51,911 nucleotides of DNA. It comes from Flavobacteriales bacterium (GTDB lineage: Bacteria; Bacteroidota; Bacteroidia; Flavobacteriales_D; Sanyastnellaceae). Shown piece by piece: positions 1 to 51,911 of the stretch. A program made the translations under genes and the position numbers. The stretch covers positions 1-51,911 of the forward strand of contig JAIXWX010000030.1 of the NCBI GenBank assembly GCA_027491075.1, given 5' to 3'. The notes beneath the pieces were generated by a model. That model had not been told where the DNA came from and searched no databases. It saw only the letters and a list, made by a program, of their open reading frames with translations. Numbering within the stretch: position 1 is the stretch's first letter; each line of letters begins with the position of its first letter.

Positions 1-2
1 AG

Positions 3-38
3 CATAAAAAAGTAAAAGTAAAAGAAGAACTAAATTAA
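3..38 (+). CDS. possible C-terminal tail of an upstream gene (partial)
   Basis: Frame 3 is open from the window edge and reads a very basic tail, HKKVKVKEELN, then TAA. A short lysine/glutamate-rich end followed by a non-coding AT-rich stretch looks like the last codons of a plus-strand gene, but eleven codons cannot prove coding. The rest of 39-216 holds no gene that I can see; it is AT-rich with no clear promoter. Confidence 0.2.
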   Translation, partial: HKKVKVKEELN

Positions 39-216
39 ATTCTTTTCGCAATAAGTGAAAGCGTTTAGTTTTCATGGATTAAGGAATTTGATTAAGGTGA
101 ACCGAATGTAAATATTTTCCATTCTCAAAACAAGAAAATATTGGATTTTAACAGATTACCTAGGAGGAATGTCAAAAATGACTACATAAGCACCCTGATT
201 GAAATATGCTGGAAAC

Positions 217-244
217 AAAAAAGGCTGCCTTTTGAGACAGCCTC
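217..244 (-). terminator. intrinsic terminator of the fad operon
   Basis: On the minus strand GGCTGTC, a 6-base loop and GGCAGCC form a 7-bp stem with one mismatched or wobble position, followed by six T. It lies about 25 bases after the stop of the acyl-CoA dehydrogenase gene, as expected for the end of the four-gene operon. The plus-strand side has a poorer T-run (TCTTCTT), so it could also act weakly on anything arriving from the left. Confidence 0.75.
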
Positions 245-268
245 TTCTTAAGTGACAATTTTCAATTC

Positions 269-2053
269 TTAATATGGGTACTGATTGGAAGCAATCATTT
301 TCGCAGCAATAACTCTTCTGCTTTCTTTAATATTGAATACTTCTGATTTCGTAAATCTTCGCAGACCCATCAACATCATTTTTAGCTCATCGCCCTCTCC
401 AAAAGAAATTAATGCTTCTTTTCCAGCAGCACTAATTTTCTCTGCAGCACTATAAAAGAAACAACGCATCATTTCGATTTGCTCTGCAATGGCATCACGA
501 CCTTTTAACTGTGATAGCTTTTCGGTGCGCAGTAATACGCTTTCTGCAGCATAGGTTTGAATGGCAATATCAGCGATACTCATCAACACTTCCTGTTCTT
601 TTTCTAATTGCATTGCCAACTTTTGCACTGCTGCTCCAGCCACTAGAAGTAGCGCTTTTTTATACTTTTCTACTAAGGCATGATGTATTTCGAAAACATC
701 TTCTGAGGCCTCTCCAAAATCAGGAATCGACATCAGTTCGTTGGCGACATTCATGGCAGGGCCCATTAAATCGAGTTCACCTTTTAGAGCCTTCTTTAGA
801 ATCATATCTACAGTCAACAGGCGATTTATTTCGTTGGTGCCTTCAAATATTCTGTTGATTCTGGAGTCGCGGTAGCTTCTTTCCATTCGGGTTTCTGCAC
901 TGTAGCCCATCCCTCCATATATCTGTACCCCCTCATCGACGCAATAGTCAAGTGTTTCTGACCCGAGTACTTTGAGTATTGCACATTCGGGAGCAAATGA
1001 AGCAATTCCCTTCAACACCGCTTGCCCTTTGTCCATTCCCGATGCGATCAATGCTTGAATTGCATCGTCGATGTTTTGCGTAGCTCTATAGGTTGCGCTT
1101 TCTAGAGCATAGCAACGAATCGCTTGTTCCGCTAGTTTGAATCGAATTGCACCGTATTTTGAAATAGGTCTTCCAAATTGTTCTCTCTCATTCGCGTATC
1201 GAATGCTGTCGGTTACTACTCCTTTCGCTCCACCAAGTACACCTCCAGCAAGTTTGATTCTTCCTATATTGAGAATATTCACGGCTATTTTGAAACCGTT
1301 GCCACGCTCGCTGAGTAGGTTTTCTACAGGAACCTTTACGTTATTAAAGAAAATCTGACGAGTAGAGCTACCCTTGATCCCCATTTTCTTTTCCTCAGCA
1401 TTGAAGGAGATCCCTTCCATTTCGCGGGTTAAAATGAATGCGGATAAATTTTCGTCGTTATCAATTTTGGCGAAAACAGTGAGCACATGTGCGAATCCTC
1501 CATTGGTAATCCACATCTTTTGTCCATTGAGAACGTAATGCTTCCCATCCTCTGAAAGCACAGCTCTTGTTTTGCCGCTGTTCGCATCACTTCCGCTTCC
1601 GGGCTCTGTCAGACAATAGCATCCTTTCCATTCGCCTGTGGCTAACTTCGGGATGAACTTTGCTTTTTGATCTGCGTTTCCGTAATATAAAATAGGCAGC
1701 GTACCAATTCCAGTGTGCGCTCCATATGCTACACTAAAGCTGTGGCCTTGACCAAGAGCCTCGGTGCAAAGCATAGAAGTTTTGAAATCCATTCCCATTC
1801 CCCCAAGATCTTCAGGAACGGATATTCCCAAAAGCCCTAGCTCTCCAGCCTTTTCTAATAGGCGTTCCATTCGACCTTCCTCCTGATGATCAATTGCCTC
1901 GAGATGTGGAACAATATCTTGCTCTACGAAATCTTCGCACATTTTTTTCATCATCAGTTGTTCTTCCGCCCACTCTTCGGGGATGAAAATTTCTGTTGAT
2001 TGTGTCTTGCGAATGAGGTATTCGCCTCCGGTAATTGCTTTTAAGTCTGCCAT
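269..2053 (-). CDS. fadE: acyl-CoA dehydrogenase (FadE-like)
   Basis: FAD-dependent acyl-CoA dehydrogenase, catalysing the first step of fatty-acid beta-oxidation (acyl-CoA to trans-2-enoyl-CoA). The protein is about 594 residues, the long form (YusJ/VLCAD-like) with an extra C-terminal helical domain after the usual ~380-residue core. Visible motifs are the flavin/substrate loop CYCLTEPGSGSDANSG, KMWITNGG, and the C-terminal YRDSRINRIFEGTNEINR, whose Glu in FEGTNEI is the expected catalytic base. The open frame extends upstream to 2077, but that adds only MKCFKKNI and overlaps the thiolase stop. The start at 2053 (MADLKAITGG) follows an A-rich leader and leaves a 10-base gap. It is the last gene of marR-fadN-fadA-fadE and precedes the terminator. 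Identification is strong; chain-length preference cannot be read from sequence. Confidence 0.93.
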   Translation of the reverse strand: MADLKAITGGEYLIRKTQSTEIFIPEEWAEEQLMMKKMCEDFVEQDIVPHLEAIDHQEEGRMERLLEKAGELGLLGISVPEDLGGMGMDFKTSMLCTEALGQGHSFSVAYGAHTGIGTLPILYYGNADQKAKFIPKLATGEWKGCYCLTEPGSGSDANSGKTRAVLSEDGKHYVLNGQKMWITNGGFAHVLTVFAKIDNDENLSAFILTREMEGISFNAEEKKMGIKGSSTRQIFFNNVKVPVENLLSERGNGFKIAVNILNIGRIKLAGGVLGGAKGVVTDSIRYANEREQFGRPISKYGAIRFKLAEQAIRCYALESATYRATQNIDDAIQALIASGMDKGQAVLKGIASFAPECAILKVLGSETLDYCVDEGVQIYGGMGYSAETRMERSYRDSRINRIFEGTNEINRLLTVDMILKKALKGELDLMGPAMNVANELMSIPDFGEASEDVFEIHHALVEKYKKALLLVAGAAVQKLAMQLEKEQEVLMSIADIAIQTYAAESVLLRTEKLSQLKGRDAIAEQIEMMRCFFYSAAEKISAAGKEALISFGEGDELKMMLMGLRRFTKSEVFNIKESRRVIAAKMIASNQYPY

Positions 2054-2063
2054 AATATTTTTT

Positions 2064-3239
2064 TTAAAGCATTTCAATTATTCCTGCGGCTCCTTGACCA
2101 GTGCCAACACACATGGTTATCATGCCGTACTTTTTATTTTGTCTTTTAAGTTCGTTCATCATTTGGACGGTGAGCTTGGCTCCTGTACAACCTAGGGGAT
2201 GTCCTAAAGCGATGGCTCCACCATTTACGTTTACTCTAGAGGGATCCATATCTAACGTACGCATGACGGCTAGGCTTTGTGAGGCAAAAGCCTCATTCAA
2301 TTCGAAAAGATCGATATCCTTCATTTGTAAGCCTGCTCTTTTTAATGCCCCAGGAATGGCATAGATTGGTCCTACGCCCATGATGCGGGGCTCAAGTCCA
2401 GAGACGTGATAGCTAGCAATTCTTGCAATAGGAGTTGCATTTAACTCTTTGAGTTTTTTTTCTGAAACAATCATTACGAATGCAGCACCATCTGAAGTTT
2501 GACTGCTGTTTCCAGCGGTAACACTTCCCTTCGCATCAAAGACCGGTTTGAGTTTGAGAAGCGATTCCAAATTGGTGTCTTTTCTCGCTCCTTCGTCGGT
2601 ATCAACGAAGTATTTCCTTTCTTTTCGTTTTTCTTTTTCATCGAGGAAGACCTCGGTTAATTCGATGGGAACGATTTCATTTTTGAATTTTCCTTGCTCG
2701 ATGGCGGCGACCGCTTTTTGATGTGAGGCCAAAGAAAATTCGTCTTGGTGCTCACGACTTATTTTAAATTCTTTTGCCACCGCTTCAGCTGTAAGCCCCA
2801 TGTTCCAATACCAATCAGGGTGCTCCTTTGCTACTGATGGATGAGGCACAATGCGCCAGCCACCAAAAGGAATTGGCGACATGGTTTCCACACCACCTGC
2901 GATGATACAATCGCTGATTCCTGCATGAATTTTTGATGCGGCAATAGCTATGGTTTCTAATCCACTTGAACAATACCGGTTGACGGTCATTCCGGGAACT
3001 TTGACGGTATTCAGCCCCATCAAAGAAATCATCCGGCCTATGTTCAGGCCTTGTTCTGCTTCTGGGGTAGCATTGCCAACAATTACATCATCGATGCTGT
3101 CTTTTTCCAATTGAGGAAAATCTGATACAAGTTTTTGTATCACCTGAGCTGCCAATTCGTCGGGTCGCATGAATCGAAACATTCCGCGAGGTGCCTTTCC
3201 AACGGCTGATCTATAACCTCCTATGATATATGCATCCAT
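2064..3239 (-). CDS. fadA: acetyl-CoA C-acyltransferase (3-ketoacyl-CoA thiolase)
   Basis: Degradative thiolase, 391 residues, the usual family length. It cleaves 3-ketoacyl-CoA with CoA to acetyl-CoA and a shortened acyl-CoA, the last step of beta-oxidation. The acylated Cys lies in VNRYCSSGLETIA near residue 89; the other signatures are ELNEAFASQSLA, NGGAIALGHPLGCTGAK (catalytic His) and MCVGTGQGAAGI (second Cys). It sits 13 bases after fadN and 10 bases before fadE, all on the minus strand, so the three steps are made from one transcript. The biosynthetic acetoacetyl-CoA role is less likely given these neighbours. Confidence 0.95.
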   Translation of the reverse strand: MDAYIIGGYRSAVGKAPRGMFRFMRPDELAAQVIQKLVSDFPQLEKDSIDDVIVGNATPEAEQGLNIGRMISLMGLNTVKVPGMTVNRYCSSGLETIAIAASKIHAGISDCIIAGGVETMSPIPFGGWRIVPHPSVAKEHPDWYWNMGLTAEAVAKEFKISREHQDEFSLASHQKAVAAIEQGKFKNEIVPIELTEVFLDEKEKRKERKYFVDTDEGARKDTNLESLLKLKPVFDAKGSVTAGNSSQTSDGAAFVMIVSEKKLKELNATPIARIASYHVSGLEPRIMGVGPIYAIPGALKRAGLQMKDIDLFELNEAFASQSLAVMRTLDMDPSRVNVNGGAIALGHPLGCTGAKLTVQMMNELKRQNKKYGMITMCVGTGQGAAGIIEML

Positions 3240-3252
3240 TTATTTCGTTTCT

Positions 3253-5658
3253 TTAGTTTCTTAATATTTTACCTGTAGTTATCAAGCTTTGCATGCGTTC
3301 CAAAGATTTTTTCTGAACACACAACTCTAAAAAGGACTTTCTTTCCAAATCGAGTAAAAACTGTTCGCTCACTTGACGAGGTTGAGAAAGATCACCGCCC
3401 GCCATAGCAAAACCGAGCTTTTCTGAAATCACTCGATCATGATCACTGATATAATTTCCGCTCATCATGCTATTTGCTCCTACGTAAACTATTCCTAATC
3501 CTTCGTTGCCAAGCACTGTTATGTCTTTACGTGGAGTAGGAGCGACGTATCCTTTTTCTGCCATTTCCAAGGCTACTTCTTTAGCTCGCGCTAGTTGCAA
3601 TTCTCGGCACACGACTACTTCGTCAATTCCTTTTCGCAAGTATCCATGATCAAATGCCTCATACGCGCTGGTAGAAACTTTGGCTTGGCCAACCGTTAAA
3701 AACCTTTGTCGGAAAGTATTAATTCTTAGATCTCCTTCTTTCATTTCATCGCTACAACGAAGGGCAAACTCTTTTGTTCCTCCGCCTCCAGGAATCAGGC
3801 CTACACCGAACTCGACCAATCCCATATACAATTCTGCATGGGCTACAACGCGATCGCAGTGCATGCTCAATTCGCAACCTCCGCCCAAGACCAATCCATG
3901 TGGGGCAGCGATCACTGGTACCGAACATGTTCTCAAACGCATGGAGGTATTTTGGAATGCCCTTACCGCCATATCTAACTCTTCATAGTCTTGTTCAGCG
4001 GCCATCATAAAGATGAGACCCACATTTGCTCCAGCGCTGAAGTTTTCAGATTCATTATAAAGCACTAAGCCTTTGTAATCTCTTTCAGCGATATCCATGG
4101 CCTTGTGCAGACCTTGTATGACTTCGCTACCAATGGTGTTCATTTTAGTGCTCCACGAACACGTTAAAATGCCATCACCAATATGACGAACCACTACACT
4201 CTTGCTTTGCCAAACGATACTCTCTGGAGGAAGTTGCGACAGAACGATCATTCGGTCTGACGCAGGAACGGCCTTGTGAGACTTGGATTCAAGGTCGTAA
4301 CACCATTTTCTACCTTCTTTAAATTGATAGAATTGCGTTACTCCACTTTTCGACATTTCATGGACCCAAGGAGCTAGAGCTACTCCCATAGCATTAGCGT
4401 CTCTGACGACTGTTTCAATTCCAATGGCTTCCCAGTATTCGAAAGGACCAAGAGCCCATCCAAATCCTGCTTTCATTGCGTCATCTATGCGATATATTTC
4501 GTCGCTGATCTCAGGTAAGCGATGCGACACATAAGCGAATAAATTCAAAAAACTTTTCTTGTAGAACTCTCCAGCTCTATCACTACCACCATAGAGAACA
4601 GGTATTCGCGAACGGAGATCTTCAATGGTTTTTGTCTTTTCAAGTGTTGCAAATTTTGCTTTTTGTTGTTCCTCGTATTCTCCTGTAACTAAGTTTAAAG
4701 ACAGTATTTTGGAACTTCCATCTTCGGCCTTTGTCTTTTTATAAAAACCACCCTTTGTCTTATCTCCCAATGTGCCCTTTTCGAGCATTCTGGTAATGAA
4801 ATCAGGCGTTTCAAATACAGACTTTCTTTCGTCATTGGGACAGTTATTCAACACCCCATTTGCAACATGGACGAGTGTATCCAAACCAACCACATCACAT
4901 GTTCTAAACGTCGCGCTTTTGGGACGACCTAGTACAGGGCCTGTCAACTTGTCTACTTCCTCTACACGCAAGCCCATTTCTTTTACCAGATGAAATAAAG
5001 CTTGTATGCTATAGACGCCAATACGGTTCGCGATGAATGCGGGCGTGTCTTTGCATAGTACGGTAGTTTTGCCTAAGAATTTTTGACCATAGTCATTGAG
5101 AAATGCCAATACTTCCGGATGTGTTTTCTCGGATGGAATCAGTTCCAATAACTTCAAATAACGGGGAGGGTTGAAGAAGTGCGTTCCACAGAAATGACTT
5201 ACGAAATCAGCGCTTCTTCCCTCAATCAATTGGTGGATTGGGATCCCTGAGGTATTGGTGGTAACGAGCGTCCCTGGTGTGCGATACTGCTCAATCTTTT
5301 CAAACACCGCTTTCTTAATATCCAATCTTTCTGTAACTACTTCAATAATCCAATCTACATTTTTGATCAAACCAATGTCATCATTGAGATTTCCAGTAGT
5401 GATTCGATTAGCGAACTCCGCTTTGTAGAGAGGGGCAGGATTGGATTTAATGGCTGTCTGCAAGGCTTCGTTAACGATTCTATTTTTGAAAATAACAGAA
5501 TCAAGAGTGAGTCCTTTTTTTAATTCAGACTCATTGAGTTCTTTGGGAACGATATCCAACAATAAAACATGAACTCCAATATTGGCGAAATGACACGCAA
5601 TACGAGAGCCCATAACTCCGCTACCAATTACCGCGACTTGTTTTATTTTTCTGTTCAT
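3253..5658 (-). CDS. fadN: 3-hydroxyacyl-CoA dehydrogenase / enoyl-CoA hydratase (FadN type)
   Basis: Bifunctional beta-oxidation enzyme of 801 residues. The N-terminal half is the NAD-dependent dehydrogenase: Rossmann loop VAVIGSGVMGSRIA at residues 8-21, then HFCGTHFFNPP with the catalytic His and KDTPAFIANRIG. The C-terminal half is a crotonase domain (SENFSAGANV, HGLVLGGGCELSMHCD, LVEFGVGLIPGGGG) with both Glu positions expected for hydratase activity. The order dehydrogenase then hydratase is that of Bacillus FadN, opposite to E. coli FadB. Its ATG overlaps the marR stop as ATGA, so translation is probably coupled. It heads the enzyme part of the operon, followed by thiolase and acyl-CoA dehydrogenase. 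Confidence 0.94.
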   Translation of the reverse strand: MNRKIKQVAVIGSGVMGSRIACHFANIGVHVLLLDIVPKELNESELKKGLTLDSVIFKNRIVNEALQTAIKSNPAPLYKAEFANRITTGNLNDDIGLIKNVDWIIEVVTERLDIKKAVFEKIEQYRTPGTLVTTNTSGIPIHQLIEGRSADFVSHFCGTHFFNPPRYLKLLELIPSEKTHPEVLAFLNDYGQKFLGKTTVLCKDTPAFIANRIGVYSIQALFHLVKEMGLRVEEVDKLTGPVLGRPKSATFRTCDVVGLDTLVHVANGVLNNCPNDERKSVFETPDFITRMLEKGTLGDKTKGGFYKKTKAEDGSSKILSLNLVTGEYEEQQKAKFATLEKTKTIEDLRSRIPVLYGGSDRAGEFYKKSFLNLFAYVSHRLPEISDEIYRIDDAMKAGFGWALGPFEYWEAIGIETVVRDANAMGVALAPWVHEMSKSGVTQFYQFKEGRKWCYDLESKSHKAVPASDRMIVLSQLPPESIVWQSKSVVVRHIGDGILTCSWSTKMNTIGSEVIQGLHKAMDIAERDYKGLVLYNESENFSAGANVGLIFMMAAEQDYEELDMAVRAFQNTSMRLRTCSVPVIAAPHGLVLGGGCELSMHCDRVVAHAELYMGLVEFGVGLIPGGGGTKEFALRCSDEMKEGDLRINTFRQRFLTVGQAKVSTSAYEAFDHGYLRKGIDEVVVCRELQLARAKEVALEMAEKGYVAPTPRKDITVLGNEGLGIVYVGANSMMSGNYISDHDRVISEKLGFAMAGGDLSQPRQVSEQFLLDLERKSFLELCVQKKSLERMQSLITTGKILRN

Positions 5659-6107
5659 TTATTTGGGGTTGTGTTTTCGAAAAAAGGACTCTTTTCAAGC
5701 AGTTCATTGATTTCCTGCATTACTTCAAAGAATGTCTTCAGTTTATTTACTGGAATGGATTTTCGCAATTGTTCATTGAATCGAATTACAACATTCCGAG
5801 AGAGATCTCGAGTTTTCTTTCCTTTGCTGGTAAGATGAACTTTTACAACGCGCTTGTCGTGTTTGTCCGGTTTACGGACAATTAGTTCCATGGCTTCCAT
5901 GCTTTTGAGAATGCGCGTCAAGGATGTCGGTTCCATGCCCATTTTAGGACCTAACTTGGTGCTTGGTGTACCTTCTTTATCAATATTGAGAAGCACATAA
6001 CCGATGGCCATAGTCCCTCCAGACTTGGCTGCTTCAGCGTTGTAAGCTTTGGAAATCTTGGCCCAAGTCCATCGAATATGAAAATCTACCGTTTCTTCTG
6101 GTTTCAA
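5655..6107 (-). CDS. MarR-family regulator of the fad operon
   Basis: A 150-residue MarR-type winged-helix protein. The recognition helix and wing are visible at TSLTRILKSMEAMELIVRKP and DKHDKRVVKVHLTSKGK (about residues 61-95), with helices for dimerisation at both ends. The start must be TTG at 6107: no in-frame ATG or GTG lies between the promoter and the conserved region. It is the first gene of the fad operon (ATGA overlap with fadN), and a palindrome sits in the promoter spacer just upstream. The likely role is autorepression plus control of fadNAE by an acyl-CoA or fatty-acid ligand. The ligand is inference. Confidence 0.88.
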   Translation of the reverse strand: MKPEETVDFHIRWTWAKISKAYNAEAAKSGGTMAIGYVLLNIDKEGTPSTKLGPKMGMEPTSLTRILKSMEAMELIVRKPDKHDKRVVKVHLTSKGKKTRDLSRNVVIRFNEQLRKSIPVNKLKTFFEVMQEINELLEKSPFFENTTPNK

Positions 6108-6137
6108 GGAAATTGAGTTTTGCGCTACTAATTAAAG

Positions 6138-6171
6138 TAAAAATACTATGCAAGCATAATATTGTTTCAAA
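6138..6171 (-). promoter_or_regulatory. promoter of marR-fadNAE
   Basis: On the minus strand TTTG (6171-6168), 22 bases, then TATTTTTA (6145-6138), a one-mismatch version of the Bacteroidota -7 box TAnnTTTG. Spacing fits the -33/-7 arrangement reported for this phylum. The leader before the TTG start of marR is about 30 bases. Confidence 0.5.
6144..6161. promoter_or_regulatory. candidate MarR operator palindrome
   Basis: TATGC-AA-GCATA at 6147-6158 is a perfect 5+5 inverted repeat; extended to 6144-6161 (TACTATGC-AA-GCATAATA) seven of eight arm positions match. It lies inside the spacer between the -33 and -7 boxes of the operon promoter, where a bound dimer would block RNA polymerase. Size and symmetry are typical of MarR-family sites. 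Binding by the adjacent MarR protein is inferred from position. Confidence 0.55.
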
Positions 6172-6176
6172 AAAAA

Positions 6177-6917
6177 TCAAAATATCATTGAAATTTCTTT
6201 GAGATCGCAGATAATCGTGCCCTTTGAAGGAGAGCTCAGGTTCAATTTCCCATCCTCTTGGGCTTCAATAATCTCGGCTTGAATTTTCTCTTGGGAATAA
6301 ACAAAATCGCTGAGCACTCCCTTTTTCCATAATTGGGAATTGTAGGCGGAGTGAATGACATCGTATTGTTTGTTGAACAATTGTCGATACCTCAAATCCA
6401 ATTGATCGATATATGAAGAAAGTATTTCCTCAATGGAAATATGTTTGCCGGTTAAGTTCAAAAGAGAAGCAGCGCTGGGATAATCAAAAAAATGTTGATT
6501 TACATTGATGCCAACACCAATGATAGCGCTTTGAGCGCAACCATCCATCCAGTTAAATTCGATAAGGATCCCAGCGATTTTTTTATTCTGGCAAATGATA
6601 TCATTGGGCCATTTGATGTAAGTGTCTCTTTGGGTGAAATGTTCGACCACCTCTCTCACGGCCAGGGCAGTAACTTGACTAAGAAGAAAAGTTCTTTCAG
6701 AAGGAATAAAGTTGGGATAAACAATTATGGACGATAAAAGGTTTTGACCATAGGTCGCTTTCCATTCGGCTCCGCGTTGACCTTTGCCTTGAGTTTGCTC
6801 TTGTGCCGTAATGACAGTGCCGTCTGGAGGAGATGTCAGTTTTAGGAGGTTGGCAGCATAGTTGTTCGTCGAGTCTACGGATTCAAGTCGGATTATGGCT
6901 CGGTCTCGAAATATCAT
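6177..6917 (-). CDS. birA: biotin--[acetyl-CoA-carboxylase] ligase
   Basis: Biotin protein ligase that activates biotin with ATP and attaches it to the carrier protein of acetyl-CoA carboxylase. Motifs: VDSTNNYAA near the N-terminus, the biotinyl-AMP loop TQGKGQRGAEW, KWPNDI and KIAGILIEF, then a small C-terminal beta domain. No N-terminal helix-turn-helix is present, so it is the monofunctional enzyme without the repressor role of E. coli BirA. The open frame runs back to 7148, but the upstream part lies antisense to rsfS. The start at 6917 (MIFRDRAI, 246 residues) sits just after a -7-like box and begins where family similarity begins. Divergent from rsfS. Confidence 0.88.
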   Translation of the reverse strand: MIFRDRAIIRLESVDSTNNYAANLLKLTSPPDGTVITAQEQTQGKGQRGAEWKATYGQNLLSSIIVYPNFIPSERTFLLSQVTALAVREVVEHFTQRDTYIKWPNDIICQNKKIAGILIEFNWMDGCAQSAIIGVGINVNQHFFDYPSAASLLNLTGKHISIEEILSSYIDQLDLRYRQLFNKQYDVIHSAYNSQLWKKGVLSDFVYSQEKIQAEIIEAQEDGKLNLSSPSKGTIICDLKEISMIF

Positions 6918-6922
6918 CGCTT

Positions 6923-6950
6923 CAAATATGCAGCGAAATTGTTTTACAAA
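6923..6950 (-). promoter_or_regulatory. putative birA promoter, near-leaderless
   Basis: Minus strand TTTG (6950-6947), 16 bases, CATATTTG (6930-6923; one mismatch to TAnnTTTG), then five bases and the ATG at 6917. This leaves almost no 5' leader and supports the chosen start. Confidence 0.4.
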
Positions 6951-6974
6951 TGGTGATTTGCGAAAGTTGTAATG

Positions 6975-6982
6975 TACTTTTG
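6975..6982 (+). promoter_or_regulatory. -7 box of rsfS-ftsH
   Basis: TACTTTTG is a perfect match to TAnnTTTG, 16 bases before the rsfS ATG. A TTTG lies 14 bases upstream (6957-6960), shorter than usual for a -33 element. Confidence 0.5.
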
Positions 6983-6998
6983 CTATCATTACTAAATA

Positions 6999-7379
6999 AT
7001 GAAGGTGAAAAAGAAACAGATTAGTGACACAGAAATCTTGTTGAGTGAATTGATTAATGGAATGCAAGAGGTGAAAGCAAGAGATATTGTAGTTTTGGAT
7101 CTTAAGAAAGTGGATCACGCAATAGCAGATTATTTTATAGTCTGTCACGGATCAAGTTCAACTCAAGTCGAGGCTATAAGCCGTTCGGTTGAGAAAGAAA
7201 CGCTCAAATCACTCGGCATTCGGCCGGCGCACGTTGAAGGAGCTAGAAATGCTCAATGGATTTTAATGGATTATTTCGACATAGTCGTTCACATCTTTAG
7301 CGAACAGGCACGAGAGTATTACGCTGTTGAAGAGTTGTGGGCAGACGCTGAGTTCAATAGAGTGGAAGAAAGAGCTTAA
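6999..7379 (+). CDS. rsfS: ribosome silencing factor RsfS
   Basis: 126-residue RsfS/YbeB (DUF143) protein that binds ribosomal protein uL14 and blocks joining of the 30S and 50S subunits when nutrients are short. The family pattern is visible: VKARDIVVLDLKKVDHAIADYFIVCHGSS, the conserved HVEG...WILMDYFDIVVHIF, and YYAVEELWADA at the C-terminus. Length is normal. ftsH starts 35 bases after the stop on the same strand, so they are probably cotranscribed; rsfS next to ftsH is a common Bacteroidota arrangement. Confidence 0.93.
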   Translation: MKVKKKQISDTEILLSELINGMQEVKARDIVVLDLKKVDHAIADYFIVCHGSSSTQVEAISRSVEKETLKSLGIRPAHVEGARNAQWILMDYFDIVVHIFSEQAREYYAVEELWADAEFNRVEERA

Positions 7380-7414
7380 CACATAAAAGAAGGATAGTAA
7401 AGGAAAAATAAATT

Positions 7415-9337
7415 ATGGCAGAAGAACAAAGAAGAAGTCAATCACCCGTTGATCCTAAGAAAGGAATGAATTTTTACTGGATTTACGCTTTGATTGCTAC
7501 CATTCTCATTGGAATGTTTCTATTCAATAGCGGTAGCGATGGGAAGGCAACGGATTACTATAAGTTTAAGCAATACGCGGAAAAGGGTTTTATCGAAAAA
7601 TTGGAATATGATGGTGTGAAAGCGATCATCTATTTGAATAAAACAGGAAAAGATAGCTTGGCTACACTTCTTCCTCCGCAAGGATTCCAGGGATTTTCAA
7701 AAAGCGCTGATCTCTGGTTCAATATACCTCCTGGTGAGGATTATATCAAAGAAATAAATTCTTATGGAGAGTCTAAAGGCTTTACAGTTGCCTATTTACC
7801 ACCCAATGAAGCAGCACAGAGTCTAATCTACTGGATTATTGCCATTGGAATCATGATTGTTGCTTGGGTATTCATCATGAGAAGAGTTGGTGGCGGTGGT
7901 GGACCAGGAGGTCAGATCTTCAATATCGGTAAGTCAAAGGCCCAACTTTTTGAGAAAGGAAAAGGCACACAAATCACTTTTAATGATGTGGCTGGATTAG
8001 AGGGAGCCAAGCAAGAAGTCCAAGAAATTGTTGACTTTCTTAAGCATCCTAAAAAATATACGGAGTTAGGCGCGAAAATTCCCAAAGGTGCTCTTTTGGT
8101 TGGTCCTCCGGGAACAGGGAAGACAATGCTTGCGAAGGCAGTTGCAGGAGAAGCACAAGTCCCTTTCTTCTCTCTCTCAGGTTCTGATTTCGTTGAAATG
8201 TTTGTGGGAGTAGGAGCCAGCAGGGTACGAGATTTATTCAGACAAGCGAAGGAAAAAGCTCCTGCAATTATCTTTATCGATGAAATTGATGCCATTGGAA
8301 GAGCCCGCAGCAAGAGTGTGAACTTTGGTAGCAACGATGAAAGAGAAAATACACTCAACCAACTGCTCACGGAAATGGACGGCTTCGGCACCAATAGTGG
8401 AATCATCATTTTGGCAGCAACCAACAGAGCCGATATACTAGACAATGCATTATTGCGCGCTGGACGTTTTGATAGGCAGATCTACGTAGATATGCCAGAC
8501 TTGAATGAGAGAGTTGAGATTTTCAAGGTTCACCTGAAGAATGTGAAAAAAGACGATACCGTGGATGTTGATTTTCTCGCTCGTCAGACTCCTGGGTTCA
8601 GTGGAGCGGACATTGCCAACATTTGCAATGAAGCAGCATTGATTGCTGCTCGGAAAAACAAAGCAACAGTAGGCAGAGAGGATTTTCTCGACGCCGTGGA
8701 TCGTATCATTGGTGGTCTGGAAAAGAAAAATAAAATCATCACTCAAGAGGAAAAGGCCACTATAGCATATCATGAAAGTGGACACGCTATTGTGAGCTGG
8801 TTGTTGGAGCACGCATCCCCATTGGTGAAGGTTACTATTGTACCTCGAGGCAGATCCTTGGGAGCCGCTTGGTACTTGCCTGAAGAGCGTCAGATTACCA
8901 CTACTGAACAAATCTTGGATGAAATGTGCGCTGCATTAGGCGGAAGAGCGGCTGAAGAAGTTGCATTTGGGAAAATTTCTACAGGCGCACTTAGCGATTT
9001 AGAAAAAGTGACGAAGCAGGCTTATGCGATGGTGAGCGTTTATGGTCTCAATAAAAAATTGGGAAATATCAGCTATTATGATAGCAGAGGCGAAAATCAA
9101 TTTACCAAACCGTATAGCGAAGAAACCGCCCGTGTCATTGATGAAGAAGTAGGTAAGATAATCGAGAAAGCTTATGAAAAAGCAAAAGATTTACTTACAA
9201 AGAACAAAGAGAAGTTGGATACACTAGCCCAAAAGCTGCTCGATCGAGAAGTTATATTTAAAGACGACTTGGTAGAGGTATTGGGTGACCGACCTTGGAG
9301 CGAAAGATCTCCTGAAATCAAAGTGAGCGCCTCATAG
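7415..9337 (+). CDS. ftsH: ATP-dependent zinc metalloprotease FtsH
   Basis: Membrane-anchored AAA+ protease that degrades misfolded and regulatory membrane proteins. 640 residues, standard length. Order: a first membrane segment near residues 20-38 ([17 protein letters not shown]), a periplasmic domain, a second segment near 140-156, a Gly-rich linker, the AAA domain with Walker A GPPGTGKT and Walker [12 protein letters not shown], the second region of homology [20 protein letters not shown], then the peptidase zinc site HESGH at residues 453-457 and a third zinc-ligand region SDLEKVT. All catalytic residues are present. The stop codon lies inside the terminator hairpin that ends the rsfS-ftsH unit. 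Confidence 0.97.
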
Positions 9338-9348
9338 GCGCTCTTTTG
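9325..9348 (+). terminator. intrinsic terminator overlapping the end of ftsH
   Basis: GAGCGCC (9325-9331), five-base loop, GGCGCTC (9337-9343), then TTTTG. The 7-bp stem is perfect and includes the last codons of ftsH; the TAG stop is in the loop and the base of the right arm. The next promoter begins 12-13 bases further on. Confidence 0.75.
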
Positions 9349-9360
9349 TTTTCTTTATCG

Positions 9361-9368
9361 TAAGTTTG
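9361..9368 (+). promoter_or_regulatory. -7 box of cdsA-psd-cinA
   Basis: TAAGTTTG, a perfect TAnnTTTG, 19 bases before the TTG start of cdsA and immediately after the ftsH terminator. No convincing -33 at the right distance. Confidence 0.5.
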
Positions 9369-9387
9369 CGCCCGATAAATTATTGCT

Positions 9388-10206
9388 TTGAATAACCTCA
9401 CTATAAGAGCCATCGCAGGAACTTTCTTTTCTGCCATCGTTGTAGGTGCTGCTATCTGTGGAGCGTGGGCTCTTGGTGCCCTGTTTTTTTTCTTTGCAAT
9501 GGTAGGACTGGTCGAGTTTTATCAAATGGTTTCTAGAGATTCGGCAGAAAAACCCAGAACTCCCTTCGGGTATATCTTGGGCGTAGGTCTTTACGTGATG
9601 GTCATGTTCTACGCAATGGATATCATTGAAGCATGGACTTTTTGGTTACTCTCTCCTGTAGTCATTTTATTATACTCCATGGAGCTGTATCACTTGGACA
9701 AAAGAGCAGTAGATCATGTGGCCACCACTGTCATTGGTCTTATCTACGTCGTCGTTCCATTTGCCATGATCAATGAACTTGCTTTCACCAATGGAAAGTT
9801 TGAATGGGAATTGCCAATTGGTTTTTTCATCATTCTATGGCTCAATGATTCTGGAGCCTATTTTACAGGAAAGTTCTTAGGCCGCACAAAGCTCTACGAA
9901 AAGGTTTCTCCCAATAAAACATGGGAAGGACTTGCTGGCGGTATTGCATTCGCCATCGCTGCTGGATTTCTTTGGAGCAAGTATTCTTTTTCATTGGATC
10001 AAACACAGTGGATAACTGTTGCCGCGATTATTGCCGTATTCGCAAACATCGGTGATCTGTTTGAATCTCATTTGAAAAGAAGCTATGGCGTTAAAGATTC
10101 AGGAACAATCATCCCAGGACACGGTGGTGTTTTGGACCGATTTGATGGATTACTTTTCGCTCTCCCATTAGTGATCTTTTACTTAAATTTTATACAACGT
10201 ACATGA
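9388..10206 (+). CDS. cdsA: phosphatidate cytidylyltransferase
   Basis: Inner-membrane enzyme making CDP-diacylglycerol from phosphatidate and CTP, the branch point of phospholipid synthesis. 272 residues with about seven or eight hydrophobic segments. The family signature is complete near the C-terminus: SHLKRSYGVKDSGTIIPGHG followed directly by GVLDRFDG. The start is TTG (MNNLTIRAIAG); there is no in-frame ATG between the promoter and the first membrane segment. The last four bases, ATGA, overlap the start of psd, so the two lipid enzymes are translationally coupled. Confidence 0.93.
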   Translation: MNNLTIRAIAGTFFSAIVVGAAICGAWALGALFFFFAMVGLVEFYQMVSRDSAEKPRTPFGYILGVGLYVMVMFYAMDIIEAWTFWLLSPVVILLYSMELYHLDKRAVDHVATTVIGLIYVVVPFAMINELAFTNGKFEWELPIGFFIILWLNDSGAYFTGKFLGRTKLYEKVSPNKTWEGLAGGIAFAIAAGFLWSKYSFSLDQTQWITVAAIIAVFANIGDLFESHLKRSYGVKDSGTIIPGHGGVLDRFDGLLFALPLVIFYLNFIQRT

Positions 10207-10862
10207 CAATTCACAAAGAGGGTTATAAAATCATTGCTGTTACATTTCTCAGCCTCTTAACCCTGAACATTATCCTTTATTCTCTTACCGAAATAGCTTT
10301 GTTGAGATTAGGCTTTTCTATTGTTTCATTGGTGTTCTTTTATTTGGTGCTTCAATTCTTTCGTTTGCCAAAGCGCATTAATACTTCACATCCAGAAGAG
10401 TTGGTAGCTCCCTGCGATGGAAAAGTAGTGGTGATTGAAGAAGTTGAAGAACCAGAGTATTTTAAGGACAAACGCATTCAGGTTTCTATTTTCATGTCGC
10501 CGTTAAACGTTCATGCCAATTGGGTTCCATGTGAAGGAGAGGTGAAGTATGTGAAGTATCACCAAGGGCTGTATCTTGTTGCATGGCATCCAAAATCGAG
10601 TACGGAAAATGAACGAACTACGGTGGTGATACAAAGAAAAACAGGACAAGAGGTGTTGCTGCGTCAGATTGCTGGTGCCGTTGCTCGCCGAATAGTATAC
10701 TACGTCAAGCCAAATCAACAGGTGAACAGAAACGAGCAATTTGGGTTTATCAAGTTCGGCAGCCGCGTGGATTTATTTTTTCCTTTGGGAACAGAAATCG
10801 TTTGTAAAATAGGCGATATCACCAAGGGAAATGAAACGCTTATAGCACGCTGGTCGAAGTAG
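10203..10862 (+). CDS. psd: phosphatidylserine decarboxylase proenzyme (short form)
   Basis: Converts phosphatidylserine to phosphatidylethanolamine. 219 residues, the short archaeal/Bacteroidota type with two membrane segments near the N-terminus. The self-cleavage site is IKFGSRVDLFFP: Ser187 would become the pyruvoyl group after cleavage at Gly-Ser. Other conserved parts are ELVAPCDGKVVVIEE and VSIFMSPLNVHANWVP. It overlaps cdsA by ATGA and is followed by cinA after three bases. Phosphatidylserine synthase is not in this window. Confidence 0.92.
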   Translation: MTIHKEGYKIIAVTFLSLLTLNIILYSLTEIALLRLGFSIVSLVFFYLVLQFFRLPKRINTSHPEELVAPCDGKVVVIEEVEEPEYFKDKRIQVSIFMSPLNVHANWVPCEGEVKYVKYHQGLYLVAWHPKSSTENERTTVVIQRKTGQEVLLRQIAGAVARRIVYYVKPNQQVNRNEQFGFIKFGSRVDLFFPLGTEIVCKIGDITKGNETLIARWSK

Positions 10863-10865
10863 ATA

Positions 10866-12107
10866 ATGATTTTTGCAGAGATAATTAGTATCGGCGATGA
10901 GTTGCTCATCGGCCAAACTATAAATACCAATGCCGCATGGATGGGACAGTTGCTCAATGCCAGTGGCGTAAAGGTTGCTCGTGCGTCTTCTATTGCTGAT
11001 CATCAAAATGCGATTACCGAAGCCGTAAGTGATGCTTCACAAAGAGCTTCACTGGTCTTGCTAACTGGAGGCTTGGGTCCAACAAAAGATGATATCACCA
11101 AGAAGACCCTTTGCGATTATTTCGGAAGTCAGTTGGTCATAGATCAAGCTTCATTGGATCGTATTACTGAGTTTTTCGAAAGAAGAGGACTCCCTATGCT
11201 GGAGGTAAATCGTCAGCAAGCTTTGGTTCCTGACAATTGTACGGTTTTGCATAACTTGAAAGGCACTGCCAATGGGATGTGGTTTGAGAAAGATGGAGTG
11301 GTGGTTGTATCTATGCCAGGTGTTCCTTATGAAATGGAATACTTGATGACAGAAGAGGTAATGCCAAGAGTAGCAAAGCGTTTTCAACTTCCATCTATTA
11401 TTCATAGAACGATTCTTACCGCCGGAGTTGGAGAGAGCTTTCTTGCTGAGAAAATAAAGGATTGGGAAGATTGCCTCGCAGGAGATCAAATACATCTTGC
11501 TTATTTGCCGTCTCCAGGAATGGTAAAACTTCGAATGAGCTCCTATGGAAGCGGTTCGGAAGAAGAACAAAAAGCGAGAATAGCCGCAAGAGAAAAGGAA
11601 TTATTAAACATTATTGGTGGTTACGTATTCGGTTTTGAAAAGGATTCTATGTCATCGGTTGTCGCGAAATTGCTTCGTGAGAATAACCTAACACTCTCCG
11701 GTGCGGAGTCTTGCACGGGAGGGATGATCGCTCATCTCATCACATCCGAACAAGGTAGTAGTGATTTTTATAGAGGAAGTATGGTGAGTTATTCGATAGA
11801 CGCTAAGCTAAGAGTGCTCGGATTGAACGAATCTCTACTTGAAGAAAAAACCGTTTACAGCGAGGAAGTGGCAATAGAGATGGCCCAATTGGCAAGGAGT
11901 AGATTTGATACCGATTATGCGTTTGCAACCACAGGCGTGGCCGGTCCAGTGGATGTTGATGGTGTAAAGGTTGGAACTATCTGGGTGGCAATAGCAGGTC
12001 CAAAAGGCGCGAAGTGCCAAATGTTGCGCTTAGGAAATAACCGAGATAGAAACATTCTAATGGCCTCCAATGCCGCGCTAAATCTCATTAGAAAAGATTT
12101 TTTCTAA
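10866..12107 (+). CDS. cinA: CinA-family nicotinamide-nucleotide amidase
   Basis: 413 residues with both CinA parts: an N-terminal MoCF-like domain (AEIISIGDELLIGQTINTNA, LLTGGLGPTKDDITK, VVSMPGVPYEMEYLM) and a C-terminal amidase domain (SGAESCTGGMIAHLITSEQG, TTGVAGPVDVDG). The C-terminal domain deamidates nicotinamide mononucleotide in pyridine-nucleotide salvage; the N-terminal domain of related proteins has ADP-ribose pyrophosphatase activity. The competence-induced name is historic. Only three bases separate it from psd, so it is the third gene of the cdsA operon. Confidence 0.93.
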   Translation: MIFAEIISIGDELLIGQTINTNAAWMGQLLNASGVKVARASSIADHQNAITEAVSDASQRASLVLLTGGLGPTKDDITKKTLCDYFGSQLVIDQASLDRITEFFERRGLPMLEVNRQQALVPDNCTVLHNLKGTANGMWFEKDGVVVVSMPGVPYEMEYLMTEEVMPRVAKRFQLPSIIHRTILTAGVGESFLAEKIKDWEDCLAGDQIHLAYLPSPGMVKLRMSSYGSGSEEEQKARIAAREKELLNIIGGYVFGFEKDSMSSVVAKLLRENNLTLSGAESCTGGMIAHLITSEQGSSDFYRGSMVSYSIDAKLRVLGLNESLLEEKTVYSEEVAIEMAQLARSRFDTDYAFATTGVAGPVDVDGVKVGTIWVAIAGPKGAKCQMLRLGNNRDRNILMASNAALNLIRKDFF

Positions 12108-12179
12108 GAATTTAGTTCTACTTTGAGAAAAATGTTGTTTATTTGCAGCCCCAATTTACAGGGTTAAAACCTTAAAGAA

Positions 12180-12416
12180 ATGGCACGTATTTGCGAAATA
12201 ACAGGAAAAAAGACCATCACAGGAAACCATGTTTCCCACTCAAATATTAAAACCCGCCGTAAGTTTTATCCAAACTTGCAGTTCAAGCGCTTTTGGTTGG
12301 AACAGGAGAACCGTTGGGTAGAATTAAGAGTTACTCCAAAAGGAATGAAAACGATCAACAAAATTGGTCTTGCTGAGGCATTGAAGCGTGCAAAGGCCAA
12401 TGGTTTTGTAGATTGA
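12180..12416 (+). CDS. rpmB: 50S ribosomal protein L28 (bL28)
   Basis: 78 residues, the length usual for Bacteroidota bL28. Recognisable throughout: [57 protein letters not shown] sequence (12138-12145), one mismatch from the -7 consensus, lies 34 bases upstream and may be its promoter. In many Flavobacteriales rpmG and a DUF4295 gene follow directly; here a terminator follows instead. Confidence 0.95.
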
Positions 12417-12445
12417 TTTAAATAGAATTTTATAGGGTTTAAACA

Positions 12446-12484
12446 TTAAAAAACGCCGTCCTTTGTTGAGGAGGGCGTTTTTTG
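12446..12484 (+). terminator. terminator after rpmB
   Basis: ACGCCgTCC, loop, GGAgGGCGT with A-run before and seven T after; the stem has one internal mismatch. The flanking A and T runs make it usable from both directions. Confidence 0.85.
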
Positions 12485-12557
12485 TGTAATTAACTCACAC
12501 AATATCAGCTAACTACACTAAACCAAATCGGTTTATCTATTTATGGGTCTCATTGCT

Positions 12558-12565
12558 TATATTTG
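12558..12565 (+). promoter_or_regulatory. -7 box of secDF
   Basis: TATATTTG, a perfect TAnnTTTG, 38 bases before the secDF ATG; a leader of about 33 bases is predicted. Confidence 0.55.
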
Positions 12566-12603
12566 CGCCCCTAAAAAGGAAACCTTTCCAAATTAATTGA
12601 TTC

Positions 12604-15600
12604 ATGCAAAATAGATCATTTACCTGGATTTTTGTCATTCTGCTCACCCTCGCGGTGGCCTACCAACTTTCATTTGGTTGGGTAGCAAGAAGCTTTGAGA
12701 AAAAGGCACATCAATGGGCAGTAGACTCGATCGCTCAAACAGAGTTACAAGGAGCTTCGGCCGACTCAGCCATTTTCGCATTGGAGAAGAAGATTCTTCG
12801 CGATAGCTCGGAGGCTAAAGCTTATCCTCTTCTCGGTCATAGCTACTCTTATCTGAAGCAAAACGAGTTGGCGCTTGGTCTCGACTTGAAGGGAGGGATG
12901 TCGGTAACACTAGAAGTGTCCATACCGGATATGATTATCGCATTGAGTGACTACAATCAGAATCCAACTTTCATCAAGGCTATCGCTGATGCGAAAGAAG
13001 CACAGAAATCATCTAGTGATGATTACATATCCCTTTTTGAAAAGGCTTGGAACAATCAGAATAGTGGCATCGAGCTATGGAGAATTTTTAACAATCTTGA
13101 AACTCAAGACAAATTCCCTGCGAAAATGTCTGATAGCGATGTAATAAAGACGCTCCGTCAAGAGGCTGAGATTGCTATCAACAACACGGAGAACATCATT
13201 AGAAAGCGTATTGACCAATTCGGGGTAACTCAACCAAACGTTCAAAAGCAATCGTTGACTGGACGCATTTTGGTAGAACTTCCTGGTATTGATGATAGAG
13301 AGCGTGTTCGAAAGAATCTAAAATCTACAGCAAACCTGGAGTTTTGGGATACCTACTTCAATACTGAAACCTTTGGTTCGCTCTCTGTCGCTAATGAGAA
13401 ACTTGGTAAACGCTTGGCGCCACAGTTCTTTTCTACAGACTCTTTGCGAGCAGAGAAGGACAGCCTCATGATGGCTGCTTTAAAGGATACGACCTTAACG
13501 CCCGTACAACAAGATTCTATCAGAAACTACTATGCTGATAACACTGTAAAGCCTGATAGCCTTCTATCAAGAGAAGAGTTGCGCAAGAAGAACCCATTGT
13601 TTGCATTGATCAATCCAAATATGCCTACAGGTTCTAATATGGTAGGTATTGCAGCAGTTTCTGATACAGCAGCAATCAATAGATTGCTTTCAATGAAGGA
13701 GGCTAGAGAATCCTTACCACAGGATCTACGACTTCTTTGGGGGGCAAAGACGGATCAAAATGCAGCTACGCTTTATGCCATTAAGGATGTATCTCAGCGC
13801 GGTAAAGCACCCATTGATGGAAAATCCATCGTTGATGCTCGCCAAGATTTCGATCCTATCACGGGAGAAGTGACGGTGGAAATGCGCATGGATAGCGAAA
13901 CGGGTACTCCAATTTGGAGAGAAATGACCAAGAAAAATGCGGCAGACCGCAACCGCCCGATTGCAATCGTGATGGACAACTTGGTTTACTCCGCTCCAGC
14001 GGTGAATTCTGAAATCCCAAATGGTAGCTCGGTAATTACTTTTGGAAAAGGGGAGACAAGAGAGAAATCAATTCAAGAAGCGAAGGATCTTGCTGGCTTG
14101 CTAAAGGCCGGTTCACTTCCAGCCCCAGCAAAAATTATTGATGAAGTAACAGTAGGACCTTCTCTAGGTGAGAAGAATATCAAGGCGGGTTTGATGTCTT
14201 TCATTATCGCCTTTGTAGTTATTCTCCTGTACATGATATTCTACTATGCATGGGCTGGTTGGGCTGCTAATGTAGCATTGATCGCTAACCTGTTCTTTTT
14301 GATTGGCGCATTGGTATCGCTCCATGGAGCGCTTACTCTGCCAGGTATTGCAGGTATTGTACTTACCATGGGTATGGCGGTGGATGCGAACGTATTGATT
14401 TACGAACGTGTAAAAGAAGAATTACGCTCTGGTAAGAACATCAATGCTGCGATGAAAGATGGTTTCTTAAAAGCCATTTCTGCAATCATCGACGGTAACG
14501 CAACAACTTTGATAACGGGTATTGTACTTTTCATGGTGGGATCGGGTCCGATTAAAGGATTTGCTACAACCTTGATCATAGGTATCTTCACCACGCTATT
14601 CACAGCAATAATTATCTCACGTTTGATTTTGTATCGTCGTTTGGATAAGAAGAAGCCAATTACGTTTTACAGCAATATCACTAAGAACTGGTTTACTAAA
14701 ATCAATTACGATTTTGTTGGTAAGAGAAAGATCTATTATGCAGTGAGTATTGTTATTGTAGCCGCCGGTATCACTTCTTGGGTGACAAGAGGGTTCAACC
14801 TCGGTGTTGACTTTATCGGTGGAACTTCTTACAAGGTTGAATTTGTGGAGAATGTAGATGCAGATGCCATTCGAGGAGCACTCGAATCAGCTTTGATCAA
14901 TGATAATGGATCGAAAGCATCAGCTTCTGTTCAAAGCATTGGAACAAGCGGTAAAGAGTACAAGGTAACTACAAACTACCTTATCGATAGCACAGACCCG
15001 AATGCGGACGAGTTGGTAACAGCAAAAGTGAAAGATGCACTTTCTTCTGTGAGTAAAGACTTCAACATGGACTCTTCCTACAAAGTGGATGCTACCATGA
15101 GTGACGACTTCAGAAGAGAGGCCACTTGGGCTGGTATCATCGCCTTGGTGTTGGTGGGTATCTACATCTTTATTCGATTCCAAAAGTGGGATTTTGCACT
15201 CGGCGCTTCGGTGGCATTGTTCCATGACGCGTTGGTCGTAATAGCCGCATTTACTTTGTTGAATGGCGTACTACCTTTTAGTTTGGAAGTAAACCAAAAC
15301 TTTATCGGAGCCATACTCACCATCATCGGTTATTCGATCAATGACACTGTGGTTATTTTCGACCGAATCCGTGAATATCTAAGAAGCAATCGTGGTGAAA
15401 AATTGGATATCACCATCAACAAAGCTCTCAATAGTACCTTGGGCCGCTCGATCAATACTTCGATGACGGTATTGCTTACTTTGGTCGTCATGTTCATATT
15501 CGGAAGTGATGATATCAAAGGTTTCTGTTTTGCAATGATTGTGGGGGTGGTTTCAGGGGTGTATTCAACGTTGTTCATTGCAACACCAATTGTTGTAGAT

Positions 15601-15663
15601 ATGCGAAAGCTATCGGGTTCAGATAAGACAACAGATGAAAAAGCTTCTGTTGCTACTGCCTAA
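12604..15663 (+). CDS. secDF: protein translocase subunit SecDF (fused)
   Basis: Proton-driven accessory of the Sec translocon that pulls exported proteins into the periplasm. 1019 residues with SecD and SecF in one chain, as is usual in Bacteroidota. SecD part: N-terminal membrane segment (residues 8-26), LGLDLKGGMSVTLEV, the periplasmic NIIRKRIDQFGV and a five-segment membrane block with TLPGIAGIVLTMGMAVDANV. SecF part: a segment starting near residue 710, FNLGVDFIGGTSYKVEF, and a second membrane block with AILTIIGYSINDTVVIFDRI. The periplasmic P1 head (roughly residues 230-400) carries Bacteroidota-type insertions. Monocistronic, between two terminators. Confidence 0.96.
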   Translation: MQNRSFTWIFVILLTLAVAYQLSFGWVARSFEKKAHQWAVDSIAQTELQGASADSAIFALEKKILRDSSEAKAYPLLGHSYSYLKQNELALGLDLKGGMSVTLEVSIPDMIIALSDYNQNPTFIKAIADAKEAQKSSSDDYISLFEKAWNNQNSGIELWRIFNNLETQDKFPAKMSDSDVIKTLRQEAEIAINNTENIIRKRIDQFGVTQPNVQKQSLTGRILVELPGIDDRERVRKNLKSTANLEFWDTYFNTETFGSLSVANEKLGKRLAPQFFSTDSLRAEKDSLMMAALKDTTLTPVQQDSIRNYYADNTVKPDSLLSREELRKKNPLFALINPNMPTGSNMVGIAAVSDTAAINRLLSMKEARESLPQDLRLLWGAKTDQNAATLYAIKDVSQRGKAPIDGKSIVDARQDFDPITGEVTVEMRMDSETGTPIWREMTKKNAADRNRPIAIVMDNLVYSAPAVNSEIPNGSSVITFGKGETREKSIQEAKDLAGLLKAGSLPAPAKIIDEVTVGPSLGEKNIKAGLMSFIIAFVVILLYMIFYYAWAGWAANVALIANLFFLIGALVSLHGALTLPGIAGIVLTMGMAVDANVLIYERVKEELRSGKNINAAMKDGFLKAISAIIDGNATTLITGIVLFMVGSGPIKGFATTLIIGIFTTLFTAIIISRLILYRRLDKKKPITFYSNITKNWFTKINYDFVGKRKIYYAVSIVIVAAGITSWVTRGFNLGVDFIGGTSYKVEFVENVDADAIRGALESALINDNGSKASASVQSIGTSGKEYKVTTNYLIDSTDPNADELVTAKVKDALSSVSKDFNMDSSYKVDATMSDDFRREATWAGIIALVLVGIYIFIRFQKWDFALGASVALFHDALVVIAAFTLLNGVLPFSLEVNQNFIGAILTIIGYSINDTVVIFDRIREYLRSNRGEKLDITINKALNSTLGRSINTSMTVLLTLVVMFIFGSDDIKGFCFAMIVGVVSGVYSTLFIATPIVVDMRKLSGSDKTTDEKASVATA

Positions 15664-15683
15664 GCTTGGATAATAAATGACTT

Positions 15684-15713
15684 AATCCCGGAACTCGTTC
15701 CGGGATTTTTTTT
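15684..15713 (+). terminator. terminator after secDF
   Basis: AATCCCGGAA, loop CTCG, TTCCGGGATT followed by a run of T: a perfect 10-bp stem, the best hairpin in this part of the window. It ends only five bases before the -7 box of the tatA-like gene. Confidence 0.92.
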
Positions 15714-15717
15714 GAAC

Positions 15718-15725
15718 TACTTTTG
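15718..15725 (+). promoter_or_regulatory. -7 box of tatA-like gene; predicts leaderless mRNA
   Basis: TACTTTTG matches TAnnTTTG perfectly and is followed by TCTC and the ATG at 15730. With the start point normally a few bases after this box, the transcript would begin at or next to the start codon. It also rules out a TTG start at 15712. Confidence 0.55.
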
Positions 15726-15729
15726 TCTC

Positions 15730-16053
15730 ATGTCAGCCAGTGAAATCATTCTCATTTTGTTTGTATACCTTATGCTTTTTGGGGCAAAGGGTGTACCTGC
15801 TTTGGCGCAAACGTTGGGAAAAGCAGTATATCAATTCAGAAATGCCGCGAAAGATGTGCAGAATGAGATCATGTCTGGCGCCAATGAAATAAAAAAACAA
15901 ACCGAGGTTCGGCTCGATCAATTCGATGTGATGGCAGATGAAGATCACAATTACAACCAGAATGTTTCTATTCCCAGAAACAAACCAGTAACTCCTAAGG
16001 AAGAAAGTACTTCTCCAAGCCCCAAAAATGAAGAGAGTAGTGATCCACAGTAA
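15730..16053 (+). CDS. TatA/TatB-like twin-arginine translocase subunit
   Basis: 107 residues: one N-terminal hydrophobic segment (SASEIILILFVYLMLFGAKG), the hinge GVPALAQTLGKAVYQFRNAAKDV forming an amphipathic helix, then a charged Pro/Ser-rich tail. This is the TatA/B (MttA/Hcf106) plan. The FGAKGVPALA hinge resembles the TatA FGPKKLPELA consensus, but A and B types cannot be told apart here. No tatC is nearby in the window. The gene starts within five bases of its -7 box, and its last 26 bases overlap the alkB-like gene. Confidence 0.85.
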   Translation: MSASEIILILFVYLMLFGAKGVPALAQTLGKAVYQFRNAAKDVQNEIMSGANEIKKQTEVRLDQFDVMADEDHNYNQNVSIPRNKPVTPKEESTSPSPKNEESSDPQ

Positions 16054-16585
16054 TGGAGACCAGCAGCTGATTTACTTCCCTGATTTTTTTGAGAAAAGCG
16101 CGTTACAAGATTTAATCACATCGCTTAATTGGAAAAATAATAAGATACAGGTTTTTGGGAAGATCTATGATGAGCCTAGATGCACTGCTTGGTATGGTGA
16201 GCCTTATAAGTATTCAAGCATTGAATGGCCTGCACAAAAGTTAACGCCTCTTCTTCAAAGCATTCAGCGTCAAGTGGAGAATCATGCTGAATTTACTTTT
16301 AATTCTGTATTGGCCAATTGGTATCGAAATGGACAGGACAGCATGGGTTGGCATATTGATAATGAGCCAGAAATGGATCAAACGTGCATCGCGTCTGTCA
16401 CATTTGGACAAAAGAGAAAGATGTGTTTCAGATCGAAGAAAACCAAAGAGAAAATAGAGATTGAACTTTTAGATCGTTCGTTATTACTTATGTTGAATTT
16501 TCAATCGGATTGGCAACACGCTATTCCAAAGTCACGCAGGACCATGACAGATAGGATCAATCTTACCTATCGAAGAATTATTTAG
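16028..16585 (+). CDS. AlkB-like 2-oxoglutarate/Fe(II) dioxygenase
   Basis: 185 residues, the size of the small AlkB-type dioxygenases that oxidatively demethylate alkylated bases. The iron and cosubstrate site is visible: H109-x-D111 in MGWHIDNE, distal H164 in QHAIPKS, and the arginines of DRINLTYRRII that hold 2-oxoglutarate and substrate. The substrate-side NSVLANWYRNGQDSMGWH is typical of the AlkB group related to human ALKBH2/3. The ATG lies 26 bases inside the tatA-like gene in another frame, so the two are cotranscribed and perhaps coupled. The end overlaps the convergent DUF922-like gene by eight bases. DNA versus RNA substrate is unknown. Confidence 0.88.
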   Translation: MKRVVIHSNGDQQLIYFPDFFEKSALQDLITSLNWKNNKIQVFGKIYDEPRCTAWYGEPYKYSSIEWPAQKLTPLLQSIQRQVENHAEFTFNSVLANWYRNGQDSMGWHIDNEPEMDQTCIASVTFGQKRKMCFRSKKTKEKIEIELLDRSLLLMLNFQSDWQHAIPKSRRTMTDRINLTYRRII

Positions 16586-17129
16586 TGCGAAAGCTTTCCA
16601 GCTTGGTCAATTCGGTATTTACTTTTTGTTCCCAACGGGTTTGCTCAAGTTCATTGAGGCCGTTATTGGTTTGCGCATTGTATTGCAATTGCTCTTGAAA
16701 AAGTTTGTTGTTTTGTTCCTTGTAAATCTTCTTAGCCATTTCGGAGAGAGTCTCATAAGTAAGAAGATTTTTTTGCTGTTTCATGTAGTCGCTGATCTGT
16801 TTGTTCATTTTTCGTGCATAGAGCTCTGTTAAATCAAAGAGCCCTTGTTCGTGTCGTAACAATGCTTTGGATTCTTTTCCCCTCAGCACCCAACTAGAAG
16901 AAAGATCTACGAAACTTTCATAAACAACAAGATAACCATGGGTAGTGGCGTGAACAACATAGTTGATGCCACAATAAGTAAAAGCATTTTGATAACCACT
17001 TGGCTTCTCCGATTTCGCATAGTGGGTCCAATTGAGAACAGAAGAATTATAAGTCAACAATTCATTTTCTTGACTAAAAACGAATTGACTCAGGAAAATA
17101 AAAATTCCAATAAATATGAAGTGTCGCAT
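16578..17129 (-). CDS. secreted DUF922-like protein with degenerate HExxH
   Basis: 183 residues with a signal peptide (MRHFIFIGIFIFLSQFVFSQ). The central LLRHEQGLFDLTELYARKMN closely resembles the core of DUF922 proteins, putative periplasmic zinc proteases of Bacteroidota whose motif is HEQGHFDI. Here the second His of HExxH is Leu97 (codon CTC, minus strand 16841-16839), one base from CAC. The rest is charged and helical with no other domain I recognise. The frame extends to 17177, but the start at 17129 places the signal peptide first and leaves 11 bases after the ABC transporter, so they form an operon. Function unknown; probably not an active protease if the assignment holds. Confidence 0.7.
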   Translation of the reverse strand: MRHFIFIGIFIFLSQFVFSQENELLTYNSSVLNWTHYAKSEKPSGYQNAFTYCGINYVVHATTHGYLVVYESFVDLSSSWVLRGKESKALLRHEQGLFDLTELYARKMNKQISDYMKQQKNLLTYETLSEMAKKIYKEQNNKLFQEQLQYNAQTNNGLNELEQTRWEQKVNTELTKLESFRTK

Positions 17130-17140
17130 GGTGTTGTTCT

Positions 17141-18895
17141 TTAAACACGCTTTCTCTCTCCAATTTGCTGTCTCCACATGGCATAATAGAGTCCTTTCTC
17201 TTCCAATAGGCTAACATGATTTCCTGATTCGATGATTTTTCCTTGTTCCAAAACGAAAATTCGATCAGAATGCATAACCGTTGAGAGTCGGTGTGCTATC
17301 AATACCGTTATTATATCGTTTGAAGCATTAATTTGTTTCACTGTTTCGTTTATTTCTTCCTCTGTAATGCTGTCAAGGGCACTTGTTGCCTCATCAAGAA
17401 CTAAGAGGCCCGGCTTGCGCAACAGCGCTCTGGCAATGGATAACCGCTGTTTTTCCCCTCCAGAAATTTTAATTCCTCCCTCTCCAATTACAGTATCAAT
17501 GCCTTGATCAGCACGTGCCAATAAAAGCTGACAACTCGCTTTTTGAAGAGCATTGTTGATTTCTTCGTCGGTGGCATCGGGTTTTACAAACAATAAATTC
17601 TCTTTGATTGTACCTGCAAAAAGTTGAGTGTCTTGTGTCACAAATCCAATCTGCCGGCGAAGGCTATTTATGTCCAACTCACTGGCCTCAATTCCGTTGT
17701 ATTTAATCTCTCCTTTTTGCGGGCGATACAACCCTACTAACAACTTAACAAGAGTAGTTTTTCCACTTCCACTTGGACCGACAAATGCAATTGTTTCGCC
17801 TTTTTTTACTTTAAATTGAATGTCTTCTACTGCAGGTTGATTGGCGGTTTTATGTTTATAGGACACTTGCTCAAATTCAAATTCATGTAACCGCTCAATT
17901 CGCTGAGGGTGGTTCGGTTCATATTCTTTCGGAGTGTCGAGCAATTCTTTAAAGTTTTGAAGGGAAGCTTGTGCTTCTCTGTAGGAGGTAATCACGTTGC
18001 CCATCTCTTGCAACGGACCGAAGACAAAAAATGAAAAGAAAGTCAGCGTTAAAAGTTCCCCCGGAAGTATTTGATTTTGAAAAACTAACCAATACAAGAA
18101 GGCAATTAGACAGGTTCTCATGAAGTTCACCGTAGTGCCTTGAATAAAGCTGAGCGATCGTATGTATTTTACTTTTTGCAATTCAAGCCCGAGAATCTTT
18201 CCAGTTGTGGTATTCAATCGACTTACCTCTTGATTTGTTAGCCCCAAACTTTTTACGAGCTCTATATTGCGAAGTGATTCGGTGGTGCTTCCCGCAAGAG
18301 AAGTAGTTTCTCCAAGTATTCTCTTGGAAATAAGTTTTATGCGTTTGCTAAGCAAACTGCTTACCAGGGCTAGCACGGGCGCAGTAATTAAAAACAATGG
18401 TCCAATCAACCAATGCACCGAGATAGCGTACTGCATGACGAACACTAAACCCACAGCGCTTTGAAACAAGATTCCAATGAATGAGGTGATGAACTTTTCG
18501 GAATCGCTCCGTACTCTCTGCAACTTACCGAGTGTCTCACCGCTTCGTTGGTCTTCAAATACTTCATAAGGTAATTCAAGCGAATGTTGGATGCCGTCTG
18601 TATACATTCTAGCACCTGTGCGCTGGATTACTACATTGGTAAAATAGTCTTGAAAATTTTTGGCAATGCGTGAAATCATTGCCGCGCCCATACTCAACAA
18701 TAGAAACGTAACCAAGTCTGATAAAAAAGCACTGGATCGGCCAGTGTAATCCGCATGGTTCACGGCAAGTTGTTGAAACATCCTACCCGTAATCATTGGA
18801 TCGATTAATGAAAAGCATTGGTTGATTGCTGCTAGGATTAGAGCCATCAGCAGCGGTTTTTTGGAGTACTTTAAGTACTGATACAGGAGTTTCAT
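17141..18895 (-). CDS. ABC exporter, fused membrane and ATPase domains (MsbA-like)
   Basis: 584 residues: an N-terminal six-helix exporter domain (to about residue 310) and a C-terminal ATPase with Walker A GPSGSGKTTLVKLL, signature ISGGEKQRLSIARALL, Walker B LLVLDEATSALD and the H-loop IAHRLSTV. It is a homodimeric half-transporter of the lipid/multidrug type (MsbA, BmrA, LmrA group). Substrate cannot be inferred; the downstream partner is a small secreted DUF922-like protein. A perfect -7 box lies eight bases before the start. Confidence 0.92.
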   Translation of the reverse strand: MKLLYQYLKYSKKPLLMALILAAINQCFSLIDPMITGRMFQQLAVNHADYTGRSSAFLSDLVTFLLLSMGAAMISRIAKNFQDYFTNVVIQRTGARMYTDGIQHSLELPYEVFEDQRSGETLGKLQRVRSDSEKFITSFIGILFQSAVGLVFVMQYAISVHWLIGPLFLITAPVLALVSSLLSKRIKLISKRILGETTSLAGSTTESLRNIELVKSLGLTNQEVSRLNTTTGKILGLELQKVKYIRSLSFIQGTTVNFMRTCLIAFLYWLVFQNQILPGELLTLTFFSFFVFGPLQEMGNVITSYREAQASLQNFKELLDTPKEYEPNHPQRIERLHEFEFEQVSYKHKTANQPAVEDIQFKVKKGETIAFVGPSGSGKTTLVKLLVGLYRPQKGEIKYNGIEASELDINSLRRQIGFVTQDTQLFAGTIKENLLFVKPDATDEEINNALQKASCQLLLARADQGIDTVIGEGGIKISGGEKQRLSIARALLRKPGLLVLDEATSALDSITEEEINETVKQINASNDIITVLIAHRLSTVMHSDRIFVLEQGKIIESGNHVSLLEEKGLYYAMWRQQIGERKRV

Positions 18896-18903
18896 GGACG
18901 GTA

Positions 18904-18911
18904 CAAACTTA
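18904..18911 (-). promoter_or_regulatory. -7 box of the ABC exporter operon
   Basis: Minus-strand TAAGTTTG, a perfect TAnnTTTG, eight bases before the ATG at 18895, giving a very short leader. It is in the divergent gap with psuG. Confidence 0.5.
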
Positions 18912-18955
18912 AAGTTTGCTGGCCAGCAAAAACTTAATGTAGATCAATATTTTAC

Positions 18956-18963
18956 TTTATTTG
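18956..18963 (+). promoter_or_regulatory. putative -7 box of psuG, near-leaderless
   Basis: TTTATTTG (one mismatch to TAnnTTTG), then TGCC and the ATG at 18968: the same four-base spacing as at tatA, the E1 gene and aroB. Confidence 0.4.
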
Positions 18964-18967
18964 TGCC

Positions 18968-19900
18968 ATGAGGAAGGACTTAATTATTGTTCACGAAGAA
19001 GTGCTCGATGCGTTAAACGAAGGTAAACCTGTGGTTGCATTGGAGTCTACAATCATAAGTCATGGTATGCCGTACCCGGAAAACTTAAATACAGCTACTC
19101 AAGTGGAAGTAGCCGTTAGGAACCATGGCGCAGTACCATCAACGATTGCTGTTATCCGGGGAAAAATACATGTAGGATTGGATGCTAATTCATTGAGCGA
19201 ATTGGCTCAATCAAAAGACGTTATGAAATTGTCACGCCGCGATCTGCCTTTTGCCATTAGTGAAAAAAGAAACGGAGCGACCACTGTTGCAGCCACGATG
19301 ATTTGTTCAGAAATGGTGGGAATAAACGTTTTTGCAACTGGAGGAATAGGAGGGGTACATAGAGGAGCTGATCAGAACTTTGATATAAGTGCCGACCTGT
19401 TTGAGTTGGCCAAAACATCCATTGCAGTTGTATCGGCCGGTGCAAAGGCCATTCTCGATTTGCCAGCTACATTAGAGTATTTGGAAACTTTAGGAGTTCC
19501 CGTTCTTGGTTATAAAAGTGATTTTTTTGCAGCGTTTTACACCCGATCATCAGGTCTGCCCTTGGAGATGGTAATGCAAGATCCACAAGCAGTAGCGCGT
19601 TTTCTTCACGCCAAATGGTCGATGCATCTTCATGGGGGAGTACTAATAAGTAATCCTGTGAGCGAGGGGAATGCAATGGATCAAAAGGAAATGGAGACCG
19701 CCATAGAAATGGCATTGGAAGAGGCAAAGAACTTGGGTGTAAAAGGAAAAGAAATTACCCCATTTCTTTTGAGAAAGATCAAGGATGTGACGAAAGGAAG
19801 AAGCCTAGAGACAAATATATCTTTGATTTTAAGCAACGCCGCTTTAGCGGCGCAAATAGCTCGGGCTTATCGAGATATTTCTCAACAAGAACGACCATAG
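18968..19900 (+). CDS. psuG: pseudouridine-5'-phosphate glycosidase
   Basis: 310 residues, normal for PsuG. It splits pseudouridine 5'-phosphate into ribose 5-phosphate and uracil, in salvage of modified nucleosides from RNA. Family signatures: VALESTIISHGMPYPENL, VVSAGAKAILDLPATLEYLE, GYKSDFFAAFYTRSSGL and the C-terminal GKEITPFLLRKI. The kinase partner PsuK, often adjacent or fused, is not here. The E1 gene starts 30 bases later with its own -7 box. Confidence 0.93.
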   Translation: MRKDLIIVHEEVLDALNEGKPVVALESTIISHGMPYPENLNTATQVEVAVRNHGAVPSTIAVIRGKIHVGLDANSLSELAQSKDVMKLSRRDLPFAISEKRNGATTVAATMICSEMVGINVFATGGIGGVHRGADQNFDISADLFELAKTSIAVVSAGAKAILDLPATLEYLETLGVPVLGYKSDFFAAFYTRSSGLPLEMVMQDPQAVARFLHAKWSMHLHGGVLISNPVSEGNAMDQKEMETAIEMALEEAKNLGVKGKEITPFLLRKIKDVTKGRSLETNISLILSNAALAAQIARAYRDISQQERP

Positions 19901-19918
19901 AAGTTTGGCGCAACTTCT

Positions 19919-19926
19919 TATCTTTG
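19919..19926 (+). promoter_or_regulatory. -7 box of the E1 gene; predicts leaderless mRNA
   Basis: TATCTTTG, a perfect TAnnTTTG, followed by TTGC and the ATG at 19931. It sits between the psuG stop and the E1 start, so the E1 gene need not depend on psuG transcription. Confidence 0.5.
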
Positions 19927-19930
19927 TTGC

Positions 19931-22345
19931 ATGGCAAAAGCGTTTGAAACCCCAGATCATATTTTAACAGAAGAGAAAATCAAACAACGCATGTTGGATG
20001 ATTATAAACTCGCATGCATTAGCCGAGAAGCTTCCTTGTTGGGAAGAAAAGAAGTTCTCACTGGTAAGGCGAAGTTTGGAATTTTTGGTGATGGAAAGGA
20101 ACTGGCTCAAATCGCTATGGCCAGACAGTTCAGAAATGGAGACTGGAGAGCGGGATACTATCGAGACCAAACTTTTATGATGGCTATCGATGAGCTAACA
20201 GTGCAACAATACTTTGCGGCGTTGTATGCCCATACAGATGTGGATCAGGAACCCGCATCGGGTGGTCGACAAATGGGAGGACACTATGCCACCAGATTTC
20301 TAAAAGAGGATGGAACATTTAAGAATGTTTCTGAACTAAAGAATTCTTCTGCAGATATTTCTCCTACAGCGGGTCAGATGCCTAGACTTTTGGGTCTGGC
20401 ACAAGCTTCGAAAATGTACAGACAATTACCAGATCTGCATTCATGGACTGGGTTTTCAAATAAAGGAAATGAAGTAGCATTCGGTACTATCGGCGATAGC
20501 AGTACTTCTGAAGGATTGTTTTGGGAAACGATGAATGCTGCTGCTGTATTAGGAGTGCCACTATGTATGAGTGTTTGGGACAATGGATGGGGAATTTCTG
20601 TTCCAAAGAAATATCAAACCGTTAAAGAGAGTATTTCTGAAGCTTTAAGAGGTTTTGAAAAAACAACGACCACGAATGGCATACAAATTTTTAAAGCCAA
20701 AGGATGGAACTACCCAGAACTTCTAATTACGTATGAAAAAGCGGTCGCGTTCTCAAGAGAAAATCACATTCCAACGCTAGTTCATGTGGAAGAGCTCACC
20801 CAGCCTCAAGGACACAGCACTTCCGGTTCTCACGAAAGATACAAAGACAAGGCATTGTTAGCTTGGTATGAAGAATACGATTGCTTGGTTCAATTCAAGA
20901 AGTTCATAGCAACAGACGGCGCAGCGTCTGAAAAAGAGCTTGATAATATCAGAGAAGAAGCAAAGCAATTTGTAAGACAAGAGCAAAAAAAGGCATGGGC
21001 AGCTTTTCGTGAGGATATCGAAGAGGATAAGCGTGCTTCTTTGGAATTATTGAAAAACCTTGCTAGCGCCTCTCAAAATAGTGACGTAGCATCCATCACT
21101 GAAGAGCTAAGTAAAACGAATGAAGCCATTCGAAAAGACATTATTGGCGCTGTAAAACGTGCATTACGAACTACAAGAAAAGATAATTCTCAGGAAAGAA
21201 ATACTCTTCTTAACTGGTTAGAGAATTCCATGAGGGATTGCGAGCGCAGATATAGTTCGTTTTTATACAGCGAATCTGCTCAAAGCACGAGTCATGTTAA
21301 AGTGGTCGATCCTACTTTCAACCCCGATGCTGAATGGGTAGATGGTAGAATTATCCTTCGCGATTTTTGGGATATGACTATGGCGAAGAGACCAGAGGTT
21401 CTCATTTTCGGAGAAGATGTTGGCAAAATTGGGGGAGTAAATCAAACCTGTGAAGGATTGCAGGAAAAGTATGGCGATTTACGGGTAGCAGACAGCGGAA
21501 TTCGCGAGGCTACAATTCTAGGACAGGGTATAGGAATGGCGATGCGAGGATTGCGTCCTGTGGCAGAGATTCAATACTTGGATTATATTTTCTACGCACT
21601 TCAAATCATGCGAGATGATTTGGCTTGCATTCAATACCGAACCAAAGGAGGTCAGAAATCCCCATTGATTATCAGCACTCGAGGCCATCGATTGGAAGGC
21701 ATTTGGCATTCAGGAAGTCCCATGGGAGCTATTATTCATAGTGTACGAGGAATGATTGTCTGTGTGCCTAGAAACATGATGCAAGCCGCTGGAATGTACA
21801 ATACCCTTCTGCAATCCGATGAACCTGCTATTGTTGTAGAATGTCTAAACGGATATCGCACGAAGGAAGCAAAACCTACCAACCTCGGAGAATATACGAT
21901 CCCGCTGGGAGTTCCCGAAGTAGTAAAAGAAGGGAAAGACATTACTATTGTGAGCTATGGTTCGACGTTCAATCTTTGCTCACAAGCAGCAATTCAGTTA
22001 GAGAATGAAGGTATATCCGTTGAGTTAGTGGATGTAAGAACACTTCTACCCTTCGATACACAAGGTGTTTGTGCGAAAAGCGTTGCGAAAACAGGACGTC
22101 TACTGATAGTAGATGAAGATGTTCCAGGGGGAGCTTCGGCTTTTATTCTCGATGAAATAATAAATAAACAAGGAGGCTATTTTTCTTTGGATAGTCAGCC
22201 AGTAACCCTTACTGCCAAGCCGCATCTGCCCGCTTACGGTACAGATGGGGATTACTTCAGTAAGCCTTCTATTGAAGATATTTTCGATGCAGCGTACTCC
22301 ATTATGAGCGAGGCTCTACCGACTGATTTTCCTCCTATTTATTAA
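19931..22345 (+). CDS. 2-oxoacid dehydrogenase E1, fused alpha and beta subunits
   Basis: 804-residue thiamine-diphosphate enzyme joining E1 alpha (about 1-370) and E1 beta (about 470-804) by a charged linker, a form common in Bacteroidota. The alpha part has the thiamine motif TIGDSSTSEGLFWETMNAAA ending in DNGWGIS; the beta part has LIFGEDVGKIGGVNQTCEG, VADSGIREATILGQGIG, EIQYLDYIFYALQ and the C-terminal transketolase fold (ITIVSYGSTFNLC, VDVRTLLPFD). It decarboxylates a 2-oxoacid and passes the acyl group to a lipoyl E2. Branched-chain 2-oxoacids are the most likely substrate, but pyruvate or 2-oxoglutarate cannot be excluded. E2 and E3 genes are not adjacent. Confidence 0.9.
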   Translation: MAKAFETPDHILTEEKIKQRMLDDYKLACISREASLLGRKEVLTGKAKFGIFGDGKELAQIAMARQFRNGDWRAGYYRDQTFMMAIDELTVQQYFAALYAHTDVDQEPASGGRQMGGHYATRFLKEDGTFKNVSELKNSSADISPTAGQMPRLLGLAQASKMYRQLPDLHSWTGFSNKGNEVAFGTIGDSSTSEGLFWETMNAAAVLGVPLCMSVWDNGWGISVPKKYQTVKESISEALRGFEKTTTTNGIQIFKAKGWNYPELLITYEKAVAFSRENHIPTLVHVEELTQPQGHSTSGSHERYKDKALLAWYEEYDCLVQFKKFIATDGAASEKELDNIREEAKQFVRQEQKKAWAAFREDIEEDKRASLELLKNLASASQNSDVASITEELSKTNEAIRKDIIGAVKRALRTTRKDNSQERNTLLNWLENSMRDCERRYSSFLYSESAQSTSHVKVVDPTFNPDAEWVDGRIILRDFWDMTMAKRPEVLIFGEDVGKIGGVNQTCEGLQEKYGDLRVADSGIREATILGQGIGMAMRGLRPVAEIQYLDYIFYALQIMRDDLACIQYRTKGGQKSPLIISTRGHRLEGIWHSGSPMGAIIHSVRGMIVCVPRNMMQAAGMYNTLLQSDEPAIVVECLNGYRTKEAKPTNLGEYTIPLGVPEVVKEGKDITIVSYGSTFNLCSQAAIQLENEGISVELVDVRTLLPFDTQGVCAKSVAKTGRLLIVDEDVPGGASAFILDEIINKQGGYFSLDSQPVTLTAKPHLPAYGTDGDYFSKPSIEDIFDAAYSIMSEALPTDFPPIY

Positions 22346-22453
22346 TTGAGTATCAAAATTTAGCTTGTTCAAAACTTCGAAACTTTGCAACTGGATTTGT
22401 TATCCTTGCAGAAAAATAGTGCTATTTTAGCATTCTAGCCACCTACCGTTTTT

Positions 22454-25285
22454 ATGAATTTAAAAGCTTTAGCCGTTTCTCTTCTTTCTTTGCTTTTATC
22501 CTGGAACATATGCTCGGCACAAGCGCTGCGGGGCAAGGTAACCGACGGGGATACTGGTGAGCCACTCTATGGAGCGAACATTATAGAAAAAGGTACCACC
22601 AATGGTGCCATCGCTGATTTTGATGGTGAATTCTCTCTAAGACTTGAAAAACTTCCTGCTGCGTTAATCGTTCGCATGATAGGTTATAGTGAAACAGAAC
22701 TCACCGTAAATTCCTTAACCGAACGTCTTGATGTGCAGCTTTTCGAAAATACGGTCACTGGTCCGACCATTGTCATTTCGGATACAAGAATCACCGAGAA
22801 GCAAAAACAAGCCCCACTGACGGTGGAAAACATGGATCTTATTGCCATCAAACAAGCACCAAGTGGTAATTTTTATGAAGGCTTAGGTGCTCTTAAAGGG
22901 GTGGACCTCACCACCGCTTCTTTGGGCTTTAGAATCATCAATACCAGAGGATTCAACTCCACTTCCCCCGTTAGAACGCTTCAGTTGATTGATGGCGTAG
23001 ACAATCAAAGTCCGGGGCTAAATTTTTCTCTTGGAAACTTTTTAGGAGCGCCAGACTTAGATGTGAAAGGTGTTGATATTATTCAAGGCGCGAGCAGTGC
23101 TTTTTATGGACCTGGAGCCTTTAATGGAGTGATCTCTATGGAAACGAAGAATCCTTTTTTATTCACAGGATTCAGCGCACAACTGAGGGTCGGAGAGAGA
23201 AATCTGGTGGAACCTGTAGTGCGTTGGGCGGAGAAGTGGAAAAATAAGAAGGGATACGAATTCATCGCTGTAAAGTTCAATGTTTATGCAATGAGAGCAC
23301 TGGACTGGGAGGCGGATAACTATGATCCCGTATATGAGGCGAGACATGGAGCCGCGAACCCAGGGCGGTTCGATGCAGTCAATGTTTATGGAGATGAGTT
23401 TTTCAACGGAAATAACTTTGAATTCAGACCATGGACGTATAAAGGTCTAGGCACATTTTATCGCACAGGTTATAAAGAACGCGATGTTGTGGACTACAAC
23501 ACGGAGAATTTGAAAGCCAACGCTGCGGTTCATCTTCGTGTAAAACCCGAACTCGGTATTAATTCTCCAGAACTCATCTATGCTGCCAATTATGGTCGTG
23601 GTAGTACGGTGTTTCAAGGCGATAATCGATTCAGACTCGAAAACATTCAGTTCTATCAGAATAGATTAGAGCTTCGCAAAAAAGATAAATACTTTATTCG
23701 CTTCTATGCGACCAATGAAGACGCTGGTGATAGCTATGATCCTTATTTTACTTCTTTAAGAATATTAGAGGAAGCGAGATCCGATGCCGACTGGGCGAAA
23801 GTGTATGAACGATACTGGGATCAACTGATTGAACCAACCATTAATCAATCGAATTACCCAGGATTGGTTCAAAATCCCAATTGGCCTGGGCCAGTTGTAG
23901 ATCCAGATTTTAGTGAGTTCTTTCTCCCATATGATTATGAGGCTTTAGAAACTTGGCAGAACAACAACGCTTCCAATCTCGTTCAGTGGCACGCCTTGGT
24001 TGAGGATTCTACAAACAATGGCAATGCGGGTATAGTGGGAATTGATCCAGATGGGTATTTCGAGCCCGGAAGTCCGGAGTTTGAAGAGGCATTCAACAGA
24101 ATTACCCGATTGAAAAATAATGAGGGAGAAGGAGGCACGCGCTTTTTTGATCGCAGTGCATTGTATCATGCTCATGCAGAGTATCAATGGGAAGATAAAT
24201 TCTTCATTCAGTATAAAGCAGGTATGAATGGCCGATTGTATCGTCCTTTCACGGATGGAACCATTTTTTCCGATAGTACGAGTAGAATCTCTAACAGCGA
24301 ATTTGGTGCATATCTGGGGTTGAGTCGAAAATTCCTTGAAGATAAACTCGTGGTCACCGCAACGGGTAGAGTGGATAAGAACCAAAATTTCGATGCTATT
24401 TTCTCGCCAGCAGCTAGCGCAGTATACCAACTGAAGAAAGATCATTACATCCGAGCCTCTTTCTCATCCGCCTTGCGTAACCCAACGCTTGCAGATCAAT
24501 TCCTTTATCTCAACGTTGGACCCGCTATTCTCAGTGGAAATCTTAATGGTGTAGATAGCCTCATTACGCTTTCAAGCTTTGGCGCATACCTAAACAGTCT
24601 TCAAACGGACAGCCTTGAATACTTTAATATTGATCCCATTCGCCCAGAACAAGTGCGATCTGTGGAATTGGGATATAGAGCGATCTTTTCCGATAAACTA
24701 TTTGTAGATGCTTCAGCATATCATAGCGTTTATACCAATTTTATCGGGTTCAATATCGGAGTAGATGCCAGTTTTGATACGGAAACTAATCTCATTAACG
24801 ATGTTCAGGTTTTCCGATACAGCGCTAACTCCAAGAATACAGTTACTACACAAGGACTAAGCGTCGGAGTAAATTATTATGTATATAAAGGTCACGCGAT
24901 CAATGCCAACTACAGTTACAATAAGTTGGTTCGTGCAGATGAAAACGATCCAATTATTCCTGCTTTCAATACACCAGAACATAAGTACAATGTTGGAATT
25001 TCTGGGTTGGATTGGTTGACCGATAAAAAAGGAAACAGTTTTGGCTACAGCATAAACTACAAGTGGATTGAGGGATTTCTTTTTGAAGGTTCTCCACAAT
25101 TCACAGGAATCGTTCCTACTTACACCTTGCTTGACGCGCAACTGAACTATGATTGGAAAGTAAGAAACATGAACTTTAAACTTGGTGCCTCGAATTTGTT
25201 AAATAATCTTCAGTTTCAGACCTATGGTGGTCCACGGATCGGAAGAATGATTTACTTTACGTGGCTCTATGAATTCAGTAAATAA
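22454..25285 (+). CDS. TonB-dependent receptor with carboxypeptidase-like N-terminal domain
   Basis: 943-residue outer-membrane receptor. A signal peptide ends near CSAQ; then a carboxypeptidase-regulatory-like beta domain (LRGKVTDGDTGEPLYGANII), the plug (VDLTTASLGFRIINTRGFNS, VKGVDIIQGASSAFYGPGAF) and a 22-strand-type barrel ending in the aromatic MIYFTWLYEFSK. It imports an unknown ligand with TonB energy. The next gene, 21 bases on, encodes a T9SS-exported hydrolase-like protein, so receptor and surface protein probably act as a pair. There is no SusD-type gene, so this is not a classical polysaccharide locus. TATCCTTG at 22401-22408 may be its -7 box. Confidence 0.9.
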   Translation: MNLKALAVSLLSLLLSWNICSAQALRGKVTDGDTGEPLYGANIIEKGTTNGAIADFDGEFSLRLEKLPAALIVRMIGYSETELTVNSLTERLDVQLFENTVTGPTIVISDTRITEKQKQAPLTVENMDLIAIKQAPSGNFYEGLGALKGVDLTTASLGFRIINTRGFNSTSPVRTLQLIDGVDNQSPGLNFSLGNFLGAPDLDVKGVDIIQGASSAFYGPGAFNGVISMETKNPFLFTGFSAQLRVGERNLVEPVVRWAEKWKNKKGYEFIAVKFNVYAMRALDWEADNYDPVYEARHGAANPGRFDAVNVYGDEFFNGNNFEFRPWTYKGLGTFYRTGYKERDVVDYNTENLKANAAVHLRVKPELGINSPELIYAANYGRGSTVFQGDNRFRLENIQFYQNRLELRKKDKYFIRFYATNEDAGDSYDPYFTSLRILEEARSDADWAKVYERYWDQLIEPTINQSNYPGLVQNPNWPGPVVDPDFSEFFLPYDYEALETWQNNNASNLVQWHALVEDSTNNGNAGIVGIDPDGYFEPGSPEFEEAFNRITRLKNNEGEGGTRFFDRSALYHAHAEYQWEDKFFIQYKAGMNGRLYRPFTDGTIFSDSTSRISNSEFGAYLGLSRKFLEDKLVVTATGRVDKNQNFDAIFSPAASAVYQLKKDHYIRASFSSALRNPTLADQFLYLNVGPAILSGNLNGVDSLITLSSFGAYLNSLQTDSLEYFNIDPIRPEQVRSVELGYRAIFSDKLFVDASAYHSVYTNFIGFNIGVDASFDTETNLINDVQVFRYSANSKNTVTTQGLSVGVNYYVYKGHAINANYSYNKLVRADENDPIIPAFNTPEHKYNVGISGLDWLTDKKGNSFGYSINYKWIEGFLFEGSPQFTGIVPTYTLLDAQLNYDWKVRNMNFKLGASNLLNNLQFQTYGGPRIGRMIYFTWLYEFSK

Positions 25286-25306
25286 CCAAACCCAAATTTT
25301 TATTTT

Positions 25307-26806
25307 ATGAAAAGAATCTGTACTTTATTAATTCTTGCACTTGTAATGGTGTCGACCAACTTGGTTGCCCAGCGTTATCTGACACAAACATTTGACGATG
25401 TTACTGTTACTTCGGGAGTAACATACGGCGTGAATGCTACGGTTTTACTTGTTCCTATAGTAGGACAAGCGATTCCTGAAGAGTTGAAGATGGACATCTA
25501 TCAGCCTGCTGGAGATGCCGAAACGAGTCGTCCAGTGGTATTGTATTTCCATACTGGAAACTTCCTTCCTCACCCACAGAACGGAAGTCCTGGTGGATTG
25601 CGTACTGACTCAGCAGCAGTAGAGATTTGTACTCGCCTTGCTAAAATGGGATACGTAGTGGCATCTTGCAGCTACCGTCTTGGTTGGAACCCTCAGTCTC
25701 AGGATCAGGATGTTCGTGTAAATACGTTGATCAATGCAGCTTATCGTGGTGTTCAAGATTGCAGAACGGCTATTCGTTTCTTCCGTAAGTCGCATGCAGA
25801 AAGTGGAAACCCATACGGTATCGACCCTAACCGTGTCGTAGTTTGGGGTCAAGGTACAGGAGGATACATTGCTTTCGCTTCTGCTACTATTGATGAGTAT
25901 TTGGACATCGTTTTACCAAAGTTCACCACAGAGATCAACGGTAACCCTGTTCCGATGGTCATCGAGTCGATCAATGGAGACATTTTCGGTACTTCATATG
26001 GAGTATTCGGTGGTGATACACTTTGTTATCCAAACCATACAGGATATAGCTCTGACTTTAATGTTATGGTAAACATGGGCGGTGCTTGTGGAGACATCTC
26101 TTGGGTAGACGAAAGCGACGTTCCAATGATCTCTTTCCAAGTTCCAACTGATCCTTTCGCACCTTATACTACTGGGACGCTAATTGTACCAGTGTTGAAC
26201 TATAACGTTGTAGAAGTGAGCGGTAGCTACGATGTTCAAGAAGCAGTCGCTGGTTTTGGAACCAATGACGTATTTGAACTAGCGGAAGGATATGCTCCTG
26301 GTCTTCCATATACGACTTCTGCAAACGAACTCAACAATGGCTTCAAAGGTCTTTATCCTTTGGTTGGAAGCAATCCTTTTGATTCCGCTCCATGGGAATG
26401 GTGGGCTTCTACCAACGTAAATAACGCGAATGGTTTGGCGACTAACCCTGACATGTCAGAAATGAAGGCCATGTCTTACATTGATTCAATCATGGGGTAT
26501 GCTGCTCCACGTATTGCTTGTGCCCTAGATTTGCCAGAAAGCCCATGCTTCGTTGGTATTTACGAGAAAGAAGAAATGGATGTGAAGGTGTTTCCAAATC
26601 CAGCATACGATAGATTCACCATTCGTTCAGGTGATAATATCAGAATGTACACTATCTATGACATCACAGGAAAAGTAGTACGTTCACGTCAGAACATTAA
26701 TGCAAACAATGAAGTGGTTCGCATTGAGGATTTGACAAGAGGAATCTACATGGTAGAAATTACTACCGATTCAGGTGTAATGACCAGAAAGATTACAAAA
26801 GAGTAA
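25307..26806 (+). CDS. T9SS-exported alpha/beta-hydrolase-like protein lacking the nucleophile
   Basis: 499 residues: signal peptide to about residue 21 (TNLVAQR), an esterase/lipase-like alpha/beta fold (ELKMDIYQPAG, PVVLYFHTGNF, DCRTAIRFFRKS, GIDPNRVVVWGQGTGGYIAF), and a T9SS type A sorting domain over the last 75 residues (VKVFPNPAYDRFTIRSG ... DLTRGIYMVEITTDSGVMT). The nucleophile elbow, normally G-x-S-x-G, reads G181-Q-G183-T-G185, so Ser is replaced by Gly (GGT at 25853-25855). It is probably a surface-anchored or secreted binding protein rather than an esterase. It lies 21 bases after the TonB receptor and is followed by a strong terminator. Confidence 0.8.
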   Translation: MKRICTLLILALVMVSTNLVAQRYLTQTFDDVTVTSGVTYGVNATVLLVPIVGQAIPEELKMDIYQPAGDAETSRPVVLYFHTGNFLPHPQNGSPGGLRTDSAAVEICTRLAKMGYVVASCSYRLGWNPQSQDQDVRVNTLINAAYRGVQDCRTAIRFFRKSHAESGNPYGIDPNRVVVWGQGTGGYIAFASATIDEYLDIVLPKFTTEINGNPVPMVIESINGDIFGTSYGVFGGDTLCYPNHTGYSSDFNVMVNMGGACGDISWVDESDVPMISFQVPTDPFAPYTTGTLIVPVLNYNVVEVSGSYDVQEAVAGFGTNDVFELAEGYAPGLPYTTSANELNNGFKGLYPLVGSNPFDSAPWEWWASTNVNNANGLATNPDMSEMKAMSYIDSIMGYAAPRIACALDLPESPCFVGIYEKEEMDVKVFPNPAYDRFTIRSGDNIRMYTIYDITGKVVRSRQNINANNEVVRIEDLTRGIYMVEITTDSGVMTRKITKE

Positions 26807-26830
26807 TTCTTAAAATTGTTGCATATAAAA

Positions 26831-26860
26831 AAGGCCTCTCAATCATTGAGAGGCCTTTTT
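26831..26860. terminator. bidirectional terminator between convergent genes
   Basis: GGCCTCTCAAT, C, ATTGAGAGGCC: an 11-bp perfect inverted repeat (effective loop 3-5 bases) flanked by an A-run and a T-run. It serves the hydrolase-like gene from the left and the DUF1573 gene from the right. Confidence 0.93.
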
Positions 26861-26878
26861 ATTTATAGTTGAATAATC

Positions 26879-27349
26879 TTAGTTATTGTTTGGAGCTCCA
26901 GATGGAGACTTAACAGGAGCGCCAGCAGGAGCACCGCCAGCAGGAGCAGGAGCATTTGGATCTGGCTCTACATTTCCTTTAATGCGAACTACTTTGGTTG
27001 GTTCGTTTACTGCATTAGAAGTAATGGTAACAGACTTGTTGATTGGACCAGGACGCTTGGTATCATACTTTACTGTGATCGTATAGGAAGATCCAGGTGC
27101 AATTGGATTAGGATCACAAGTAGGCACTGTACATCCGCAAGATCCTTTACACTTGCTCAAAATAAGAGGCTCTGTTCCTGAATTCGTAACCTTGAACTCA
27201 CAAAGACCATTTCCACCGTATGGAACTGTTCCATAATCGTGTACTTCTTTATCTACAGCGATAGAAGGACCTGAAACAACTGGAGTTTGCGCAATGCTTA
27301 ACGAGGCGGCACCAAGAACGAGGGCAAGGGAAAGAAAAATTTTTCTCAT
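26879..27349 (-). CDS. DUF1573 secreted protein with Pro/Ala/Gly tail
   Basis: 156 residues: signal peptide (MRKIFLSLALVLGAASLSIA), one DUF1573 immunoglobulin-like beta domain (KEVHDYGTVPYGGNGLCEFKVTN ... LILSKCKGSCGCTVPTCDPNPIAPG ... TVKYDTKRPGPINKSVTITSNA), then a low-complexity tail rich in PAGGAPAGAP ending in NNN. The CKGSCGC motif is the family hallmark. Envelope role unknown. Paralogue of the gene just upstream, from which it is separated by 87 bases containing its own -7 box. Confidence 0.88.
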   Translation of the reverse strand: MRKIFLSLALVLGAASLSIAQTPVVSGPSIAVDKEVHDYGTVPYGGNGLCEFKVTNSGTEPLILSKCKGSCGCTVPTCDPNPIAPGSSYTITVKYDTKRPGPINKSVTITSNAVNEPTKVVRIKGNVEPDPNAPAPAGGAPAGAPVKSPSGAPNNN

Positions 27350-27380
27350 GTTTTGTTATTTTGATTTATTGACGTTATTC

Positions 27381-27388
27381 CAAAATTA
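27381..27388 (-). promoter_or_regulatory. -7 box of the first DUF1573 gene
   Basis: Minus-strand TAATTTTG, a perfect TAnnTTTG, 31 bases before the ATG at 27349; a TTTG lies 14 bases further upstream (27406-27403). Confidence 0.45.
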
Positions 27389-27436
27389 AGGCCAAATAGT
27401 TTCAAAGAAATGAACCATTAACCATTAATTAACAGG

Positions 27437-27820
27437 CTATTCCTTTATTTCTCCTTTAATAGATAACACTAATTGAGGGTTATTGACGGAGTTGCTGATC
27501 ACTGTAATGGTTTTGCTAAACACACCCAAGCGATTGCTATCGTATTTTACGGTGATCTCAGTGCTCGCCCCTGGAGCGATAGGATTTGTGTCCCAATTAG
27601 GAACAGTACATCCACAACTCGCTTGGCAACGTTCGATTAAAAGTGGCTGGTCACCTGTGTTTTTTGCAATGAATGTATAGGTAGCATCTGCTCCTTTGGC
27701 CATGATTCCAAAGTCATGTGAAGTGGTGTTCATTTCAATGTTCGCTCCACCTACCGTTGGTTGTGTATATGCTACAACACCCAAAAGGATAAAAGAAAGG
27801 CTAAGAATGATTCTCATCAT
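27437..27820 (-). CDS. DUF1573 secreted protein, short paralogue
   Basis: 127 residues: signal peptide (MMRIILSLSFILLGVVAYTQ) and one DUF1573 domain with the same landmarks as its neighbour (TTSHDFGIMAKGADATYTF, RCQASCGCTVPNWDTNPIAPG, TVKYDSNRLGVFSKTITVIS), but without the Pro/Ala/Gly tail. Tandem duplication followed by tail gain or loss is the simplest reading. The start could be Met1 or Met2. Function unknown. Confidence 0.87.
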   Translation of the reverse strand: MMRIILSLSFILLGVVAYTQPTVGGANIEMNTTSHDFGIMAKGADATYTFIAKNTGDQPLLIERCQASCGCTVPNWDTNPIAPGASTEITVKYDSNRLGVFSKTITVISNSVNNPQLVLSIKGEIKE

Positions 27821-27905
27821 AATATGAATTTTGCTACAAAGATGGTAGAGTCTTTTCCAAGTTCAAATTAATTAACGCATCATTAAGCACATTCACATGG
27901 CTGAA

Positions 27906-30900
27906 TCAACGGGTAATTTGGAAGGCCTTTCTCAAATAGGACTGTTCTGAGCGCGCTACGAGCACGAAATGGCCATTTGGAATATCGGACACGTTCAATA
28001 TAGGACGCACACCTGAGGTGATTACTTCGCTCTTTATGAGCGCACCTCTCATATCAAAAATTTGAATTTCACTAATTTCAAGAGGGCTTTCAATGGTGAT
28101 AAAGTCTTTTGCTGGAATTGGGTAAATCGCGAGGTTTTGCGCTTCAAAACTCTCAACAGAGTTGATGAAAATCACTCCCGATTCTACACATCCAAATTCA
28201 TTGGTTAATTCGACTTGATAAATCTGACCGAGATTGTCAGGGAAAGGTCCCTCTCCGACAACAGGTTCCCCGTCGATGGTCCATACCGCTGTTCCAATGG
28301 CTTCACAATTCAAACAACTTACAAAACCTACTTGCGCGTCCCAATTCAACTGGGGAATGATACCATCGCTTACTATGATGGTTTCCGAAACGCTAGCAGT
28401 GACACTGCCCGAGGTTACATGGATGTTAATGGTATACTCTCCTGGAGTAAAATAATTGAAAGGTAGCGTAGTAGCACCCATCACTTGATTTCCTCCAATC
28501 CCAAAATTGATAACGGAAACCGCGTTATTAGGAAGATCAGTTAAGTTGGTTACTTGCAATAATGAGGGAGCGCAGAAATCAGTTTGATTGACTTCTAGAA
28601 AAGCTTCCAAAACCAATAAAGGCTGGCTTTGAGTAGAACAGTTGGGAAGATTAGTAGCAGTAATAACGTACCAGCCATTTTCCGTTTTAGTACCGTCAAA
28701 GACATTTAATGTAGGGTTGGTCCCAAGCACTGGAACATTGTCCAGCTCCCAAGTCAGCAAATCCGCATCGCAATTCAAACAGTTGATAGTAAAGTTATCT
28801 TCATCAAAGGTTAAAACGGGCTGAATAGGAATTTCATTGGCCAAGATTGTTGCAAAGGCTGATTCAGAAACGCCGCCAATAGTTACTCTATATTCCAATT
28901 CTAAATTGCCTTCATTTTGTATCAAATAGGTGAATGCATCAACGCAGCCTGATTGGATCAGCTCTCCGTTTAAGAAGTATTCACAAGTATAATCTTCACC
29001 AATTACCGTTTGATTGATCACCTCAATAGTAAAGGGAACACAGCCCATCATTGGACTAACGGCGAACGTGGGACTGCTGTATTGACAAGATCCATCATCC
29101 ACATCGGCATCAGGATCATAATTGACTGCATTTATATTCGTGCATCCACCATACAAACAAGATCCATCGTCTTGGTTGGCCGTAGGATCATAGTTGAATG
29201 CAGTAGGATCGATGCATCCTGTGTAGATACAGCTTCCATCATTTACGGACGCCAATGGATTGAAGTTATCTGCCAGAGGATCCGTGCAACCAGGATAAAT
29301 GCAAGAACCATCGTTCTCATTTGCCTGTGGATCGAAATTGAGGGCATCAGGATCGGTGCATCCAAGGAAGATGCAAGAACCGTCATTCGCATTTGCCTGA
29401 GGGTTGTAGTTTGCAGCATCAGGATTCGTGCATCCTTCTATTATGCAGCTGCCGTCGTCTAAATTAGCCTGAGGGTCAAAATTGATGGCCACAGGATTGG
29501 TACAACCAGCAATCAAACAGGAACCATCATCAAGGTTTGCATTTGGATTGAAATTTACTGCAATAGGATTCGTGCATCCGGCGATGATGCATGTGCCGTC
29601 ATCAACAGTTGCATCTGGATCGTAATTAGCTGCTTGAGGATTGGTGCAACCGAGATAAAAGCAAGAGCCATTATCCTCTGTGGCGTCAGGATTAAAATTG
29701 TCTGCATCTACATCTGTGCAGCCTGGGACAATACACGTCCCATCATCCAAAGTGGCCGTTGGATCAAAGTTCGTAGCCTCAGGGTTGGTGCAGCCGCCGA
29801 TAAGACATGACCCATCGTCCAAATTGGCGAGCGGATTGAAATTTATTGCAATAGGATTTGTACACCCCGGAACGATGCAAGAGCCATCATACCAATTGGC
29901 GTCGGGATCAAAATTCAAAGCCCCTTCAATCGTGCATCCTGGGTATCGACATCCGCCATCAGTCACAGTGGCGGCCGGATTATAATTCATGGCTGTGGGA
30001 TCCATGCAGCCGGGCGTTTGGGTATTTAAAAAAATATTCATCCGCACCATGGGCATGGTAGCAAGGAAGAACAAGGCATTGAAATTATAGTAGTTTACAA
30101 AGCTGGTGTTTTGAGGCGCAATACCACTTCTACCTATTCGCATTGGAGCATTTCCGTCAAGATTTTTGACCATGGCGAGGTATATGGTATCATTAAACAT
30201 TTGAACAGGAGTGTTCAATTGAAGAACGACCGTAAACTCTTCTCCTTCTTGATTAAGGTCAGCAAGGTTGACTACATAAGGATCGCTTTGAGCAAGCACC
30301 GTTTCCATTGTTTCGTTGTATACTACCGCTTGAATAGTGCTCCCAACTTGTGTGCCCTCGCCAATGCCCACAGCAACGCTGGTGCATTTTCGATTCGCAG
30401 TAAACCCTTCGAAAATATTCCCGATTTCGTAAGGCTGGCCGTTATAGCTGCTAGATGGAACAAAGACGTTTTCTAATGGACCTTCATCACGCGCAAAGGT
30501 GAAGGGGGAAATAGTGTAATCTAAAGTATCGCGGTTGTCGAGAGGATTTTCATCGGTCTGATTTTGACTTAATCGGATTTCGACATTGTAATCTCCGAGT
30601 GTTGCGGGAGGGGTGTAGGAATTAGGGGATTGAAAATTTACCGTAGCTCCACTCAGCATCGTTTGATTGGGAGTGGTTTGCGTATGAATTTGTACGTCGG
30701 AAGAGTTGAGGACTCTCGAGGTCATGTTCACGCCCGTTTGGGTGAAACCCCCGATGTTGGTTGCTGTTCCTCTGAATCTCAAAGGAGGGATCATCGTTAT
30801 GGGATATTGATCATATTCCAGTTCGTTGTATATGTTTACGGGAGTAGGATTGACCGTATATCCTGAATTGGTAAGTAGCAGGTCGTTGTCATTAGGAGCA

Positions 30901-31535
30901 TAGATGGAGATATCATCTATTTGCCACCAATAATAAGTGCCTGAAAACTCGAATCGTATGCGCACATTGCTCTGATTTGCCGCAATGGATGATAGGTTAA
31001 ATGTTTGCCAAACGGGATTAGCAGAATTGGTTCCTGTATTCTGTCCTGCATCTACCCATGTGGTACCGCCATTGATAGAAACTTGGACTTTGCATGTCGC
31101 AGTAAAGAGTCTAAACTGTTGGAGGAAGGTGATGGATACCGAGCTGTATCCAGAAAAATTCAGTAAGCCAGTAGTTAGCCACGCAGTGTGCGGTGCTGGG
31201 TCAGGACCGGTGCCTAATCCTCCGCATCCGGGTACACTATCGTCCCACCAATTGGAGTCGAATAAGAAGAAACCATTGGAAGCAGTATTGCTCGCAATTG
31301 GGCTCGCCGCACCTGAGCACGTGCCGCGCGGTCCCACACTCACATTGGGCGTTGTGCTCGGACCACGGTATTCCCATAATCCTATACCGCTAGCGCTGGT
31401 ATTGGTCCAACCGGAAGGTAGTCCTGTTGCAAAATCCCAATTGTATAGCACTTCACCAAAAACTTGGGCGAAGCCAACACTTGTGGAACTCCACAAGAAT
31501 AAAACGATTAGATTCTTGATTACCCGTCTGAACAT
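27906..31535 (-). CDS. large T9SS-secreted protein with thirteen Cys-containing repeats
   Basis: 1209 residues. Signal peptide to about residue 24; a MAM/jelly-roll-like lectin-type domain (about 25-215, ending YWWQIDDISIYAP); a CARDB-like beta domain (about 220-345); a further beta region; thirteen 24-residue repeats (509-820); PKD-like beta domains with paired Cys (about 821-1125); and a T9SS type A sorting domain (NLAIYPIPAKDFITIESP ... IPNGHFVLVARSE). It is predicted to be exported by Sec then T9SS and kept on the surface or released. Adhesion or matrix binding is a reasonable guess; there is no enzymatic motif. No strong terminator follows. TATCTTTC about 20 bases before the ATG may be a -7 box. 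Confidence 0.88.
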   Translation of the reverse strand: MFRRVIKNLIVLFLWSSTSVGFAQVFGEVLYNWDFATGLPSGWTNTSASGIGLWEYRGPSTTPNVSVGPRGTCSGAASPIASNTASNGFFLFDSNWWDDSVPGCGGLGTGPDPAPHTAWLTTGLLNFSGYSSVSITFLQQFRLFTATCKVQVSINGGTTWVDAGQNTGTNSANPVWQTFNLSSIAANQSNVRIRFEFSGTYYWWQIDDISIYAPNDNDLLLTNSGYTVNPTPVNIYNELEYDQYPITMIPPLRFRGTATNIGGFTQTGVNMTSRVLNSSDVQIHTQTTPNQTMLSGATVNFQSPNSYTPPATLGDYNVEIRLSQNQTDENPLDNRDTLDYTISPFTFARDEGPLENVFVPSSSYNGQPYEIGNIFEGFTANRKCTSVAVGIGEGTQVGSTIQAVVYNETMETVLAQSDPYVVNLADLNQEGEEFTVVLQLNTPVQMFNDTIYLAMVKNLDGNAPMRIGRSGIAPQNTSFVNYYNFNALFFLATMPMVRMNIFLNTQTPGCMDPTAMNYNPAATVTDGGCRYPGCTIEGALNFDPDANWYDGSCIVPGCTNPIAINFNPLANLDDGSCLIGGCTNPEATNFDPTATLDDGTCIVPGCTDVDADNFNPDATEDNGSCFYLGCTNPQAANYDPDATVDDGTCIIAGCTNPIAVNFNPNANLDDGSCLIAGCTNPVAINFDPQANLDDGSCIIEGCTNPDAANYNPQANANDGSCIFLGCTDPDALNFDPQANENDGSCIYPGCTDPLADNFNPLASVNDGSCIYTGCIDPTAFNYDPTANQDDGSCLYGGCTNINAVNYDPDADVDDGSCQYSSPTFAVSPMMGCVPFTIEVINQTVIGEDYTCEYFLNGELIQSGCVDAFTYLIQNEGNLELEYRVTIGGVSESAFATILANEIPIQPVLTFDEDNFTINCLNCDADLLTWELDNVPVLGTNPTLNVFDGTKTENGWYVITATNLPNCSTQSQPLLVLEAFLEVNQTDFCAPSLLQVTNLTDLPNNAVSVINFGIGGNQVMGATTLPFNYFTPGEYTINIHVTSGSVTASVSETIIVSDGIIPQLNWDAQVGFVSCLNCEAIGTAVWTIDGEPVVGEGPFPDNLGQIYQVELTNEFGCVESGVIFINSVESFEAQNLAIYPIPAKDFITIESPLEISEIQIFDMRGALIKSEVITSGVRPILNVSDIPNGHFVLVARSEQSYLRKAFQITR
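29076..30011 (-). repeat. thirteen tandem 72-bp coding repeats
   Basis: Thirteen in-frame units of exactly 24 codons with no gaps. Consensus GCTNPxAxNFDPxAxxDDGSC plus a three-residue linker such as IVP, LIG or IYP. Each unit has two Cys, probably a disulfide, and an acidic DDGSC turn reminiscent of calcium-binding thrombospondin type 3 repeats. The first unit (GCMDPTAMNY...TDGGC) and the fifth (GCTDVDADNF) are the most diverged. DNA identity between units is only moderate, so the array is old. Confidence 0.93.
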
Positions 31536-31566
31536 GTGTTTCTAAGCGGTCTGAAAGATATGAAAA

Positions 31567-32460
31567 TTAGTCCTTTGTCTGTTCAAGTTGCCAATTTTCG
31601 AACAACTCCAATATTATTCCGTCTGCGAGACCAATTTTAGGAACAATCATCTGCTGTATGCCAGCATAGGTCATCAATCGTATATAAATATCACATGCAG
31701 GGATAATTACATCCGCGCGATCGGGTTTCATTTTTAGCTTAGTGATACGCAGGTCCATTGATATAGAAAGTAAGGCCTCGTATTGATTTTTTATCTCGGT
31801 AAAGGAAATGGTTTGATTGGGTTTTTTACCCAGAATTTTGAATACGCTATTGATGTTGCCACCGGTGCCAATAGCGGTGATATGATCTTGCGCAGATACA
31901 CTGCTTTGGATCCATTTTCTCGCTTGTTCCCAAACTTTCTTGTCCGTCGCATTGGCAAGCATTCGAACGGTGCCCAATTCGAAGCTCTTGCTTTTGATTC
32001 TCTTGCCATTTTTTATCAATGTTAGTTCAGTGCTTCCACCGCCAACATCAATATACAGATAGCTGTTTTTTACATTGAGATTCTGTGCGAAATAATTGCT
32101 GAAAATTAGATTGGCTTCTTCATCTCCCGAAAGCAGCTCGATTTCAATGTTGGATTCTTCAAGTACTTTTTTAATAACGGCCCGTTTGTTTTTTGCCTCT
32201 CGCATCGCACTAGTAGCGCAGGCTCGGTAGAATTCGATGTCATGCACATCCATCAAATACCAAAAGGCTTTCATGGTTTTTACTAGCTGCTGAATGCGTT
32301 GTTTGGAAAGCTTGCCAGTGGTGAAAACATCCTGGCCAAGACGCACGGGAACACGAGTAAGACTCACTTTTTCTATGTGATATTTTCCATCAGAAAGATG
32401 AACCTCTTCGATTAAAAGTCGAATGGCATTTGAACCGATATCAATGGCGGCGAATCTCAA
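31567..32460 (-). CDS. ppx: Ppx/GppA-type exopolyphosphatase
   Basis: 297 residues, the single-module Ppx/GppA form without the C-terminal HD-like half. Actin-like phosphate loops: AAIDIGSNAIRLLIEEV at residues 4-20 and YIDVGGGSTELTLI, plus ITAIGTGGNINSVFKI. It hydrolyses polyphosphate or the pppGpp gamma phosphate. The start is TTG at 32460; the frame has a stop just upstream, so no ATG is available. It lies 34 bases after ppk on the same strand, coupling polyphosphate synthesis and breakdown. Confidence 0.88.
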   Translation of the reverse strand: MRFAAIDIGSNAIRLLIEEVHLSDGKYHIEKVSLTRVPVRLGQDVFTTGKLSKQRIQQLVKTMKAFWYLMDVHDIEFYRACATSAMREAKNKRAVIKKVLEESNIEIELLSGDEEANLIFSNYFAQNLNVKNSYLYIDVGGGSTELTLIKNGKRIKSKSFELGTVRMLANATDKKVWEQARKWIQSSVSAQDHITAIGTGGNINSVFKILGKKPNQTISFTEIKNQYEALLSISMDLRITKLKMKPDRADVIIPACDIYIRLMTYAGIQQMIVPKIGLADGIILELFENWQLEQTKD

Positions 32461-32494
32461 TTTTCTTTACTTGGGGATGTAAAGAAAATAACTC

Positions 32495-34555
32495 CTATTT
32501 TTTTTTGAGCATTTCATAATAGGCCTTCTGGGCGTCAAAACTCTTGGAATCCGCTACAGGCTTGCGATAATCGTTTTTTTGTAATTTATCAACAATCCTC
32601 ACTTTAGCGTCTGGATGCAATTGAAGATCCAAAAATTCTTGGATCTCTGCTTTCAATAAAGGGTCAAAAATAGGAGTGGTAACTTCTATACGGTGATCAA
32701 TGTTGCGAGTCATCCAATCAGCACTCGAAATGTAATAAAGTGGTTTTCTATTGTTGCAAAACACACTGATTCTAGCATGCTCAAGATATCTTCCAATGAC
32801 AGAGACGCATTCAATATTTTCGCTCAACCCCGGCTGGCCTGGTATTAAACTGCAAATGCCTCGAATAATCAGTTTGATTTTTACCCCGGCCTGACTTGCC
32901 TCGTAAAGCTTGCGAATCATTCCTCCATCTACGAGGTTATTCATCTTGAGGATGATCCACGCCTGCTTTTTCTTTTCCGCATTTTCAATTTCTTGGTTGA
33001 TCAAATCCATAAACCTTCTTCTCGTATTGAAGGGGGATACAATCAAATGGCGAAAAACGTGTCTGGTATAATTGCTTTCAAAGAACTCAAATATTTTACG
33101 GACCTCTCTTCCAATTTCTTTATTCGAAGTGAGAAGGGAAATGTCGCTATAGATATGGGCAGTTTTTTCGTGAAAGTTACCTGTGCCGATGTGGGAGTAG
33201 CGCACTGTTCGCTGTCCTTCTTTTCTGCTTATTTGGATTAACTTAGAGTGTACTTTCAATCCGGTAACTCCTGGGATAACGCGTGCACCAGCTTCTTGAA
33301 GTTTTCGAGTTACATTAATATTATTTTCCTCATCGAATCGGGCTTGAAGTTCAACCACGGCGATAACTCGTTTTCCATTTCTTGCAGCATTGATCAATGC
33401 ATTAATTACTTGTGATTGTTTTGCAACTCTATACAAGCTAATTCTGATGGTGCGGACTTGGGGATCAATTGCGGCCTCACGAAGCAAGTCTAACAAATGC
33501 GTGAAGCTCTGATAAGGATAATGCAGTAAAACATCCTTCTTTGATAAGGTTTTGATAAGGGATGGTTCTGTCTTGGTCAGCGGATGCTTTAAAGCGGGTA
33601 GGGTTTCATAGCACAAATCTCTTCTTCCAAAACTTGGGAATTCCATTAGGTCGCGCTTGTTATGATACCGACCACCGGGGATTGCGTTTTCCTTATTCTT
33701 TAATGCAATCTTTTTTAGAATAAAATCTAGAAAATGAGAAGGGATTGCCTTGTCATAATTCAATCGTACATATTGGCCTTTCTTTCGTTGACTTAGGCTT
33801 CTGGACATTTTCTCTACTACTCCTTTGGATAAATCATCATCGATATCCAATTCTGCGTCACGTGTAATTTTTATAGTGTACGCTTTAGCACTATCAAAGT
33901 CGAATATGCTGAATATTTTTCGAAGCCTGTATCGAATCACATCCTCGACAAACATCACATAACGTTTGTCATCTTTGCTTGGGATTTCAACAAATCGTGA
34001 CAGGCTGGTAGGTACTTCCATTAATGCATAGGCACCATGGGATTTGTCCGTTTTATAACCTAGTTCAATGGCTAAATAAAAGCTATTGTCATCCAAAGGC
34101 GGAAAAACGCTTTTAAAGTTGAGCATGATAGGAACTAGATAGGGTCTTACTTGTTTTTCAAAGTACTGCTCTAAAAACTCTTTTTGTTGAGGTTGAAGTT
34201 TTGTCTCGTCTATGAAGTGTATTTTCTCTTTGCCGAGCTCCGTAGTTATCTGCTTGAAACATTTGTCGAATTTTTCCTGAAGCTTAACAACAGTTTCTCT
34301 GATCTCAACAAGGGTTTGTTTAGGATCAAAATCCATTGGATCGGCAATGCGCTGATTGAAGTTGCCTGCGCGGCGCAGGGTGGCTACACGAACTTTGAAG
34401 AACTCATCCAAATTGTTCGAAAAAATACCTAAGAAGCGCATTCGCTCAATGAGAGGAACACTTTTGTCCATGGCTTCTTGCAATACTCTATCATTAAAAC
34501 TTAACCAAGATAATTCTCTGTTAACGAACTCATTTTGTTTGTTCTTTCTTTGCAT
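32495..34555 (-). CDS. ppk1: polyphosphate kinase 1
   Basis: 686 residues, normal length. It reversibly transfers the ATP gamma phosphate to polyphosphate. N-domain: FVNRELSWLSFNDRVLQEA; head domain: IFSNNLDEFFKVRVATLRR; catalytic C-domains: GLKVHSKLIQI with the phosphorylated His, YSHIGTGNFHEKTAHIYSDI and SADWMTRNIDHRIEV with the second His. First gene of ppk-ppx, with a perfect -7 box 28 bases upstream and divergent from a heme-type TonB receptor. Confidence 0.95.
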   Translation of the reverse strand: MQRKNKQNEFVNRELSWLSFNDRVLQEAMDKSVPLIERMRFLGIFSNNLDEFFKVRVATLRRAGNFNQRIADPMDFDPKQTLVEIRETVVKLQEKFDKCFKQITTELGKEKIHFIDETKLQPQQKEFLEQYFEKQVRPYLVPIMLNFKSVFPPLDDNSFYLAIELGYKTDKSHGAYALMEVPTSLSRFVEIPSKDDKRYVMFVEDVIRYRLRKIFSIFDFDSAKAYTIKITRDAELDIDDDLSKGVVEKMSRSLSQRKKGQYVRLNYDKAIPSHFLDFILKKIALKNKENAIPGGRYHNKRDLMEFPSFGRRDLCYETLPALKHPLTKTEPSLIKTLSKKDVLLHYPYQSFTHLLDLLREAAIDPQVRTIRISLYRVAKQSQVINALINAARNGKRVIAVVELQARFDEENNINVTRKLQEAGARVIPGVTGLKVHSKLIQISRKEGQRTVRYSHIGTGNFHEKTAHIYSDISLLTSNKEIGREVRKIFEFFESNYTRHVFRHLIVSPFNTRRRFMDLINQEIENAEKKKQAWIILKMNNLVDGGMIRKLYEASQAGVKIKLIIRGICSLIPGQPGLSENIECVSVIGRYLEHARISVFCNNRKPLYYISSADWMTRNIDHRIEVTTPIFDPLLKAEIQEFLDLQLHPDAKVRIVDKLQKNDYRKPVADSKSFDAQKAYYEMLKKK

Positions 34556-34583
34556 ACCACTGTTTTGATTGTAGAAATCGAAT

Positions 34584-34591
34584 CAAATTTA
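34584..34591 (-). promoter_or_regulatory. -7 box of ppk-ppx
   Basis: Minus-strand TAAATTTG, a perfect TAnnTTTG, 28 bases before the ppk ATG. Confidence 0.5.
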
Positions 34592-34699
34592 TTTGTTCAA
34601 CTCAACTGGTAAAATTAAATTTTCTTTTTTTATCAATAACATAACGTGGAACCAAACACCCGAAGTAACTTCGGATCCTCAATTTAGCCTTGTTCCAAT

Positions 34700-37138
34700 A
34701 TGAAGAAGTTCCTGCTCATCACGGCATTTCTCTTTCCTTTACTTTCCATTTCTCAAGTAATTGTTTTTCGTGATAAGTCGACCTTGGAGTCACTTAATGG
34801 TGTAGTTATCACAAGTGACTTGGAAAATGTTTCCGTTGTTTCAGATGTCAGAGGTAGGGCAGATATAAGCGTATTTAAAGAATCAAACTTTATCTCCGTT
34901 CAGTTTATTGGCTATTTTGGAGAAAGCACGTCATTCGGAGACTTGAAAGGTAAAGGTGTTTTTTACTTGACCGAGTCGTCGTATTTTCTAAAAGAACTGG
35001 TAGTTAGTGCTGCCAAGTTTGACGAGAAGGCAAGCGACATTCCACAGCAAGTACAAGTGGTTTCAAGAAATGACATGAAGTTTCAGTCACAACAAACTTC
35101 CGCGGATGTGCTTCAGCAAACAGGAAATGTGTTTGTTCAAAAAAGCCAGATGGGCGGAGGTAGTCCAGTTTTACGAGGCTTTGAAGCGAATAAAGTACTT
35201 ATTGTAGTCGATGGGATAAGGATGAACAATGCCATCTATCGAGGAGGCCATTTGCAAGATGTAATTACTATTGATAACAACATGTTGGAGAAAGTGGAGG
35301 TCGTGTTTGGTCCAGGATCCGTGGTGTATGGAAGCGACGCTCTGGGAGGTGTAATGCACTTTCACACTAGAAACCCAATCTATTCTCCCGATAGCGTGAA
35401 GTTGATCAAAGGTGGGGCGTATATGCGCTTCTCATCGGCCAATAATGAAAATACTGTGCACGCTGATTTTCAATTGAGCGGTAAGCGATGGGGGAGCGTC
35501 ACTTCAATCACATACAGCAACTTTGGAGATTTAAGGCAGGGTAATAGTCGCAATCCATTTATTCAAGATTATTGGAGAAGGAACGAGTATGTGGAAACAT
35601 TCAATGGCAGAGACAGTATCCTCAAAAATGATAACCCGAATATCCAAGTGGGTACTGCTTATCAGCAATACGATTTTTTTCATAAGCTGGGTTTCAAGCC
35701 TTCGAAGTATGTAGAGCACATATTAAACATTCAGGTTTCAACGAGCAGCGACGTTCCTCGCTATGATCGACTTTCTCAATATCGCAATGGCCGATTGCGT
35801 TGGGCTGAATGGTATTATGGGCCGCAATGGAGAATCTTGACCGCATACGAAGTCAGATGGAGTAAAAAAAATAAGATGTTTGATCAAGCGAGAATTATCG
35901 GTTCTAGGCAACAAATCGAACAAACCCGACATACTAGATTATTCGGAAACCCTTGGAAAACGTCGCAAATTGAGGAAGTTGAGGTTTTAGCTATCAACGC
36001 AGATTTTGCTAAACTGCTACCAGGTAGAAATGAATTTAGATACGGTGCAGAATACGCTTACAATGACGTGATTAGCACTGCCAGAATGGAGAATATCAAT
36101 TCTAGCGATCAACAAAAAGCTCCTACGAGATACCCCGATGGAGGCAGTCAAATGCAAAGTGCTGCGTTGTATGCAACGCACGCATGGGAAATATCCGATC
36201 GTTGGATTCTATCAGATGGTATTCGTTTCAACTATGTTCGACTAGACGCACTCTTTGATGACAAGTCTTTTTTTCCATTTCCTTTTTCTGAAGCCACACA
36301 AAGTCATCAAGCGGTAAATGGAAATTTGGGGGTTGTATTTTCGCCCCGTCATCATTGGAAGTTCTCCCTTGTAGCGAGTTCTGGATTTAGAGCTCCAAAC
36401 GTCGATGATCTCGCGAAGGTTTTTGAAACCTCTGGTCCCGTAACGGACGCCCAAGGAAATACTCTTGAAAGGGGAAATCTAATTGTCCCTAATCCTAACT
36501 TAAAACCAGAACTTACCTACAATGTGGATTTGGGGGTTTCGAAAGTAATCGAGAATAAAGTTACTGTTTCGACTACTGCCTTTTATACATCATATAGAAA
36601 CGCTCTTACTATTGGGCCCTCTTTACTGAATGAATCTTCAGTTGTTCTGTTTGATGGAGATTCATCGAATGTGGTTACTATGATGAATACGGCAACTGCT
36701 TACCTCTATGGGGGGAGTGCTCAACTTACCGCGAACGTTACCAAGGCATTTAGCATGTCTTCCACTTTGAATTATACCTACGCTCGAATCAATGAAGCAG
36801 GGGAAGAAACTCCTTTGGATCATATTCCTCCATTGTATGGTAAGACCTCCTTTAACTTGCAGTTGAAACGCTTTCGAGGAGAGTTTTTTGTGATGTATAA
36901 CGGATGGAAGCGCATTGAAGATTACAGACTTGGAGCGGAAGACAACGAGGCTTTTGCAACAGAATTTGGCATGCCTGCCTGGTATACCTTGAATATTCGT
37001 ACCAGCACACAGTTGCATGAGAAGTTAATGCTACAAGTGGCTTTAGAAAATATACTAGATGCAAACTACCGTACTTTCAGTAGTAATGTAAGCGCACCTG
37101 GACGGAATCTAATGATTACGCTGCGAGGTAGTTTTTAA
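34700..37138 (+). CDS. TonB-dependent receptor, heme/hemoglobin type
   Basis: 812 residues: signal peptide (about 1-18), a short beta domain in place of a full carboxypeptidase-like one, plug with GGGSPVLRGFEANKVLIVVD and MNNAIYRGGHLQDVITIDNN, then barrel ending ISAPG-type ...NVSAPGRNLMITLRGSF. The plug closely follows the HmuR/hemoglobin-receptor pattern, and the FRAP (563-566) and NPNL (598-601) boxes of heme receptors are present. No His lies between the two boxes, where heme receptors usually carry a ligand, so heme is likely but not proven; lactoferrin/transferrin-type relatives share these boxes. TAGCCTTG (34685-34692), seven bases before the ATG, may be its -7 box. Confidence 0.87.
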   Translation: MKKFLLITAFLFPLLSISQVIVFRDKSTLESLNGVVITSDLENVSVVSDVRGRADISVFKESNFISVQFIGYFGESTSFGDLKGKGVFYLTESSYFLKELVVSAAKFDEKASDIPQQVQVVSRNDMKFQSQQTSADVLQQTGNVFVQKSQMGGGSPVLRGFEANKVLIVVDGIRMNNAIYRGGHLQDVITIDNNMLEKVEVVFGPGSVVYGSDALGGVMHFHTRNPIYSPDSVKLIKGGAYMRFSSANNENTVHADFQLSGKRWGSVTSITYSNFGDLRQGNSRNPFIQDYWRRNEYVETFNGRDSILKNDNPNIQVGTAYQQYDFFHKLGFKPSKYVEHILNIQVSTSSDVPRYDRLSQYRNGRLRWAEWYYGPQWRILTAYEVRWSKKNKMFDQARIIGSRQQIEQTRHTRLFGNPWKTSQIEEVEVLAINADFAKLLPGRNEFRYGAEYAYNDVISTARMENINSSDQQKAPTRYPDGGSQMQSAALYATHAWEISDRWILSDGIRFNYVRLDALFDDKSFFPFPFSEATQSHQAVNGNLGVVFSPRHHWKFSLVASSGFRAPNVDDLAKVFETSGPVTDAQGNTLERGNLIVPNPNLKPELTYNVDLGVSKVIENKVTVSTTAFYTSYRNALTIGPSLLNESSVVLFDGDSSNVVTMMNTATAYLYGGSAQLTANVTKAFSMSSTLNYTYARINEAGEETPLDHIPPLYGKTSFNLQLKRFRGEFFVMYNGWKRIEDYRLGAEDNEAFATEFGMPAWYTLNIRTSTQLHEKLMLQVALENILDANYRTFSSNVSAPGRNLMITLRGSF

Positions 37139-37140
37139 GA

Positions 37141-37170
37141 AAAAAAAACTCTCTCCATTGGAGAGAGTTT
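37141..37170. terminator. bidirectional terminator between TonB receptor and tpx
   Basis: AACTCTCTCC, ATT, GGAGAGAGTT: a perfect 10-bp stem preceded by seven or more A and followed by TT. The A-run makes it strongest for minus-strand tpx transcripts; the plus-strand T-run is short. Confidence 0.85.
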
Positions 37171-37190
37171 TCCAATTTCATATAGAAAAG

Positions 37191-37688
37191 TTAGAGTGCT
37201 TTCATTGCCGATTCGTAATTTGGCTCTTGAGCAATTTCGGGCACTTGTTCAGTGTATTTCACCACACCACTTTCGTCGATAATTACTACAGCACGACTCA
37301 TTAGACCTGATAACGGACCGTCTATCATATCTACTCCATAAGATTTGCTGAATTCATGATCCTTGAATTCAGATGCTCCATGAACATTTTTCAAACCTTC
37401 GGCGGCACAAAAACGATTGTGCGCAAATGGAAGATCTTTGGAAACATTCAATATAACAGTATTCTCCATGGAACTAGCAAGTTCATTGAACTTGCGGGCC
37501 GATGCCGCACAGATTCCAGTGTCAATACTTGGGAAAATATTTAATACAACTCTTTTTCCTTTAAAGTCATTGAGTGTAATCTCTTTTAGTTCGGTATTAA
37601 CCAATTTGAAAGTAGGGGCATTGGAGCCTACTGATGGTAGCTTTCCTTCTGTTTGTACTGGATTTCCTTTGAAAGTAATTTGTGACAT
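37191..37688 (-). CDS. tpx: thiol peroxidase
   Basis: 165 residues, the usual Tpx length. It reduces hydrogen peroxide and alkyl peroxides using thioredoxin. Motifs: FKGNPVQTEGKLPSVGSNAP at the N-terminus, peroxidatic Cys in IFPSIDTGICAASARKF and resolving Cys in AHNRFCAAEGLKN. Both cysteines are present. It lies about 40 bases downstream of valS on the same strand and shares the terminator at its 3' end with the convergent TonB receptor. Confidence 0.95.
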   Translation of the reverse strand: MSQITFKGNPVQTEGKLPSVGSNAPTFKLVNTELKEITLNDFKGKRVVLNIFPSIDTGICAASARKFNELASSMENTVILNVSKDLPFAHNRFCAAEGLKNVHGASEFKDHEFSKSYGVDMIDGPLSGLMSRAVVIIDESGVVKYTEQVPEIAQEPNYESAMKAL

Positions 37689-37726
37689 GAGGTATAATTT
37701 TTTTATTGCAACATTCAGAAAATAAA

Positions 37727-40354
37727 TTAGTTCAATGAAGTAAGCTTCTCCTCTAAAAGCTTAATTCTTGTTAATGCATCCTGTTGTTTTTTTCTTTCAT
37801 TTTCCAATACCTGTTCAGGTGCATTGTTAACGAATTTTTCATTGCTTAACTTGCTTTCTACGGACTTTAAAAATCCTTTGGTATAGTGTAATTCTTCTTG
37901 AATTTTTTTTCTTTCTACTTCAACGTCTACGTTATCTGTGAAGGGAACAAAAAACTCTGTTCCTTTTACAATAAATGTAAATGAATTGATAGGTTTTTCA
38001 TTCACGTATTCAATGGCTTCGGTATTGCACAAATGACTTATAGAAGCATCGAAGCCTTTGAAGTATTCTTCCTGCGCAACTACCTTGATGGTGATTTTCT
38101 CTTTATTTGGAATGTTGTTTTCTTTTCTTACGTTACGAAGTCCAATGACCACTTCAGTGAATTGAGAGAAAGTAGTGAGCAATGTTTCGTTGGTATTGGA
38201 CAACTCGGGCCATTTGGCAAGACAAATAGAGTCTTGAGCTGAATTTCTATTGCCGAGATAACTCCATATTTCCTCGCTGATGAACGGCATAAAAGGATGA
38301 AGGACTTTCAAAATGGTTTCGAAAATTTCAACCGTGGCTTGAAGTGTTTTGCTGTCTATTCCACTGCCGAAGGGAGGCTTTATCATTTCCAGATACCACG
38401 AACAGAAATCGTCCCAAATCAGTTTATACGTGGTCATCAAAGCCTCATTTATTCGGAACTTATCATAGTCATCGTTTAAGGTCTTTAATGTTTCATTCAA
38501 TTTGGACCTCATCCATTCGATGGCTATCGAGGCGGATTCAGGTTGTTGCAGCGCAGGATCAACTTTCTCCTGCCAGCTTTGAACAAGTCGAAATGCATTC
38601 CAAATTTTGTTTGCAAAGTTTCTACCTTGCTCGCATAACCCCTCATCAAACAACAAATCATTCCCAGCTGGGGAACTCAATAACATTCCCACGCGCACGC
38701 CATCAGCTCCATACATTGCAATTAAGTCCAGTGGATCAGGGCTATTTCCGAGCGACTTGCTCATCTTACGTCCCTGTTTATCTCTAACAATACCGGTGTA
38801 ATACACATTTTTAAAAGGCAATTCTCCGCGGTATTCATATCCCGCAATAATCATTCGAGCCACCCAGAAGAACATGATTTCTGGTGCAGTAACCAAGTCG
38901 GCTGTCGGGTAGTAGTATTTGATTTCATCCTCAGAGTAGAATCCATCGAATACGGATATTGGCCATAACCATGAGCTAAACCAAGTATCCAAAACATCGG
39001 GGTCTTGAGTGATTTCTTCAGCGGTAATGGCAGGATGAGTAGCTCTGAATGCTAGGAGCGCCTCCTCCTTGGTTTTTGCAACTACGTAAGATCCGTCAGA
39101 AGTATAGAATGCAGGGATACGATGGCCCCACCAAAGCTGTCTGGAAATACACCAATCCTTAATGTTTTCCATCCAGTTGCGATAGCTGTTTTTAAACTTT
39201 GAAGGCCAAAACTTGATGCGGTCATTCATTACATTTTCCAAAGCGGGCTTGCTAAGGTCTTTCATGTCCACAAACCACTGCTTAGAAAGACGAGGTTCTA
39301 TGACAACATCAGTCCTTTCCGAGAATCCCACCTTGTTGATGTGTTCTTCTGTTTTGACCAAATGCCCTGCTTTTTCTAAATCTGCGATGATTTTCGTACG
39401 CACTTCAAAGCGATCCATTCCAATATACAACTGACCGGCTTGACTAATGGTTCCATCAGGGTTCATCATATTGATTACTTCCAATTGATGCTTTTCGCCC
39501 AAAGCAAAGTCGTTCATGTCGTGTGCTGGTGTTACTTTCAAACATCCAGTACCGAAGTCCATTTCAACATATTCATCCAGAATGATCGGCACTTCTCTAT
39601 TCACCAGAGGTACAATTACTTTCTTGCCATGCAAGTGTGTGTAGCGTTCGTCTTTGGGGTGAATACAAACTGCAGTATCTCCTAGAATAGTTTCTGGACG
39701 TGTCGTTGCGATGACTACGAAGTCGTTGCTTCCAGCGATTTGATATCGAATTTGGAAGAGTTTTGAAGAAATTTCTTTGTAGATTACCTCTTCATCGGAT
39801 AGAGCGGTCAGTGCTGCAGGATCCCAATTGATCATGCGTTCGCCGCGGTATATTTTTCCTTTTTTGTATAAGTCAATGAAAGAATCAATTACACTGGCGT
39901 AGTATTTTTCGTCCATTGTAAAGCGCGTACGATCCCAATCGCAGCTTGCTCCTAATTTCTTTAGTTGATCTAAAATTATTCCACCGTGTTTATGGGTCCA
40001 TTCCCAAGCATGTTCGAGAAATTCATCGCGACTTAGATCGGACTTTTTGATTCCGTCTTTGCGCAGTTTTTGAACCACTTTAGCCTCTGTGGCGATGGAG
40101 GCATGATCGGTACCTGGCACCCAGCATGCATTGAATCCGCGCATGCGGGCTCTTCTAACCAATACATCTTGGATAGTATTATTGAGCATATGCCCCATGT
40201 GCAATACGCCAGTCACGTTGGGTGGCGGAATCACTACCGTGTAGGAGGGACGTTCATCAGGAACGCTTTTGAATAGACCAGCATCCATCCAATGCTTATA
40301 CCACTTGTCTTCTATCTTTAAAGGCTCGTATTTCGCCGGTATTTCCTGTGCCAT
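37727..40354 (-). CDS. valS: valyl-tRNA synthetase
   Basis: Charges tRNA-Val; about 875 residues. HIGH-type motif [18 protein letters not shown] near the N-terminus, editing domain with [17 protein letters not shown] in [18 protein letters not shown], anticodon-binding domain and a C-terminal coiled-coil arm ([20 protein letters not shown]). The open frame begins with TTG at 40375, but the ATG at 40354 ([12 protein letters not shown]) is the better start: a perfect -7 box overlaps the longer version and leaves a leader of about 12-15 bases. Confidence 0.96.
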
Positions 40355-40372
40355 GTATCTCGAATTAGGGTG

Positions 40373-40380
40373 CAAATATA
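40373..40380 (-). promoter_or_regulatory. -7 box of valS
   Basis: Minus-strand TATATTTG, a perfect TAnnTTTG, 18 bases before the ATG at 40354 and 13 bases after the DUF58 stop. No T-box-like leader is present. Confidence 0.5.
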
Positions 40381-40393
40381 ATCACCTGCCATT

Positions 40394-41746
40394 CTAAATA
40401 AGGCCTTTTGCTTTGAGTTCAAGGTACTTGTTGACCGTGTTAATGCTTAAATCTTCGGGCTTGCTAAGGATCGTTTGAATTCCACATTTCTTCAATCGGT
40501 TTACCATTTGCCGTTTGTCACTCATCAATTTAGCGGTAATGGTTTGGGAGTATATGTCAGAAACAAATTCTGCTTTGGTTGATTGATAGGAGGTAAGCTC
40601 AGAGTTTTCAAAAATAATTACCACCAGTAAATGTTGCTGATTAACTTTCTGAAGCACTGGAAGTGCCCGTTCCATCGCGTATATAGATTCAAAATTGGTG
40701 TAAAGGATAATTAAGCTTCTATTCTTAATGATATTTTTAACAGAACGATAGAGTAGATCGAAATCCGCTTCGAATTCTTGGGGACGCTCATGATATAAAG
40801 CGTTCATGAGTTTTTTCAGCTGTATTTCATTTCTTTCTGCGGGCAGCGTACTTCCTATACGATGACTATATGATATCAAACCCACTCTATCATATTTTTT
40901 CAATGCAATATTGCCAAGTACCAAAGAACTGTTGATGCTGTAATCCAACAAACTGAGACCATTGAATGGCATGTGCATGGTTCGACTTTTATCCAGAATA
41001 AGATACACATTTTGACTTCTCTCCTCTTGGTATTGATTGACCATGATTTGATTTCTTCTTCCTGTTGCTTTCCAGTTCACGCTTCTTAAATCATCGCCAT
41101 CAGCATAAGGTCTGATTTGTTCGAATTCATAGCTATGGCCAATTCTACGTAGCTTTTTAATTCCATCCATTGTGGATATTTTGGAAAATGCCAACAGTTC
41201 GTATTTCTTCATTTGAATCACACTAGGCATGACTGGAAGTGTGGTTGGCTTAGAAAGAACATATCGACGAGAACACAATCCCAACCAGATACTCACAAAC
41301 GCGTTTAAGTTGCCAAAGGCATACTCACCTCTCGTAACAGGTCGCAAAGAGTAGCATAGCGTTTCTTTCGCTTCTGGAGCCAGTGCATGATTCATTTTAA
41401 AATCTCGCCATTGAAATTGAAAGGGAACCTCATCGAAAAGCTCTAACTTCAATTTGAGGTTGGAAGCGTTGTGTAAAGCGATTTTTATAGTGTTTTCATC
41501 TCCCAGAGACATCATTCGCTGGTGTTCACGCTCTCCAGTCAACTGAATCAATCCACTATAAAGTATCACTATTTCTAAAAACAGAAGAATGAATAGCGCG
41601 TAGATGGAGAACAATCCTATGAGGAGAAATCCGCGGAATGCAAAACCAAATGCCATGACTACCACGCAGGCTGCGAAGGATATAAAAAATCGCCTGTTCA
41701 GATGAAAATCTGAAATGCCAGAGTGTATTTTATTTAGAACTTTCAA
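40394..41746 (-). CDS. DUF58 vWA-like protein of the MoxR cluster
   Basis: 450 residues. Two membrane segments near the N-terminus (residues 20-60), a beta domain, then the DUF58 core: KISTMDGIKKLRRIGHSYEFEQIRPYADGDDLRSVNWKATGRR (shown by its parts SYEFEQIRPYADGDD and VNWKATGR) and a von Willebrand-A-like domain with YLILDKSRTM as the metal-site motif. Start codon TTG directly follows the MoxR stop. DUF58 proteins are the usual partners of MoxR ATPases; function in this cluster is unknown, with envelope maturation or stress roles suggested for relatives. Confidence 0.88.
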   Translation of the reverse strand: MKVLNKIHSGISDFHLNRRFFISFAACVVVMAFGFAFRGFLLIGLFSIYALFILLFLEIVILYSGLIQLTGEREHQRMMSLGDENTIKIALHNASNLKLKLELFDEVPFQFQWRDFKMNHALAPEAKETLCYSLRPVTRGEYAFGNLNAFVSIWLGLCSRRYVLSKPTTLPVMPSVIQMKKYELLAFSKISTMDGIKKLRRIGHSYEFEQIRPYADGDDLRSVNWKATGRRNQIMVNQYQEERSQNVYLILDKSRTMHMPFNGLSLLDYSINSSLVLGNIALKKYDRVGLISYSHRIGSTLPAERNEIQLKKLMNALYHERPQEFEADFDLLYRSVKNIIKNRSLIILYTNFESIYAMERALPVLQKVNQQHLLVVIIFENSELTSYQSTKAEFVSDIYSQTITAKLMSDKRQMVNRLKKCGIQTILSKPEDLSINTVNKYLELKAKGLI

Positions 41747-42763
41747 TTAACGAGGTACTTCAACTGATTTAATAATCCCTTGAATGATTTCTTCCAGTTC
41801 TACCCCTTCCATTTCTCGTTCATGACTCAATATCAATCGATGATTCAATACTGGAACAGAAACGATTCGGATGTCATCAGGAGTGACAAAGTCTCTACCA
41901 TTCATGGCAGCAATGGCTTTGGAAGTGCGCATCATTGCTAAAGAGGCTCTAGGAGAAGCTCCCATAAATAAGTCACCATTGTTGCGTGTATTATCGATGA
42001 CTGCTGCGATGTATTTGAGCAGTTCGGGACGGATATAAATTTTTTCGATTTGTGATTTGAAATCTTTTAATGCTTCTTTTCCAATTACTGCTTTTACTTG
42101 ATTGGCTGAACGAGTATCAAAGTCACTTTGGAATCGCTCGAGTATGGCTACTTCTTCTTCCATGGAAGGATATCTCAGTTTTATTCTAAACAAAAATCGA
42201 TCTAACTGAGCTTCTGGTAAAGAATAGGTTCCTTCCTGCTCAATGGGATTCTGCGTCGCAATGACGAAAAAAGGATAATCAAAAACAAACCGTTGTCCAT
42301 CGTAGGTAATTTGCTTTTCTTCCATTACTTCCATAAGTGCCGCTTGGGTTTTGGCTGGAGATCGATTGATTTCATCAATCAAAACGATGTTGCTAAAAAT
42401 GGGGCCCTTTCGAAAGCTGAAAGTGGATTCTTTAAGATTGAAAACAGAAGTGCCTGTAACATCTGTTGGCATTAGATCAGGTGTGAATTGAATCCTTGAG
42501 AAATCAGCTTGTATAGTTTGTGCCAATAGCTTCGCAGTGAGGGTTTTGGCAATGCCAGGAAGACCTTCCATAAGAACGTGACCTCCAGTGAGCAAAGCGG
42601 CAAGCATAAACTCAATGGCATCGTCTTGACCGACGATTACTTTGGCGATCTCCCCTTTTACACGATCTATAGCATCTGCTAAACTGCGCACATCGACTCT
42701 AGCCGTTGGATCAATGCCAAGCTCCCATTCACTCAATGATAAATTTTGCATTTCTTCACTCAT
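41747..42763 (-). CDS. MoxR-family AAA+ ATPase
   Basis: 338 residues with the MoxR pattern: VIVGQDDAIEFMLAALLTGG, Walker A MEGLPGIAKTLTAK, Walker B NIVLIDEINRSPAKTQAALM, sensor FFVIATQNPIEQEGTYSLPE followed by AQLDRFLFRI, and the C-terminal ASPRASLAM. It is a chaperone-like ATPase thought to work on vWA-domain partners, here the DUF58 protein that follows without a gap. One base separates its ATG from the stop of the DUF4350 gene. Confidence 0.94.
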   Translation of the reverse strand: MSEEMQNLSLSEWELGIDPTARVDVRSLADAIDRVKGEIAKVIVGQDDAIEFMLAALLTGGHVLMEGLPGIAKTLTAKLLAQTIQADFSRIQFTPDLMPTDVTGTSVFNLKESTFSFRKGPIFSNIVLIDEINRSPAKTQAALMEVMEEKQITYDGQRFVFDYPFFVIATQNPIEQEGTYSLPEAQLDRFLFRIKLRYPSMEEEVAILERFQSDFDTRSANQVKAVIGKEALKDFKSQIEKIYIRPELLKYIAAVIDNTRNNGDLFMGASPRASLAMMRTSKAIAAMNGRDFVTPDDIRIVSVPVLNHRLILSHEREMEGVELEEIIQGIIKSVEVPR

Positions 42764-42764
42764 A

Positions 42765-44117
42765 TCATTTACTGTTTTTATAAAAAGTTTCTAATCGATT
42801 ATGAAAAGTCAACATCTCTGAAGTATAGACAGGACCTATGGCTTCAATGTGAAACCAAAGGTCGAACAATACTATTAATTCCTGACTCGCTATTCCCGAA
42901 CGTGTTTCTAGAAGTCGAAGTAGAGGTTCCGTTAGCTCCTTGCGCGTTGAAGGAATTTTAACTCCATACCGATCTCTCACATAATGCTTGAAAAGTTCCT
43001 TCTTCATAAGAATTAATTTTGAATGATCCTTTTGCTCCAAAAATAACTGTGATATAACTTCAGCGTATTCTATACTTGTATTGTCTTTTTTCTCTTGAAG
43101 CGGAATAATTCGTTGCTTTCTCTTCGCCCCAAATAGCAGATAAAGAAAGACACCAAAGAGCATGAAATACCACCCATTGCTAAGTGCTCGCTCACTTAAG
43201 ATAAACTCCATGAATGATTCATCAGGAGCTTGATTGTATGAGTCAGGATCTTCAGTTTTTATGAAATCGAACTTTCGATTTTCTTCGGCCCACCAAATTT
43301 TTGAAGGCTTAATATCTTTGAAGACGGACGATACATAATCAAATGTGTTTCTCTCTTTTAAGAAGTAATTGGTAAAAATTCTTGGTTGAAGGTGCAGGTG
43401 AAGTTTGCCTTTACCATAATTGATCTCGATAAAATTGACAAACGCCTTTGCAGTAGGCAATGCACCCTTCGAAACGAAAGTGCCTAATGTGACCATTTGT
43501 CCGCTGGCATAGTAGCTCATCCAAGATTCATTGAAGTAGAGCCAAGTAGTAGCTAATGTATCGAAGTCATACACATAACAGAGTTGAGCTTCTTTACTGG
43601 ATCTACTTAATCGCATTTGAATATTCTGACTTTGAAAATCGTGAGAAAAGACGGACTCTTCAAACACGGGGTAATTGACCATTTCCTCTTGATATACTTC
43701 CTCATCGAAATGAAGAACAGGAATCTTTGTATCCAAATAAAGAGAATCCAAAAGAGCTTTATCTAAGTCTTCTGCCGCTAGAAAAACTGTATTCCCACTA
43801 TCAATGAAATCAAGCATGGCAGACAAATCTTTTTCATTATAGAAGAAAGTATTGCCAATAAATACGAGCAGTTGATTTTGGGCAGTATCTGTGAGGTAAA
43901 GATGAGTGCTATCTTGTATCGAATAGAATGGGACACTGGAAGCATTATTCCTAAGCAATTGCTCGATAAGGTATGTGTCGTAAGGCATTTTTTCGTCTGG
44001 TTTGTACCTTTCATTCCAGTCGATTTCAGAATCGCTGTAAAACACCACTAGGAGCACACCTGCCCCGAAGAAGACGAGCAAAACAATAAGCCAATTGGTA
44101 TTTCCTTTCTGCTTCAT
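42765..44117 (-). CDS. DUF4350-type membrane protein of the MoxR cluster
   Basis: 450 residues: N-terminal membrane segment (NWLIVLLVFFGAGVLLVVFY), a large extracytoplasmic Rossmann-like region (YDTYLIEQLLRN, NTVFLAAEDLDKALL, GKGKLHLHLQPRIFTN), a second membrane segment near residue 310 (GWYFMLFGVFLYLLFGAKRK) and a cytoplasmic C-terminal helical part. Plan and position match DUF4350 in Bacteroidota MoxR clusters. It overlaps DUF4129 by ATGA. Function unknown. Confidence 0.82.
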   Translation of the reverse strand: MKQKGNTNWLIVLLVFFGAGVLLVVFYSDSEIDWNERYKPDEKMPYDTYLIEQLLRNNASSVPFYSIQDSTHLYLTDTAQNQLLVFIGNTFFYNEKDLSAMLDFIDSGNTVFLAAEDLDKALLDSLYLDTKIPVLHFDEEVYQEEMVNYPVFEESVFSHDFQSQNIQMRLSRSSKEAQLCYVYDFDTLATTWLYFNESWMSYYASGQMVTLGTFVSKGALPTAKAFVNFIEINYGKGKLHLHLQPRIFTNYFLKERNTFDYVSSVFKDIKPSKIWWAEENRKFDFIKTEDPDSYNQAPDESFMEFILSERALSNGWYFMLFGVFLYLLFGAKRKQRIIPLQEKKDNTSIEYAEVISQLFLEQKDHSKLILMKKELFKHYVRDRYGVKIPSTRKELTEPLLRLLETRSGIASQELIVLFDLWFHIEAIGPVYTSEMLTFHNRLETFYKNSK

Positions 44118-44797
44118 GCTTTCACTTTGGGATCAATACTATGGTATATCTTCTCGATTTTTCTAAAATGCACCTCTTCAATAGCATGATCACCGTACCA
44201 CACTGTCTCGTAACTCCAAGTAAGTTGGCGAAACATTGGATACGCCTTATCATTTCTCATTTCATTGAGAAAGTTGCGATTTGTCTTTTCTTTTTTCCAT
44301 TGTATTTTCCCAGATAAATGAAGGTTTTGAATGGTTTTAAGATAGAGAATACGCACCGCGCTTCGAAATTCTTTTTGTGCAATACACTGTTCTAGCAATT
44401 GATCGAGCTCTGCCTTTTCAAGATCTTTTTCTGCATTATCAATAGCGAAAGAAATGATGTCCGAGGAGATTTTTTGCTCCTTCGAAAACTGCACATTTCG
44501 TAACATGTAGTATAGTGTTAATGCAAGAAGGAGAATAAAAACGGTGGCCGCAATCCATTTAACGGTTGGGCTTTTGATCCATTCTGGAGCTGTTTCAATA
44601 GGTGGTATTTCGAAAGACTTTTCTTCTTGATTTTCTTTCTTTACTTCTTCTTCAATCCTTGGTTTTTTGGAATATTCGATTTCCTTCTTTTTATCTTCCC
44701 ATTCCTTTACGGAAAGAATTCCGTCGTCAGCCGACATAGAAAATGTCGTACTCAGCAGGCATAGTGTTAGTATCAGATTAAGCTTCTTTTTCCAAAC
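44114..44797 (-). CDS. DUF4129-type membrane protein of the MoxR cluster
   Basis: About 227 residues from Met at 44797 (MVWKKKLNLILTLCLLSTTF, signal-like); an alternative start at 44821 adds eight residues. After a Lys/Glu-rich stretch comes one membrane segment (WIAATVFILLLALTLYYMLR) and a cytoplasmic C-terminal domain (AVRILYLKTIQNLHLSGKI, FRQLTWSYETVWYGD) matching DUF4129. It overlaps the SpoIIM-like gene by 20 bases and DUF4350 by four, so translation is coupled through the cluster. Confidence 0.8.
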   Translation of the reverse strand, partial: VWKKKLNLILTLCLLSTTFSMSADDGILSVKEWEDKKKEIEYSKKPRIEEEVKKENQEEKSFEIPPIETAPEWIKSPTVKWIAATVFILLLALTLYYMLRNVQFSKEQKISSDIISFAIDNAEKDLEKAELDQLLEQCIAQKEFRSAVRILYLKTIQNLHLSGKIQWKKEKTNRNFLNEMRNDKAYPMFRQLTWSYETVWYGDHAIEEVHFRKIEKIYHSIDPKVKA

Positions 44798-46685
44798 CAT
44801 ATGCTCTTTTTTTAGTACCAATAAATGAAATACTATTCTTTAATGATTGGGCATCTGTGGACTCTAAAAGGGAGTGATAAACCAGGAGGGTTGAAATTAG
44901 GCTTATAGGAATAACAATGAATAGTGCGAAAAGCAAAATTAAACTGTAAACCGCATAAGGTACTTCGGTAGCAAAGGGAAAAGTGCGAGGTATATTGATG
45001 CTTATAAACTCGAATAAAAGATACAGAATGTTCAAAGGTTTGCCAGTGAAAAGCAAACCAAAAACTTGAACCAGTGCACCGTTTACGGTTAGAAGGATGA
45101 TATACTGTATGCCGTGGACAGTAAAAAATGTACCCATGATTCGGGAAAAACCGTGAGCGCATAGTGATACTGCCTCGCGCAGCGTATTCCACATCCAAGT
45201 TCGTTTTTCAAACGTTGCAATGAGCCAAAGCATGCAAAATGGCCATGTAAACAACATGAGAAAAAATGTTAGAAATGGACTTAGATGAGTAGGTAAAATA
45301 GCTATACCTCCGATCAGTAGTGCGTTGAAAAAGTTTTTGATTGAGCCCGATTGATGAATGGATAATTCTTTAGTGGTGGAGCTATAGGAAACAATTGAAA
45401 TAACTGAAAATCCGACTAATAGAAAGATATAGATAGGTTCAATGATGTTTGTGTTTATGAGGAACTGAAAAGGAAACCAAGCCCAGACAATATAGGACAA
45501 GGAAAAGCGCAAATCGCTTAGATCATATATCTGCTCGAAATTTCCGCTTGTATAGATGGCAATGCATACTCCTATTCCGAGGGCAATAAAAAAAGATGTT
45601 TTGGCTAACTTGGATACATGTTTGCCAAACAAGTAGAGTGACTCGTTGCACAGGATAGCAGATGATTTGATTTTTTTAAGAACGATGTTCGTTTTTCTAA
45701 AAAGAGGAATTTCTTCATTATTCGAAACAGAGGGGGCGGCTTTTCGATATTTTAAACAAGGGTAAATAACGAAATACCCGGCCACAATCAGAACACTTAA
45801 CAGAATAGAAAGGGCACGAATGGCATTGGGGATTTCTGTATATCTAGTAAGAAAGGCCTCTATTAATGCAGCATAGATCAACAAAACAAAAACAGCGATC
45901 ATAATTCGAACCGCTTTCCCTGAAGCCAATACCAATGCTTCCAGCCGAGAGTAGGTTCCTGGGAACAGAATGCTCTTGGACAAAATGAAACCTGCGCTTC
46001 CAGAAAGAACAATCATGGATAGTTCTAATGTTCCATGTTGCATGACGGTAAGAAAACTTTCCACTCCTAAGCCACGAGAGAAGAAAAAGTGCATAAATGC
46101 TCCAAACATAACGCCATTGGAAAGCAAGACGTAAGTGGTACCAACGCCCCAAAGCAATCCAAACACAAATATGCCAAAGCTGATTTGAATATTATTGATT
46201 GCAATGCGTACAAACATTTCCACGGCTTCCTCGCTTTTATACACCTGCATGGGATCATTATTCTCAATATTGGACTTGGTCATTTCTACATAGTATTCCC
46301 CAAGCACTACCCTTGCAAACTCAGGGTAGTATATATCACTAAAAATTCCAATCAAAATCCCACTGCAAAAGATAACGAAGGCAAGGAGTAAGGTATCTCT
46401 TGTTTGGAATAAAGCGCTGGGCAATTGCTCTTTTAAGTATTCTGAAATACCGTTTTTCCCTTTTTTATTTTTTCGATAAATGGTGCTATATACCTTCTGT
46501 GCAATCGAGTTCAGATAAACTCTTACCGATCTATTGGGATAATAGGTTCTGGAATAACTTAGATCGTCCGTTGTTTCGATAAACAAAGTAGTTAAGCGCG
46601 CGGGATCCTTGTCATTGCCATCAAGGATCTCTTCAAGTTCCTTCCACTTTTCTTTATTTTGTGCGATAAATTCCGTTTCTTGCAT
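44778..46685 (-). CDS. SpoIIM-like (DUF95) membrane protein with an extra polytopic C-terminal half
   Basis: 635 residues, about twice the ~320 usual for Bacteroidota SpoIIM-like proteins. The first half is standard: a soluble N-terminus (FIAQNKEKWKELEEIL), then membrane helices with the family landmarks LLAFVIFCSGILIGIFSD, NNIQISFGIFVFGLLWGVGT and HGTLELSMIVLSGSAGFIL. After about residue 325 a second region of five to seven hydrophobic segments follows (SFFIALGIGVCIAIYTSGN ... LILLFALFIVIPISLISTL), with no domain I recognise. No frameshift or internal start is evident, so a real fusion is likely. First gene of the five-gene minus-strand run; role unknown (sporulation is absent here). Confidence 0.85.
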   Translation of the reverse strand: MQETEFIAQNKEKWKELEEILDGNDKDPARLTTLFIETTDDLSYSRTYYPNRSVRVYLNSIAQKVYSTIYRKNKKGKNGISEYLKEQLPSALFQTRDTLLLAFVIFCSGILIGIFSDIYYPEFARVVLGEYYVEMTKSNIENNDPMQVYKSEEAVEMFVRIAINNIQISFGIFVFGLLWGVGTTYVLLSNGVMFGAFMHFFFSRGLGVESFLTVMQHGTLELSMIVLSGSAGFILSKSILFPGTYSRLEALVLASGKAVRIMIAVFVLLIYAALIEAFLTRYTEIPNAIRALSILLSVLIVAGYFVIYPCLKYRKAAPSVSNNEEIPLFRKTNIVLKKIKSSAILCNESLYLFGKHVSKLAKTSFFIALGIGVCIAIYTSGNFEQIYDLSDLRFSLSYIVWAWFPFQFLINTNIIEPIYIFLLVGFSVISIVSYSSTTKELSIHQSGSIKNFFNALLIGGIAILPTHLSPFLTFFLMLFTWPFCMLWLIATFEKRTWMWNTLREAVSLCAHGFSRIMGTFFTVHGIQYIILLTVNGALVQVFGLLFTGKPLNILYLLFEFISINIPRTFPFATEVPYAVYSLILLFALFIVIPISLISTLLVYHSLLESTDAQSLKNSISFIGTKKRAYGLEKEA

Positions 46686-46734
46686 ACTCCAATTAGCGGC
46701 AACTAGGCCTTAAAGGTAATGAACTAATGAATGC

Positions 46735-47478
46735 ATGAAAACAATAGATGTAAAAACAACTCAGAATGTAGTAATTACTTATGAGCTGGCGTCTTTCAAA
46801 GAACGGTTTTTTGCTTGGTTCATTGATAGCTTAATCAAATCGATAGCCGTTTCTATTTTTGTGTTTCTTGCCTTTGTAGTGTTTGAAATCGATATAGAAG
46901 AAGTCTTAATTGTTTACATGATTTGTACGGTGTTCGTAACTGTCACATTCTATTCTTTATTGTTTGAGGCGCTATGGCATGGGCAAACTCCTGGTAAGGC
47001 GATCTTGGGCATTAAAGTGATGAAAGTGAATGGGAGGCAAACCGTGTTTTACGACCATCTGGTGCGTTGGATTTTTCGAATCTTGGATATTTATTTGTCA
47101 GCGGGTATATTTGGTTCGATTGTCCTGTTGAGCAATACCCGAAATCAGAGATTGGGTGATTTACTTTCTAACACTTGCGTGATCAAGCTCTCTAAGAAGA
47201 ACACATCCGTTACATTAAAGCAACTTTTAGAGTTGGACTCAAGAATTAGCTACGAACCAGTTTATTTGCAAATCAAGAATTTTAGAGAAGAAGATATAGT
47301 TTTGATAAAGCAGACCTTGGACAGATATCAGCGTTTTAGAAATCAAGGTCATAAAGAGGCGTTGCATGAATTAGCCGATAAGATGGCAGATAGATTGAAT
47401 TTAGGGAAGGAAGAAACTAATAATCCCACTAATTTTTTAAAGACGCTGATTCGGGATTATGTGGTACTCACACGCTGA
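46735..47478 (+). CDS. RDD-family membrane protein
   Basis: 247 residues. RDD domain with its Arg and Asp landmarks: ASFKERFFAWFIDSLIKSIA, three or four membrane segments, HGQTPGKAILGIKVMK, DHLVRWIFRILDIY and NQRLGDLLSNTCVI, followed by a soluble C-terminal helical part. It is divergent from the SpoIIM-like gene with a 49-base gap, the typical position of RDD genes beside the MoxR cluster. It overlaps aroB convergently by 11 bases. Function unknown. Confidence 0.88.
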   Translation: MKTIDVKTTQNVVITYELASFKERFFAWFIDSLIKSIAVSIFVFLAFVVFEIDIEEVLIVYMICTVFVTVTFYSLLFEALWHGQTPGKAILGIKVMKVNGRQTVFYDHLVRWIFRILDIYLSAGIFGSIVLLSNTRNQRLGDLLSNTCVIKLSKKNTSVTLKQLLELDSRISYEPVYLQIKNFREEDIVLIKQTLDRYQRFRNQGHKEALHELADKMADRLNLGKEETNNPTNFLKTLIRDYVVLTR

Positions 47479-48511
47479 GCTCTTCTTCCCAGGCACTTCT
47501 TAGATCTTCCTCCGTAACAGCAATATCCCACGCACATGTCCCAAGTGATGCAGGGATGGCAATGAGAATTTGTTTCCCGTTATTTTTTTTGTCTTGTATA
47601 AGATACTTCACCAGATCTTCCCAGTAAATTTTTCGTGGAAGCGGGAAGGGGAGTTGGATAAGCTGTCTAATTCGCATCAACTGATCTATAGGCAAGTGGC
47701 CTTTGAGGTAAGCTACGTAAGCCTCTACCCGCATCCCCAGAGCAACGGCATGACCATGCGAAATGGGAGTTTCATTTTCTAGAAAATAACTTTCTACCGC
47801 ATGTCCTATGGTATGACCAAAATTCAGAATTTTACGAAGTCCTTTTTCCAAGTAATCTTTCTCAACAATTTCCTGTTTTATCTGCGCACTTCTTTCGATG
47901 AAAAGCGATACATGATCTGCATCGGTGGGTTCGATGGTTTCTAAGGCCTCAAACAAGCGGGAGTCTGCTATGATGGCATGCTTCACCATTTCAGCATAAC
48001 CGCTTAGTAACTCTTCTTTAGGTAAACTCGAAATGAACGGGGGGTAAACAATAACTGCTTTCGGCTGAGCAAATGATCCTATTACGTTTTTATAGTGGAG
48101 AAAGTCTATTCCTGTTTTTCCACCTATTGATGCATCACACATGCCCATAAGTGAAGTCGGGATATTGACAAAGGAAATTCCTCTTTTGTATATGGATGCA
48201 ATGAAACCTCCAAGGTCGCTCACTACCCCTCCGCCGAAGTTGATCAAAAGCGCTTTTCTGTCTACTTCCGATTCCAAGAGCTGTTCAATAATTTGAAGGG
48301 CGATTTCAGGTGCTTTAGATTGTTCTCCTGGTTCTATTTCAAGAATTTCTATTTCTGAGGGCTTTTCAAAGATTGGAAGAAGAATATCCAGGCATTGCTC
48401 CGCGACATTGGAGTCTGTAAGAAGAAAAATTTTGGAATACCCGCTTGTTACAAGCTGCATATCTTTCCTTAGGCTGTCTATTGAATAGTGAAATCTCAAA
48501 ATCCCGGTCAT
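47468..48511 (-). CDS. aroB: 3-dehydroquinate synthase
   Basis: Second enzyme of the shikimate pathway, converting DAHP to 3-dehydroquinate with NAD and a divalent metal. 347 residues from MTGILRFHYSI. Landmarks: NFGGGVVSDLGGFIASIYKR, IPTSLMGMCDASIGGKTG, GYAEMVKHAII and ILNFGHTIGHAVES with metal-binding His. The frame continues to 48583, but that would read into the tRNA-Phe gene and its terminator. The ATG at 48511 lies four bases after a perfect -7 box, which fixes the start and predicts a leaderless message. Confidence 0.94.
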   Translation of the reverse strand: MTGILRFHYSIDSLRKDMQLVTSGYSKIFLLTDSNVAEQCLDILLPIFEKPSEIEILEIEPGEQSKAPEIALQIIEQLLESEVDRKALLINFGGGVVSDLGGFIASIYKRGISFVNIPTSLMGMCDASIGGKTGIDFLHYKNVIGSFAQPKAVIVYPPFISSLPKEELLSGYAEMVKHAIIADSRLFEALETIEPTDADHVSLFIERSAQIKQEIVEKDYLEKGLRKILNFGHTIGHAVESYFLENETPISHGHAVALGMRVEAYVAYLKGHLPIDQLMRIRQLIQLPFPLPRKIYWEDLVKYLIQDKKNNGKQILIAIPASLGTCAWDIAVTEEDLRSAWEEELSV

Positions 48512-48515
48512 CGGG

Positions 48516-48523
48516 CAAATGTA
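48516..48523 (-). promoter_or_regulatory. -7 box of aroB; predicts leaderless mRNA
   Basis: Minus-strand TACATTTG, a perfect TAnnTTTG, then CCCG and the ATG at 48511. Any -33 element would lie in the tRNA terminator hairpin. Confidence 0.55.
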
Positions 48524-48525
48524 AA

Positions 48526-48550
48526 ATAAAAAAGCCCCTTGAAGGGGCTT
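48526..48550 (-). terminator. terminator of tRNA-Phe
   Basis: Minus strand AAGCCCCT, a 3-base loop, AGGGGCTT and a run of T: 8-bp perfect stem beginning a few bases after the tRNA 3' end. Confidence 0.88.
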
Positions 48551-48553
48551 GGG

Positions 48554-48626
48554 TGGTGCCAGCTGGAATCGAACCAGCGACACAAGGATTTTCAGTCCTT
48601 TGCTCTACCAACTGAGCTATGGCACC
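48554..48626 (-). tRNA. tRNA-Phe (GAA)
   Basis: 73 bases fold into a full cloverleaf: acceptor GGTGCCA/TGGCACC, D-arm GCTC-AGTTGGTA-GAGC, anticodon arm AAGGA-CTGAAAA-TCCTT with anticodon GAA, T-arm GCTGG-TTCGATT-CCAGC and discriminator A. CCA is not encoded (the next bases are CCC). Its own terminator follows, and a -7 box precedes it. Confidence 0.97.
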
Positions 48627-48642
48627 GTTTTTTTGGCGGGTG

Positions 48643-48650
48643 CAAATGTA
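48643..48650 (-). promoter_or_regulatory. -7 box of tRNA-Phe
   Basis: Minus-strand TACATTTG, a perfect TAnnTTTG, 16 bases before the first base of the tRNA. Confidence 0.5.
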
Positions 48651-48854
48651 ATGAAATTTTATTAAAATGGAAAAAAAAGAGGATTTTTCTCAACGTATGA
48701 CGTAAGTCGATGAGAATTAACTTTCTGTTCATGACAAGGCTATTTTGTCTCACGAATATTGTAAGGTGCAAAGTGGTACGTTTGTCTGAATTTCGGACGA
48801 AGGTTACTTTTTCATCGACGAATTTTAATAATAAACCGATTTTTTTAAAAAAAA
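48651..48854. other. AT-rich intergenic stretch, no gene seen
   Basis: Together with the flanking promoters, this forms a 331-base gap between the tRNA and the giant repeat protein. It holds oligo-A/T tracts (notably 48836-48854) and no credible coding frame or tRNA. A 62-codon open frame across 48710-48898 runs through the promoter of the next gene and looks non-coding. Confidence 0.6.
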
Positions 48855-48887
48855 TTTGTTTTTTAACAAATAAAGGATATACATTTG
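48855..48887 (+). promoter_or_regulatory. strong promoter of the giant HYR-repeat gene
   Basis: TTTG (48855-48858), 21 bases, TACATTTG (48880-48887): the best -33/-7 pair in the window. TTTGTT-TTTT-AACAAA (48855-48870) is a perfect 6-bp inverted repeat that includes the -33 box. An A-tract lies just upstream. The leader to the ATG at 48958 is about 65 bases. Confidence 0.65.
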
Positions 48888-48957
48888 TTGTCGCTTGAAG
48901 ACTAAATCAGGCGAACGCTAACCATAAACACTTTATTAATTAACCAAATTCTCAGTT

Positions 48958-51911
48958 ATGAGTAAAACATTACGCTCTGTTAAAGACGTAGAAGGTTGTT
49001 GTCAAACGACAACTACACGTTGGTGGGGAAAGGCCGTGCTTTTTCTTGCTCTTTTTGCTTTCTGGGGTACAGTCAGTGCCCAAGGGGATGATGTTCCATG
49101 TGAACCATCCTTAGAACTAACTTGTCCTCCGGACGTTACCATTTCATGTTCTGACGACCTCGAACTTGCTCCTGGTATGCCAAATTATGACCTCAATCTT
49201 TGTGAGGATTTTTGGCCTGCAGGCTCATCTGGTATTTCGAACACGGCAACTTTGGAATTTTTCGATACACCTATTTCAGGTGGTAGTTCATGTCAGTACT
49301 CGTTTGTACGCACTTGGGTTGCAACTTTCGGTGATTTGAGTGCTACTTGTTCTCAAACTGTTACCGTTATTGATAACGTAGGTCCAGAAATTTCTCTTTT
49401 GGAGAATATTTCTGTTCAATGCGCGGACGATGTTGTTGCTCCTACAGTAACAGCGAATGACGCATGCAGCGGTTCTGACGTTGTAGTTGAGCCTTTCGAA
49501 TCACATACAGGAGCACCAATTTCTATTTGTGTATTGACCACTCCAATCGTTCCTGGTCCAGACTATAGCATCGTTCTTTTCGGTCAGCAAGCAGCTGGTC
49601 GTGCCGCTTCAGACAAGTGGGCATGGCTGCCAGGAGCTTCTTTGAACGTTTATGACGATGGTACTGCCCATATCGTAGGTAGTGTGGTAAACGTAAGCAA
49701 CTCTAATCAAGGTTGGAACGTAAATATGTGGTTGAAGACAAAGAGAAATTGGACCGATTGGTCTGCTCTTGGTCGCAGCTACAAGGGAGCTACTTCATTA
49801 GTAGGTCTGAACTACATCAATTGGGACTATTTTGAATTGGTTGATGATTTCTCAACTTTAACTGGTTTCGGTGACTATGTTGGTAATATCCTTTACATGC
49901 AGCACATGCCATCAACCTATTATTTCGGTTTCCAATCAGGTACTGCAGCAAATACATTCACAAACACGGATGGATTAAGTGGTTGGTTCTACTTCAACGG
50001 TTGGTACAATGGTACTTATGTTGAAAACCAACACGGAGACCTTTTCACTGATAAGCAGTGTGTTCCAAACGAACCAGATTTGACATGTGAGGATGAATTC
50101 ACTTTCTTCTTCCGTGCTGAGGACGCATGCGGAAACAATACTTTCGCTTCTCAAGTAGTAAGTGTAGACGATACCATCGCTCCAACTTTCGACAACTGTC
50201 CATCTGATGAGACAGTAGAATGTGGCCAGCCTCTTCCAGAAGTGGCTACCGGTCTTACAGCTACAGACAACTGTGACCCAGAAGTAAGCGTTTCTTACCT
50301 CGGCCAGTCTGAGCCTGAATTGTCAGAAGACGGATGTACTTCAACAATCACTCGCACTTGGATTGCAGAAGATAACTGTGAAAACAGAACTTTCTGTATT
50401 CAGACATTCACTATTGTGGATACAACTGATCCTTTCTTCACCTTCATTCCAGACGGATACACTGCTGAGTGTGATGAAGAGTTGACATTTGAAGATGCTG
50501 CTGCTTCTGATATTTGTCACCCAAATACGACTACTGTAACAGTTTCTTCAGAAACAATTGAAGGATCATGTATCAATGAATACTCCATTGTGCGCACATT
50601 CACTGCGAATGATGGTTGTGGTAATACTGCTACTGCTACACAAACCATCAATGTTCAAGACACTACTGACCCAGTATTTAATGAATATCCAATTCAAGTA
50701 GAAGTAGAGTGCACAGAGGTGGACAATGTTCCAGCTCCAACTGCAACGGATAACTGTCAAGGTGAAGTTGTTGTTGTTGTTATCAATGAAGAACTAGGTT
50801 CTGGCGGTTGCTTGGGCGTATTGATTCGCACATACCAAGCTACTGATGCTTGTGGAAACACTGCAACTGCAACTCAGTTTATTACTATTCTAGATACAAC
50901 TGATCCAATAATTGTAGCTCCTGAGCCAATTGTTGCGGAGTGTGACAACGTTCCAACTCAACCAGTATTGACTGCAACAGACAACTGCGGATTGGAAGTA
51001 ACTGTAGTTCCAAGCTCTTCTATTGCAGAGGGCGATTGTGAGAACGAATATGTTATCACTTGGACTTGGACAGCAACTGACTTCTGTGAGAATGTTACTG
51101 TTGTTTCTACCACAGTAACAGTACAGGACACTACGAATCCAATTCTTTTCAATATTCCTGCTGACACAACTGTAAGCTGTGAGCAAGATCTTCCAAGCAT
51201 ACCAACCAACGTATTTGCTACTGACAATTGTGATATGCAACCAGAAGTTGCATTCACGCAACTGTCTGCTCCTGGAGATTGTCCAAACGAAGAAGTTATT
51301 ACTCGTATGTGGAGAGCATTTGACAACTGTGGTAATGAAGCTATGGCTGTTCAAATCATTAACGTGGTTGATACCATTGCTCCAGTAGTAGAAGGAATCG
51401 AATTGTTGGCATTTGAGTGCGATGAGGACATCATCTGGGTAGCTCCTTCTTTTGAAGATGCTTGCGGTGATGCTACTATCTCATTTGAAGATGTAACTTA
51501 TTTCGCTTCTGCTTGTACTTCATCTTATGGTCGCATCTATACCATCGTTGACGCTTGCGGAAATGCTACTGAGTTCACTCAAGTGGCAAACGTTTCTGAC
51601 GAGACTGCTCCAATGTTTGAAGGTTCAATTGAAATCGATCGTCCATGTGATGACTTTATGGGAACGTATGTTGAAGTTTCTGATAACTGCAACGACTTTG
51701 ACGTTTCTTTCGTAGACGAAGCGGTTAGCGGCGGCTGTCAAGGACGTATCATCCGTCTTTACACTGCAACTGATATTTGCGGAAACACTTCTACTTTCGA
51801 ACAGTTCATTACATTGACTGACGAGGTAGATCCATTCTTAGTGGAAGCAACTGCTGATCAACAATTCGAGTGTGGTGCTGAGTGGATTGCTCCAACCGCA
51901 TCATTCGATGA
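48958..51911 (+). CDS. giant secreted HYR-type repeat protein (5' part, runs off the window)
   Basis: One frame stays open from ATG 48958 to the window end, 984 codons without a stop. A long signal peptide (n-region of 25 residues, then AVLFLALFAFWGTVSAQ, cleavage near residue 41) is followed by HYR-like beta domains of about 75-85 residues. Each has a Cys near its start (TVECGQ, TAECDE, VEVECT), ATDNC in the middle, a TWTATDxCGN-like core and VxDTTDP at the end. Ten units are visible; the last is cut by the window edge. Unit two is interrupted by a 190-residue insert of different character (about residues 185-373). Such proteins in Bacteroidota usually end in a T9SS sorting domain, which would lie outside the window. 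Likely a surface adhesin or gliding-related filament; function unproven. Confidence 0.88.
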   Translation, partial: MSKTLRSVKDVEGCCQTTTTRWWGKAVLFLALFAFWGTVSAQGDDVPCEPSLELTCPPDVTISCSDDLELAPGMPNYDLNLCEDFWPAGSSGISNTATLEFFDTPISGGSSCQYSFVRTWVATFGDLSATCSQTVTVIDNVGPEISLLENISVQCADDVVAPTVTANDACSGSDVVVEPFESHTGAPISICVLTTPIVPGPDYSIVLFGQQAAGRAASDKWAWLPGASLNVYDDGTAHIVGSVVNVSNSNQGWNVNMWLKTKRNWTDWSALGRSYKGATSLVGLNYINWDYFELVDDFSTLTGFGDYVGNILYMQHMPSTYYFGFQSGTAANTFTNTDGLSGWFYFNGWYNGTYVENQHGDLFTDKQCVPNEPDLTCEDEFTFFFRAEDACGNNTFASQVVSVDDTIAPTFDNCPSDETVECGQPLPEVATGLTATDNCDPEVSVSYLGQSEPELSEDGCTSTITRTWIAEDNCENRTFCIQTFTIVDTTDPFFTFIPDGYTAECDEELTFEDAAASDICHPNTTTVTVSSETIEGSCINEYSIVRTFTANDGCGNTATATQTINVQDTTDPVFNEYPIQVEVECTEVDNVPAPTATDNCQGEVVVVVINEELGSGGCLGVLIRTYQATDACGNTATATQFITILDTTDPIIVAPEPIVAECDNVPTQPVLTATDNCGLEVTVVPSSSIAEGDCENEYVITWTWTATDFCENVTVVSTTVTVQDTTNPILFNIPADTTVSCEQDLPSIPTNVFATDNCDMQPEVAFTQLSAPGDCPNEEVITRMWRAFDNCGNEAMAVQIINVVDTIAPVVEGIELLAFECDEDIIWVAPSFEDACGDATISFEDVTYFASACTSSYGRIYTIVDACGNATEFTQVANVSDETAPMFEGSIEIDRPCDDFMGTYVEVSDNCNDFDVSFVDEAVSGGCQGRIIRLYTATDICGNTSTFEQFITLTDEVDPFLVEATADQQFECGAEWIAPTASFD
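50182..51911 (+). repeat. tandem HYR-like protein repeats
   Basis: Uninterrupted run of about seven full units plus one partial, each about 225-250 bases, bounded by the codons for DTTDP, DTTNP, DTIAP, DETAP or DEVDP. The central ATDNC and CGN motifs recur in every unit. DNA identity is modest, so these are diverged coding repeats rather than a recent expansion. Confidence 0.85.

Follow-up and report, generated by a model that had tools for sequence, protein, structure and literature searches.

A four-base spacing between the -7 box and the start codon points to a probable class of leaderless mRNAs in a family of Flavobacteriales

Bacteroidota lack Shine-Dalgarno sequences. Where transcription start sites (TSSs) have been mapped or predicted in members of the phylum, leaderless messages are a minority in the excerpts cited here (PMC6847099, PMC9723704, PMC7366714). 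TSS mapping in Flavobacterium psychrophilum, covering 890 coding sequences, gave 5.5% of mRNAs as leaderless (PMC9723704), 87% of the predicted leaders in Flavobacterium johnsoniae exceed 10 nt (PMC6847099), and about 3.7% of the 5′ untranslated regions (UTRs) of Bacteroides thetaiotaomicron are shorter than 10 nt (PMC7366714). Of 37 Bacteroidetes/Chlorobi genomes, one survey flagged a single one, with a value of 2.4% of genes (PMC3160421), and StartLink describes noncanonical AT-rich sites in FCB genomes (PMC9581028). The box TAnnTTTG matches the sigma motif at start sites of two Flavobacterium species (PMC6847099, PMC9723704). In F. johnsoniae, 241 of 434 candidate -7 elements have a TSS, as predicted by RNA-seq, at a distance of 4 or 5 nt (PMC6847099), which documents for that species the premise, taken up in an earlier note on the DNA analyzed here, that transcription starts a few bases past the box.

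The window (a 51,911-nucleotide stretch of a Flavobacteriales genome, contig JAIXWX010000030.1) was said in that note to carry three perfect TAnnTTTG-N4-ATG sites, at a tatA-like gene (15718), a gene for an E1-like protein (19919) and aroB (48523, minus strand), and all three are present. Their constant spacing had been called hard to explain by chance. Shuffled versions of the window had a mean of 0.88 matches, and 7 of 100 reached three; taken alone, the three matches in the window are weak evidence and could be due to chance. Across the surrounding genome (3,021,296 bases in 34 contigs) we found 115 matches (60 + 55) versus 31 (17 + 14) for a control in which the pattern was reversed, so that the argument holds genome-wide, although it is weak within the window.

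A sharp peak at four bases had been proposed as the check on such a class. We measured the gap between box and start codon in 851,911 of the genome's 3021 kb (800 kb in stretches plus the window), counting perfect boxes before in-frame ATGs in the start region of 623 nonoverlapping open reading frames (ORFs) of at least 100 amino acids. Gaps of 0 to 8 bases accounted for 0, 0, 1, 2, 26, 8, 5, 3, and 6 cases, respectively, and the peak was as sharp as expected, with 26 of the 623 ORFs at gap 4 compared with 2 and 8 at gaps 3 and 5, respectively. A second, broad rise lay at gaps of about 15 to 24 in the same 852 kb. Boxes with one mismatch likewise peaked at gap 4 (30, versus a mean of 10.6 far from it). 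The gap-4 ATG was the first ATG of its ORF in 24 of the 26 cases. Internal ATGs, taken from the last 60% of the same ORFs, had a box at gap 4 in 0 of 3403 cases; the same control gave 1 of 1777 in G018, a family genome from another genus, and 0 of 1025 in the complete Flavobacterium genome G132. Among other codons at gap 4 this genome has one GTG, no TTG, and no CTG, so GTG use is seen mainly at the tatA genes of its relatives. In 49 family genomes, of genera g1 to g16, the pattern at gap 4 occurred 4263 times versus 1382 for the control, and at gap 20 it occurred 1654 times versus 1393. Chance is ruled out as the cause by the genome-wide counts and the gap histogram, and composition is ruled out by the reversed-pattern control, the gap-20 pattern, and the internal ATGs.

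The tatA-like gene (15730 to 16053, plus strand) starts with the ATG at 15730, four bases past the -7 box TACTTTTG (15718 to 15725, plus strand). Residues 1 to 46 of its product align with positions 2 to 47 of TIGR01411 (E value of 7e-13; 47.9 bits, below the cut-off of 53.9). The ORF of the upstream gene ends at 15663 and is followed by an intrinsic terminator, a hairpin with a T-run (15684 to 15713, plus strand), whose fold over 15680 to 15714 has an energy of −14.5 kcal/mol (z score of −4.14; 0 of 200 shuffles as good). The box lies four bases from the T-run of this strong hairpin, and the start codon of the longest ORF, TTG 15712, is implausible because it falls at the end of that T-run. 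A match to the protein was found in 108 of 114 family genomes, and among the best 30 loci the box-to-start gap was 4 in 25 (17 with ATG and 8 with GTG), 6 in 2, 7 in 2, and 9 in 1, which bears out the start codon that the four-base rule assigns to tatA. The GTG starts, each exactly four bases past the box, are those of loci L224, L225, L231, L232, L233, L235, L236, and L238, and this arrangement suggests leaderless GUG starts at tatA in these eight. The same genome has a second short TatA-like match (G000:C33:63797-63916; E value of 2e-5).

On the minus strand, aroB (47468 to 48511; TIGR01357, 338 bits, cut-off of 305) starts at ATG 48511, four bases past the -7 box TACATTTG (48516 to 48523). 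Between this box and the gene for tRNA-Phe (48552 to 48626, minus strand) lies a terminator-like hairpin with a T-run (48524 to 48550, minus strand); the fold of 48524 to 48560 has an energy of −12.9 kcal/mol (z score of −2.19; 6 of 200 shuffles as good). Here too the start given by ORF length is implausible, in line with what had been claimed: GTG 48583, the start of the longest ORF, falls inside the tRNA-Phe gene. We read 30 aroB loci by eye (a match was present in 104 of 114 family genomes): at gap 4, two had TAnnTTTG, one had TAnnTTCG, and four had CATnTTTG, while the others had other gaps, no box, or, in the case of L207, no readable start. The arrangement at aroB is thus only partly conserved.

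Two near matches that had been listed alongside the perfect sites are also present, although they are weaker. The gene named psuG in the earlier note, for which we found no NCBIfam match at an E value of 1e-5, has the degenerate box TTTATTTG (18956 to 18963, plus strand) at gap 4 from ATG 18968, the whole arrangement spanning 18956 to 18970. TTTG-N4-ATG was seen by eye at 5 of 17 homologous loci, including the window's own. The near box CATATTTG of birA (6923 to 6930, minus strand) lies at gap 5 from ATG 6917; BirA matches TIGR00121 at 135.6 bits (cut-off of 83.1).

The E1 gene (19931 to 22345, plus strand), which encodes an E1-like 2-oxoacid dehydrogenase with fused alpha and beta parts, has its ATG four bases past the box TATCTTTG (19919 to 19926, plus strand). 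Its product matches the NCBIfam models for pyruvate dehydrogenase E1 alpha and E1 beta below their cut-offs. The protein has a match in all 114 family genomes. Accepting TAnnTTTG or TAnnTTCG as a box, we found gaps of 4 at 19 of the best 30 loci, 6 at 2 (both in genus g3), 7 at 1, and 24 to 37 at 7, with no recognized box at 1; some genera contribute several near-identical loci to the 30, and these counts thus overstate the number of independent cases. Gap 4 spans genera g1, g3, g6, g8, g9, g11, and g12, and E1 stays leadered in genera g4, g5, g14, and g16. At 75 other loci (80, less L001 to L004 and L007, which duplicate family genomes by their sizes, counts, or coordinates; some of the 75 may belong to the family), the gap was 17 to 29 in 66, 42 in 2, 5 in 1, and 0 in 1, with no box in 3 and 2 unreadable.

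In a 42-row tree of E1 proteins, 23 family loci with a gap of 4 to 7 or a degenerate box formed one branch with support of 100/100. A label restricted to gap 4 needs four changes on this tree, because the gap-6, gap-7, or degenerate-box rows L188, L189, L166, and L170 sit among the gap-4 rows. When gaps of 4 to 7 and degenerate boxes were given a single label and L016 was left out, one branch (100/100) split the 23 short-gap rows from the 18 others with one change; among those others, L009, L014, L017, and L030 have no perfect box and were called leadered because they lack a short-gap box. The tree agrees with a single change from leadered to short-gap, and this direction would be the natural reading of the two states. 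L016, which has the box TATCTTCG at gap 5, sits on a long branch (0.9) in the E1 tree. By eye, L016 and L013, both outside the listed family, have TATCTTCG five bases before the E1 ATG, and the two are possibly independent leaderless conversions at this gene.

The excess extends through the family, most of whose members are uncultured. Over 114 genomes we counted 7857 matches versus 2118 for the control, with a ratio above 1.5 in 112 of the 114; both exceptions belong to genus g2. In a comparison of 24 further records (14 named Flavobacteriaceae, 4 repeats of family members, and 6 others), the 14 Flavobacteriaceae had 1350 matches versus 1173, a ratio of 1.15 that rose to about 1.5 in two Flavobacterium genomes, and the six others (G117, G118, and G120 to G123) had ratios of about 1.3 to 1.9. 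In genus g27, which we infer to be Flavobacterium from one genome whose counts are identical to those of L079, nine genomes had 1177 versus 869. Within this apparent Flavobacterium genus, G290 stands well above its congeners, with 188 versus 89.

The excess was patchy among 198 genomes of the phylum. A few other families had a strong one, many had none, and some fell below the control. Strong cases were G178 (128 versus 33), which belongs to the sister family f2, G251 (80 versus 25), G174 (62 versus 18), and G280 (56 versus 8). The class claimed in the earlier note is thus family-wide here, with a ratio above 1.5 in nearly every member, yet not unique to the family; nor is it general in the phylum, with a ratio of only 1.15 in the 14 named Flavobacteriaceae. 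A general phylum trait is ruled out by the patchiness over the 198 genomes and by the families below the control, and a trait of this family alone is ruled out by the excess in other families of the class (G178, G251, and G174). The distant family f23, with G280 (56 versus 8) and G272 (38 versus 6), is perhaps a separate leaderless-rich lineage. In family f16, the matches fall below the reversed control in most genomes, which might look like avoidance of the arrangement.

We scanned 25 of the 26 gap-4 genes (the other crossed the edge of a sampled stretch), together with psuG and birA, against NCBIfam at E values of 1e-5 or 1e-25. Many have housekeeping functions: dihydrolipoyl dehydrogenase, TyrS, MurF, NadC, MnmA, SurE, and proteins like RibBA, FabK, and the helicase RhlE. 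Seven of the 25 had no NCBIfam match at these thresholds. The N terminus of the family model lay within a few residues of the gap-4 start for six genes (SurE, the RhlE-like helicase, lipoamide dehydrogenase, TyrS, the FabK-like protein, and MnmA). For SurE the gap-4 ATG comes 20 codons into the ORF and aligns with model position 1, so that the four-base rule corrects a start given by ORF length here as well. The NeuB-like and TrmH-like proteins, MurF, and NadC would be about 8 to 17 residues longer than the main model if begun at the gap-4 ATG, and these four are less clear as to the start codon. Together with the conservation at tatA and E1, the agreement at the six genes supports the gap-4 codon as the real start codon.

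Several features of the promoters bear on how such a box might act. The -7 element TAnnTTTG is perfect at tatA, E1, and aroB. F. johnsoniae has the consensus TAHHTTTG, with no G at the two middle positions (PMC6847099); here G occupied those positions in 15% and 15% of 26 gap-4 boxes and in 7% and 11% of 54 leadered boxes, and in 2% and 0% of 47 leadered boxes of the Flavobacterium genome G132. No clear TTG peak marked a -33 TTTG element in 40 gap-4 or 80 leadered promoters, and this element is weak in F. johnsoniae too (PMC6847099). The base before the ATG was a pyrimidine at 34 of 43 gap-4 genes versus 383 of 728 starts lacking a box (P = 8e-4). In leadered promoters of the family, the fifth base past the box was not clearly a purine (41 of 83), so the start site used below is borrowed from Flavobacterium. 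Within the 60 nt upstream, a terminator-like hairpin was present at 4 of 43 boxes of the gap-4 class, at 3 of 83 of the leadered class, at 15 of 797 other starts, and in 2 of 923 shuffled controls. For the 40 of 43 gap-4 genes with a listed upstream neighbor, a same-strand ORF lay less than 40 nt upstream in 10 of 40, versus 305 of 782 others (P = 0.09, not clearly fewer), and an opposite-strand neighbor was present at 19 of 40, versus 40 of 80 leadered genes and 238 of 782 others (P = 0.03 for gap-4 genes versus others).

We give a probability of roughly 0.86 to the reading that the gap-4 box is a sigma -7 element that places the TSS on the A of the start codon and yields a leaderless mRNA. 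TAnnTTTG serves the housekeeping sigma factor of Bacteroidota as its -7 element, and the TSS, often the fifth or sixth base past the box in F. johnsoniae, would fall on that A; by analogy with this spacing, the messages most likely start at AUG. With only four bases between box and ATG, there is no room for a Shine-Dalgarno sequence below the start site, and the ribosome would bind the 5′-terminal AUG, or GUG at tatA of some relatives. At E1, the simplest account is that the gene lost its leader, some 13 to 33 bases long, with no change to the box or the protein start. Transcription might instead begin 1 to 4 bases upstream of the A, leaving very short leaders of 1 to 4 bases. F. johnsoniae is flexible in where transcription starts, often 4 or 5 nt past the box (PMC6847099), gaps 5 to 8 are modestly filled (8, 5, 3, and 6 cases), and gaps of 6, 7, or 9 occur at E1 in two g3 genomes (gap 6) and at tatA in 5 of the best 30 loci, all as short leaders would allow. 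However, the sharp maximum at 4 with few cases at 3 fits a start fixed at the A, as does the pyrimidine before it, and a start 1 to 4 bases upstream would lie nearer the box than the usual 4 to 5 nt; we consider short leaders unlikely.

That the box is a translation signal, or an effect of composition at gene starts, and no promoter at all seems very improbable. It does sit beside the ATG with no visible -33 element, but the same box lies 17 to 29 bases upstream of E1 at 66 of 75 other loci, coincides with the sigma motif at start sites of two Flavobacterium species (PMC6847099, PMC9723704, in the excerpts cited), and comes immediately downstream of a terminator at both tatA and aroB. We give equally little credence to translation from a later ATG behind an ordinary leader. 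Some E1 loci have a second in-frame ATG at codon 21, and the four genes with 8 to 17 residues beyond their main family model could be read in this way. Against this, a further in-frame ATG lies 12 to 30 nt downstream in 3 of 40 gap-4 genes versus 96 of 862 others, and the N-terminal part of E1 aligns from residue 1 at 13 of the best 30 family loci (74 to 100% identity); at six of these loci the first 20 codons contain no further ATG. The model N termini at six genes and the GTG at the same place in eight tatA orthologues also speak for the gap-4 codon.

We estimated the leaderless share of perfect-box promoters with one script for all genomes, taking the excess at gaps of 4 to 6 as leaderless and that at 15 to 39 as leadered, so that gaps of 7 to 14 and longer leaders stand outside the estimate; in this genome, gaps of 40 to 59 showed little excess (38, versus 34 at 60 to 79). 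The share was 0.48 in this genome (bootstrap range of 0.35 to 0.64, from small counts), 0.52 (0.33 to 0.78) in G018, and 0.63 (0.40 to 0.91) in G081, from a third genus and with 55% GC in the sample. In the complete Flavobacterium genome G132 (the same as L051) it was 0.04 (−0.05 to 0.15), in agreement with the 5.5% mapped in F. psychrophilum (PMC9723704). The shares of 0.20 (−0.18 to 0.80) for G178 and 0.22 (0.00 to 0.60) for G280 come from samples that are too small (82,888 and 156,948 bases, respectively). We thus estimate that, among perfect-box promoters whose start lies no more than 39 bases away, about half may be leaderless in three family genomes, and the arrangement looks much commoner in the family than in the one Flavobacterium genome compared.

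A bolder proposal is that a whole Bacteroidota family trimmed its leaders gene by gene, to the point that about half of its housekeeping promoters are leaderless and GTG is tolerated at the 5′ end, with E1 as a case that has a place on the tree. We regard the case for and against this as evenly balanced; if true, such trimming would imply translation machinery adapted to 5′-terminal start codons. A leaderless-rich lineage would allow a natural comparison, within a single class, of what enables ribosomes to use such codons, and orthologous leadered and leaderless promoters, such as those of E1, are directly comparable. The gap-4 rule would also correct start codons in many uncultured genomes.

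Leaderless messages are already known in the phylum, and what appears new, judging from promoter sequences, is a family with seemingly leaderless messages at about half of its perfect-box promoters; our searches of open-access papers turned up no description of a comparable leaderless-rich family in the Bacteroidota. Judged from the excerpts cited, the closest described cases compare as follows. The leaderless mRNAs of F. psychrophilum and F. johnsoniae share with those proposed here the phylum, the TAnnTTTG box, and the logic of box-to-start distance. Unlike in F. psychrophilum, with its 5.5%, short-gap promoters appear about as frequent as leadered ones in the three family genomes. B. thetaiotaomicron shares the phylum-specific sigma factor, but its short 5′ UTRs are few (PMC7366714). 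The leaderless genes of Actinobacteria and Deinococcus-Thermus resemble those here in having a -10-type box about 12 bp upstream of the start codon at many genes, but their box is TAnnnT, unlike the TAnnTTTG of this family (PMC3160421).
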